A stretch of 41,151 nucleotides of DNA from Protofrankia sp. CiP1_Cm_nod1. GTDB taxonomy: Bacteria; Actinomycetota; Actinomycetes; Frankiales; Frankiaceae. Under the pieces are notes generated by a model that saw only the letters and a program-made list of their open reading frames with translations, was not told the DNA's origin and did no database searches. Below, one piece after another: positions 1-41,151 of the stretch (position 1 is its first letter; every line of letters starts with the position of its first letter). The stretch is taken from contig NZ_CAKKTM010000035.1 in assembly GCF_920888515.1 (NCBI RefSeq), positions 1 through 41,151 of the forward strand. Direction: 5' to 3'. The position numbers and the translations under genes were made by a program.

Positions 1-1288
1 CACCTGGGCCGGTCGGGGGGCCACCGCGTCCGGTGTCCGGGGCGGCCGGCGGCCCGCCGTGTCCGGCGGCCGGGCCGGTTGGGGGGCCGGCTGAGGGGCC
101 GCTGTGTTCAGTGGGCGGGCCGGCCGGAGGGCCGCCGTGCCCGTGCCCGTTCCCGCCGTGCCCACCGGGGCCGCCGTGTTCGGCGGACAGGTCGGGCGGG
201 GGGTTACCGGGGCGGGCGAACAGCAGTTTGGCCTGCCTGGCCTGCATCTGCGTGACCGTTTCCACGACCGGCCGCCGCTGTTGCTCGAACTGGCCGAGCG
301 TGTCGCGGTCGAAGCTGCCGGCGGCCAGCGCCGAGACGAGGATCGGATGCGCGAGTGCCGCGTCCTGGATCGCGAGGTTGATCCCCTGGCCGCCGATGGG
401 GCCGTGCGTGTGCGCGGCGTCCCCGATGAGCAGCAGGCCGTCCCGGGCCCAGGTGTCGGCGAAACCGGCGAACACGTCCAGCACCGCGAGGTCACCGGGC
501 ACGTTGATGTACTTGGTGATCAGGTCGGCGTAGCGGGGAACGGACTGGCGGATCTGTTCCTTGATGTGCTCGATCCCGTGCTGGGCCAGCGACCGGTAGC
601 TGCGCCGCGGGAGCGTCCAGCCCAGCTGGAGGCTGTCGGGGTAGGCGTCGTAGACGATGATCGGGTTGCCGTCGCCCTGGAAGACCGTCACCTCGGGGCC
701 GTGCCGTTGCGGGGCGGGCAGTTTGAACCACACCATGTCGTAGTCGAAGGTGTCGATCTTGGTGAATGTGATGTCGGCCAGCCGCCGGGTCCTCGAGTGC
801 CGCCCGTCCGCGGCTATCACGCACCGGGCGTCGATCCGCTGTTCGGTGTCGCCGTCCGGCAGGGTGACGCCGACGACGCGCTCGCCGTCCAGGAGCAGCC
901 CGCTCGGTGACCGGCCGTCGAGATACTCGAAGCGGTCGTACTGTTTGCAGGCGTCGAAGAGCTCTTCCAGGACGTTCGGCTGCGGGATGCTGAGGAAGTG
1001 GTTGTACGGCGGTTCGATCTGGTCGTACTCGGCCTGGAACAGGGGGCGTCCGCCGGAGACGATACGGAAGCGTGAGCACTCGTAGTGGCCCCGTTTGCGG
1101 GCGCCGTCGAGAACACCCAGCTGGTCCAGTATCAGCGCGCCTCCGGGCTGGAGGATCTCGCCGCGGTACTCGCGGTCGAACGACGTCGCCCGTTCGACGA
1201 GGACAACCCGGGCGCCGGATCGCACCAGCAGCAGCGACAGGCTGAGCCCGGCTGGGCCGGCGCCGATGACGCAGAAATCTGTCTCCAT
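1..1288 (-). CDS. FAD-dependent aromatic monooxygenase (group A, PHBH fold), C-terminus cut by window edge
   Basis: Likely hydroxylates the aromatic polyketide using FAD and NAD(P)H. The frame is open to base 1, so only the first 429 codons are visible. It begins METDFCVIGAGPAGLSLSLL (Rossmann GxGxxG for FAD). AADGRHSRTRR follows mid-protein (DG motif), then LLIGDAAHTHGPIGGQGIN (GD motif) near residue 300, all hallmarks of the family. The ATG at 1288 has GGGAG upstream. After about residue 370 the sequence turns into a Gly/Pro/His-rich tail (HGG and PPAGPP repeats) that is not part of the usual enzyme fold. It is the last visible gene of the polyketide operon, 22 nt after the glycosyltransferase stop. 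The family is sure; the substrate is inferred from context. Confidence 0.88.
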   Translation of the reverse strand, partial: METDFCVIGAGPAGLSLSLLLVRSGARVVLVERATSFDREYRGEILQPGGALILDQLGVLDGARKRGHYECSRFRIVSGGRPLFQAEYDQIEPPYNHFLSIPQPNVLEELFDACKQYDRFEYLDGRSPSGLLLDGERVVGVTLPDGDTEQRIDARCVIAADGRHSRTRRLADITFTKIDTFDYDMVWFKLPAPQRHGPEVTVFQGDGNPIIVYDAYPDSLQLGWTLPRRSYRSLAQHGIEHIKEQIRQSVPRYADLITKYINVPGDLAVLDVFAGFADTWARDGLLLIGDAAHTHGPIGGQGINLAIQDAALAHPILVSALAAGSFDRDTLGQFEQQRRPVVETVTQMQARQAKLLFARPGNPPPDLSAEHGGPGGHGGNGHGHGGPPAGPPTEHSGPSAGPPTGPAAGHGGPPAAPDTGRGGPPTGPG

Positions 1289-1310
1289 GATGAAAGCTGC
1301 TCCCGTTTGG

Positions 1311-2471
1311 TCAGACCAGGGCGGCGGTGAGGTCGTGGATGACCGCGACGACGTCGGTGGGCGTCGGCTGGGCGGCGTTCTCGGCGGAGAGCGCCGCCGC
1401 CCTGTCCCGGTACGAGGGGGTGTCGAGCAGGTCGCGGCAGGCCGCGACCACCGACTCGGCCGTGACGCCTTCCCCCAGCAGCTGCCGGCCCGCGCCGGCG
1501 GCGCTGATGCGCGCGGCGTTGTCGAACTGGTCCGCGAACCGCGGCAGCGCGAGCTGCGGCAGGCCCGCTGTCACCGCGGTCAGCGTCGCCCCGGAGCGCC
1601 CGTGGTGGACGACAAGGTCACTGGTGGGTGCGACCAGGTGCAGCGGGAGCAGGCCGGTGGGGGCGCCGGCCGGCAGCGGCAGCGTCCAGCCGGGGCTGAT
1701 CGGGTCCTCCAGGCCGGCCACGACCTCGATGCCGAGGCCGTGCAGGACGGCGGCGACCTCCGCCAGCGTTTCCGCGAGGTTCCGGAAGGCGGCCCTGACC
1801 AGGCTGCTGCCGACGGCCAGGGTGACCCGGGGCCGCTCCGTCCGCCTGAGGATCCACTCGGGCAGCGCGGCGGCTCCGCTGTAGGGGACGTAGCGGATGT
1901 GCCGGTCGCGGGATCCGGGCGGGTCCGCGGGCCGCAGGCTCGGCGGGCACGGGTGCAGGCGCAGCATGGGTTCGGGCAGGTCCGTCAGGCCCAGGCCGGC
2001 GAGTTCCGGCGTGAGCTCGTCGCGGGCGGGCGGCCGGGCCTCGGGCATCGTCGTCACACCCCAGCCGTGTTCGACCCAGGGTAGGCCGTGCGTCTCGGCG
2101 GCGAGCTGGCCCGCGTGCTCGGTCGGTTCGCTGATGATGACGTCCGGGCGCCAGCGCTCCACCAGTTCCAGCGTGTACGGCAGGGTGGCGGCGGTCAGGC
2201 GTCCCCAGGCCCGGCCGGTGCCCTCGTTGCGTTCCGCGGCGTTTGTCGCGGGCGGCACCGGCCGGCCGTCCCGCTCCCTGGTCATGATCGTGAGGAAGTC
2301 GACCGACGGCGCGGTCGGCCCCGCCGGCAGCGCGGCCTCGGTGATGGCGCCGGTGAAGTTCGCCGGCGCGGCGACCAGGACGTCGTCGCCGGCCGCCCGC
2401 AGCGCGTGCGCGAGCGGAACCAGCGGAAAGAGATGACCGTGGACCGGAGAAGTGGTGAAGAGCACTCGCAC
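1311..2471 (-). CDS. GT1-family glycosyltransferase (macrolide/aromatic polyketide type)
   Basis: Predicted to transfer an NDP-activated sugar onto the polyketide. The GTG at 2471 is chosen because AAGGAG lies 6 nt upstream; longer frames add only low-quality sequence. The protein is 386 aa, normal for antibiotic GTs. The N-terminal domain opens with VRVLFTTSPVHGHLFPLVPL, whose HGH acceptor-side loop is typical. The C-terminal nucleotide-sugar domain contains VHHGRSGATLTAVTAGLPQL followed by PRFADQFDNA. The usual HHGGxGT signature is altered to HHGRSGAT. The gene lies 72 nt after the ABM-SnoaL gene in the polyketide operon. No deoxysugar-synthesis gene is nearby, so the donor could be a primary-metabolism sugar or come from genes elsewhere. 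Confidence 0.88.
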   Translation of the reverse strand: MRVLFTTSPVHGHLFPLVPLAHALRAAGDDVLVAAPANFTGAITEAALPAGPTAPSVDFLTIMTRERDGRPVPPATNAAERNEGTGRAWGRLTAATLPYTLELVERWRPDVIISEPTEHAGQLAAETHGLPWVEHGWGVTTMPEARPPARDELTPELAGLGLTDLPEPMLRLHPCPPSLRPADPPGSRDRHIRYVPYSGAAALPEWILRRTERPRVTLAVGSSLVRAAFRNLAETLAEVAAVLHGLGIEVVAGLEDPISPGWTLPLPAGAPTGLLPLHLVAPTSDLVVHHGRSGATLTAVTAGLPQLALPRFADQFDNAARISAAGAGRQLLGEGVTAESVVAACRDLLDTPSYRDRAAALSAENAAQPTPTDVVAVIHDLTAALV

Positions 2472-2543
2472 GAACTGCTCCTTACGGGTGTGACAGGTGT
2501 GGGGACACGGCCCGCGACGGTCGTCCCGGGCCGGCATCCCGTT

Positions 2544-3383
2544 TCAGGCGGTGAACGCCGGGTCGCGGTCACCGGTATCCGGCTGGAGCGTGCGAGTACC
2601 TCCCGGCAGACTGACGCCGAGCCCGCCGGAATGCGTTCCCCCCGTGCCCACGCCGAGTTGGCGCAGCAGGCCGCGGTCGTCACGGATGGCGTCGTGCTCG
2701 ACCACCGTGCCGTCCGATATGCGGAACCAGTGGATGTGCCGCCAGGTGACCCGCTGGCCGGCCGCCCGCACACCCATGATCACGTCTTGTGCCTCGCCCT
2801 CGACCGCCAGTTTCGCCACGACGTTCTCGGTGTCCGCGACGATGCTCTCGACCGTCCAGGTCGCGGTCGGGAAGGCGCGCAGCACGACTGCCAGGGTCTG
2901 GGCCAGCCCGTCACGCCCCGGGGGGCTGCCCGGCTGGAGCCGGTGGTTGACCATGTCCGGCGCGAAGGCCGACACGGCGGCGTCGACGTCCCCGCGCTCC
3001 AGTGACCGGAAGTGCTCGAGAATCGTTCTCCGGTTGGCCTCGACCCGCCTGTCGACAGCGGATTCCGCTCTTTCCGAAGAAATTTCCGGGTCTTCTTTCT
3101 CGACATGCAGGACGATTTCCGAGATTTCCATTCTCGCGCTTTCCCGAAGTTCGCGCAGGGGTGCGGTAAGGATGTCCTGTTCCGGGCTCCGCTCGAATTT
3201 CTGGAATGCTTCCGGGCTGTCCCAGTCGCTGGTGATCACAAATTCGCGGGGGCCGGTGCGCAGGAGGCTCTGGCGCAGGTTTCCCGGCGTCCGGCGGACC
3301 ACCGAGGCGATCTTCTCCCAGGCGTCGACGAAGTCCTGCTCCCGGTCGGGACGGACGAGCATGCGCAGCGTCGCTCTGATCAT
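2544..3383 (-). CDS. Fused ABM monooxygenase - SnoaL-like cyclase protein
   Basis: A 279-aa two-domain protein. Residues 1-95 ([20 protein letters not shown] onward) are an antibiotic-biosynthesis monooxygenase (ABM) ferredoxin-like domain. Residues 115-245 are a SnoaL-like alpha+beta barrel with the segment WRHIHWFRISDGTVVEH and the end pattern GLLRQLG. ABM domains often oxidise polycyclic quinone precursors without cofactor. SnoaL domains close the last ring or act as hydroxylases in anthracycline-type pathways. A charged linker (about 96-114) joins them, and the last 30 residues are low complexity. The ATG at 3383 overlaps the chain-length-factor stop as ATGA and has GGAGG upstream, so translation is probably coupled. 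The exact reaction of either domain is not determined by sequence. Confidence 0.85.
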   Translation of the reverse strand: MIRATLRMLVRPDREQDFVDAWEKIASVVRRTPGNLRQSLLRTGPREFVITSDWDSPEAFQKFERSPEQDILTAPLRELRESARMEISEIVLHVEKEDPEISSERAESAVDRRVEANRRTILEHFRSLERGDVDAAVSAFAPDMVNHRLQPGSPPGRDGLAQTLAVVLRAFPTATWTVESIVADTENVVAKLAVEGEAQDVIMGVRAAGQRVTWRHIHWFRISDGTVVEHDAIRDDRGLLRQLGVGTGGTHSGGLGVSLPGGTRTLQPDTGDRDPAFTA

Positions 3384-4654
3384 CGGGTTCCTCCGTCCGT
3401 GGTCGCGGGGTCGACGGCCCGCAGGATCAGCGAGCTGTTGAAGCCGCCGTAGCCGCGGGCGTTGACCATGGCGACCCGTACCGGGGTCTCCCGGGGCACC
3501 CGGACGAGATCGAGGCGGTACTCCGGCGCCGGGTCGTCGAGGTTGCCCACCGCCGGGATCACCCCGTCCCGGATGGACAGGACGGCGTTGACGGCGGCCA
3601 GGGCCGAGCCGCCCGCGCACATCCGCCCGGTCAGGCCCTGGGGGGCGGTGACCGGGACCCGCTCGGCGTGCGCGCCGAAGGCGGTATGGATCGCGCGCGC
3701 CTCGAGCTCGTCGAGGTCGCGGGAACCCGCGCCGTCCGCGAAGATCACGTCGACGTCGGCCGGGGTGAGCCGCGCGTCGGCGAGCGCCCGGCGCATGGCC
3801 TCGGCGTACCAGCGCGGATCCGGCGACGGGTCGCGGTGGTGGTGGGCGTCGTGGGTCGCCGCGTACCCGGCGATCTCGGCGTACACCCTCGGCGCGCCGC
3901 GGGCCGCCGCGGACGCCGGGTCCTCCACGACGAGCGTCGCGCCGCCCTCGGCGGGCACGTGGCCGCCCGCCTCGCGGTCGAACGGCTTGTAGCCGCCGTG
4001 TGGCTCACGGCTGGTGGACAGGCGCCCGCCCGTGATCTGGCAGGTCAGCGCGTAGGGGGTGAGGCCGGCTTCGGCGCCGCCGGCGAGCACCACCGGCGTC
4101 CCGCGCCTGATGGTCCGCCGCGCCTGCGCCAGGCTGTCGAGACCGCCGGCGCCGTCGGAGACCACGACCCCGGACGGCCCCTTGACGCCGTGCTGGATGG
4201 AGGTCTGGCCGGTGGTCGCCGCGTAGAACCAGGCGATGGACTGGTAGACGCTCACGGCCTGGCGGCCCCGGCTCCACAGCCGCTGGAGCTCCCGCTGGCC
4301 GAAGTCGTTGCCGCCGGAACCCGCCCCGAACACCACCGAGGTCGCGTACGGGTCATGCGCTGCCGGGTCATAGGCGGCGTCGGTCAGCGCGAACCCGGTC
4401 GCGGCCATGCCCAGCCACGTCCACCGGTCGGTCTGCAGGATGATCCGGCCGCCGATGTGGTCGGCGGGGTCGAAGCCGGTCACCTCACCGGCGAGCGTGG
4501 TGGCGTACCGGCTGGCGTCGAAGCTGGCGATCGGCCCCACCCGCAGCTCACCGCGCAGCGTGGAACGCCAGTGCTCCTCGGTCCCGATGCCGCTGGGGGT
4601 GACCGCCCCGATGCCGGTGATGACAGGACGCAGCCCGGCGCGGGTGGCGCTCAC
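3380..4654 (-). CDS. Type II PKS chain-length factor (ketosynthase beta subunit)
   Basis: Partners with KS-alpha to form the heterodimer that sets chain length. The 424-aa protein has a thiolase fold typical of the family ([20 protein letters not shown] at the start) and lacks the active-site Cys, as expected for KS-beta. At the equivalent site the sequence is [12 protein letters not shown], where most chain-length factors read xEQAGGLDA. The usual Gln is therefore Gly168 here. The GTG start overlaps the KS-alpha stop by four bases (GTGA), the classical coupled arrangement. The 3' end overlaps the next start as ATGA. Length and organisation are normal for a functional subunit; only the Gln replacement is odd. 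Confidence 0.93.
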
Positions 4655-5943
4655 CGGTCACCTCGTCCGCGGTCGAGCACGATGGCCGACTGGAACCCAC
4701 CGAAGCCGCTGCCGACCGACAGCGCCACGTCGACGTCGTACTCGCGGGCGATGTTCGGCACGTAGTCCAGGTCGCACTCGGGGTCCCGGCTGGACCAGTT
4801 GGCCGTGGGCGGGACCACCCGGTTCTCGATCGCCAGGGCGCAGGCGGCGATCTCGATGGCGCCGATCGCTCCGAGGGAGTGGCCGACCATGGACTTGATC
4901 GAGCTCACCGGGACGTCGTAGGCGTGCGGCCCGAGCGACTTCTTGAACGCGGCCGTCTCGTGGCGGTCGTTCTGCTTGGTCCCGGAGCCGTGCGCGTTGA
5001 CGTAGCCGACCCTGGTCGGGTCGGTACGGCCCTGCCGCAGGGCGTCCGAGATCGCTTCGGCCATGTCGAGGCCGTCGGCCTTCAGGCCGGTCATGTGGAA
5101 GGCGTTCGAACGGGCGGCGTAGCCGGTGATCTCGCAGTACACGTGCGCGCCCCGGGCCCGGGCGTGCTCGAGCTCCTCCAGGATGAGCACGGCGGAGCCC
5201 TCACCCATGACGAACCCGTCCCGGCTGGCGTCGAACGGCCGGGACGCGTGCTCGGGGTCGTCGTTGCGGGCCGACGTCGCGCGGATCGCGTCGAAGCAGG
5301 CGATGGAGATCGGGGACAGCGGCGCGTCCGTCGCACCCGCGATCACGATGTCGGCCTCGCCGTCGGCGATGAGCTGGTGGCCGTACCCGACCGCGTCGAT
5401 CCCGGAGGTGCAGCCCGTGGAGACCACGTGCGCCGGGCCGTGGGCGGAGAAGCGGCAGGCCACCTCGGTGGCCAGACAGCTTGGAACCAGAGCGTGATAA
5501 AGGAACGACGAGGCGTAGACGGGATCGACGAGCCAGTCGCGCCCGCTGTCGCTGGCGACGACGTACTCGTCCTCCAGCCGGGTGGTGGCGCCGACCGCGC
5601 TGCCCATGCTGACGGCCACCACCGGACCGCCGGCGTCGGCGGCGTCGGCGCTGTCGGCGCCGTCCCTGCCGAGCTCCAGACCGCTGTCGGCCACGGCCTC
5701 GGTCGCGGCCGCGAGAGCGAACTGCACGAAGCGGTCGTTGCGGGCGATCTCCTGCGGGGTCAGGCCCGCCGCGGCCGGGTCGAAGTCGCATTCGGCGGCG
5801 ATCTGCGAGCGGAACTGCGTCGGGTCGAAGAACGACAGACGCCTGGTAGCCGTCCGGCCCTCGGTCAGCAGGTCCCAGAACTCCTTGCGGACAGTGCCTC
5901 CCGGCGCGACCACGCCGATGCCGGTTATGGCCGTCCTTCTCAC
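4651..5943 (-). CDS. Type II PKS ketosynthase alpha subunit
   Basis: Catalyses decarboxylative Claisen condensations that build the poly-beta-keto chain on ACP. The triad is visible: Cys178 in [11 protein letters not shown], His318 in [13 protein letters not shown] and His355 in [12 protein letters not shown], with the supporting Lys350. I chose GTG at 5943 because AAGGAG lies 6 nt upstream, giving [16 protein letters not shown] as in typical family members. An in-frame GTG at 5958 adds five residues that contain the ribosome binding site. The 430-aa length is normal. A short Ala/Asp/Gly-rich insertion (about residues 94-106) lies before the strand containing [11 protein letters not shown]. 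It is directly followed by the overlapping KS-beta gene. Confidence 0.95.
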
Positions 5944-6025
5944 TTCCGGCTCCTTCACGGGGTGTTTCTCACGGGTGTTCCGCGGCGGGTGCCGCGGGCT
6001 GGGCCAGGGCTGGCCCAGGGCTGGC

Positions 6026-6439
6026 TCAGGGCTGGGGGAGCGGTTCGGTGTCGACGTGGCCGAGGTCCGGCCGCGGCGCCAGCGGGCTGAGGTGGAAGAC
6101 GAGGAAGGCGGTCTCGTCGCCGTCGTTGACGATCCGGTGCCGGGTGCCGATCGGGATGAGCACCCCGTGCTCGGCGGGGAGCGTGGTGTGCTCGCCGTCG
6201 AGCCGCGCGACGACCTGCCCGGACACGCAGTACAGGAACTCCTCGGAGTACGGGTGCCAGTGTTCGCTGACGAACTCGCCGGGCCGCAGCGTCAGCGTGC
6301 CGAGGAAGCCGGACTTGGCGCCCACCGTCGCGGGGGACAGCAGCGTGCGGATGTCGCCGCCGCGGCGGCGGTTGGCCGGGACGTCGTGGATGGAGAGCAC
6401 CTTCGGCGCCACTTCCAGGTTGTTGGTCGTCAGGGTCAT
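6026..6439 (-). CDS. Cupin polyketide cyclase/oxygenase (TcmJ / WhiE-II type)
   Basis: Single-domain cupin of 137 aa. The segment [20 protein letters not shown] followed by [20 protein letters not shown] is characteristic of the TcmJ/WhiE ORF II group, which assists regiospecific first-ring cyclisation in unreduced aromatic polyketides. Cupin motif 1 supplies His60, His62 and Glu66 (EHWHPYSEE), and motif 2 supplies His101 (GTRHRIVND), so the metal site looks complete. The ATG has GAGGAG upstream. It sits 82 nt before KS-alpha, the same order as in spore-pigment operons. The exact role (cyclase helper or oxygenase) remains unsettled for the family. Confidence 0.9.
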
Positions 6440-6576
6440 CGCTGTCTCCTCGAACGTCTCGTGGACCGCCCGGAGCCGCCTGCTCGGCGTCCGGGCCGGG
6501 GCCTGACGGGCCCGGCGCTGTCACACGGAATTCGCGCGGAATTCACAACGGGCGCCGAGCCCTGGCCGGGGCTGGT

Positions 6577-7450
<874 letters not shown>

Positions 7451-7933
7451 CGGGTTTCTCCGTTCGGATGTCTGCGGTCAGGTTCAGGGCCGGCGCGGGA
7501 CACGGCCCGCGGCGCTGTTGCCGATATGTCCGGACCGGTTCGTCGTCCGGGCACGCGTGCCATCGGACGGTGAAGACCTGAAAATGACCGGTTGCGTCCG
7601 TCCGACGGCTCCTGAACGCCCTCGGCCGGATGCCTCCCGGCGCCGGAGCCCGCCGGAGCCCGCCGGAAGCCCGCAGGGGCTCCCACTGGCAGGCTCCGCC
7701 TGTACGGACGTGCCTCCTCGGCCCTGGAGCGTCCTCGGCCCTGGAGCGTCGGTCAGGCGGTCGCTACGTGCCCGGTCCCGGCCGGGGACGGACATCGCGT
7801 GGGCGGACGGCTGCCGGCGCAGCCGCGCGTTCCCCCTGGTCGCATGATTCTCGCTGTCCGGTCGTGAATTCCTGTCGGATACGGGATGAATCCCTGTCGG
7901 ATGCGGCGTGAATCCGCCGGTCCGGCCGCCGGT
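7451..7933 (-). promoter_or_regulatory. Intra-operon gap with repeats; possible internal promoter/control region
   Basis: This 483-nt space is the only large break inside the polyketide locus. No frame here has a start with a ribosome binding site or recognisable protein similarity. It holds a direct-repeat array next to the ACP stop (separate entry) and smaller imperfect repeats near 7640-7675 and 7720-7760. It probably separates a cyclase-ACP transcript from the downstream genes, but no clear -10/-35 pair is assigned. Confidence 0.35.
7854..7915. repeat. Direct-repeat array, 22-bp units, downstream of ACP gene
   Basis: Two 22-bp units at 7872-7893 and 7894-7915 share CTGTCGGAT-n-CGG-nn-TGAATCC. 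A shortened 18-bp copy lies at 7854-7871 (CTGTCCGGTCGTGAATTC). Three in-phase copies at two-helical-turn spacing in a non-coding gap could be regulator half-sites. They could equally be a simple tandem duplication. Confidence 0.6.
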
Positions 7934-8188
7934 CTATGCGACGTCCGCTCTGACAGCGCCGTTGATGGCGGTGAGGATTTCGGCGAAGGTGTGGTCCTCG
8001 GGCGGTTCCGCCGGCAGTTCGACGCCGAAGGTGTCGAGAACGACGGTCTGCAGGTGCAGGTAGGCCAGTGAGTCCACCCCGGCCTCGGCGAACGTGACGC
8101 CAAGATGGCCGGGCCGCTCATCGGCGACGAGCACCGTACGTTCCACGAGGAAGTCGAGCAGCTGGTCAGCGGTCCACTGATCCGCCAT
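7934..8188 (-). CDS. Acyl carrier protein of the type II PKS
   Basis: An 84-aa acidic carrier protein that tethers the growing polyketide through 4'-phosphopantetheine. The attachment serine is Ser40 in the motif GVDSLAYL; the more usual motif is LGYDSLALLE, so Val precedes Asp here. Predicted four-helix pattern and length fit the family. The ATG at 8188 has AAGGAG 6-7 nt upstream. It overlaps the preceding TcmI-type cyclase gene by 23 nt, suggesting co-translation. It is separated from the other minimal-PKS genes (KS-alpha/KS-beta) by the ABM, aromatase and cupin genes, whereas many loci place ACP directly after KS-beta. Confidence 0.94.
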   Translation of the reverse strand: MADQWTADQLLDFLVERTVLVADERPGHLGVTFAEAGVDSLAYLHLQTVVLDTFGVELPAEPPEDHTFAEILTAINGAVRADVA

Positions 8189-8555
8189 GGTTCTCTCCTT
8201 TGTCCTGGTGACCCGGTTTCCGGGCGGGCCGGTCCGCGGCCCATGAATAGAAGTTCCGGGCCATCGCGTCGCGTGGGCTGCGCCAGGTGTCCGGGTCGTA
8301 TGCGGTGATGTGTCTGGCGAGTTTCGTGTTGACGTCGACGAACAGCGGGTGTCCGCGTACGGCGGGCAGGGCGGGCGCCACGTCGTCGGCCGCCTCGATC
8401 AGATGAAAGTAAAGTCCGTGGAAACTGAAGAGGTCCCGCCGGACAACACCCAGCAGATGAGGCAGCTCCCCGTCGTCCGACTCCCGGAAGATATCGGCGA
8501 CCGCGGGTTCGTCGTCAGCGCTGATACGGGCCACGATGAGAGTACGGTGCGTCAT
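8166..8555 (-). CDS. TcmI-family polyketide cyclase
   Basis: A 129-aa ferredoxin-like cyclase. It begins MTHRTLIVARI, continues through FSFHGLYFHLIEA and ends ITAYDPDTWRSPRDAMARNF with YSW, a pattern shared with TcmI and WhiE ORF VII, which close later rings of aromatic polyketides. The start at 8555 is chosen from family alignment. Its ribosome binding site is weak (AGGG), and the open frame extends upstream into poor-quality sequence. It is the first gene of the polyketide locus in transcription order and overlaps the ACP gene by 23 nt. The short C-terminal tail (after YSW) is variable. Confidence 0.9.
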   Translation of the reverse strand: MTHRTLIVARISADDEPAVADIFRESDDGELPHLLGVVRRDLFSFHGLYFHLIEAADDVAPALPAVRGHPLFVDVNTKLARHITAYDPDTWRSPRDAMARNFYSWAADRPARKPGHQDKGENHGGSVDR

Positions 8556-8932
8556 CCGACGGCCCTGTTCCGGGCCGCCGGAAGCCGGCCGAAGAATATC
8601 GACACGCCTGCTCCCTGACAACTTGAAGAAAGGACGGGCAAGCATGCCGCACCGTCGGCGTCGATGGTGCGGAGGCTGCCCGCGCAAGTCAGTGGCCCGA
8701 CGCCGTCGTCGGTGGTTTCGGTATACGGGTCGGTTGGGCGGCCAGCACCCAGCCTCGTCCGCTCGGGCGCCGCGCAGGCGTCACCTCACGAAGGCTGGGG
8801 CCTGGCCGCCGCTCCGGCCCGTCTCCCTACGGAAGCATGAGGTATTGGGACTGTCATGTCTTGCAGTTGGCATGGCAGGAACGTGTAGTGGCAACTTGGT
8901 GCCAATGGTGTGGCCAAGTCGATGCGAAAATG
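8556..8932 (-). promoter_or_regulatory. Gap between conservon regulator and polyketide locus; likely promoter region
   Basis: 377 nt with no convincing gene. It would hold the promoter for the TcmI-ACP end of the polyketide operon. An inverted repeat ACTTGG (8894-8899) / CCAAGT (8914-8919) with an inner TTGG-TG-CCAA element (8896-8905) lies just downstream of the regulator stop. It may be a terminator stem or an operator. The sequence is locally less GC-rich than its neighbours (about 8840-8945). Confidence 0.35.
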
Positions 8933-10126
8933 CTATAACCAGTCTTTTTTCGCTGCGAGGATGCCGGCCTGGAACCGGCTGCGGGCACCCATCCGTCGCA
9001 TGAGATCGGCGATCATGCGACGGACCGTTCGTACCGACACGCCGAGGTGCCGGGCGGCGGCCTCGTCCTTGGCTCCGAGGCTCAACAGCCTCAGCAGGAG
9101 GCGTTCGGAGTCGCTTGGAGCGGAATTGTCAATCTGTTGTTTTTTTGTCTGCGAGGGGCCACCGCCCTGGTCGGGCTGGCCGCCCTGAGCGACCAGGCCG
9201 GCCAGGCTGGCCAGGCCGGCCGGGCCGGCCTGGCCGCGAACGCTGGAGAGGCCAGGGCTGTCACCCAACGTGGCCTGGCCGAAGGCGATGTGATCGAGGC
9301 CGGTGTGCCGGAGCCCGGCCTGGCCGAGCTCGCCAGCCCGTTCCAGGGGCCGCGCGGTCTTCCAGAGCTGGTCGAACAGCATCGTGGCCAGGCCTGTCAG
9401 CGCCGGCTCCCGGAGCAGCAGCGCGCAGCCGTGCTCCTCGCCCGGGCCGGATGTCAGCAGGAGCAGGGCGGTCTCGCGGTCGACCATGGCCATGTCCGCC
9501 AGCGGGGCGTCGGCCACCCGCAGCTCCAGGCCATCCGCGTCGACGGTGTCGCATCCGGCGGGAGCACCGTCCTGTGGGGCCGGGCGCGGCTGGATGGCGC
9601 GCACGACGACCCCGCGGCCAAGGGCCTGTAGCACCGCCTGGGTGCACTCCGCTGTCATGATCGATGACTGCCAGGGCCGGGTGTGCAGAACCAGCAGCTC
9701 CCGTTTGGCTCGGGCTACGAGATCGAGCAGCTGGTCCGCGACCGCTTCCACGCCCTTCAGCCGCACGGCGTCGACAGCTGGCTCCGGCTGCCGCTCCTGC
9801 CCCTGCATGTAGTCGGCGACCAGCACGCTCACCTGCATATGAGCGCGGATGAGTTCCTCCTGTTGGCGGATGAGCCGATCGTGTTGCTGTCGGAACAGCT
9901 GTTCGAGAGGGATCTCGGGATGGACGGCGACCAGCCGGTCGGGGCTCTCACGGGAGGGCACCAGCAGTGAGAGCGCGACGAGCCTGTCGCAGGCCTGCCG
10001 GACGGCGCCCGTGGGACATCCAAGGGCGATGCTCACCTCCTCGGCGCTCATGTCCTTCCGGCGCAGCCACATCCGGTAGGCGGCGAGAGCGATGCCATCG
10101 ATGCCGAGAAGATCGAACATCGTCAT
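8933..10126 (-). CDS. TrmB/LuxR-type transcriptional regulator, fifth gene of the conservon
   Basis: A 397-aa DNA-binding protein. The N-terminus (MTMFDLLGIDGIALAAYRMW onward) resembles a TrmB-type winged helix. The middle (KRELLVLHTRPWQSSIM and following) resembles the PLD-like/sensor part found in such actinobacterial regulators. The last 60 residues are a LuxR-type helix-turn-helix (LLLRLLSLGAKDEAAARHLG and then VSVRTVRRMIADLMRRMGA). A low-complexity Gly/Ala/Gln linker (about residues 298-335) is encoded by a GGCCAGGC-type DNA repeat. The ATG lies only 10 nt after the cvnD stop, so it is co-transcribed with the conservon. It is also the gene nearest the polyketide locus on the same strand, making it a plausible pathway regulator. 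Its ligand and targets are unknown. Confidence 0.8.
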   Translation of the reverse strand: MTMFDLLGIDGIALAAYRMWLRRKDMSAEEVSIALGCPTGAVRQACDRLVALSLLVPSRESPDRLVAVHPEIPLEQLFRQQHDRLIRQQEELIRAHMQVSVLVADYMQGQERQPEPAVDAVRLKGVEAVADQLLDLVARAKRELLVLHTRPWQSSIMTAECTQAVLQALGRGVVVRAIQPRPAPQDGAPAGCDTVDADGLELRVADAPLADMAMVDRETALLLLTSGPGEEHGCALLLREPALTGLATMLFDQLWKTARPLERAGELGQAGLRHTGLDHIAFGQATLGDSPGLSSVRGQAGPAGLASLAGLVAQGGQPDQGGGPSQTKKQQIDNSAPSDSERLLLRLLSLGAKDEAAARHLGVSVRTVRRMIADLMRRMGARSRFQAGILAAKKDWL

Positions 10127-10136
10127 CAGGCACGGC

Positions 10137-10793
10137 CTAGTCCACGCGGCTGCCGGCCCTGGGGAGGCCCCGTTGTGCCTCCTCGCTCGTGACCACGTCG
10201 AGGGAGTGACGGACCAGCGCGACCAGGGCCTGCCGGACGGACTCCCGCCGGCGCGCGTCGCAGAAGATGATGGGCCGGCGGGGGTCGACGTCGAGCGCTT
10301 TGCGGACCTCGTCGAGCCGGTATTCCCGGGCGCCCTCGAACCGGTTGACCGCCACCAGGAACGGAATATCCCGCTCCTCGAAGTAGTCGACCGCTGGGAA
10401 CGAGTCGGCGAGCCGGCGGGTGTCGACCAGGACGATGGCGCCGATGGCACCGAGAACCAGCTCGTCCCACATGAACCAGAAACGGTCCTGGCCAGGTGTG
10501 CCGAACAGGTAGAGAATCACGCTGTCGAGCAGCGTGATCCGGCCGAAATCCATGGCGACCGTCGTCGTGGTCTTGGTGCTGACCTGGGAGGTGTCGTCGA
10601 TGCCGAGGCTCGCCGAGGTCAGTGCGGCTTCGGTCGTGAGCGGGGGGATCTCACTGACCGTCCCGACAAAGGTCGTCTTTCCGGCGCCGAATCCGCCGGC
10701 AATTATGATTTTGACCGGGCTGGGTGCCGGGCTGGGTGCCGGGTTGGTCACCTGGCTGCCGACCGTGTGCGGTCTAGAGGGTCTGTAGTCCAT
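10137..10793 (-). CDS. cvnD: Conservon small GTPase-like ATP/GTP-binding protein
   Basis: A 218-aa Ras-like P-loop protein of the CvnD/MglA-related group that works with a membrane sensor, a roadblock protein and a DUF742 protein. P-loop GGFGAGKTT starts near residue 33. The switch region has GTPGQDR, and the guanine-specificity loop reads NRFE instead of NKxD, typical of this divergent family. The N-terminal tail is Pro/Ser-rich and the C-terminus (EEAQRGLPRAGSRVD) is short. The start overlaps the cvnC gene by 20 nt. The order cvnA-B-C-D is the standard conservon. Family knowledge suggests reversible membrane association controlled by the sensor kinase-like protein. Confidence 0.93.
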   Translation of the reverse strand: MDYRPSRPHTVGSQVTNPAPSPAPSPVKIIIAGGFGAGKTTFVGTVSEIPPLTTEAALTSASLGIDDTSQVSTKTTTTVAMDFGRITLLDSVILYLFGTPGQDRFWFMWDELVLGAIGAIVLVDTRRLADSFPAVDYFEERDIPFLVAVNRFEGAREYRLDEVRKALDVDPRRPIIFCDARRRESVRQALVALVRHSLDVVTSEEAQRGLPRAGSRVD

Positions 10794-11142
10794 CGAGCAC
10801 CTTTTCCATCAGCGTCACGTCGGGACGCTCGCTCGGTCGGGCTGGGCGGGTGACGCGTACGAGACCGGCATCGATCATGTCGCCGACGAGAACACGTGCC
10901 ACCCCGACCGGCAGGCTGAGCTGCGCGGATATTTCCGCGATCGACTGGATGCTCTGGCAGAGCAGCACGATGTTCCGTTGTTCTGGATCAAGAGTTCGGA
11001 CCATCGCACGCCCGTGCTCCGTCGTCGACACCAGAGCCACCAGCTCCAGCGCGCGATTGGCCGCCGGTCGCGTCCGGCCGCCGGTGACGGCATAGGGACG
11101 GACGACCGGACCTGCGTCGTCGTCGTACCACTCCTCGTCCAC
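10774..11142 (-). CDS. cvnC: DUF742 conservon protein
   Basis: A 122-aa DUF742 protein with the conserved RPYAVTGGRTRP near the N-terminus and a winged-helix-like segment (IAEISAQLSLPVGVARVLVG) followed by DMIDAGLVRV. In conservons it is thought to link the sensor complex to the GTPase. The GTG at 11142 has AGGAGG four bases upstream. The end overlaps cvnD by 20 nt. A 255-nt gap with a decamer repeat separates it from cvnB, which is unusual because cvn genes are commonly tightly packed. Confidence 0.93.
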   Translation of the reverse strand: MDEEWYDDDAGPVVRPYAVTGGRTRPAANRALELVALVSTTEHGRAMVRTLDPEQRNIVLLCQSIQSIAEISAQLSLPVGVARVLVGDMIDAGLVRVTRPARPSERPDVTLMEKVLDGLQTL

Positions 11143-11230
11143 CGGTCCTCCTGATCAGGGCTTGACAGTAATCGCTGAAGTTCGTCCTGCTGGAACTCGT
11201 CCCGTGAAAATCGTCTGGTCGAAGAATCCG

Positions 11231-11288
11231 CCGGCGGCGGTCGGCGGCGGTCGGCGGCGGTCGGCGGCGGTCGGCGGCGGTCGGCGGC
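11231..11288. repeat. 10-bp tandem repeat (TCGGCGGCGG), about 5.8 copies
   Basis: Perfect decamers run from 11241 to 11280, with degenerate copies at both ends. The array lies in the 255-nt non-coding space between cvnB and cvnC. A 10-bp period places each copy on the same helix face. G-rich runs on one strand could also fold. It is likely slippage-prone. Confidence 0.85.
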
Positions 11289-11397
11289 ACTGTGCCGGAA
11301 CCCGGCCCGACGACGACCGTCCGGGCCGGGTTCCGGCGGGAGCTCGCGCGGGTCACAGCAGCGGAACCCGGGCCGCCGCCAGGATTCCGGCTCGCTG

Positions 11398-11817
11398 TCA
11401 GCGAGGCAGCGCGGCCTGCATCTCGGCACGCAGCTCGGGGGTGAGGAACTCGCCGACACGGATGACCAGCAGCGCCATTTCGTAGGCGATCAGACCGATG
11501 TCGGCGCCGGGCGTGCTGAGAATGGCCAGACACGACCCGTCGCCCACCGCCGTGACGAAAAGAAATCCCTGTTCCATCTCGACGATCGTCTGGCGGACAC
11601 TGCCGCCGCCGAAGAAACGGCCGGCACCACGAGCCAGGCTGTTGAAGCCCGAGGCGACCGCGGCCAGCTGGTCGGCGGTTGTCCGGTTCATTCCGTTCGA
11701 GGTGGCGAGCAGGAGGCCGTCCGCCGACAACACGATGGCATGGGTGACCTCCGGGACTTTCCGCGTGAGGTTGTTCAGCAGCCAGTTCATGTTCTCGACC
11801 GGGCCGATGTGGCGCAT
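11398..11817 (-). CDS. cvnB: Roadblock/LC7 conservon protein
   Basis: A 139-aa roadblock/LC7-domain protein, the partner of the CvnD GTPase. Typical segments are MNWLLNNLTRKVPEVTHAIV, LSADGLLLATSNG, QLAAVASGFNSLA and LAILSTPGADIGLIAYEMA. These folds act as GTPase regulators in bacteria and eukaryotes. Its ATG shares one base with the cvnA stop (TAATG), implying coupled translation. The N-terminal MRHIGPVEN is short; an internal Met just before NWLLNNL is a possible alternative start, but the overlap arrangement favours the upstream one. Confidence 0.93.
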   Translation of the reverse strand: MRHIGPVENMNWLLNNLTRKVPEVTHAIVLSADGLLLATSNGMNRTTADQLAAVASGFNSLARGAGRFFGGGSVRQTIVEMEQGFLFVTAVGDGSCLAILSTPGADIGLIAYEMALLVIRVGEFLTPELRAEMQAALPR

Positions 11818-14651
11818 TACATCACCCTTTTCGCGTCGTCACCGTTCGGGTTCGGTCCCTCCTGCAGACCTCGGCCGAAGTTGGTCTGGAAGGAGGACAT
11901 CATGGATCGGATCTCGTCCGGTGACCGCGTTCCGCTGAGGAGCGACGGCGGCACGGGGCCGTTGGTGGGTGTCCCCCTGAGCTCAGGCGCGAGGCTGGCC
12001 CGCCGCTGCCGTCTGGGCAGTCCCGTCTCGTTGGGCTGCCCGGGCGGGGCGGCCGGCGCGGCCGACGCCTGGGAGAACCCGGAGCCGGCACCTGGGAACG
12101 GGTCCGCCGGGGGGGTGCTCCTCCTGCGGCTGGGCAGGGCAGGCTGTCGCTGCGCGTCCAGCGGCTCGGCCCACCGGTCCTCTGGCTGCGGCCAGCCGGA
12201 GGACGCGCTGGGCGCGTCGTCCCAGCGGGCGGAGGCAGGCGGCGGTGGGGCGGGGATGCCCGAGGGCTGCTCGGCCCAGGCGTTGGGCTCGAGCGCCAGG
12301 TTGGAGCGCGGACGCTCCCGTGGATGGTCGTTCCCGGCGCTGCCGCCGGCGCCGTTGTCGATCTCCCCGTCGCCGAGCTGGTCGGATTCGGTGACGAACC
12401 AGCTTGAACGGATCGTGGGGAAGACCGGCAGATCGTCCATGAGCGGCCAGTCCTCGCCGCCACCACCGCTACCGCCGGCGCCGTTGCCGGTGGGCGCTAT
12501 CGGTGACGCGCTCATCGACAGCAGCTCGCTGGTGTCGAAGGAGCCGGCGAAGGGGATCGGGCCGCTCAGCGGGTCCGGATCGTCCATGGGGATCGGGTCC
12601 CGCAGTGAGAGCGGCTTGCCGATGGCGAGCGAATCGGTGAACGCGGCCGGGTCACCGAGGTCGATGGAAGCGTCCAGCGGCGCGTCCAGGGAGGCACCCA
12701 GCGGTATGTCCAGGGCCGGCGCCTTGACCCGCTCGGGCCTGGCCGTGGCCGGTGCCTCCTGCGGGGCGTCGTCGATCTCGCGCAGCAGGTCGCTCGGGAC
12801 CAGGACGATGGCCAGGGTGCCGCCGTACGGCGACGGCCGCAGCCGGACCTGGATGTCGTGCCGCTGGGCGAGCCGGCCGACCACGAACAGGCCCAGCCGC
12901 TCGCTGGTACGCAGGTCGAACGGGGGCGGGTTGCTCAGCCGCTCGTTGATCTCGGTGTATTCCTCGTCGGTCATGCCCAGGCCGCGGTCCTCGACCTCGA
13001 TCACGGATCCGTTGGAGACCTGGTGCCCGGACACGTGCACGGGGGTGTGCGGCGGGGAGAAGGAGGTGGCGTTCTCGATCAGCTCCGCGAGCATGTGGAT
13101 CACGTCACCGACGGCGTGCCCGCCGATGGCGGAACCGGCGATCGGCAGCACCTTCACCCGGGTGTAGTCCTCGACCTCGGCGACCGCGCCACGCACGACG
13201 TCCTTGATCGGGACTGGCCGCCGCCAGCCACGGGCGGGCTTCGCTCCGGAGAGCACGATCAGGTCCTCGGCGTGACGGCGCATGCGGGTCGCCAGGTGGT
13301 CGAGCCGGAACAGCTCGGCCAGCTCGTCCGGGTCGGTCTCCTTGCGCTCCAGCGCGTCGATGACCTTCAGCTGACGGTGGATGAGCGCCTGGCTGCGGCG
13401 GGCGAGGTTGAGGAAGGTGTCGCCGATGCTCTTGCGCATCGCCGCCTGCTCGACGGCGGTGCGCACGGCGACCTGGTGGACGGTGCCGAACGCCTCGCCC
13501 ACCTGCCCGATCTCGTCCCTCGTCCCGATCCGGACGGGGAACACCTCGGTCTCGACCTGGACCTGCTCGCCGCGGTGCAGCCGTTCCACGACGCTGGGCA
13601 GGCTGTCGTTGGCCACCTCGAGGGCAGCCCCCCGCAGCCGCCGGAGCTGACGGATCATGGGGCTCGCGACGAGCAGCGAGATGCCGATCGACGCGGCCAG
13701 GACCAGCGCGACGAGGAGGCTGCTCAGCCAGGCGCTGCGGGTCGCGTGCGAGTCGATCGCATTGCTCTCCTTCGTCAGGTCGGCCGCGATCAGGTTTTCC
13801 ACCAGGCGGAACCTGGAGATCTTGTCGGCCATGGCTTCCAGGACGCGCTGGCCGTCGAGGGTGATCGGCTGGTTCATCTGGGTCGCGGACACGATGGTGT
13901 CGCGCGTCTGGGAGACGCTGGTCGCGACCGGTCCGACCGTTTTGTCGTAAAAGTCCTGTTCTTCCTGGGATGCGATGGTACGGAACTGCGCGATCCAGGC
14001 ATCCTCGGCGCCGGCGTTCGTCTGCGCCTGTTTGATGACCGCGACATTGGTCTGGTGGAAGAGGATCACCGAGAGGCTGCCGCGTTGCTGGGCGGCCGCC
14101 TCTCTCGCCCGCGACACGCTGGTGAGGGCGCCGACATAGTTGATCAGTTTGGCGTTGTCGGTACCGGCTCCCACCTGGGCGATCAGGTCGAGCAGATTGT
14201 TGATGTTTTTGTTGAAGAACTCCGTGTTCTTCACCCGGTCGGTCTGCCGCTGGTCGATCGCCTGCCGCTGGTCGGGGACCTGGTCGAGCTGACGCTGGAT
14301 GGCGTCCATGGCCGGCCGTAGGTCCCTGGTCACGCTGCCGGGGAGCCTGGTCGCGTCCTGTTGGTAGGTCGTGATGGCGACGTCGGTCGGGCCGCGCCTG
14401 GCCCGCATCTCCTCGAGGCCCTCGCGGAATTGGCTGCCCACGACCGCGGACGAGGCATAGCGTTCCTGCTGGAGGGCGTCAATAAGATCGTTGACTTTGG
14501 TTGAGAAGGCTGCGAGGTCCCGGACCCGGCTGCTTGCGTCGACGCTCGCAAGGTCGGCGCGCACCTGGAGGGCGCTAAAAACGGTCAACGCCACCAGCGG
14601 GAGGATGAGAATGGCTACCAACTTGGAGCGGATTGGCCAGTTCTGGAGCAT
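11817..14651 (-). CDS. cvnA: Conservon sensor histidine-kinase-like protein with NIT domain
   Basis: A 944-aa membrane protein. Transmembrane segment 1 is at about residues 10-30. An extracytoplasmic all-helical nitrate/nitrite-sensing (NIT) type domain follows (about 40-300), then transmembrane segment 2 (about 306-328) and a HAMP-like region. The GHKL ATPase-like domain (about 510-640) has N-box HMLAELIENATSFSPP, then EVEDRGLGM and RLGLFVVGRLAQRH. A roughly 300-residue Pro/Ser/Gly-rich cytoplasmic tail completes it. As in other CvnA proteins no textbook phospho-acceptor H-box is evident, although RRSQALIHRQLKVIDALER occupies its place. The ATG at 14651 has AAGGAGAGG upstream. It heads the operon cvnA-B-C-D-regulator. 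The signal sensed cannot be read from sequence. Confidence 0.92.
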   Translation of the reverse strand: MLQNWPIRSKLVAILILPLVALTVFSALQVRADLASVDASSRVRDLAAFSTKVNDLIDALQQERYASSAVVGSQFREGLEEMRARRGPTDVAITTYQQDATRLPGSVTRDLRPAMDAIQRQLDQVPDQRQAIDQRQTDRVKNTEFFNKNINNLLDLIAQVGAGTDNAKLINYVGALTSVSRAREAAAQQRGSLSVILFHQTNVAVIKQAQTNAGAEDAWIAQFRTIASQEEQDFYDKTVGPVATSVSQTRDTIVSATQMNQPITLDGQRVLEAMADKISRFRLVENLIAADLTKESNAIDSHATRSAWLSSLLVALVLAASIGISLLVASPMIRQLRRLRGAALEVANDSLPSVVERLHRGEQVQVETEVFPVRIGTRDEIGQVGEAFGTVHQVAVRTAVEQAAMRKSIGDTFLNLARRSQALIHRQLKVIDALERKETDPDELAELFRLDHLATRMRRHAEDLIVLSGAKPARGWRRPVPIKDVVRGAVAEVEDYTRVKVLPIAGSAIGGHAVGDVIHMLAELIENATSFSPPHTPVHVSGHQVSNGSVIEVEDRGLGMTDEEYTEINERLSNPPPFDLRTSERLGLFVVGRLAQRHDIQVRLRPSPYGGTLAIVLVPSDLLREIDDAPQEAPATARPERVKAPALDIPLGASLDAPLDASIDLGDPAAFTDSLAIGKPLSLRDPIPMDDPDPLSGPIPFAGSFDTSELLSMSASPIAPTGNGAGGSGGGGEDWPLMDDLPVFPTIRSSWFVTESDQLGDGEIDNGAGGSAGNDHPRERPRSNLALEPNAWAEQPSGIPAPPPPASARWDDAPSASSGWPQPEDRWAEPLDAQRQPALPSRRRSTPPADPFPGAGSGFSQASAAPAAPPGQPNETGLPRRQRRASLAPELRGTPTNGPVPPSLLSGTRSPDEIRSMMSSFQTNFGRGLQEGPNPNGDDAKRVM

Positions 14652-15289
14652 CCGATCCTCTCCTTCGACGCAGTGTCCTGACGCCTTGTCGGGGCGAGCG
14701 TTCTGGTTCGGCGTTCCGTGTGCCGGCTTACACCTCGACCCACGGTGAAGACCGTGGCCGCGGCTCTTTCCCCCTGGGCGGGACAACTGTACCCGGGCTA
14801 TTAAGCACGCCTGGAACAGGGGTATAGAGGTCGTGGGGAAGGGGCTCGAACCGGATCAATGGTCGATCACCGGCCGACCGTCCGGCCATGGTCCGGGCGG
14901 CCCGCCAGCCGGCTCCGGGATAGGCGCAGATGATATTTGTGATGGATTGCACGGCCCGATGATCGACGTTCGTCGTTGTGGCTGGCGGGCTGTGAAAAGG
15001 CTGCTCGTGGGCGGGTGTGTGTTTACGGATTGTGGCTCGGTAGACGGCCGAGTTGAAAGGCGGTGGACATCGAGCTGTACCGGGAATGGTCCGGAATCTG
15101 TCCCCAAACTGTCCCGGCCGCCCGTGACCGGCGGGTTGGGGACCGGAAACTGCAACAACCAGGTGTCCTTCGGACCACTACCCGGTGCCGGTAACCGGGA
15201 AATCACCGCCACGGTCACCCGCCGGTAGTGGGCCGGCGTTGATGGTGCCGGGACAGGCGGCACCGGTCAGGCGCCCGCCACCCCGCCGA
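14652..15289. promoter_or_regulatory. Non-coding space upstream of the conservon
   Basis: 638 nt between cvnA and the end of the kinase-Fn3 gene (15290). No open frame has both a ribosome binding site and plausible protein sequence. It must contain the conservon promoter on the minus strand and the 3' end of the kinase transcript. A hairpin near 15244-15264 is listed separately. I cannot assign a promoter with confidence. Confidence 0.4.
15244..15264 (-). terminator. Hairpin downstream of kinase gene, possible terminator
   Basis: Perfect 7-bp stem GGTGCCG (15244-15250) / CGGCACC (15258-15264) with a 7-nt loop, starting 26 nt after the kinase-Fn3 stop. There is no T-run, as is common for high-GC actinobacterial terminators, so the call rests on position and stem only. 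Confidence 0.35.
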
Positions 15290-17824
15290 TCATTCCGACG
15301 GGGTGGACCGGGTCCCGGCCCGGGCTGTCACGTGGGCGCCGTTGGGCACCGCGCGCGCCTCGCCGCCCGCCCGGACAAGGGGATACACGGCGAAGTAGTA
15401 GGTGGCCCCGTCCCGCGGGTCCCGCAGGTGCCAGCCGCCTCCGATCTCCAGGCTGCTGTTGGTGACCTTCGCGCGCCGGGCGGCCGGGTCGTCCGGCCCG
15501 GTGGGGGCGGTGTCGTGCCGCCACAGCACGCGGGCCTCGGTGATGCCCGGCGGCATCTGGAACGTCAGAGTGATCGTGTTGCCGTGGTCCACGGCCCGCA
15601 GCGCCCGGATGTGCGGCCCCGGCTGGTGCCGGATGGAACGGCCGACGACCGCCCTGTGCTCGGCGATGCTGATCGGTGTGTACACCGTCGGATCGGCTGC
15701 CGGATCGGCCGTCGGGCCGGGTGCCGCGGTGTCGACCAGGCGTCCACGCCGGCTGGAGCCGACCAGGCGTTCCCGTCCCCGCAGGGAGGCGGTGGACAGC
15801 TCGTGATCAACAGGGCCGAACGGTTCCGGCTCCGCCACCGGCCGCGGGCCGTGCTCGTGGCCCGCCGGGCCACCGCCGGGGATCTCCCGCACGGATGCCT
15901 CGGCCTCACCCCCGGCCCCGGCTCCCGTGCTGGTTCCCGGTCCGGCTCCGGCCGCCGGGCCGGGCGAATCCGCCGGTGCCTCGGTGGCATAGACCCGGAC
16001 CAGCGCGCCGGGCACCGTCGTCCACCGCAGGACCGTCGTCCCGCCGCTGTCGTCCACCTCGAGGTCCAGGACGGGCCGGGGCCGCCTGACCACGGTCACG
16101 ACCACATCGACCCCGTTGGTGTGGGCCAGCGCGCCGAAGGGATCCGGGTAGGACACCCGCACCCGGTACCGGTAGGTCGCCCCGGTCTGCACGTCGCGGT
16201 CGACATGGCGTCCGCCGGTGGAGCGCAGGCGGCGGGCGGCCCCCCGGAACGGCGAGGACTCGTCGAAGGCCCGCTCGATCAGCACGTCGTCGTAGCCCGC
16301 GTCGAGCTGCCAGGACAGGGCCACACCATCGCCGTCCATGTGGGCGCGCAGGTTGGTGACCTCCGGGACGATCACCAGTGGTGGGGTGCGGACCGGTTTC
16401 GACCGTCTGCCGCCAGCCGTCGACATCACCTCGTGCCAGACCGTCACTCCCCGGGGCACGCCCGCGTCGGACAGCTCGGTCGAGCCGGTCGTGCCCAGGC
16501 TGCGCTCGAACCGCCCGCCCGGCGCGCTCGGGTCGGCGACCACCCGCAGGACGCGGAAGGCGACCGGCCCTGACGAGTGCGGCGGGGTCCACCGCAGGAG
16601 CACCGCGCCGTTGTCCTCCCTGGCGGTGAGGTTGGACGGCGGCGCGAGCGCGCCGGGCTCGCTGGTCCCGGTGGGGCCGTTGGCGTCAGCGGCGCGGTCG
16701 TCGTCGGCGCCGGCGGGACCGGCGTCCTTCGGCCGTGGGCGGTCCGCCCCGTCCACAGCGGCGGTGCCGCTGCCTCCGGAGGAACCGCTGCCTCCGGAGG
16801 AACCGCTGCCACTCTCGTCAACGACGGTGCCGCCGCTGCCGACAACGGTGCTGCCGCTGTCGGGGATGGTGCCGAAGGAGTAGCGGGTGCCGACGTCGTC
16901 ACGGCGGACGATCCTTGAGTGCCCGCCGTTCTGCGTCCCTGTCGATGTCCCTGTCGATGTCCCGGTCCGCGCCGGGGTGGGCGGCGTGCCGCCCGGCCGT
17001 GCCGCGGCGATGTCCGCCAGCAGCTGGCGTGCCTGCCGCGCGGACATGCGCACGCGCGGGTCCTTCTCAAGCAGGCTGGTCAGGACATCGACCAGCGGGC
17101 CGGCGAGCCTGGTCGGCGTCGGCGGCTGGAACAGGATCGCCGCCACCATCGCCGCGAAGGTCTCCCGGTAGAACGGTGGCCTGCCCTCCACCGCGAAATA
17201 GAGGGTCGCGCCGAGGCCGAACAGGTCGGCCTCCGGGGTGGCGGGCTCACCGTTGAGCCGTTCCGGCGACATGTACGAGGGCGTGCCGAGCACCCCGGTG
17301 ACGGTGAGGGCGGAGTCGCTGTCCCGGGTGGCGATGCCGAAGTCCGTCAGCACCACCCGGCCGTCCGTGCCGATCAGTACGTTCGAGGGCTTCACGTCCC
17401 GGTGCAGGATGCCGAAGGCGTGGGCGGCATCCAGGGCATCGCTGATCGCGACCCCGACGCGGGCGACCTCGGCGACCGGTAACGGTCCATGGCCGCGGAC
17501 CAGTTGGAGCAGCGACTGGGACGGCACGAGCTCCATCACGATCCATGGCAGGCCGTTCTCGACGACGACGTCGAGGATGGTCACCACGTGCGGGTGGCTG
17601 CGCAGTCTCGCGGCGTGCCGGGCCTCCCGCAGCGCCCGCTCGACCCGGTCGGCGCGCTCGGACAGGTCGAGGCCGTCCTCGAGGTCGATCTCCTTGAGCG
17701 CGGCATCGGTCAGCAGCACTTCGTCGAAGGCGCGCCAGACCGTGCCCATTCCGCCGGCGCCGAGCCGTTCGATGAGCCGGTACCGACCGGCCACCAGGCG
17801 GTTCACCTCTGGAGCGGCAGCCAC
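15290..17824 (-). CDS. Soluble Ser/Thr protein kinase with C-terminal Fn3-like repeats
   Basis: An 844-aa Hanks-type kinase. Kinase domain at about residues 10-270: glycine loop LGAGGMGTVWRA, Lys in DAALKEIDL, catalytic loop HRDVKPSN, DFG and SYMSPE, so it should be active. A Gly/Thr/Ser-rich linker (about 275-390) follows. Then come about four fibronectin-III-like beta modules, starting at PPSNLTAREDNGAVLLRW, VTNLRAHMDGDGVALSWQL, PVLDLEVDDSGGTTVLRW and IRALRAVDHGNTITLTFQM. No transmembrane helix is visible, unlike PknB. The GTG at 17824 is preferred because GGAGG lies upstream; an in-frame ATG at 17872 has no such site. The Fn3-like modules may bind substrates or carbohydrate/protein partners. 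Targets are unknown. Confidence 0.88.
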   Translation of the reverse strand: MAAAPEVNRLVAGRYRLIERLGAGGMGTVWRAFDEVLLTDAALKEIDLEDGLDLSERADRVERALREARHAARLRSHPHVVTILDVVVENGLPWIVMELVPSQSLLQLVRGHGPLPVAEVARVGVAISDALDAAHAFGILHRDVKPSNVLIGTDGRVVLTDFGIATRDSDSALTVTGVLGTPSYMSPERLNGEPATPEADLFGLGATLYFAVEGRPPFYRETFAAMVAAILFQPPTPTRLAGPLVDVLTSLLEKDPRVRMSARQARQLLADIAAARPGGTPPTPARTGTSTGTSTGTQNGGHSRIVRRDDVGTRYSFGTIPDSGSTVVGSGGTVVDESGSGSSGGSGSSGGSGTAAVDGADRPRPKDAGPAGADDDRAADANGPTGTSEPGALAPPSNLTAREDNGAVLLRWTPPHSSGPVAFRVLRVVADPSAPGGRFERSLGTTGSTELSDAGVPRGVTVWHEVMSTAGGRRSKPVRTPPLVIVPEVTNLRAHMDGDGVALSWQLDAGYDDVLIERAFDESSPFRGAARRLRSTGGRHVDRDVQTGATYRYRVRVSYPDPFGALAHTNGVDVVVTVVRRPRPVLDLEVDDSGGTTVLRWTTVPGALVRVYATEAPADSPGPAAGAGPGTSTGAGAGGEAEASVREIPGGGPAGHEHGPRPVAEPEPFGPVDHELSTASLRGRERLVGSSRRGRLVDTAAPGPTADPAADPTVYTPISIAEHRAVVGRSIRHQPGPHIRALRAVDHGNTITLTFQMPPGITEARVLWRHDTAPTGPDDPAARRAKVTNSSLEIGGGWHLRDPRDGATYYFAVYPLVRAGGEARAVPNGAHVTARAGTRSTPSE

Positions 17825-18142
17825 GTCGCCCCCTCCGTGATGTTTTCGTACCGCGTTCTCCCAGTGCAGCATGCCACTTGGGCCGGGGGCCGGTGCCCGT
17901 GGCGTCGCCGGGCCGTCAGGTGCTCCGAGGCCGCCGGCCGGAAAGCCGGGCCAGCAGGCCCGGCCGGGAAGCCCACCAGGTGTCCCCGGGTGGCGGCGCG
18001 GCGGTGGGGTGGTGCTTTAGTGGTCGGCGAACCGGTGCCGGCGGCCCGACCGCCGTGGTCACCGCGGTGACCTCTGATGCCGCTGCCGCACAATGGTGAC
18101 CATTCGTCATTACTGCCGTTCTTGCTGTGACTGGAGGTGTCA
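17825..18142. promoter_or_regulatory. Divergent promoter region between kinase and lipoprotein genes
   Basis: 318 nt between two divergently transcribed genes, so both promoters are expected here. I see no convincing gene and no clear sigma-factor consensus that I would defend. Confidence 0.35.
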
Positions 18143-18694
18143 ATGGGCCGGGCCGGAATGCTGCCGCGCCGCCGGGCAGCGGTGGCCGGTGCCATGGGCG
18201 TGGCGCTGCTGCTCGCCGGGTGCGGCGGGGCTGCCTCCGATGACGCGCCCGCCACCGTCCCGGATGTGCCGGCGACCGCGGTGACCGATGTCGGGGCTGG
18301 TGCGGGCGCGGGCGCGCCGCCGGCCGGCCTGCCGACCGACCTGGTGCTGCCGAGCCAGACGGCGGCGGCGTCCGCGCCGCCTGCCCCCGCCGTGACGACC
18401 GGTGTCGGGGCGCTGCGGGGGACGCTCGTCCCCAGGCACTTCCCGTTCCCGAAGGATGCGGTTCCCCGGCTGGTCAGCGCCGAGGCGACGGCGACGACGG
18501 TCGCGCTCAGTGGTGTGACCGCTGACGACGCCATCCGGTACTACCGGCAGTCGATGCCTTCCGCCGGTTACACGTTCCAGCAACAGAACGTCGCCGACGG
18601 ACAGACAACGCTCACCTATACCGGTTACGGCCAGCGGGTCCAGGTGCACGCCGGCGGCGCCCGGGAGGTCACGCTCGCCTTCACCGGCGCGTAG
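18143..18694 (+). CDS. Putative secreted lipoprotein, function unknown
   Basis: A 183-aa protein with a basic N-terminus, hydrophobic stretch and lipobox (MLPRRRAAVAGAMGVALLLA followed by Gly-Cys at residue 25), so it is probably exported and lipid-anchored. An Ala/Pro/Thr-rich linker follows. A compact C-terminal domain of about 90 residues (LVPRHFPFPKDAVPRLVSAE, DAIRYYRQSMPSAGYTF) resembles the small beta-rich domains seen after lipoboxes in actinobacteria. I do not recognise a named family. The ATG at 18143 is favoured by GGAGG with 5-6 nt spacing over the GTG at 18137. Its 3' end overlaps the convergent DUF2142 gene by 14 nt. Confidence 0.8.
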   Translation: MGRAGMLPRRRAAVAGAMGVALLLAGCGGAASDDAPATVPDVPATAVTDVGAGAGAGAPPAGLPTDLVLPSQTAAASAPPAPAVTTGVGALRGTLVPRHFPFPKDAVPRLVSAEATATTVALSGVTADDAIRYYRQSMPSAGYTFQQQNVADGQTTLTYTGYGQRVQVHAGGAREVTLAFTGA

Positions 18695-20390
18695 GGCGCG
18701 TGGGCCGCGTCCGCAGCGGTATGTGGTCCCGTCGGAAGGAATCGGGGCCGGGGCCGGGACGGCCGGAGCCGGGCCGCGGGCCGTGGCCGGGCCCGGCTGC
18801 GGGAGTGGCCCCGGCTGCGGGAGTGGCCCCGGCTGCGGGAGTGGCCCCGGCTGCGGCCAGGGCATCCCGGTGGGCGGCCCGGGCCGCAGCAAAAGTGACG
18901 ATCATGGGTATGCAGGCGAGGGCTGTCCACGGCGTCCAGCCGCCCGGTGGCGACCATGCCGGCTGCGGCAGGAAGAACCACAGTGGCCCGTCCGGGCCGA
19001 CCGCGTACCGGTGGCTGTTGGTCAGCCACGCGGCGAACTGGCCGGCCCCGCTCACCGCGATGACGCCCGCGGCGGCCGTGGCGGCGCGGGCGCGCAGGTG
19101 CGCAGGCAGCCTGTCAGCCAGCACCTCCACGGACAGCAGCGGCAGCATCACCAGCGCCGGCAGGATGTACCGGCCCTGCATACCGAACCCGTTCTGGATG
19201 AACACCGCCGCGGCGAGCAGCTCGTACAGGACGACGACCACCAGCAGGCCCCCGGCCAGCAGCGCGCGGTCCCGCCGCCGGCCGACCGCGAACGCCGCGA
19301 GGAACAGCCCGCCGGCCAGCAGGGCCCACAGCCCGTACAGGGCCGTCGGCAGCGGGACGGACTGCCAGCCGAAGACCCCGACCGTCTGACGCGCCGACTC
19401 GGCGGCGGTCTCGGCGGCGAGCACCAGCCCGTGGCCCAGCCGCCCCCACAGGACGGGGGTACGCAGCGACAGCGCCTGCGTCCAGAGCACCGACCCGGCA
19501 AGCCCCAGCATGACGGTCGCCGCCGCGGCGGTCGCCGGCCGGCCGCCCTCGCGTAGGCGGTGCCATGCCGTGCGCGGGGAGAGACGGCCGGCCCCGAGGG
19601 CGGCCGCGAGCACGATCCACAGCGGTGCCATGGGACGGCTGAGCGCCGTCACGGCCATGGCGATGCCCGCGACCCACCAGGCCCGGGCCGAGGGCTGTTC
19701 GGCCCGGGACAGCCGCAGCGCAGCCGCGGCACAGGCCAGTGCGCCGGTGAGCTCGGTACCGCTGGCGCCGGCCTGGGAGCCGAGAAAGACCACCATCGGG
19801 GTGACCGCGGCCGCGATCCCGGCCAGCGCCAGGGGACGCCGGCCAGGCCGCCCCTGGCCCCCCAGCAGGAGCCAGGTGGCGGCGGCCAGCAGCGCCGCCG
19901 AGACGAGCGCCGAACCGAACCGGGCGAACACGTAGCCGGAGCGGACCGACCAGGCCGCCCGCGTGAGCGCTCCTTCGGAGAGGTACATCAGCGGCGGATA
20001 CGCGCCCACGATGCTTTCGGCCCGGCCGGGCGGGACGGCGGTGGCCTGGCGCAGGCAGGCCGCGGACACCTCCGGGTCCAGGGCGGTGCAGGGCGGGCTG
20101 GTCGTGATCCGCAGCTGGGCTGGCAGTTCGAAGCCGCGATAGGCGTTGCGGACCTGGCGCAGTGAATCCTCGCTGAACACCCCGAAGGAGCGCAGCCTGG
20201 CGAGCGGGACGGGCTCGCCGAGTACCTGCCCGCGCCCGGCGGCCACCGCTTTCGCGTAGTGGCTCGGCTCGTCCGGCGCGGTTCCCAGCGGGTTTGTCAG
20301 CGCCCACAGGAAGATCCAGCCGGTCAGCGCGGCGAGCAGGAGAGCGGGCGCGCCGGGTTTCCGCAGCCAAGACCACAGTGGTCTTTTCAT
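18681..20390 (-). CDS. DUF2142 family polytopic membrane protein
   Basis: A 569-aa integral membrane protein with about ten hydrophobic helices. The hallmark TAPDEPSHYAKA after the first helix identifies the DUF2142 group, which is related to C-type membrane glycosyltransferases and often lies near cell-surface polysaccharide genes. A large extracytoplasmic loop follows (about residues 45-125, containing Cys). The C-terminal tail is low complexity, with AGATPA repeats encoded by an 18-bp tandem repeat. The ATG at 20390 lacks a strong ribosome binding site. It overlaps the lipoprotein gene tail-to-tail by 14 nt. The function is not established; a role in surface glycan or lipid modification is only a suggestion. 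Confidence 0.85.
   Translation of the reverse strand: MKRPLWSWLRKPGAPALLLAALTGWIFLWALTNPLGTAPDEPSHYAKAVAAGRGQVLGEPVPLARLRSFGVFSEDSLRQVRNAYRGFELPAQLRITTSPPCTALDPEVSAACLRQATAVPPGRAESIVGAYPPLMYLSEGALTRAAWSVRSGYVFARFGSALVSAALLAAATWLLLGGQGRPGRRPLALAGIAAAVTPMVVFLGSQAGASGTELTGALACAAAALRLSRAEQPSARAWWVAGIAMAVTALSRPMAPLWIVLAAALGAGRLSPRTAWHRLREGGRPATAAAATVMLGLAGSVLWTQALSLRTPVLWGRLGHGLVLAAETAAESARQTVGVFGWQSVPLPTALYGLWALLAGGLFLAAFAVGRRRDRALLAGGLLVVVVLYELLAAAVFIQNGFGMQGRYILPALVMLPLLSVEVLADRLPAHLRARAATAAAGVIAVSGAGQFAAWLTNSHRYAVGPDGPLWFFLPQPAWSPPGGWTPWTALACIPMIVTFAAARAAHRDALAAAGATPAAGATPAAGATPAAGPGHGPRPGSGRPGPGPDSFRRDHIPLRTRPTRPTRR
18792..18855. repeat. 18-bp tandem repeat inside the DUF2142 gene 3' end
   Basis: Units at 18792-18809, 18810-18827 and 18828-18845 plus a partial fourth copy. 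Each encodes six residues (the Ala-Gly-Ala-Thr-Pro-Ala motif on the minus strand). The unit is a multiple of three, so copy-number change keeps the frame. Confidence 0.9.
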
Positions 20391-20500
20391 AGGGGCCGCA
20401 CATTACCAGGGATACGTTCCGTGAACGGCAAGCGAATTCCTCCCCCGTCCGGCCCCAGGAATGCCAATGACGTGGAGTATCCGTTTGATTTCTTTATGTG

Positions 20501-20512
20501 AATATCGATATT
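20501..20512. promoter_or_regulatory. Perfect 12-bp palindrome AATATCGATATT in an AT-rich island
   Basis: The palindrome sits within about 45 nt of strikingly AT-rich DNA (20478-20513), about 110 nt upstream of the DUF2142 start and 30 nt beyond the ABC permease stop. It is plausibly an operator for the minus-strand DUF2142 gene. The AT-richness also suits a promoter or a terminator of the transporter operon. Confidence 0.45.
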
Positions 20513-20543
20513 GCTGTCGCTGCCGGCCGTCCGGCGCGCGTGC

Positions 20544-21410
20544 CTAGTCGATGAGCCGGCGGCGCATGGAGCGGACCGCGAGCAGCCACATGATCCACGC
20601 GAACACCCCCAGCGCCCCCAGGTGCCCGAGGTCGGTGAGCGGGGCGAACCCGAATGCCGCGTCGCGCACCAGCTCCACGCAGTGGTAGAGCGGGTTGGCC
20701 CAGCTCAGTGCCCGCGCCCAGCCCGGTAGCTCGCTCACCGGGAAGAACGTGCCCGCGACAAGGAACAGCGGCGTCAGCACCCCTGAGATGATGTAACTGA
20801 AGCTGTCGACGGACGGCACCAGCGCGGACGTCCATATCCCGAACAGGCTGAAGCCGAACCCGGTGAGGAACCCGACGAACGGGATCACGAGCATTCCGGG
20901 CGTCGGATCCAGGCCGAACGCGATCGCCACCAGCAGCGGCGCGCAGCCGTAGACCCCCGCCTTGGCCGCGGTCCACAGCGCCTCCCCGAGGACGATCTCG
21001 GGTATGTCGACGGGAGCGGCCAGGACGGCTCCGTAGAGCTTCTGGTAGGTCCGCCGGATGAACGTCTGGAACATGCTGGCGAAGGCCGAGGCGAACAGCA
21101 CCGAGCTCGCCACCACGCCGGTGCCGAGGAACTCCACGTACCGGTAGCCGGCCACCACGGACACCAGCGAGCCGAACCCCCAGCCGAAGGCCAGCAGATA
21201 GATCGTCGGCTCCACCACGGCGGAGAAACTGGTGGACAGCCAGTAGCGCCGGAACAGGGTGATGTCGTGCGTGATCACTCCCGCCAGGGCGGCCGGTTCG
21301 ACCCGCCGCAGCCGGCGCGTCCCGCCCGTCCCGCGCGTCCCGCCCGTCTGGGCCGTTGCGTCCGCCCCTGCCCCGTCTGTAGCCGTTCTGGCCTCGTCCG
21401 TGGTACTCAT
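20544..21410 (-). CDS. ABC-2 type exporter permease (NodJ/DrrB family)
   Basis: A 288-aa membrane subunit with about six hydrophobic helices. Family segments include FRRYWLSTSFSAVVEPTIYL, GWGFGSLV, YRYVEFLGTGVVASSVLFAS and the ABC-2 signature region around FLTGFGFSLFGIW. The N-terminal 35 residues are Thr/Gly/Arg-rich and cytoplasmic. The ATG overlaps the ATPase stop as ATGA, so the two subunits are co-translated. NodJ/DrrB-type pairs export lipid-like oligosaccharides or antibiotics. The substrate is unknown here, and the distance to the polyketide locus (about 12 kb) makes a dedicated link uncertain. Confidence 0.9.
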   Translation of the reverse strand: MSTTDEARTATDGAGADATAQTGGTRGTGGTRRLRRVEPAALAGVITHDITLFRRYWLSTSFSAVVEPTIYLLAFGWGFGSLVSVVAGYRYVEFLGTGVVASSVLFASAFASMFQTFIRRTYQKLYGAVLAAPVDIPEIVLGEALWTAAKAGVYGCAPLLVAIAFGLDPTPGMLVIPFVGFLTGFGFSLFGIWTSALVPSVDSFSYIISGVLTPLFLVAGTFFPVSELPGWARALSWANPLYHCVELVRDAAFGFAPLTDLGHLGALGVFAWIMWLLAVRSMRRRLID

Positions 21411-22405
21411 TCGACCCGCTCCCCGGTGAGGGCGACGAACACGTCCTCCAGCGTCGCCGCGCGCCGGATCCCGGCTCCGAGCCGGTCGTCCAGCTCGGTG
21501 GGCATGTTCTCGGCGCGCAGCACGGACACGGACGGCCCGGTCCGGCGGGTGGTGAAGCCTGCGGCCTCCGCCCGCGCCGCGATCTCGGCCAGCTTCGGCG
21601 GCGGGCCGTAGTACTCCGCCGCGGTCCGCCCGGCATGCGCGTCGATGAGACGGGCGGGCGTGTCCCGTGCGATCATCCGGCCGCGCGACATGATGGCGAC
21701 GTCCTGGGCGAGCCGCTCCGCCTCCTCGATGTAGTGGGTCGACATCAGTACGGTCACGCCGTCCGCGCCGAGCCCGGCGATCAGGCTCCACAGCTCCTGG
21801 CGGACCTGCGGGTCGAGCCCGACGGTGGGCTCGTCGAGCAGGACGAGCCGGGGCCGGTGCACCAGTGCCCTGGCGACCAGCAGCCGCCGCCGCATGCCGC
21901 CGGAGAGGTCGTCGGTCACCGTGTCGGCCCGGTCGCTCAACCGCGCCAGCGTGAGGGCCTGCTCGACCGCGGCCCGGCGCCTGCGAGCGGGTACCCGGTA
22001 CAGCCGGGCGAACACGGCGAGGTTCTGCCGGGCGGTCAGCTCGCCGTCGAGGTTGTCCTCCTGCGGTACCACCCCCATCACCGCTCTGGCCTGCTTCGAC
22101 GCGCGCGGCACGTCGTACCCGAGGACACTGATCCGGCCGGTGTCGGCGATCGACTGGGCGGTCAGCATCCGCATCGTGGTGGACTTGCCGGCACCGTTGG
22201 GCCCGAGCAGGCCCAGGCACACGCCGACGGGGACGTCGAGGTCGAGACCGTCGACCGCGGCCACCTCCCCGTACCTTTTCACCACATTTCGTATTGATAT
22301 CGCGGATTCGCCTGGCTGATCCCCGGGCCTGGCGGCCGTGGCCAGGGTCTCCGTACGAGGCAGTGGCATACCGTGGACCATAGGTCGGGCGCGCTCGGTT
22401 CTCAT
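21407..22405 (-). CDS. ABC transporter ATPase subunit (NodI/DrrA family)
   Basis: An ATPase of about 332 aa that energises the permease encoded downstream. Walker A is GPNGAGKST, the signature is LSGGMRRR, Walker B is PRLVLLDEPTVGLDP and the H-loop is MSTHYIEEAERL. A DrrA-type C-terminal extension follows (AEYYGPPPKLAEIAARAEAA to ATLEDVFVALTGERVE). The start is uncertain: ATGs at 22405, 22381 and 22369 all lack a good ribosome binding site, and the conserved domain starts near ISIRNVVKRYG. I chose the outermost of these as a compromise. It is divergent from the methyltransferase gene, with 275 nt between them. Confidence 0.9.
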   Translation of the reverse strand: MRTERARPMVHGMPLPRTETLATAARPGDQPGESAISIRNVVKRYGEVAAVDGLDLDVPVGVCLGLLGPNGAGKSTTMRMLTAQSIADTGRISVLGYDVPRASKQARAVMGVVPQEDNLDGELTARQNLAVFARLYRVPARRRRAAVEQALTLARLSDRADTVTDDLSGGMRRRLLVARALVHRPRLVLLDEPTVGLDPQVRQELWSLIAGLGADGVTVLMSTHYIEEAERLAQDVAIMSRGRMIARDTPARLIDAHAGRTAAEYYGPPPKLAEIAARAEAAGFTTRRTGPSVSVLRAENMPTELDDRLGAGIRRAATLEDVFVALTGERVE

Positions 22406-22680
22406 CTGGTTTTTCGCCGGCGGACGCCGGGCGGCCGGCCGTGGAATGCCCGGCCGGGACGTCGTGTGCTTTCCGGGCACCGCACCCGAGCAGCGACCGT
22501 ATGCCGCCGCCGTCGCCGTCGGGCTCCAGGTGGCCACACCTGCGGCATCCGGAGCCGAGCGTCCGGCGGAACACGTCGGTGCCGCGCTCAGAAGACCTCC
22601 CCACGGCAGCTTCTCACCGCTGGTTCCTGCGCTACATTGATGGCCACCGTCATCCGCTCCGCCGGTACCGGGAGGTCAAT

Positions 22681-23499
22681 GTGCTCAGGCACACCGACAA
22701 GTTCGACGCATCACTCTCCGAGATATCGAAATCGCTGCTCGCGCCATTGTCGGAGCAGCCGCGGGACTGGTTGCTCGGGCGGGCTCTCGACGAGCTTGTA
22801 TCCGATCTGACGGCGCTGGACGCGGCAGCCGAGAACATGGTTTCCGGCGCCCCCCGGCCGGATATCGTGGAGCCGGTCGACTCCGCGGCCCCCACGATTG
22901 TCGACGGTTCGTTGCTCGTCTCCGGCCAGCAGGTCATGCAGACCTGGGAGAAGCCGCTGATGAAGGCCATGGCCGAGCAGGTTGCCGGCCCCGGCCGCTC
23001 GGTCCTGGAGATCGGTTTCGGCCTGGGCATCTCCGCCGGCTACATCCAGGAGTACCGGCCCGCGCGCCACACGATCGTGGAGGCGAATCCGCAGGTGTTC
23101 GAGACGGCCGTGGCGTGGAGCCGCGAGCCCGGCCACGAGAACACGGAGATCGTGTTCGGCAGATGGCAGGAAGTCATCGACTCCCTCGGGCGGTTCGACG
23201 GTATCTTCTTCGACACCTACCCACTGGACGAGAACGAGTTCGCGTCCCATTTCCTGGGTGGCTCGACCTATGCCGAGCACTTCTTCCCGGCGGCTGCCGG
23301 ACATCTTACCGAGGGCGGTTCGTTCACCTATTACTCGAACGAGATCGACTCTCTCTCCCGGCGCCACCAGCGGTCCCTCCTGCACTATTTCCGGACCATC
23401 CGCATGCGGGTCGTGGACGGGCTGCGGCCACCGCCGGACTGCAGCTACTGGTGGGCCCCGTCCATGGTGGTCGTCACCGCCTCGGAGTCGCGTTACTGA
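22681..23499 (+). CDS. Guanidinoacetate N-methyltransferase-like SAM-dependent methyltransferase
   Basis: A 272-aa class I methyltransferase. Beyond the SAM motif (VLEIGFGLGISAGYIQ, residues 109-123) it shares the GAMT/RMT2-specific blocks: VMQTWEKPLM before motif I, FDGIFFDTYPLDENEF (172-187), GGSFTYYSN and the C-terminal PPPDCSYWWAPSMVVV. These resemble my memory of vertebrate GAMT (VMERWETPYM, DGILYDTYPL, PPADCRYYAFPQM). The two carboxylates that hold the guanidino group correspond to Glu90 and Asp178. An N-terminal region of about 75 residues is extra. The GTG at 22681 is chosen because GGGAGG lies 5 nt upstream. It probably methylates a guanidino or amidino nitrogen; the actual substrate is unknown and no amidinotransferase gene is nearby. 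Confidence 0.85.
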   Translation: MLRHTDKFDASLSEISKSLLAPLSEQPRDWLLGRALDELVSDLTALDAAAENMVSGAPRPDIVEPVDSAAPTIVDGSLLVSGQQVMQTWEKPLMKAMAEQVAGPGRSVLEIGFGLGISAGYIQEYRPARHTIVEANPQVFETAVAWSREPGHENTEIVFGRWQEVIDSLGRFDGIFFDTYPLDENEFASHFLGGSTYAEHFFPAAAGHLTEGGSFTYYSNEIDSLSRRHQRSLLHYFRTIRMRVVDGLRPPPDCSYWWAPSMVVVTASESRY

Positions 23500-23544
23500 G
23501 CATCCGGCAGCTACTGAGCATCCGGCAGCTACTGGGCATCCGGA
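23494..23544. repeat. 18-bp tandem repeat spanning the methyltransferase stop codon
   Basis: Units TACTGAGCATCCGGCAGC at 23494-23511 and 23512-23529, then a partial third copy with TGG instead of TGA. The functional stop (23497-23499) lies in the first unit, and the second unit supplies another in-frame TGA. This looks like a local duplication. Confidence 0.85.
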
Positions 23545-23801
23545 GCCGCTGGGCGCCCGAAGTCGTGCCACCGGACGGCCGCGCCACCATGAGTCGATCA
23601 TCAGAGGTGGCCCGTGAGCACGCTCCGTATGCCGCGCGCGGTGTGTCGGCTGCGTCCCATGCCTCCCATGACCGGTAGATCATCGCGGGTGCCACGGACA
23701 AGATGCTTGTGGGAGCCGCTGCCGGGATACTGACCAAGCTGCCCGCGTGGCCGGGCCGGCTACGCCAACGGGAGACAAGCAGCCGACGGGAGACAAGCCA
23801 G

Positions 23802-24899
23802 ATGCCTCGTAACCCGAGGGACTTCTTCGCCCCGCTCGCGGTGGGAGCGCCGGCGCCCCTGCGAGAGCTCCCACGGGCCCCCTCCCGTGTGATCCATTTC
23901 TTCGACCCGAGCAACGCGAAGATGGCCTCGAAGGTCCCGGACATCCTGCCCCGCATCGACGTGGTCCTGGGCAACCTCGAGGACGGCGTCCGGGCCGACA
24001 GCAAGATCGAAGCCCGTGAGGGGCTGGTGAAGCTCGCCGCGGCGACGGAGTTCGGCGAGACCCAGCTGTGGACGCGGGTGAACAGCCTCGACTCGCCGTG
24101 GGGCCTCGACGACCTGCTGACCCTCGTCCCGGCGATCGGCCACAAGCTGGACGTCATCATGGTGCCCAAGGTCGAGGGCCCGGAGGACATCCACTATGTC
24201 GACCGGCTGCTCGCCCAGCTCGAGGCGAAGGCGGGGCTGGCCCGCCCGCTGCTCGTCCACGCGATCCTGGAGACCGCGCGCGGCGTCGCCAACGTCGAGG
24301 AGATCGGCGCGGCGAGCCCCCGCATGCAGGGCCTGTCGCTCGGGCCCGCGGACCTCGCCGCCGACCGGCGGATGAAGACGACCCGGGTCGGCGGCGGCCA
24401 CCCCGGATATCTCGTCCGGGCCGACCCGTCCCCGGCCGACCCGGACGCGCCGCGCCCGAGCTACCAGCAGGACCTGTGGCACTACACCCTCGCCCGGATG
24501 GTGGACGCCTGCGTGGCGAACGGCATCCTGCCGTACTACGGGCCGTTCGGTGACATCAAGGACGTCGTGGCCTGCGAGGACCAGTTCCGCAACGCCTTCC
24601 TGCTCGGCTGCGTCGGCGCGTGGAGCCTGCATCCGGTGCAGATCGACATCGCGAAGCGGGTCTTCAGCCCGGAGCCGGCCGAGGTCGCCTGGGCCCGGCA
24701 GGTCATCGAGACGATGGGGGACGGGACCGGAGCGGTGATGGTCGACGGGAAGATGCAGGACGATGCCTCGGTCAAGCAGTGCAGGGTGGTCCTGGACCTG
24801 GCCCGGACCCTTGCCGCGCGCGACCCACGGCTGGCCGAGGCATACGGCTTCGCCGGCACCGCCGCGGCCGACGCCACCGGGCAGGTGGCGGCCCGATGA
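23802..24899 (+). CDS. HpcH/HpaI-CitE superfamily lyase, malyl-CoA lyase-like (first of a pair)
   Basis: A 365-aa TIM-barrel lyase. Family landmarks: acidic metal/CoA segment [19 protein letters not shown], the substrate arginine in WTRVNS, the metal-binding Glu in [18 protein letters not shown], and [13 protein letters not shown]. The C-terminal extension ([35 protein letters not shown]) is typical of L-malyl-CoA/beta-methylmalyl-CoA lyases. Such enzymes split malyl-CoA or beta-methylmalyl-CoA to glyoxylate plus acyl-CoA. The ATG at 23802 ([15 protein letters not shown]) is chosen from the domain start; a GGAG lies about 10 nt upstream. An upstream in-frame ATG at 23703 would add 33 residues without family character. 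The stop overlaps the next gene's start (ATGA). Confidence 0.85.
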
Positions 24900-25834
24900 G
24901 CGGCGTGAACGGCGACCTGACGGCTGGCTCGGCAGACTCGGCGGCCTACCGTCCGCGCCGGTCGGTCCTGTACATGCCGGCCGCGAACGAGCGGGCGCTG
25001 GAGAAGGCCAGGGGAATCCCCGCGGACGCGCTCATCCTCGACCTTGAGGACGCTGTCGCCCCGGACGCCAAGGACGCCGCCCGGGAGCGGGCCGGCGCGA
25101 AGGTCGCGGACGGGGCCTATGGCGGGCGCGAGGTGACCATCCGGGTCAACGCGCTGGACACCCGCTGGCACGCCGACGACCTGCGCGCGGCGGCCCAGGC
25201 CGGCCCGGACGCGGTGGTCGTGCCGAAGGTCGGCTCCGCGCGGGACGTGCACGCGGTCGAGAAGGGCCTGGAGGCCGCCGGCGCGCCGGATCACACCCGG
25301 ATCTGGGCGATGGTCGAGACCCCGGTCGCGATGCTGCGCATCGAGGAGATCGCGCGCTCCTCGCAGCGCCTCGCCGTCTTCGTCATGGGCACGAACGACC
25401 TGGCCAACGAGCTGCACGCCGAGCACGTGCCGGGCCGGGCGCCGCTGCTGACCGGGCTCGGGCTGTGCCTGCTCGCCGCCCGGGCCGCCGGTATCGCCAT
25501 CCTGGACGGGGTGTTCAACAACATCCGTGACCTCGACGGCTTCGAGGCGGAGTGCGTCCAGGGCCGGCAGCTGGGCTTCGACGGCAAGACACTGATCCAT
25601 CCCGGCCAGGTCGAGCCCTGCAACCGGGTGTTCGCGCCCACCGAGGCCCAGGTCGAGGAGTCCAGGACCATCCTCGCGGCCTGGGAGGAGGCGTTGGCCT
25701 CCGGCCGCGGCGTCGCCACGGTGAACGGCCGGATGATCGAGAACCTGCACGTCCGCAACGCGCAGCGCGTCCTCGCCGTCAGCGACGCGGTCACCGCCCT
25801 CGAACGCGGAACCGCCCCTCCAGCACCGCGGTAG
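24896..25834 (+). CDS. CitE/malyl-CoA lyase-like protein (second of a pair)
   Basis: A 312-aa paralogue of the preceding gene, nearer to CitE/CLYBL and Mcl2-type proteins. It has [20 protein letters not shown], the [17 protein letters not shown] metal/CoA segment, [36 protein letters not shown] and [17 protein letters not shown]. All catalytic-site motifs appear intact. Its start overlaps the first gene's stop by 4 nt, so a stoichiometric pair is likely. In ethylmalonyl-CoA-pathway bacteria a lyase (Mcl1) works with a malyl-CoA thioesterase of the same superfamily (Mcl2). That division of labour is a plausible inference here, but other citramalyl/malyl-CoA chemistry is possible. Confidence 0.88.
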
Positions 25835-25925
25835 CGGACACGTCCATGAATTGACGGTACCGCGTATTGGGTAACCGGAAGGGGCGGCGGCGTGGGCTCG
25901 GTGGGCGTGAATCGGGGGAACCTGG

Positions 25926-25956
25926 TTGATAGCACTCCGGCCCGCGGGTTTAAGAT
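25926..25956 (+). promoter_or_regulatory. Promoter for a leaderless amidase transcript
   Basis: TTGATA (25926-25931) and TAAGAT (25951-25956) are 19 nt apart. The -10 element ends 6 nt before the GTG start at 25963, so transcription would begin at or next to the start codon. There is no Shine-Dalgarno sequence upstream of that GTG. This is the classical actinobacterial leaderless arrangement. Confidence 0.5.
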
Positions 25957-25962
25957 ACGGCC

Positions 25963-26763
25963 GTGGCGCACATCGTTCAGGGCTTCCAGTATCGGCCGGT
26001 CCGCAACACCGCTGGCGACACGATCCATCCGGTCGGCCTCGTGCTGCACGTCGCACAGGGCAACGGCTCCCAGTTCGGCTGGTTCAACGATCCGCAATCG
26101 CAGGCATCGTCGAACTTATGGGTGGGCAAGGCCGGGCAGCGTGAGCAGTACGTGCCCTCGGACGTCCGGGCGTGGGCGCAGGCGGCGGGAAACAGCACAT
26201 ACGACTCGATCGAGACCGAGGGTTTCGACACCGAGGCGCTGACCCCGGAGCAGATCGAGAGCGTGGCCGTGGCTTACGCCGACGGTGTGCGTGCTTTTGG
26301 CTGGGCGCTGGCCGTGACGGACACGCCCGGCCAGTCCGGATTGATTACTCATAGCGCAGGAAGGGCGGCCTGGGGCAATCATCCGGGTTGCCCGGGTGGT
26401 ATCCGCACCGGCCAGCGTCATCAGATCATTGCGAGGGCCGCGCAGATCGCGGGAGGCCCGACGTCGCCTGTGCAGCCCAAAGTGGTGGCTCTGCAGCATG
26501 CGGTGCACGTGGTCGCGGACGGGACCTGGGGCCCGGTCACCGACGCGGCGCTCGCCGAGGTCCGGGCCAACCGGCATACCAGGGCCCAGCAGGCCGCGGT
26601 CGGTGCGGCCGTCGACGGCGCCTGGGGCCCCCTGTCGCAGGCGGCATATGTCGTGACGGTACGGACGATCCAGTCCATCCTCGGAGTGGGGGTGGACGGG
26701 GTCTGGGGGCCGGTCACCGACCAGGCTTTCGTTGCCGTCCGCAACGATCATTTCACCGGCTGA
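25963..26763 (+). CDS. N-acetylmuramoyl-L-alanine amidase (PGRP/T7-lysozyme fold) with peptidoglycan-binding-like repeats
   Basis: A 266-aa cell-wall hydrolase that should cut the MurNAc-L-Ala bond. Zinc ligands are likely His29 (LVLHVAQG), His130 (GLITHSAGR) and Cys143 (HPGCPGG), with acid residues in ETEGFD. After residue 155 there are three DGxWGPxT/S elements (DGTWGPVTD, DGAWGPLSQ, DGVWGPVTD) resembling peptidoglycan-binding repeats. No signal peptide is visible, as in phage endolysins. GTG 25963 is used; no ribosome binding site precedes it, but a promoter is placed for leaderless translation. It overlaps the convergent gene at 26748 by 16 nt. It could be a phage remnant or a host remodelling/defence enzyme. 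Confidence 0.87.
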   Translation: MAHIVQGFQYRPVRNTAGDTIHPVGLVLHVAQGNGSQFGWFNDPQSQASSNLWVGKAGQREQYVPSDVRAWAQAAGNSTYDSIETEGFDTEALTPEQIESVAVAYADGVRAFGWALAVTDTPGQSGLITHSAGRAAWGNHPGCPGGIRTGQRHQIIARAAQIAGGPTSPVQPKVVALQHAVHVVADGTWGPVTDAALAEVRANRHTRAQQAAVGAAVDGAWGPLSQAAYVVTVRTIQSILGVGVDGVWGPVTDQAFVAVRNDHFTG

Positions 26764-27221
26764 TCCCATTCGGCTACGAGAGCGTCCCAGGTACGGTAAC
26801 GAGCCACCGGATAAGCGGTGGACACGACCCCGTTGGGGTCGACAACGGCCACCGGATATCCAAGCTGTGCCCGGTACCCGCGTTCGCTGACGACAATGCG
26901 GCCGCCGAGGCGGGCCGCGCCGACGACGATCGGCCGCGACGTCCACCTCGGGGTGGCCGCCGCGGCAAGTTCGTGTGCCGACAGCCATGCGTACAACCCG
27001 CAGACACAGTCCTCGCCCGGCATCCGCGGATGCGGTGTCAAGGGCGACTGAGACATCTGGCCGCCGAGGTCGTCCCGCGCACCGCGCAGGCAGAACGCCT
27101 TGGTGAGGCCGTCGGGGCGCCACAACAACAGGCCGGCCGGGAACGGTGACCACGGCGTCCATGCCGGGCGTAACCGGCCAGCGCCGTCCACCGCCCACTG
27201 GCGCCAGCCGATGACGCTCAC
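26748..27221 (-). CDS. Conserved hypothetical protein with CxCGLYAW motif
   Basis: A 157-aa protein of unknown function. It contains GEDCVCGLYAWLSAHEL in the middle, preceded by a Cys (FCLRGA), and later VVGAARLGGRIVVSERGYRA and GYPVAVV. I recall short actinobacterial proteins with a Cys-x-Cys-GLYA core followed by a G-x-I-x-V-x-x-x-G-[FY]-RA segment, so it is probably a real family. The clustered cysteines could bind zinc, but a four-residue site is not clear. GTG 27221 overlaps the stop of the 45-aa upstream gene (GTGA), implying co-translation. It is convergent with the amidase, with a 16-nt overlap. Confidence 0.7.
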   Translation of the reverse strand: MSVIGWRQWAVDGAGRLRPAWTPWSPFPAGLLLWRPDGLTKAFCLRGARDDLGGQMSQSPLTPHPRMPGEDCVCGLYAWLSAHELAAAATPRWTSRPIVVGAARLGGRIVVSERGYRAQLGYPVAVVDPNGVVSTAYPVARYRTWDALVAEWDQPVK

Positions 27222-27355
27222 CTGCCTGCCGGCACGGGTTCGGTTTCGACCGGTTCAGCCGGTTCGGCCGGTTCGGGCAGGGCCAGCGGCTCCTGCTCCG
27301 GCCAGGAGATCGGTTCGTCCTCGACGATCCGCAGCGGCTCACCTACATTTGACAT
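27218..27355 (-). CDS. 45-aa acidic, Pro/Glu-rich small protein coupled to the CxCGLYAW gene
   Basis: A short open frame starting with ATG at 27355 (MSNVGEPLRIVEDEPISWPE) and ending in Pro-Glu-Pro-Ala-Glu-Pro repeats before a TGA that overlaps the next gene's GTG by 4 nt. It has about 12 Glu/Asp against 2 Arg, so it is strongly acidic and probably unstructured. A purine-rich GAGGGAA lies upstream, with somewhat long spacing. The coupling and regular third-position GC support translation. Function unknown: it might be a partner, inhibitor or tail of the downstream protein, but nothing in the sequence decides this. Confidence 0.55.
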   Translation of the reverse strand: MSNVGEPLRIVEDEPISWPEQEPLALPEPAEPAEPVETEPVPAGR

Positions 27356-27425
27356 ACATCAACGTTCCCTCGCCCCGCCGCGCCGGTCAATATCCCTGCC
27401 GTCATCCCGGCCGTCCGCGCCGGTC

Positions 27426-27668
27426 TCAACGCAGGCGCAGGATCTGTAGGCCGTGGTCGGCCAGGAGGGCTGGCAGGTGACGGATGGTCGCGATGGCCCT
27501 GGCGCGCTGGTCGTCCGGGAGATCCGGCCAGTCGACGAGCAGGTTGTGCTGTCTGCGGCCGTCGTCGCGGCCCGGGGCGAACGTCCAGCCCTGGCCGCGC
27601 CGTTGCGCGCACCGGCGGCTCCAGCACAGCCGGTTGCCTGAGGACCCGCACCACGCCCGCCGCCGGGT
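27426..27668 (-). pseudogene. RyR-domain-like fragment lacking a normal start codon
   Basis: An 80-codon open stretch between two stops. Its last 55 residues read GWTFAPGRDDGRRQHNLLVD, then WPDLPDDQRARAIATIRHLP, ALLADHGLQILRLR and stop. This fits the RyR-type repeat pattern (G-W-x-[YF]-x-P-x-RD...H..L..W..LP......A....P..L...G..I). Third positions are almost all G/C, as in real genes here. There is no ATG, GTG or TTG in the frame; only a CTG (27629) could start it, in mid-domain. An in-frame TGA at 27669-27671 separates it from an upstream open stretch. It is probably a decayed or frameshifted gene, or less likely a CTG-initiated small protein. Confidence 0.5.
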
Positions 27669-27924
27669 TCAGCCGCCGGGGCCCGGCGTCCAGCCGTGCG
27701 GGCGTCCAGGCGCTCGCCGACCGTACGCGAAGGACGACAAATAGATGACAAGCTGGACTTGGACGAAGTATCGCCGAATATATCTACAGTCCGGTAGCCT
27801 TCAGGCGCCACACTTGTCGCACGGTATGACGACGTAACAGCGCGGGCCTCGTTCAACGGTTTGTGAGCCGCCTGTAGCCGTTGGGATCCCGTCGGCTCCG
27901 CGACACAACAAAAACGGGGGAGCA

Positions 27925-28875
27925 ATGGATAAGCCGGACATGCTTGCGCAATCAGCCGACGCGGCTCGCGCGCTGTCAGCCGGTCGCGGTGGGAAAGCAC
28001 GCGTCCGCCTGACCGGGCTGGATGCGGACGTTTTTCGCCATCCGCTCGACCGGCAGGCCGCCCAGAGCCTCAAGCGCGTGCCGGGGTTCGACAAGGCGGT
28101 CGCGAAGTTCATCGAGTGGGGCTGGGAGCGTAAGGAGTACATCGAGCTCACCGCGTCGGGGGTGCGGGTCGGGCCCCGCCAGCTGCCCCGCGTCCACGGC
28201 CTGCTCCGCGAGACCTGCGCGGTCCTCGACATTCCGGAACCCGAACTCTACGTCCGCAAGGGGCCTACGAACGCCTACACGTCGGGGCACAACAATCCCT
28301 ACATCGTGCTGTTCACCGAACTGGTCGACACCATGTCCGAGGACGAGCTCCTCGCCGTCATCGCCCACGAGGCCGGGCACATCAAGTGCGGGCACGTCCT
28401 CCACAAGACGATGGCGCGGGTTTTCACCGGCGCGGCGACTGCGGGGCTGCGACGCACGAACCCGATGACGGCCATCGTCGGGGTAGGTGTCCGCGCGGCG
28501 CTCAAGAGCTACGACCGGGCTTCCGAGTTCACCGCCGACCGCGCCGCGATGCTGACCACCCAGGACCTGCACGCCTGTGTCGGGATGATGATGAAGATCG
28601 CCGGTGGTGTCCAGACCGACCAGATGGACACCACCGCCTTCCTCGAGCAGGCGCGTCACCTCGATGACCTTGCCAGCGCGAGCAACATTTCCCGTTTCCA
28701 CCGTTTCCAGCTCCGTATTGGCGGTGATCACCCGCTCCTGGTTGAGCGCGCCCGCCGCTTCGATGAGTGGATCATGAGTGGCCAGCCCGGTGTTGTCCTC
28801 GCGCGGTACGGCACCACGGCCGTCCCTACTCAGCCGACGGACGGCGTGAACAGCCTAGACCGCTACCAGCGGTAG
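27925..28875 (+). CDS. M48-family zinc metallopeptidase
   Basis: A 316-aa peptidase. The zinc motif HEAGH is at residues 148-152 (VIAHEAGHIKCGH), and the third ligand Glu201 lies in ASEFTADRAAM. These are diagnostic of the M48 (HtpX/Ste24-like) family. The N-terminal region includes RHPLDRQAAQSLKRVPGFDK, typical of the YggG-like/soluble subgroup. A weakly hydrophobic segment (VFTGAATAGL to VGVGVRAAL) is not a strong transmembrane helix, so a cytoplasmic or membrane-peripheral enzyme is likely. ATG 27925 has GGGGGAG upstream. Probably protein quality control under stress; substrates unknown. It is transcribed alone. Confidence 0.9.
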   Translation: MDKPDMLAQSADAARALSAGRGGKARVRLTGLDADVFRHPLDRQAAQSLKRVPGFDKAVAKFIEWGWERKEYIELTASGVRVGPRQLPRVHGLLRETCAVLDIPEPELYVRKGPTNAYTSGHNNPYIVLFTELVDTMSEDELLAVIAHEAGHIKCGHVLHKTMARVFTGAATAGLRRTNPMTAIVGVGVRAALKSYDRASEFTADRAAMLTTQDLHACVGMMMKIAGGVQTDQMDTTAFLEQARHLDDLASASNISRFHRFQLRIGGDHPLLVERARRFDEWIMSGQPGVVLARYGTTAVPTQPTDGVNSLDRYQR

Positions 28876-28881
28876 TTTGTT

Positions 28882-28955
28882 GGACCGCCAGCATCATCCG
28901 TGATGGTCCCGTATCTGTCAGGACCGTGCCCCGGTGGGGCCCGACACCTTGGTCC
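28882..28955. terminator. Two consecutive hairpins between convergent genes
   Basis: Hairpin A: GGACC (28882-28886) and CATCA (28892-28896) pair with TGATG (28901-28905) and GGTCC (28905-28909), the two helices sharing the G at 28905. Hairpin B: GGACC (28921-28925) and GCCCC (28928-28932) pair with GGGGC (28936-28940) and GGTCC (28951-28955). They lie between the M48 stop and the dihydroorotate dehydrogenase-like stop, so they may end both transcripts. No T-run is present. Confidence 0.4.
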
Positions 28956-28990
28956 GGCCGGCGGCATTTCGTCTGGAGCGGATCGGCTTC

Positions 28991-29938
28991 TCAGAACAGA
29001 TCGACGTAGTCGGTGAGGATGTCGCCGAAGACGCCGGCGTCGCCGTTACGGTTCCAGAAGGCGGTGGCGGCCTGTACCGCCGTCGCGCCGGCGCACAGGA
29101 AGTCGGCGATGTCGCGGCCGCGGGACACCCCGCCCGCGCCGATCAGCTCGACCGTCTCCGGCAGCAGCCGCCGCAGCTGGCGTACCTGGCCGAGCGCCAC
29201 GGGCCGCAGCGCGGCACCCGCGAGCCCGGCCAGTTCGACGTCGATCACCGGCCGGTTCGCCTCGTCCAGGACGAAGGCGTTCGGGAAGGTGTTGACCGCG
29301 CAGACGAACCGCGGGCCTTGCGGTGTGCCGGACAGCCTCGCCACCAGGCCGGCCAGTGCGGCCAGCCCGGCCGGGTCCGAGAACGGGGAGATCTTTATGC
29401 CGAAGGGCGGTGGTTGTCGATCCGCACTGTCGCCGGCGGCGGTGGAGGTGGCCGCGGCCGTGGTGAGCGCCTGGCTCACCTGGGCGCAGATCGCCTCGGT
29501 CCGGTCGTTGTCGAAACACGCGATGCGTTTCTGCCGGCCGTCGTCCCAGACGTTCGGGCAGGCCAGGTTGAGCTCGATGATGTCGACGCCGGCGAGCGCC
29601 ACGTCATGGGCGACGACGGCGTACTCGGCCTCGCTGAATCCGGCGATGCTCACGACGAGTGGTTTACCGGCGGCATGCGCCATCGAGATCATGGCGGGCA
29701 GGTGCTCACGGTAGTACGCAAGCCCCGGATTGGGCAGGCCGAGCGCGTTGAGCGAGAAGAAATCCCCGGGGTAGTAGACGTTGCCGCCGTTCCCGGTGCG
29801 CGGCCGCAGGGTGATGGAGCCGACGACGACGGCGGACACGGCGCTGCGGGCGAGCACGCTCACCTCGTCCAGGCTCTTGCACGTGCCCGCGGCGTTCATC
29901 AGCGGATGCTCAAGTTCGACTCCGCACAGCGCTGCCAC
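28991..29938 (-). CDS. Class 1A dihydroorotate dehydrogenase-like flavoprotein
   Basis: A 315-aa FMN-binding TIM barrel. Signature segments: HPLMNAAGTCKS, VVVGSITLRPRTGNGG, NALGLPNPG, IIELNLACPNVWDDGRQK (with the nucleophile-region Cys), FGIKISPF, and the FMN phosphate site ELIGAGGVSRGRDIADFL. Class 1A enzymes oxidise dihydroorotate with fumarate. Actinobacteria normally use a class 2 quinone-linked enzyme in the pyrimidine operon, so this may be a second enzyme or a homologue with another substrate. GTG 29938 is preferred (GGAAGG 6 nt upstream) over GTG 29944. An Ala/Thr/Asp-rich insertion is present near residues 161-176. It stands alone on the minus strand. Confidence 0.8.
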   Translation of the reverse strand: MAALCGVELEHPLMNAAGTCKSLDEVSVLARSAVSAVVVGSITLRPRTGNGGNVYYPGDFFSLNALGLPNPGLAYYREHLPAMISMAHAAGKPLVVSIAGFSEAEYAVVAHDVALAGVDIIELNLACPNVWDDGRQKRIACFDNDRTEAICAQVSQALTTAAATSTAAGDSADRQPPPFGIKISPFSDPAGLAALAGLVARLSGTPQGPRFVCAVNTFPNAFVLDEANRPVIDVELAGLAGAALRPVALGQVRQLRRLLPETVELIGAGGVSRGRDIADFLCAGATAVQAATAFWNRNGDAGVFGDILTDYVDLF

Positions 29939-30416
29939 GGCCACCCTTCCCGAGATCCGTGTTTCCGGTGTGGTTCGCCTTCTCCAGGAGACAGTATCGA
30001 ATTCCTGTTCCTGGCCGCGGCGCGTGGGTCAGGGGCGTTATGGCCGGATGTATCCACCGTGTCGTGTGCCGGGCGTTTCCGCCGGGCCGGCGCTGCGTGC
30101 GGGGCGTCTCCGGGGCGTCTCCGGGCCGGATCGCCCGTCAACCGTTCCGCACGTTCTGTCCTCGTCCTGTTTCTGTTCGTGGCCGGTATTCGGCACCGGC
30201 CCACGTTTGGCCTCCCTGACGGCTGCCGAAGAAGACAGGGTCGGCCGCATCGCGCTGCGGCGGCCCGGCACCGGCCAGCGTCATCGGTGCTCATCGGCGT
30301 CACCGGTGCTCATCGGCATCCACCGGCGCCACCGGTCGTGGCGTCCGGCGGCGGAGGCCGACACCAGGAAAGTGCTACCGGGAAAATATACGACCGACGC
30401 AGGAAGAAGGCTGACG
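29939..30416. other. Intergenic region with small direct repeats
   Basis: 478 nt between a minus-strand gene and a plus-strand gene, so both promoters should lie here. A direct repeat, CGGTGCTCATCGG followed by CGTCAC or CATCCAC (30285-30303 and 30304-30323), is visible. I see no gene with ribosome binding site and plausible composition. Confidence 0.4.
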
Positions 30417-30659
30417 ATGGCGACTGGTGGAACAGGATTCAGTGACGTCGTCCACGACCTGATCTCGGTGCAGTATCACGCCCTCAAGGGGAGCCGTGAA
30501 TACGAACAGTTCATCCGTGATGCGGATGCGGAGGGACAGCCGGAGATAGCCAGCTTCTTCCGGGCCGTCCTGGAACAGGATGCCGAGCGCGCGGTCGCGT
30601 GCCATCGTTATCTGTCCCGGCTGTCCGGCCACGCGCCGGCCGGCTCGATCGTCCGCTGA
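30417..30659 (+). CDS. Small ferritin-like/rubrerythrin-like four-helix half protein
   Basis: An 80-aa all-helical protein. FSDVVHDLISVQYHALKGSR, then EYEQFIRDADAEGQPEIASF and FRAVLEQDAERAVACHRYL form two amphipathic helices. Glu and His residues are spaced as in ferritin-like proteins (E..., EQD..., CH). I recall short bacterial homologues of about 70-80 aa annotated only as hypothetical. A dimer could complete a four-helix bundle with a di-iron site, but the ligand set is not proven. ATG 30417 has AGGAAGAAGG upstream, which rejects the longer frame. It stands alone; a repeat array follows the stop. Confidence 0.7.
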   Translation: MATGGTGFSDVVHDLISVQYHALKGSREYEQFIRDADAEGQPEIASFFRAVLEQDAERAVACHRYLSRLSGHAPAGSIVR

Positions 30660-30668
30660 GGGGCTCCA

Positions 30669-30708
30669 CTGAGGGGCTGAGAGATCGCCTGAGGGGCTGA
30701 GAGATCGT
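30669..30708. repeat. 20-bp tandem duplication just after the ferritin-like gene
   Basis: Two perfect copies of CTGAGGGGCTGAGAGATCGC (30669-30688, then 30689-30708, the last base diverging). A partial copy, CTGAGGGGCTC, overlaps the gene's own stop codon upstream. Confidence 0.8.
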
Positions 30709-30910
30709 CGGGAGCGTGCGGGGCCGTTCCGCGCGGTAGGCCGCGTTCGTCCGGAGCCCCGGGCCAGCGGCCGGAGCCGACCCGCGGGCGCCGACCTGGC
30801 GGGAGCTCCGGCCCGGCGCCCGAGACCCATGCGGGCGCCGAGGCCCGAGGCCCGAGAGTCGAAGGGAGGCATCGGCGGGATCCTTAGAAGCGCTGGGATC
30901 AGCGCTGGGA

Positions 30911-31333
30911 TCAGAAGCGCACGGTCTCGACGTCCGCGCCGCCGTGCAGGGCCCGCCACAGATCACCGAACGAGTCGTACTGTTCCCGCTTGGGGCGGGC
31001 GGCAAGTCTCTCGACGAGCTGTTCCGGAGCGTTACGGACACGCAGCGTGTAGGCGAGCTGGGCGGCTCGGGCGGGGAAGTCGTGGCGGTCGAACCACCGG
31101 GCGAGCTCGGAGCGGGCCTCGACCGCCGCGGCGGTGTCCGTGCTGGTGGCGGCCTTGTTCTCCGGCCGTTCCGGGATCACCGCCACCTGGGGCTGATCCT
31201 CGCCGGGAGGTTCCGCGGAGCGCCATTCCTCGGTGCGCGTGTCCCGTCGCGCCCGCACGATCCCGTACACCTCATGGGCGAGGTTGTCGTCCTTGGCGGG
31301 GCCGTGCTTGGTGCTGCCGCGCTGCATCGACAT
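30911..31333 (-). CDS. DUF2795 family protein
   Basis: A 140-aa protein. The N-terminal half has the pattern QRGSTKHGPAKDDNLAHEVY, then RTEEWRSAEPPGEDQPQV, a conserved hydrophilic region in actinobacterial DUF2795 proteins. The C-terminal half has RSELARWFDRHDFPARAAQL, NAPEQLVERLAARP and FGDLWRALHGG, the DUF2795 helical domain. Function is unknown; homologues are often found with stress or spore-related genes. ATG 31333 has AGGAG upstream. A Pro-rich gene ends 45 nt upstream on the same strand, so the two may form an operon. Confidence 0.85.
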   Translation of the reverse strand: MSMQRGSTKHGPAKDDNLAHEVYGIVRARRDTRTEEWRSAEPPGEDQPQVAVIPERPENKAATSTDTAAAVEARSELARWFDRHDFPARAAQLAYTLRVRNAPEQLVERLAARPKREQYDSFGDLWRALHGGADVETVRF

Positions 31334-31378
31334 CTTCGTGCTCCTGTTGTTGATCGTGTTTCTCGGGCGCTTCCCGCG

Positions 31379-31765
31379 TTACGGCCGCCCCGGTCCGTGC
31401 CGGGAGGCGGGCCACTGCTCCGGCGGGAGGATGCCGGGGCCGGGCGGTGGGAGGTCAGGACCGGGACCGGGACCGGGCAGATCGGGCCCAGGGTCCGGAC
31501 CGGGCAGATCGGGCCCAGGGTCCGGACCGGGCAGATCGGGCCCAGGGTCTGGCGGGGCGGGCCCTGGGCCGGGCTGCGGGACGTCCGGGCCGGGCGTCGG
31601 TGTCGGGCCGGGCGTCGGTGTCGGGCCGGGAGACGGTGTCGGGCCGGGAGACGGTGGCAGGTCGGTGGCCGCGGGCCCGGGCCGGGCGCTGGGCTGGCCG
31701 GATGCCGGCCGGGAAGAGGCCGGCCGTGCGGAGGACGGGCCGCCGCGCGCGACAACTAAGATCAT
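31379..31765 (-). CDS. Pro/Gly-rich low-complexity protein
   Basis: A 128-aa frame beginning MILVVARGGPSSARP with a strong GGAGGG ribosome binding site 7-8 nt upstream. Most of the protein is Pro-Gly-Asp/Thr repeats: PSPGPTPTPGP, and three copies of a nine-residue DLPGPDPGP unit. The 27-bp and 18-bp DNA repeats beneath keep the frame. There is no signal peptide or recognisable domain. Proximity to the DUF2795 gene and the ribosome binding site argue it is translated. Low complexity and repeat-driven composition mean a chance frame cannot be excluded. Confidence 0.45.
   Translation of the reverse strand: MILVVARGGPSSARPASSRPASGQPSARPGPAATDLPPSPGPTPSPGPTPTPGPTPTPGPDVPQPGPGPAPPDPGPDLPGPDPGPDLPGPDPGPDLPGPGPGPDLPPPGPGILPPEQWPASRHGPGRP
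31474..31550. repeat. 27-bp tandem repeat, nearly three copies
   Basis: Units at 31474-31500, 31501-31527 and 31528-31550 (partial), beginning CGGGCAGATCGGGCCCAGGG. They encode the Pro-rich repeats of the minus-strand gene. The unit is a multiple of three, so length variants stay in frame. Confidence 0.9.
31585..31656. repeat. 18-bp tandem repeat, four copies in two variants
   Basis: Units at 31585-31602, 31603-31620, 31621-31638 and 31639-31656. The core TCGGGCCGGG is followed by CGTCGGTG in the first two copies and AGACGGTG in the last two. They also lie inside the Pro-rich coding frame. Confidence 0.9.
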
Positions 31766-32216
31766 GATACGCCCTCCGTGGAACGAAACGGTCGATGATC
31801 GGGATACGGCGGGGCGGCCGCGGCTGGTCGCCATGCCGGCCGACTCCTGCCACCTTCCACGGACATGGCATCTCGAACCGTCCATGGCATCCCGAACCGT
31901 CCAGGTACCTGGAGAGGGGCCCGGGGCGCCGGGAACCGGGCCGGTCGCGGGCCGCCCGGGCCCCGGTCGTTCCCGGAGCGGCCCAGCGGATCCCCGCCGC
32001 GGGGATCACGGTCGCCCGGTCTCCGGTTCCGTCCGAAAGAGCGGCTGTGCGGGTGTGCCGGGCACGCTGGACGGGGAAGTGGAGAAGACGACGAGGAAGT
32101 GGAGAAGACAGGGAAGCGGAGAGGAAGCGGAGGAACGGCATGCCCCACGCGGGCCCGCGAACCGGGATCACGGGCCTGTGGCCTGGGAAGGCGTGCGGTC
32201 CGGGAGGTGAGCCTCG
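31766..32216. promoter_or_regulatory. Divergent intergenic region with 19-bp repeat and polypurine tract
   Basis: 451 nt between the Pro-rich gene (minus) and the CBS gene (plus). It contains two 19-bp direct repeats, CATGGCATCTCGAACCGTC at 31864-31882 and a one-mismatch copy at 31883-31901. An almost pure purine tract of about 60 nt lies at 32073-32135. No gene is supported. Confidence 0.4.
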
Positions 32217-33020
32217 ATGGCGAACGTACTCAGCGTGACCAGTGTGCCGCCGGTGACGGTACGGCGGTACAGGACGATCGGGGAAGCGGCCCATGAGATG
32301 GACATCCACGGCGTGGGTGCTCTTCTCGTCATGGACGATCGTGACCACTTGGTCGGTATTGTCACCGATCGTGACATTGTGTTGCGGGGGGTTGCTCGTG
32401 GCGTCCCGATGGAGGCATCCATTGACCGTCTGATGACGACGGAGGTCTTCACCCTGCCCGCTGACGTGGAGATCGACCGCGCGTACGAGGTATTTCGCGA
32501 TCACGCGCTGCGGCGGCTGCCCGTCCTCGACGGCGGCCGGGTCGTGGGGGTCCTCTCCATCGACGATCTCCTCATCCGTGACGCGCGGCGGATCGAGGAC
32601 GTGGTACGCCCCCTCGCCCGGGAGGTCATCGCCCGGCACCGCAGGACGCCGGTGGGCGCGGGCGGGGCCGTCCGTGCCGGTGACGGCGCCGCCCATGCCG
32701 ACAACGGCGGCGCCTACGCCGGGACCGGCGCCGGGAGGGGCGGCACCTACGCCGACAGCGGGGTGATCGCGTCCCGCCGGCTGGTGCGGGCCCACCCCGG
32801 TGACACCCTGGTCATCCACGGGCGGACGCTGGGCCGGCCGGAACGGTCCGGCGAGATCCTGGAGGTGCGTTCCCCCTCGGGCGACCCGCCATTCCTGGTC
32901 AGCTGGTCCGACTCCGACCATGTCAGTTTCACCTATCCGGGCCCGGACGCGGAGGTGCGTCCGCGTGCCGAGGCGGCGACGGCGGCCACCGGCGAGCGGG
33001 CCGGCAACGGGCAACGGTAG
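32217..33020 (+). CDS. CBS-pair protein with C-terminal DUF1918 domain
   Basis: A 267-aa cytoplasmic protein. Two CBS motifs form one Bateman module (about residues 5-130): GVGALLVMDDRDHLVGIVTD then RDIV, and LRRLPVLDGGRVVGVLSIDD then LLIRDA. Such modules bind adenosine nucleotides. A Gly/Ala-rich linker (about 145-180) leads to a DUF1918 domain (RRLVRAHPGDTLVIHGRTLG to PPFLVSWSDSDHVSFTYPGP). DUF1918 is a small beta domain found beside CBS and stress proteins in actinobacteria. ATG 32217 has GGGAGG upstream at 9-nt spacing. The phosphoribosyltransferase gene follows on the same strand after 146 nt. Likely an energy- or stress-responsive regulator. Confidence 0.9.
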   Translation: MANVLSVTSVPPVTVRRYRTIGEAAHEMDIHGVGALLVMDDRDHLVGIVTDRDIVLRGVARGVPMEASIDRLMTTEVFTLPADVEIDRAYEVFRDHALRRLPVLDGGRVVGVLSIDDLLIRDARRIEDVVRPLAREVIARHRRTPVGAGGAVRAGDGAAHADNGGAYAGTGAGRGGTYADSGVIASRRLVRAHPGDTLVIHGRTLGRPERSGEILEVRSPSGDPPFLVSWSDSDHVSFTYPGPDAEVRPRAEAATAATGERAGNGQR

Positions 33021-33166
33021 CTGACTGGTAGCGGACAGTGGCCAGTAGTGGACGATGGCAGCCGGTAGGCGGCTGGGAGCCAGTGGCGACCGGTAGGTGG
33101 CCGGCTGCCGCTACCGGATGCCATCCGTGACGTCCCGGTACGGTCGCTCTGAGACGGAGGTGGCGG

Positions 33167-33817
33167 GTGGACCCTCTGTTCGCCGACCGGCCGGCGGCGG
33201 GCCGCGCCCTGGCCGGGCAGCTGGCCGCGTACGCCGGCCGTGACGATGTCGTCGTCCTGGCGCTGCCACGAGGCGGTGTGCCGGTCGCCTTCGAGGTGGC
33301 GCAACGGCTGGGTGCGGGGCTGGACGTCTTTCCGGTGCGCAAGCTCGGGGCGCCCGGGCACGCCGAGCTTGCGATGGGCGCGCTGGCCGGCGGCGGGACA
33401 CTCGTCCGCAACGATCAGGTGATCCACAGCCTGGGCATCGGGGAGAAGGCGGTCACCGATGCCGTGGCCGCCGAGCGCCGTGAGCTTGCCCGCCGGGAGG
33501 ATGCCTACCGTATCGGCCGGGACGCGCTCGACGTCACCGGCCGCGTGGTCCTGCTGATCGACGATGGGATGGCCACCGGTGCCACGATGTACGCCGCCGT
33601 CGAGGCCGTCCGCCGACGTGGGCCGGCGCAGGTGGTGGCGGCTGTTCCCGTGGCCTCGGAGCGGGCGTGCCGGCAGCTGAGGCTCGTCGCCGACGGTGTG
33701 CTCTGCCTGCGCACTCCGTCGACATTCTTCTCCGTCGGTCAGTACTATGCGGATTTCTCCCAGACGACCGATGACGAGGTCCGTGAGCTTCTGCGCCGTT
33801 CCGTGACCGCGAGATGA
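33167..33817 (+). CDS. Phosphoribosyltransferase-domain protein (Rv0571c-like)
   Basis: A 216-aa type I phosphoribosyltransferase. The PRPP loop is VVLLIDDGMATGATMYAAVE, and the N-terminal block is VVVLALPRGGVPVAFEVAQR followed by LDVFPVRKLGAPGHAELAMG. The hood is long. Homologues are often fused to a hydrolase or lie in dormancy/stress regions of actinobacteria; here the domain stands alone. GTG 33167 has GGAGG 6 nt upstream. The substrate base is not predictable. The gene may be co-transcribed with the CBS-DUF1918 gene, since no terminator is apparent between them. Confidence 0.88.
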   Translation: MDPLFADRPAAGRALAGQLAAYAGRDDVVVLALPRGGVPVAFEVAQRLGAGLDVFPVRKLGAPGHAELAMGALAGGGTLVRNDQVIHSLGIGEKAVTDAVAAERRELARREDAYRIGRDALDVTGRVVLLIDDGMATGATMYAAVEAVRRRGPAQVVAAVPVASERACRQLRLVADGVLCLRTPSTFFSVGQYYADFSQTTDDEVRELLRRSVTAR

Positions 33818-33878
33818 CAGCCGGGTGGTCTCCCATGGGCCACCAGCCAGTGATCGTCATTCGCGGGGCGCGGGTGTC

Positions 33879-35822
33879 TCATGCTGCCGCGGCCGGGGTG
33901 CTGGCCGGCTCGGATGCCGCTGGGGCCGGCGCGGTCGCGGGAGCGCTGCCGACCGGTGCGGGTGCCGGGGCGGACGGCGGACCGGACGTGGGTGCTGGCG
34001 CTGGATCAAGCGTGGGCGTGGGTGGGGCGGTCTGTGCTGGCGGATTGTTCAGACGTTGTGCAATGCTTGTGAGCCTGCTGCGTGCTTCGTCGCTGACCTC
34101 GACGGATGAGGCGTCAGCAAGCCGGCCGAGGAAGGGCGTGAGCATTCCGGGGCCGGTGACGGTGCGGGGGATCAGCGCGTCCAGCGCGGCGGTGGTAGGC
34201 GCGTCGACCTGGCCCAGCTGGCTGTAGCGCGCCAGCCGGTCGCGCAGGGACGCCGGGCTGGTGTGCCAGCCGGCGAAGTCCGCGGCGTTCAGGCCGGTGA
34301 CGTCGAAGGCGGTGGCGGGTTGCGCCGCGCAGCCGGTGTTCGCGGGCTCGGGGGCGAGACGGGCGGTGAGCGCGCCGGCCGCGCCCGCCTCGCCGATGTC
34401 GTGCCCGCTGAAGCGGGCGAGCCGCCACCGTGCCGGCGTGCCGCCACGGGCGTCCGCGATCACTGTGCTGCGGGCGCTGGTGATCAGGTGTCCGTGGCTG
34501 TCGAACAGCGTCGCGTTGATCGGGATGCTGACCGGTGCCCCGCCGGCCGGGGCACCGGCCGTGCTCAGGACGCCGGTGATGTCGAGGGCGTCATAGCCGG
34601 TGACGGCCGGGTCGAGGTCGGCGGGCGCCGCGGCCAGCGAGCCCGCCACAATGGTGATCGTTGGGCAGCTCGCGGACGGTGCCGGGGCGGGCGTCGCGTC
34701 CGCTTCGGGCCGTGGGGTGACCGTGATCGCGGCGGGCGTGCCCGCCGGCGCGGGCACCGCGGGCGGTATGGATGCCGTGAGCGCCGGGGGCGGTATGGGT
34801 GCCGCGGGTGCCGCGGCTGCTGGGGGCGGTGCCGGGGCCGCGGGTGTGCTGCCGCCGGGACGCGCCTGGGACGGCGCCGGGGCGGGCAGGGGAACTGCCC
34901 CGCCGCTGGCGTAACCGGTCATCCAGGCGAGCACGGCACGGGCGTAGTCACCGGACGGGTTGTAGGCGAGGATCGCTGCCCGTAACTGCGCGGGGTCGCT
35001 CAGATCGCGGTTGTAGGCGCAGAGGTAGCCGGCGGCGGCGAGGGCGGCGTCGTCGATGTTGTTCGGGTCGCGCTGGCCGTCGCCGTTGCCGTCGCTGCCG
35101 GATCTCGTCCAGGAGGACGGGATGAACTGCATCGGCCCGATGGCCCGGTCGAAGACCGTGTCACCGTCCCATCTGCCGTTGTCGGTGTCGGTGACACGCG
35201 CGCGTCCGCCCGCGCCGTCCAGGGGGAGCCCGATGATCGACGGGGTGACGGTACCGGCGGGGCTGATGGCGCGGCCGGCGCCGTGCCCCGATTCCACCCT
35301 GCCGATTCCGGCCAGCAGGGGCCAGGTCAGGTGGCAGCTGGGCCGTCCGGCCGCCATTCGTTCGGTCGCTCTGCGGTAGGCGGCCAGTACTCGTTCCGGT
35401 ATGCCTTTGTCACCAGCGGTGAGTGTGACGGCCCCGCCCGCCCCGGCGGCCACGGCCGTGGCCAGGCTCTGCGTGCCCGGCGCGGTGCCACCGCCCGCCC
35501 CGCCGGAGCCGCCGGAGCCGCCGCCCGGGCCGGCGAGCGGTGGCATCGGGAAGGCACCACCGTCGGCCGGCGGCCTGAGTGGTCCGGGCGGCGGCCCGCT
35601 GGGGGCGTCTGATTGTGAAATGATTGTGGAACCGTTGGCGAGAAAGAGAAGCGCGGTGGCGACGGCCGGCATCATGAATACCCGCACCCGGCGTGGGCGT
35701 GGGCGTGGGCGTGGGCGTGGGGCGGACGGTACTCGCGGGCAGGCCTCGTCGGATGTGGGTACGTCCCGGTGCCGGTGCCGGTGCGCGCCAGCGTGCCTGG
35801 GGCCGCGCCGATGCTTGCTCAC
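33879..35822 (-). CDS. Membrane-anchored lytic transglycosylase (MltB/SLT-like) with Pro-rich C-terminal regions
   Basis: A cell-wall lytic enzyme. An Arg/Pro-rich cytoplasmic N-terminus leads to one hydrophobic signal-anchor (MMPAVATALLFLANG). A Gly-rich linker follows, then the catalytic domain: LLAGIGRVESGHGAGR (catalytic Glu in RVESGHG), AIGPMQFIPSSWTRSGSDGN, NNIDDAALAAAGYLC and ILAYNPSGDYARAV. An Ala/Pro-rich spacer, a second folded region of about 200 residues with two Cys, and an Ala/Pro tail complete it. The start is uncertain. GTG 35822 avoids a 16-bp repeat that would lie in coding DNA. An upstream GTG at 35942 has GGAG at 8-nt spacing and would give 687 residues. It likely cleaves peptidoglycan glycan strands during growth or sporulation. 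Confidence 0.83.
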   Translation of the reverse strand: MSKHRRGPRHAGAHRHRHRDVPTSDEACPRVPSAPRPRPRPRPRRVRVFMMPAVATALLFLANGSTIISQSDAPSGPPPGPLRPPADGGAFPMPPLAGPGGGSGGSGGAGGGTAPGTQSLATAVAAGAGGAVTLTAGDKGIPERVLAAYRRATERMAAGRPSCHLTWPLLAGIGRVESGHGAGRAISPAGTVTPSIIGLPLDGAGGRARVTDTDNGRWDGDTVFDRAIGPMQFIPSSWTRSGSDGNGDGQRDPNNIDDAALAAAGYLCAYNRDLSDPAQLRAAILAYNPSGDYARAVLAWMTGYASGGAVPLPAPAPSQARPGGSTPAAPAPPPAAAAPAAPIPPPALTASIPPAVPAPAGTPAAITVTPRPEADATPAPAPSASCPTITIVAGSLAAAPADLDPAVTGYDALDITGVLSTAGAPAGGAPVSIPINATLFDSHGHLITSARSTVIADARGGTPARWRLARFSGHDIGEAGAAGALTARLAPEPANTGCAAQPATAFDVTGLNAADFAGWHTSPASLRDRLARYSQLGQVDAPTTAALDALIPRTVTGPGMLTPFLGRLADASSVEVSDEARSRLTSIAQRLNNPPAQTAPPTPTLDPAPAPTSGPPSAPAPAPVGSAPATAPAPAASEPASTPAAAA

Positions 35823-35846
35823 GGTAGGCGTCCACCTCGTCGAGCT

Positions 35847-35910
35847 GCGTGGGTGCCGAACGGCATGGGTATCGAACGGCATGGGTATCGAACGGCATGG
35901 GTGTCGAACG
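35847..35910. repeat. 16-bp tandem repeat, four copies
   Basis: Units GCATGGGTATCGAACG at 35863-35878 and 35879-35894, with variants at 35847-35862 (GCGTGGGTGCCGAACG) and 35895-35910. A 16-bp period is not a multiple of three, which argues against this stretch being translated. Confidence 0.9.
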
Positions 35911-36112
35911 GTCTTGGTCGGGTAGGCCGCGGTGCGCTTCACTGCTGGAACTCCGGCGCACCGCCGAGGTGTCCACCGTCGTTATACGCCATGCCCTCGG
36001 GCCGGGAAGTGGCTGTTGGGCAGCCAATGTCGACCGCACATTCGGGTGTAGGGCCGTGGCTGTAGGTTGTGAATCGATGGGTTCGCGATTGAGCGGGATG
36101 TCGTCCGGTGTT

Positions 36113-36142
36113 CCCGGTCCCGGTCCCGGTCCCGGTCCCGGT
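36113..36142. repeat. CCCGGT hexamer microsatellite, five copies
   Basis: Five perfect CCCGGT units in the long gap upstream of the WD40 kinase gene. Confidence 0.9.
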
Positions 36143-36468
36143 TCGGTTCGGGGACGCATTTTGCGCGGCCCTGTCGCGACATGTCTGAGGGTAGCGGCCT
36201 GAAGACTTTCAGTGCGCTACCGCAGGTTTCACGAGCGTGCCCGGCCGGCCGTCTTCTGGGGACGGTTCTTTTATCGCTATTCGCTGAATGTTTACCTGGG
36301 CGCCCGGCCGGGCCCACGGACCACCTCGTCTTTCCTCCCGGCGGTGTCACGTGCTGTTTCCTCCGGGCGGTACCACGCGCCAGCCTGGTCCGTCGGGCCT
36401 CGGAGCGATGTTCCCCTCGCCGCGCCCACTTCTGTTGCGGGTGTATGAATACCAGGTGTCCATGACCG

Positions 36469-36482
36469 GCCAATGCATTGGC
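36469..36482. promoter_or_regulatory. Perfect 14-bp palindrome GCCAATGCATTGGC
   Basis: The palindrome is centred about 420 nt upstream of the kinase start and is followed 5 nt later by TAATAG (36488-36493), a possible -10 element. The arrangement resembles a repressor operator at a promoter, but no -35 element at normal spacing is clear. Confidence 0.45.
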
Positions 36483-36896
36483 AGTGGTAATAGGATGGGC
36501 TGTGACGGCCTCCCGGACGCCCGTGGCGCCGACATCGAATTCACCATCGGACGGGCCGGGATTTCCTGTCTCGCGGGTCGCCCTGAACCGGGAGCGAATG
36601 GGGGGGCTGATGTGCGGTGCCGCCGCTGCCCGTCAGGGCACGGCCGACGGCGGTCGGATTCTTCCCGGCGATCGGCGGGCCCGCCGGCTGACCGGGCGGC
36701 CGGGGCGCCGTCCGATATCACCGCCGTGGCCGCCGGGCATGGTCGTCAGGCGTGATTGTCGGGATAGGCGAGATGTAACTCACACGATGATACGGCCCAG
36801 GTGATTATGGCCTGCCGGGATGACGGGACGGGGCGTTGGTAACGGTTCGGGATGGACGTCGGCGTGGGGGCACGCCCGCATCATGACTGCGGATCG

Positions 36897-39068
36897 ATGA
36901 CTGTTGACCGGGCACGGGTGGCAGCGGCGCTACCCGGTTACGATCTCGGTGACGAGATCGGCGCGGGCACGTTCGGGGTGGTGTTCGCCGCCTGGCACCG
37001 CCGTCTCCAGCGTGATGCCGCGGTCAAGGTACTCGACGGAGGGTACGGCCGGGCGGTGGCGGGATTCGCCACCGAGGCGCGGATTCTCGCCGCCCTGGAC
37101 CATCAGCATGTGGTCCGGGTCTATGACTATGTCGAGACCGGGGGACTGCGTCTGCTCGTCATGGAGATGCTGGCCGGCGGGACGCTGACCCGCCGCCACC
37201 GGGCGGGGATGCTCCCGGAGGAGGCCTGCGCGGTAGGGCTGGCGATCGCCGCCGCCCTGACCTGCGCGCATTCCCGCGGAGTGCTGCATCGCGACATCAA
37301 GCCCGACAACATTCTGTTCGACGCCACGGGCCTGCTCAAAGTGGTCGATTTCGGGCTCGCGAAACAGGTGGGTGGGCCGCCGGCCGCCGCCGGCGCGGTG
37401 GCCGGGACGCCGTTGTACATGGCTCCCGAACAGATCGAGGGGGGCCGGCTGGGGCCGGCCTCCGATCTGTACGCGCTCGGGGTGCTGCTCTATCTGCTGC
37501 TGACCGGGGTGACGCCGTTCGCACCGGCATCCTCCATCCTGCGGCAGCGTCCCGACCGGGTCCCGCCACCGCCGCCGGGCGTGCCGGTTCAGGTGGCGGA
37601 TGTGATCATGTGGGCGTTGGCGAACGATCCGGTGGCTCGTCCGCCGTCCGCGCTGGCCTTCGCGCTGGACCTGGCCCGGGCCGCCGCCGAGGCCTACGGC
37701 TGGGGCTGGCTGGCTCGTTCGGGGATCGTGCTGCATATCGACGCCGAGGTCCGCGCCGCCGCCGAACGGCCGTTCACGTCCACCCGCCCGGCACTGCCGC
37801 CCACTGCCAACGGTGACACGCCGCCTGCACACGGAGACGCGTCCTCCGTACCGTCGACAGGCGGCGCGTCCCCGGGCGGCGCGTCCCCGGGCGGCGCGCT
37901 CTCGGACGCAGAGGCCGGCGGGCGTCTCGCCAGCCGGCCACGCCGCGCCCGGCCACGCCGCCGGCCGGGCATGACGCCAGGGCACCGCCGCCGTGGTGGT
38001 GCTTCTCGCCGCCGTATCGTCGCCATGGCGGTGCTCATCGCCGTCAGCGCCGCCGCTCTTGTTGCCGCCACCCGCGGCGGAGACCTGTCCGAGGCCGGCG
38101 CCCGTCCGCTCGGCCCGCCGCTGACCGGCCCCACCGGCCCTGCCGGCTGGGTGCTCTCGGTGGTGTTCTCCCCGAACGAGCAGGTGCTGGCCAGCAGCAG
38201 CCGGGACGGCACGGTGCGGCTGTGGGACATCACCGACCGTGCCCACCCTCGTCTGCTCGGCAGGCCGCTGACCGGCCCCACCGACGGGGTGACGTCGGTG
38301 GCGTTCTCCCCGGACGGCCACACCCTGGCCGGCGGCAGCTGGGACCGCACGATATGGCTGTGGGACGTGACGGACCTCGCCGCCCCCCGTCCGCTTGCCG
38401 GGCCGATAGCCGGCCACACCGACGCCGTCACGGCGGTGGCGTTCTCCCCGGACGGAAAAATCCTGGCCAGCGGCAGCCGGGACAGGACGGTGCGGTTGTG
38501 GGACGTCACCGACCGGTCCGATCCACGCCCGCTCGGCGAGCCGCTGATCAGCCATTCCGATGCCGTGGTGTCGGTGGCGTTCTCCCCGGATGGCCGTGCC
38601 CTGGCCAGCGCCGGCTACGACAACACGGTGCGGCTGTGGGATCTGACCGACCGTTCCCGTCCGCGCCTGTTCGGCTCCCCGCTGGTCGGCCACACCGCGT
38701 TCGTGTTCTCGGTGGCGTTCTCCCCGGATGGCCATGTTCTGGCCAGCGGTGGCTTCGACGGGACGATCAGGCTGTGGAATGTCACCGACCGTTCCGACCC
38801 GCATCTGATTGGTGATCCTCTGCGGGTCTCCACCAGCACCACCGTGCGCTCGGTGGCCTTCTCCCCGAACGGTCGTACGCTGGCCAGCGGCAGTTTCGAG
38901 GGGATGGTCCGGCTGTGGGACATCGCCGATCCTTCCAGGCCGCGCCCACTCGGTGGCCCCCTGACCGGCCACCAGGACTGGGTGCTGTCGGTGGCGTTCT
39001 CCCCGGACGGCCGTACGCTGGCCAGCGGCAGCCGGGACAACACGGTGCGGCTGTGGAAGCTGCGCTGA
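36897..39068 (+). CDS. Transmembrane Ser/Thr kinase with seven-repeat WD40 propeller
   Basis: A 723-aa receptor-like kinase. Kinase domain at about residues 10-275: GAGTFGVVFAAW, AAVKVLDGGYG, HRDIKPDNILF, VVDFGLAK and YMAPEQIEG, all catalytic elements intact. A juxtamembrane Pro/Gly/Arg-rich linker and one transmembrane helix (about 375-392, MAVLIAVSAAALVAA) follow. The extracytoplasmic part is exactly seven WD40 repeats of about 45 residues (SVAFSPDGRTLASGSRDNTV, then RLWD-type ends), enough for one closed beta-propeller. ATG 36897 (MTVDRARVAAALPGY) fits where homologues begin; an in-frame ATG at 36852 adds 15 residues. Neither has a strong ribosome binding site. It is probably a sensor of extracellular ligand or protein. 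Convergent with a PP2C phosphatase. Confidence 0.9.
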   Translation: MTVDRARVAAALPGYDLGDEIGAGTFGVVFAAWHRRLQRDAAVKVLDGGYGRAVAGFATEARILAALDHQHVVRVYDYVETGGLRLLVMEMLAGGTLTRRHRAGMLPEEACAVGLAIAAALTCAHSRGVLHRDIKPDNILFDATGLLKVVDFGLAKQVGGPPAAAGAVAGTPLYMAPEQIEGGRLGPASDLYALGVLLYLLLTGVTPFAPASSILRQRPDRVPPPPPGVPVQVADVIMWALANDPVARPPSALAFALDLARAAAEAYGWGWLARSGIVLHIDAEVRAAAERPFTSTRPALPPTANGDTPPAHGDASSVPSTGGASPGGASPGGALSDAEAGGRLASRPRRARPRRRPGMTPGHRRRGGASRRRIVAMAVLIAVSAAALVAATRGGDLSEAGARPLGPPLTGPTGPAGWVLSVVFSPNEQVLASSSRDGTVRLWDITDRAHPRLLGRPLTGPTDGVTSVAFSPDGHTLAGGSWDRTIWLWDVTDLAAPRPLAGPIAGHTDAVTAVAFSPDGKILASGSRDRTVRLWDVTDRSDPRPLGEPLISHSDAVVSVAFSPDGRALASAGYDNTVRLWDLTDRSRPRLFGSPLVGHTAFVFSVAFSPDGHVLASGGFDGTIRLWNVTDRSDPHLIGDPLRVSTSTTVRSVAFSPNGRTLASGSFEGMVRLWDIADPSRPRPLGGPLTGHQDWVLSVAFSPDGRTLASGSRDNTVRLWKLR

Positions 39069-39111
39069 CCGGGCGTCGTTTTCCGGTGGTGCTGGCCGGC
39101 ACGCGGTCAGC
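39064..39111. terminator. Inverted repeat spanning the gap between convergent genes
   Basis: GCTGACCG (39064-39071, overlapping the kinase stop) and CGGTCAGC (39104-39111) are a perfect 8-bp inverted repeat with a 32-nt loop, in the 55-nt space between two convergent stops. It may act as a bidirectional terminator; the long loop and lack of a T-run make this tentative. Confidence 0.35.
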
Positions 39112-39123
39112 CACCTGGCCGGT

Positions 39124-41151
39124 TCAGCGCAGCTGGACGGCGATCAGACAGGTGTCGTCGTCGGTGTCGGGGGTGGTGTGGCGCAGGAGATGGTCGGCAT
39201 ACCGCTGGAGGTCGGCGATCGGCCGGCCGGCGGCCAGGACCAGGGTGTCCAGCGTCTCGTCGAGGGCGGTCCCGCGTTGTTCGACGAGGCCGTCGGTGAA
39301 CAGCAGGACGCCGTCGCCGGGCCGCAGCGCGGTGGCGGTCTCCTCGTAGGCGCTGTGTGGGTCCGCCCCGAGGAGGACGCCGGCCGGCAGCGGGAGCATG
39401 GCGGCGTCGCCGTCACGGACCAGGACGGGCGGCAGGTGCCCGGCGCATGCCCAGCGCAGCATACGGGTGGCCGGATCGTACAGACCGCAGACGGCGGTAC
39501 CGGTGACGTCGTCGGTGAGGTGGTAGGCGACGTCGTTGAGCCAGCGCAGCAGCTGGGCCGGCCCCGCCCCGGTCATGGCGAGCCCACGCAGGCTGTTGCG
39601 TAACGTGACCATGCCGGTGACAGCTCTGATCCCGTGCCCGGCGATGTCACCGACGGCGAGAAGGACCTCCCCGGAGGGCAGGACGACCGCGTCGTACCAG
39701 TCGCCGCCGACCAGATGGTCCTGGTTGGCCGGCCGGTAGCGGACGGCGATGTCGAGCCCGCCGTTCTCGACCGGATCGGCCGAGAACGGCGTGATGGCCC
39801 GTTGCAGCTGGATGGCCAGCCGCTGCTGGTCGTCGGCCCGCTGTTCGGTGTCGGCGAGCTGGTTGCGGGTGGCGGCGAGGGCGACCTGGGTGTGGTAGAG
39901 AGTCGAAAGATCCTGGTATGTGCCGCGGACGGCGACCAGGGTGCCGGCGGTGTCCGTGACGGGCTCGGCGAACGCGCGTATCTGCCGGATCGCGCCGTCG
40001 GCCCGCAGCAGCCGGAACGTCGTGGCGGCCGGCCGTGCCTGGTCGAACAGCACGTCACGGAAACGGCCGACAGCAGCGAGATCATCGGCATGGACGTAGG
40101 CGTCCAGCCCCTGCAGGGAGACGGGCGCTTCCGGCGCATCCGGCGCCAGCCGGAACAGCGTGAAGGTGTGGTCGGTCCAGCGCACGTCACCGGTGAGCAT
40201 GTCCTGCTGCCAGCCGCCGAGCTCACCGAGCCGCTGGGCGTGCTGGAGGATGGTGGTCAGCCCGTCGGTGTCGTCGGTCCGCCGCCAGGTCAGCGCGATG
40301 CCGTCGAGGAACCGGCCGATACGCACGTCCATCTCCGTCGCGACGATCCGGCCGCCGACGATGACGTGGACGGGCAGGCCGTCGGCCTGGTACGGCCGGC
40401 CGGTGCGCAGCACGTCCACGGCCTGCCCGAACAGCCCGTCCAGGACGGTCATCAGCGGATGGAGGTGGGACAGCCGGCGGCCGACGAGGTCACGGGGCTC
40501 CCGGCCGGCCGGGTCGACGAACCCTTCGCTGACGTGGTCGATCTGGAAGTCGACGATCCGCCCGTCATGGTCACGGACGGCGTGGGCGACGAGGGCGGAG
40601 CGCAGCAGGGCGTCCAGCAGGGCGGGCAGCCACGAGCCGTGGCGTCCCCAGGCGCGTTCCCCCTGGGCCGCCCCGAGGCTGCCGGCGCAGACCCCGGCCA
40701 GCGTCAGCAGCTGGTGGCGCAGCGCGGGAGTGAACTCCTCGAGGGGCTGCGGCCAGCAGATCTCCATCGCCCCCAGCAGTGCCCCGGCGTCGGTCAGCGG
40801 CAGCGCCACCCGGGCGCCGCGCCATCGCCCGACCAGCGGGATCCGGTCCGGCAGGTGGCGGGCTGCCGGCCACCACCGGGGGCAGCCGTCCTGGGCGACC
40901 CGCTGGGCCGGGCAGTCCATCTGCGGCGGGATGCGCTGCCAGCGGCTTGCCTCCAGGGCGCCGAGCCCCGCCTCGCCGGCGAGCTCCAGCGCGCCGTCCG
41001 GTTCGATCATCCACAGTGCCACGGCCACGGCTCCCAGCGGGGCGAGGGCCTCCTCCATCGTTGCCGCGGCGATCCGCTGCCCGTCCACGGCCGGCGCTGC
41101 CGGGGCCTCGGTCGGCTGCGCCGGCTGCTGCCGGGGCGGCCGCGCCGCGCC
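39124..41151 (-). CDS. GAF/PAS-PP2C (SpoIIE/RsbU-type) phosphatase, N-terminus cut by window edge
   Basis: A sensor phosphatase of at least 675 residues. A GAF-like domain (ATMEEALAPLGAVAVALWMI onward) is followed by two PAS-like domains (around HDGRIVDFQIDHVSEGFVDP, and GELGGWQQDMLTGDVRWTDH with a PAC-like WRL/FRLLRADG). A coiled segment (LAATRNQLADTEQRADDQQR) leads to a SpoIIE-type PP2C domain. Metal-binding Asp residues are visible in GGDWYDAV, VGDIAGHG, LFTDGLVEQRG and DDDTCLIAVQLR. Such enzymes dephosphorylate anti-anti-sigma factors to control sigma factors. An in-frame GTG exists at 41088, but the frame stays open to 41151 with Pro/Ala-rich residues, so the true start may lie outside. 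No anti-sigma gene is visible nearby. Confidence 0.9.
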   Translation of the reverse strand, partial: GAARPPRQQPAQPTEAPAAPAVDGQRIAAATMEEALAPLGAVAVALWMIEPDGALELAGEAGLGALEASRWQRIPPQMDCPAQRVAQDGCPRWWPAARHLPDRIPLVGRWRGARVALPLTDAGALLGAMEICWPQPLEEFTPALRHQLLTLAGVCAGSLGAAQGERAWGRHGSWLPALLDALLRSALVAHAVRDHDGRIVDFQIDHVSEGFVDPAGREPRDLVGRRLSHLHPLMTVLDGLFGQAVDVLRTGRPYQADGLPVHVIVGGRIVATEMDVRIGRFLDGIALTWRRTDDTDGLTTILQHAQRLGELGGWQQDMLTGDVRWTDHTFTLFRLAPDAPEAPVSLQGLDAYVHADDLAAVGRFRDVLFDQARPAATTFRLLRADGAIRQIRAFAEPVTDTAGTLVAVRGTYQDLSTLYHTQVALAATRNQLADTEQRADDQQRLAIQLQRAITPFSADPVENGGLDIAVRYRPANQDHLVGGDWYDAVVLPSGEVLLAVGDIAGHGIRAVTGMVTLRNSLRGLAMTGAGPAQLLRWLNDVAYHLTDDVTGTAVCGLYDPATRMLRWACAGHLPPVLVRDGDAAMLPLPAGVLLGADPHSAYEETATALRPGDGVLLFTDGLVEQRGTALDETLDTLVLAAGRPIADLQRYADHLLRHTTPDTDDDTCLIAVQLR

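What the first reader, a model, noticed from the sequence alone, without database searches (positions are those of the whole stretch)
26748..27355. Undescribed two-gene unit: 45-aa acidic peptide coupled to a CxCGLYAW protein, convergent with an amidase
The acidic Pro/Glu-rich peptide and the Cys-motif protein overlap by 4 nt and face a peptidoglycan amidase with a 16-nt tail overlap. Small acidic partner plus unknown protein beside a lytic enzyme could be an immunity/regulator arrangement or a phage remnant. The genes are seen; the function is speculation.
Basis: partly seen in the sequence, partly recalled or inferred. Interest (0 to 1): 0.5.

Follow-up and report, generated by a model that had tools for sequence, protein, structure and literature searches.

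The report
Microprotein paired with zinc-type domain protein
A 45-residue acidic protein and its overlapping neighbour gene form a real, undescribed two-gene unit that is conserved nearly throughout the Frankia family of root-nodule bacteria and recurs in distant actinobacteria and some Streptomyces viruses, where the tiny protein is predicted to fit onto the larger one; what the pair does is not yet known.

Summary
In detail: both frames, the 4-nt GTGA overlap and the 16-nt tail overlap with the amidase are as described. The pair is more than chance. The 157-aa protein is in 33 of 35 genomes of the order; the 45-aa frame precedes it in 20 of 20 loci first read. In 31 distinct copies, 13 of 26 core codons keep their residue while third bases vary, and TTGAC lies 35-37 nt before the start codon in 29 of 30 upstream regions. 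The amidase is no partner: it adjoins the pair in 5 of 5 Protofrankia regions and 0 of 16 others. The Cys protein belongs to a wide undescribed actinobacterial family with relatives in five Streptomyces phages. A similar small peptide adjoins it in 5 of 5 phages and in 30 to 40 of 76 remote bacterial loci. AlphaFold2 on one natural pair, read through its stop codon, docks the peptide's core as a beta strand (pLDDT 90). Best reading: a dedicated microprotein completing the sheet of a Cys/His, probably zinc, domain. The role is unknown; weak structural hints point to an ADP-ribosyltransferase-like fold without a conserved catalytic Glu.

The parts
27218..27355 (-). 45-aa acidic Pro/Glu-rich microprotein gene (ATG start)
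   Evidence: conserved partner frame; 13 of 26 core codons vary only synonymously in 31 copies
27308..27331 (-). core RIVEDEPI of the microprotein (residues 9-16)
   Evidence: R to P invariant in 31 of 31 distinct copies, the last I in 30 of 31
26748..27221 (-). 157-aa CxCGLYAW protein gene (GTG start)
27218..27221 (-). GTGA stop/start overlap of the two genes
   Evidence: 18 of 20 first loci; 21 of 36 remote upstream pairs overlap by 1 or 4 nt
26985..27008 (-). CVCGLYAW motif (residues 72-79): C72 and C74 of the proposed metal site
   Evidence: C72 in 65 of 68 (His in 2), C74 in 68 of 68 remote members
27090..27092 (-). C44 codon, third conserved cysteine of the proposed site
   Evidence: 67 of 68
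27195..27209 (-). GWRQW (residues 5-9), in the first strand of the domain, with R7 and W9
   Evidence: R 65 of 68, W 64 of 68; strand 3-11
27385..27390 (-). TTGACC box of the proposed promoter, 35 nt before the ATG
   Evidence: TTGAC at -37 to -35 in 29 of 30 distinct Frankiaceae upstream regions, 0.2% expected
27362..27367 (-). GAACGT, weak -10-like hexamer ending 6 nt before the ATG; would fit a leaderless mRNA
   Evidence: by eye; one search does not score a sigma-70 site here

Best explanation
The two genes are one translationally coupled operon that makes a two-protein complex. The 157-aa product is a small beta-rich domain with three near-invariant cysteines plus, usually, a histidine, probably holding zinc. 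The 45-aa product is its dedicated partner: the conserved N-terminal core (IG-x8-EP; in Frankiaceae VGxPxRIVEDEPI) binds as an extra beta strand, while the Pro/Glu-rich tail stays flexible and may reach a further target. The complex most likely acts as a constitutive binding or adaptor module in the cell. Shown here: the genes, their conservation, the overlap, the recurrence of the pair, and the conserved residues. Predicted only: strand docking, by AlphaFold2 on a relative. Inferred: translational coupling, zinc, complex formation in the cell, leaderless transcription and the adaptor role.
For: Orthologues in 33 of 35 genomes of the order, small frame in 20 of 20 first loci, 31 distinct copies with an invariant core. 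TTGAC box at -37 to -35 in 29 of 30. A weight matrix built from Frankiaceae peptides alone picks, as its top block in 5 of 5 phage loci (two of them identical here), the frame overlapping the phage homologue; it also finds an adjacent peptide in 30 of 76 remote bacterial loci above the best of 76 opposite-strand control windows. A leave-cluster-out matrix gives 44 of 76 at a threshold passed by 3 of 152 control windows; 40 of 76 exceed every control window. Of those 40, 36 lie upstream: 33 of 36 have a start codon within 20 nt and 21 overlap by 1 or 4 nt. Window protein model: pLDDT 88.6. Natural pair of L201 read through its stop: residues 1-10 pLDDT 90, strand 6-12, then 70, 69, 71, 63 and 47 per block of ten; the next strand starts at 65, in the large protein, so strand 6-12 must pair with the large protein. 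C44, C72 and C74 in 67, 65 and 68 of 68 remote members, C72 replaced by His in 2.
Against: No experiment. The docking model is of a relative, with the peptide tethered by a read-through stop and only five concatenated rows of 35; I saw confidence and secondary structure, not coordinates. The order of the two genes is reversed in the phages and in L047, L050, L214, L227. 36 of 76 (strict) to 46 of 76 remote loci show no recognised peptide, and 8 of 36 remote peptides are neutral or basic. The His of the proposed metal site is in only 42 of 68, and in the window it stands one residue further from the Pro. No recurrent neighbour was seen around 11 remote copies, so the pathway is unknown.
Confidence: 0.6

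Rival explanations
1. Toxin-antitoxin or immunity pair: the 157-aa protein is a toxin with an ADP-ribosyltransferase-like fold and the small acidic peptide neutralises it by filling a strand position.
For: Small acidic gene, 1-4 nt overlap and two-gene layout; presence in phages; four of the five chains with Z 2 or more against the docked model are ADP-ribosyltransferases or, for Tne2 (recalled), of that fold, several of them toxins (Z 2.7-3.9).
Against: Mostly single-copy, stable neighbourhood and 33 of 35 in the order, unlike mobile pairs; no conserved Asp or Glu in 68 remote members; no useful hit in Pfam, NCBIfam or PADLOC; the Z values are within noise, and the window protein's own model gave no such neighbour (one chain with Z 2 or more, 2aua_B, Z 4.9).
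Confidence: 0.17
2. The small frame is a leader peptide: its translation only opens the start of the large gene, and the peptide itself has no job.
For: 4-nt overlap and a promoter-like box close to the start of the small gene.
Against: The amino-acid core is invariant while synonymous sites change, it recurs in phages and distant bacteria, and it can lie downstream of the large gene.
Confidence: 0.07
3. Active NAD-dependent or other enzyme whose active site is completed by the peptide.
For: Near-invariant R7 and R117 and the CxCG motif; ART-like neighbours of the docked model; the GxRxW strand resembles the Arg strand of such enzymes (recalled).
Against: No conserved acidic residue; folds matched only at Z 3.9 or less; Foldseek against PDB gave nothing with E of 0.001 or less.
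Confidence: 0.1
4. Regulator or immunity unit of the neighbouring amidase, or a prophage remnant.
For: Tail overlap of 16 nt with the amidase; the amidase resembles endolysins (phrog_1493, E 1e-12).
Against: Amidase cluster in 5 of 5 Protofrankia and 0 of 16 other regions; no relative found in phages or viral contigs by searches with the Frankiaceae protein itself.
Confidence: 0.03

Closest known systems
Hypothetical proteins of Streptomyces phages BRock, LuckySocke, Alone3, GiJojo and pSt2308
   Same: Homologous CxCG(I/V)YA domain (three of them aligned; BRock structural match E 4.2e-5), overlapping by 1-4 nt with a small (D/N)IG-x8-EP peptide gene
   Different: Peptide gene lies downstream; the large protein is about 80 aa longer; function also unknown
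DUF7666 (PF24703) domains of phages and giant viruses
   Same: Weak fold resemblance in BFVD (E 0.14-0.77, TM 0.29-0.41 by query)
   Different: No Pfam match to this model in the members scanned; none found in 198 genomes of the phylum, but without a positive control
ADP-ribosyltransferase fold (Scabin 6vvf, 5zj4, Tne2 6b12, pierisin-1 5h6k)
   Same: Neighbours of the docked pair model, Z 3.9, 3.6, 2.9, 2.7
   Different: Z within noise, not seen with the window protein's own model, no conserved catalytic Glu, extra Cys/His site
Type II toxin-antitoxin operons
   Same: Small acidic gene overlapping a larger one
   Different: Near-universal and in a stable neighbourhood in Frankiaceae; no family or DNA-binding domain detected in the peptide; toxicity untested

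Membership tests
ADP-ribosyltransferase superfamily | ART fold | tested here: inconclusive
   four such chains, Z 2.7-3.9, for the docked model; only 2aua_B (Z 4.9) for the window model; no Foldseek hit with E of 0.001 or less
ADP-ribosyltransferase superfamily | Conserved catalytic Glu | tested here: not met
   no Asp or Glu column reaches 60% of 68 remote members
ADP-ribosyltransferase superfamily | Enzyme activity on NAD+ | not testable with these tools
   needs assay
DUF7666 (PF24703) | Profile match over the curated cut-off | tested here: not met
   Pfam scans of the window protein and relatives gave no DUF7666 at E up to 1
DUF7666 (PF24703) | Shared fold | tested here: inconclusive
   E 0.14-0.77, TM 0.29-0.41
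Type II toxin-antitoxin system | Small gene overlapping a larger gene in one operon | tested here: met
   (overlap shown; co-transcription inferred)
Type II toxin-antitoxin system | Toxicity relieved by the partner | not testable with these tools
   needs expression test in a laboratory strain
Type II toxin-antitoxin system | Patchy, mobile distribution | tested here: inconclusive
   Not patchy in the order: 33 of 35 genomes, stable neighbourhood in 15 of 16 non-Protofrankia regions. Patchy outside: 45 of 395 other genomes of the phylum draw
Lytic-enzyme immunity or lysis cassette | Conserved linkage to a lytic enzyme | tested here: not met
   5 of 5 Protofrankia, 0 of 16 other regions
Zinc-binding domain | Four conserved Cys/His ligands | tested here: inconclusive
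   three Cys in 65-68 of 68, fourth (His) in 42 of 68; metal not testable

The most novel reading that the evidence does not exclude
A widespread, undescribed actinobacterial and actinophage system in which a domain of about 120 residues with a Cys/His site is made without one of its strands, and a separate microprotein of roughly 30-60 residues, encoded next door in either order, supplies that strand and a flexible Pro-rich arm: a split, peptide-completed domain, possibly derived from the ADP-ribosyltransferase fold, that phages have also taken up.
Probability: 0.4. Interest if true: 0.75.

Novelty: new variant of a known kind. Interest (0 to 1): 0.6.

Why it matters
A near-universal gene pair of a family of nitrogen-fixing symbionts has no family model in the libraries searched and no known function, and its microprotein is short enough to be missed by gene callers. 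Knowing the pair lets annotators look for the small gene next to members of the large family, gives a concrete complex to express and solve, and links a conserved bacterial gene to genes of Streptomyces phages, where a deletion phenotype could be read quickly.

Tried and rejected
Amidase partnership and prophage remnant: rejected by neighbourhoods and by phage and viral searches with the Frankiaceae protein. Chance open frame: rejected by codon variation and upstream conservation. Second copy of the peptide in the own genome: two candidates besides the gene itself had E under 1 (0.015 and 0.35); the first lies antisense in what looks by eye like a sugar ABC transporter operon, the second was not read. 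Known families: Pfam, PHROGs, NCBIfam, PADLOC and PDB sequence searches gave nothing of use. Plasmids: no match with one remote member. DUF7666: no genome hit, but no positive control either. Recurrent neighbours of remote copies: none seen by eye in 11 loci. Absence from the VIA lists excludes no fold. Literature: the listings showed no title or opening of abstract on the pair; only listings were seen (at most 15 per search, of an open-licence library), so absence from print is not claimed.

Weak points of the counts: the 76 remote loci are not independent (several per genome, and close relatives among them). Dropped before the counts: the three phage loci L177-L179, L183 (same place as L134), and L186, L187 and L239 (domain score under 17). 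One search scored at most 9 candidates a genome, so 45 of 395 is a lower bound. In one search three of the 44 positives (L053, L221, L225) are pieces of the large protein's own C-terminus and L189 is doubtful; all four fall below the best control window, and the other 40 are above it. The 40-versus-30 range reflects two matrices, with Frankiaceae plus phage seeds, gave 28 of 76. The 36 pairs are the upstream ones of these 40, chosen by me. One PADLOC query (L189:5000-5500) was not checked for frame and is not used.

Full report
What is there. On the minus strand a 45-aa ATG frame (27218-27355) overlaps by GTGA a 157-aa GTG frame (26748-27221), which meets the amidase 25963-26763 tail to tail with 16 nt shared. 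The amidase carries Amidase_2 (E 1.7e-11) and resembles endolysins.

The pair is a near-universal Frankiaceae feature. The 157-aa protein matches 33 of 35 genomes of the order; the two misses are genomes of about 3 Mb, G006 (63% complete) and G010 (94%). G010 has a distant version with its own small peptide (L131). The small peptide's profile matches 26 of 27 family genomes of the class draw and 1 of 269 others, weakly and inside a long frame. A motif scan of 84,980 species gave 35 stretches, 22 of them confirmed relatives, all in Frankiaceae records.

It behaves as protein-coding sequence under selection. In 31 distinct copies, 13 of 26 core codons keep the same residue in 31 of 31 while their third bases vary. 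Upstream, TTGAC stands 35-37 nt before the start codon in 29 of 30 distinct regions, against 0.2% expected, with two further TTGAC in all the stretches from -130 to -41; the exception, L016, has it at -53, 18 nt further because of an upstream in-frame ATG. By eye an ACCGT-like block ends about 6 nt before the start. That spacing would fit a leaderless transcript; leaderless genes are the subject of PMC3160421 and are treated in PMC8079986 (search listing only), and that they are frequent in actinobacteria is recalled. The consensus scanner calls no sigma-70 site here, so the promoter reading is an inference.

The amidase is a bystander. In 21 family regions, the amidase cluster has five members, all Protofrankia (5 of 5; 0 of 16 elsewhere). 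In 15 of the 16 other regions the pair lies near an LLM-type oxidoreductase on one side and a membrane protein on the other (clusters 4 and 3, named by eye), in 6 regions with a further gene cluster (13) present as well; the sixteenth, a 12-kb contig (G007), shows neither.

The large protein belongs to a wide unnamed family. A profile finds distant relatives in 45 of 395 other genomes of the phylum draw, a lower bound, and in 38 of 296 of the class draw, 26 of them Frankiaceae with clear orthologues and one (G010) with a distant copy. In 68 remote members scoring above 35 bits (65 bacterial loci, 3 phages), R7, W9, W34, C44, P68, C72, C74, G75, G107 and R117 of the window protein are kept in 64-68; no acidic residue reaches 60%. 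C72 is replaced by His twice, and a His three columns before the invariant Pro is present in 42 of 68, which suggests a metal site; in the window the His (H64) stands four before it. No library names the family.

The partner peptide recurs. Streptomyces phages BRock, LuckySocke, Alone3, GiJojo and pSt2308 encode the domain, and the next gene, overlapping by 1-4 nt, encodes a small peptide beginning M(D/N)IG and carrying VQ(A/S)EP at the same spacing as VEDEP of Frankiaceae. BRock is described as virulent, with no lysogeny genes predicted (abstract of PMC7453282). With a matrix from Frankiaceae peptides alone, this frame is the top block among 434-1199 candidates in each of 5 phage loci (LuckySocke and Alone3 are identical here), and 30 of 76 remote bacterial loci have an adjacent block above the best of 76 control windows. 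With related clusters left out in turn, 44 of 76 pass a threshold that 3 of 152 control windows pass, and 40 exceed all control windows. In the 36 upstream pairs among these 40 the peptides average 45 residues and 24% Pro; 28 of 36 are acidic, two neutral, six basic, four of these strongly; 21 overlap the large gene by 1 or 4 nt and 33 have a start codon within 20 nt. In the other four of the 40 and in the phages the peptide gene is downstream. In 36 of 76 (46 of 76 by the stricter) no such peptide was recognised.

How it may work. AlphaFold2 gives the window protein a confident beta-rich fold (pLDDT 88.6) without a convincing PDB relative (2aua_B, a protein of unknown function, Z 4.9); phage proteins are the best matches in BFVD (E 4.2e-7 and 4.2e-5). 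For the natural pair of L201, where one TGA separates the two genes in frame, the read-through model (245 aa, 35 rows, five concatenated) places the peptide's first ten residues at pLDDT 90 with a strand at 6-12, followed by an arm of falling confidence (70, 69, 71, 63, 47 per ten residues) and the domain. The next strand begins at residue 65, inside the large protein (Trp 54 stands for the stop), so the peptide strand must pair with the large protein. Of 447 chains compared with this model, five score Z 2 or more; four of these are ADP-ribosyltransferases or (Tne2, recalled) of that fold, at most Z 3.9: a lead, not a membership, and not reproduced with the window protein's own model.

Verdict. 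A real, conserved, undescribed microprotein-partner module. Complex formation by strand addition is the most likely mechanism; the cellular role is open.

Noticed in passing
window 27429-27668 (-): An 80-aa open stretch matches the C-terminal end of a gene whose open frame is 606-724 aa just upstream of the pair in G001-G003 (TrkA-N/RyR-like by eye, recalled); in the window only this stretch was found, beside the divergent M48 peptidase gene.
   Followed up: partly
L181 (G004:C31), minus strand: A congener carries a second, distant copy of the pair with its own overlapping 40-aa peptide.
   Followed up: partly
L050, L219, L228, L231: A related small frame with (V/I)VEPL(V/E)EPTPERR lies downstream of the large gene instead of upstream; it passed the matrix threshold only in L050.
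   Followed up: partly
L052, L216, L232, L233: In this group the partner peptide is strongly basic (net charge +8 to +10) instead of acidic.
   Followed up: no
L188, L189 (genomes G583, G220): A more divergent branch with CDCGFH in place of CxCGxYA has short frames ending EEVPAAR upstream, perhaps the same arrangement.
   Followed up: no
Streptomyces phages LuckySocke gene 7 and Alone3 gene 8: The peptide gene is annotated as a ribbon-helix-helix protein in Alone3, while in LuckySocke that name is on the following gene; the Alone3 label looks shifted by one.
   Followed up: no
L031, L033, L037, L039, L201 and relatives: One group of the large family carries an extra CxxC and CxxH pair after the domain, a possible second metal site (seen).
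   Followed up: no
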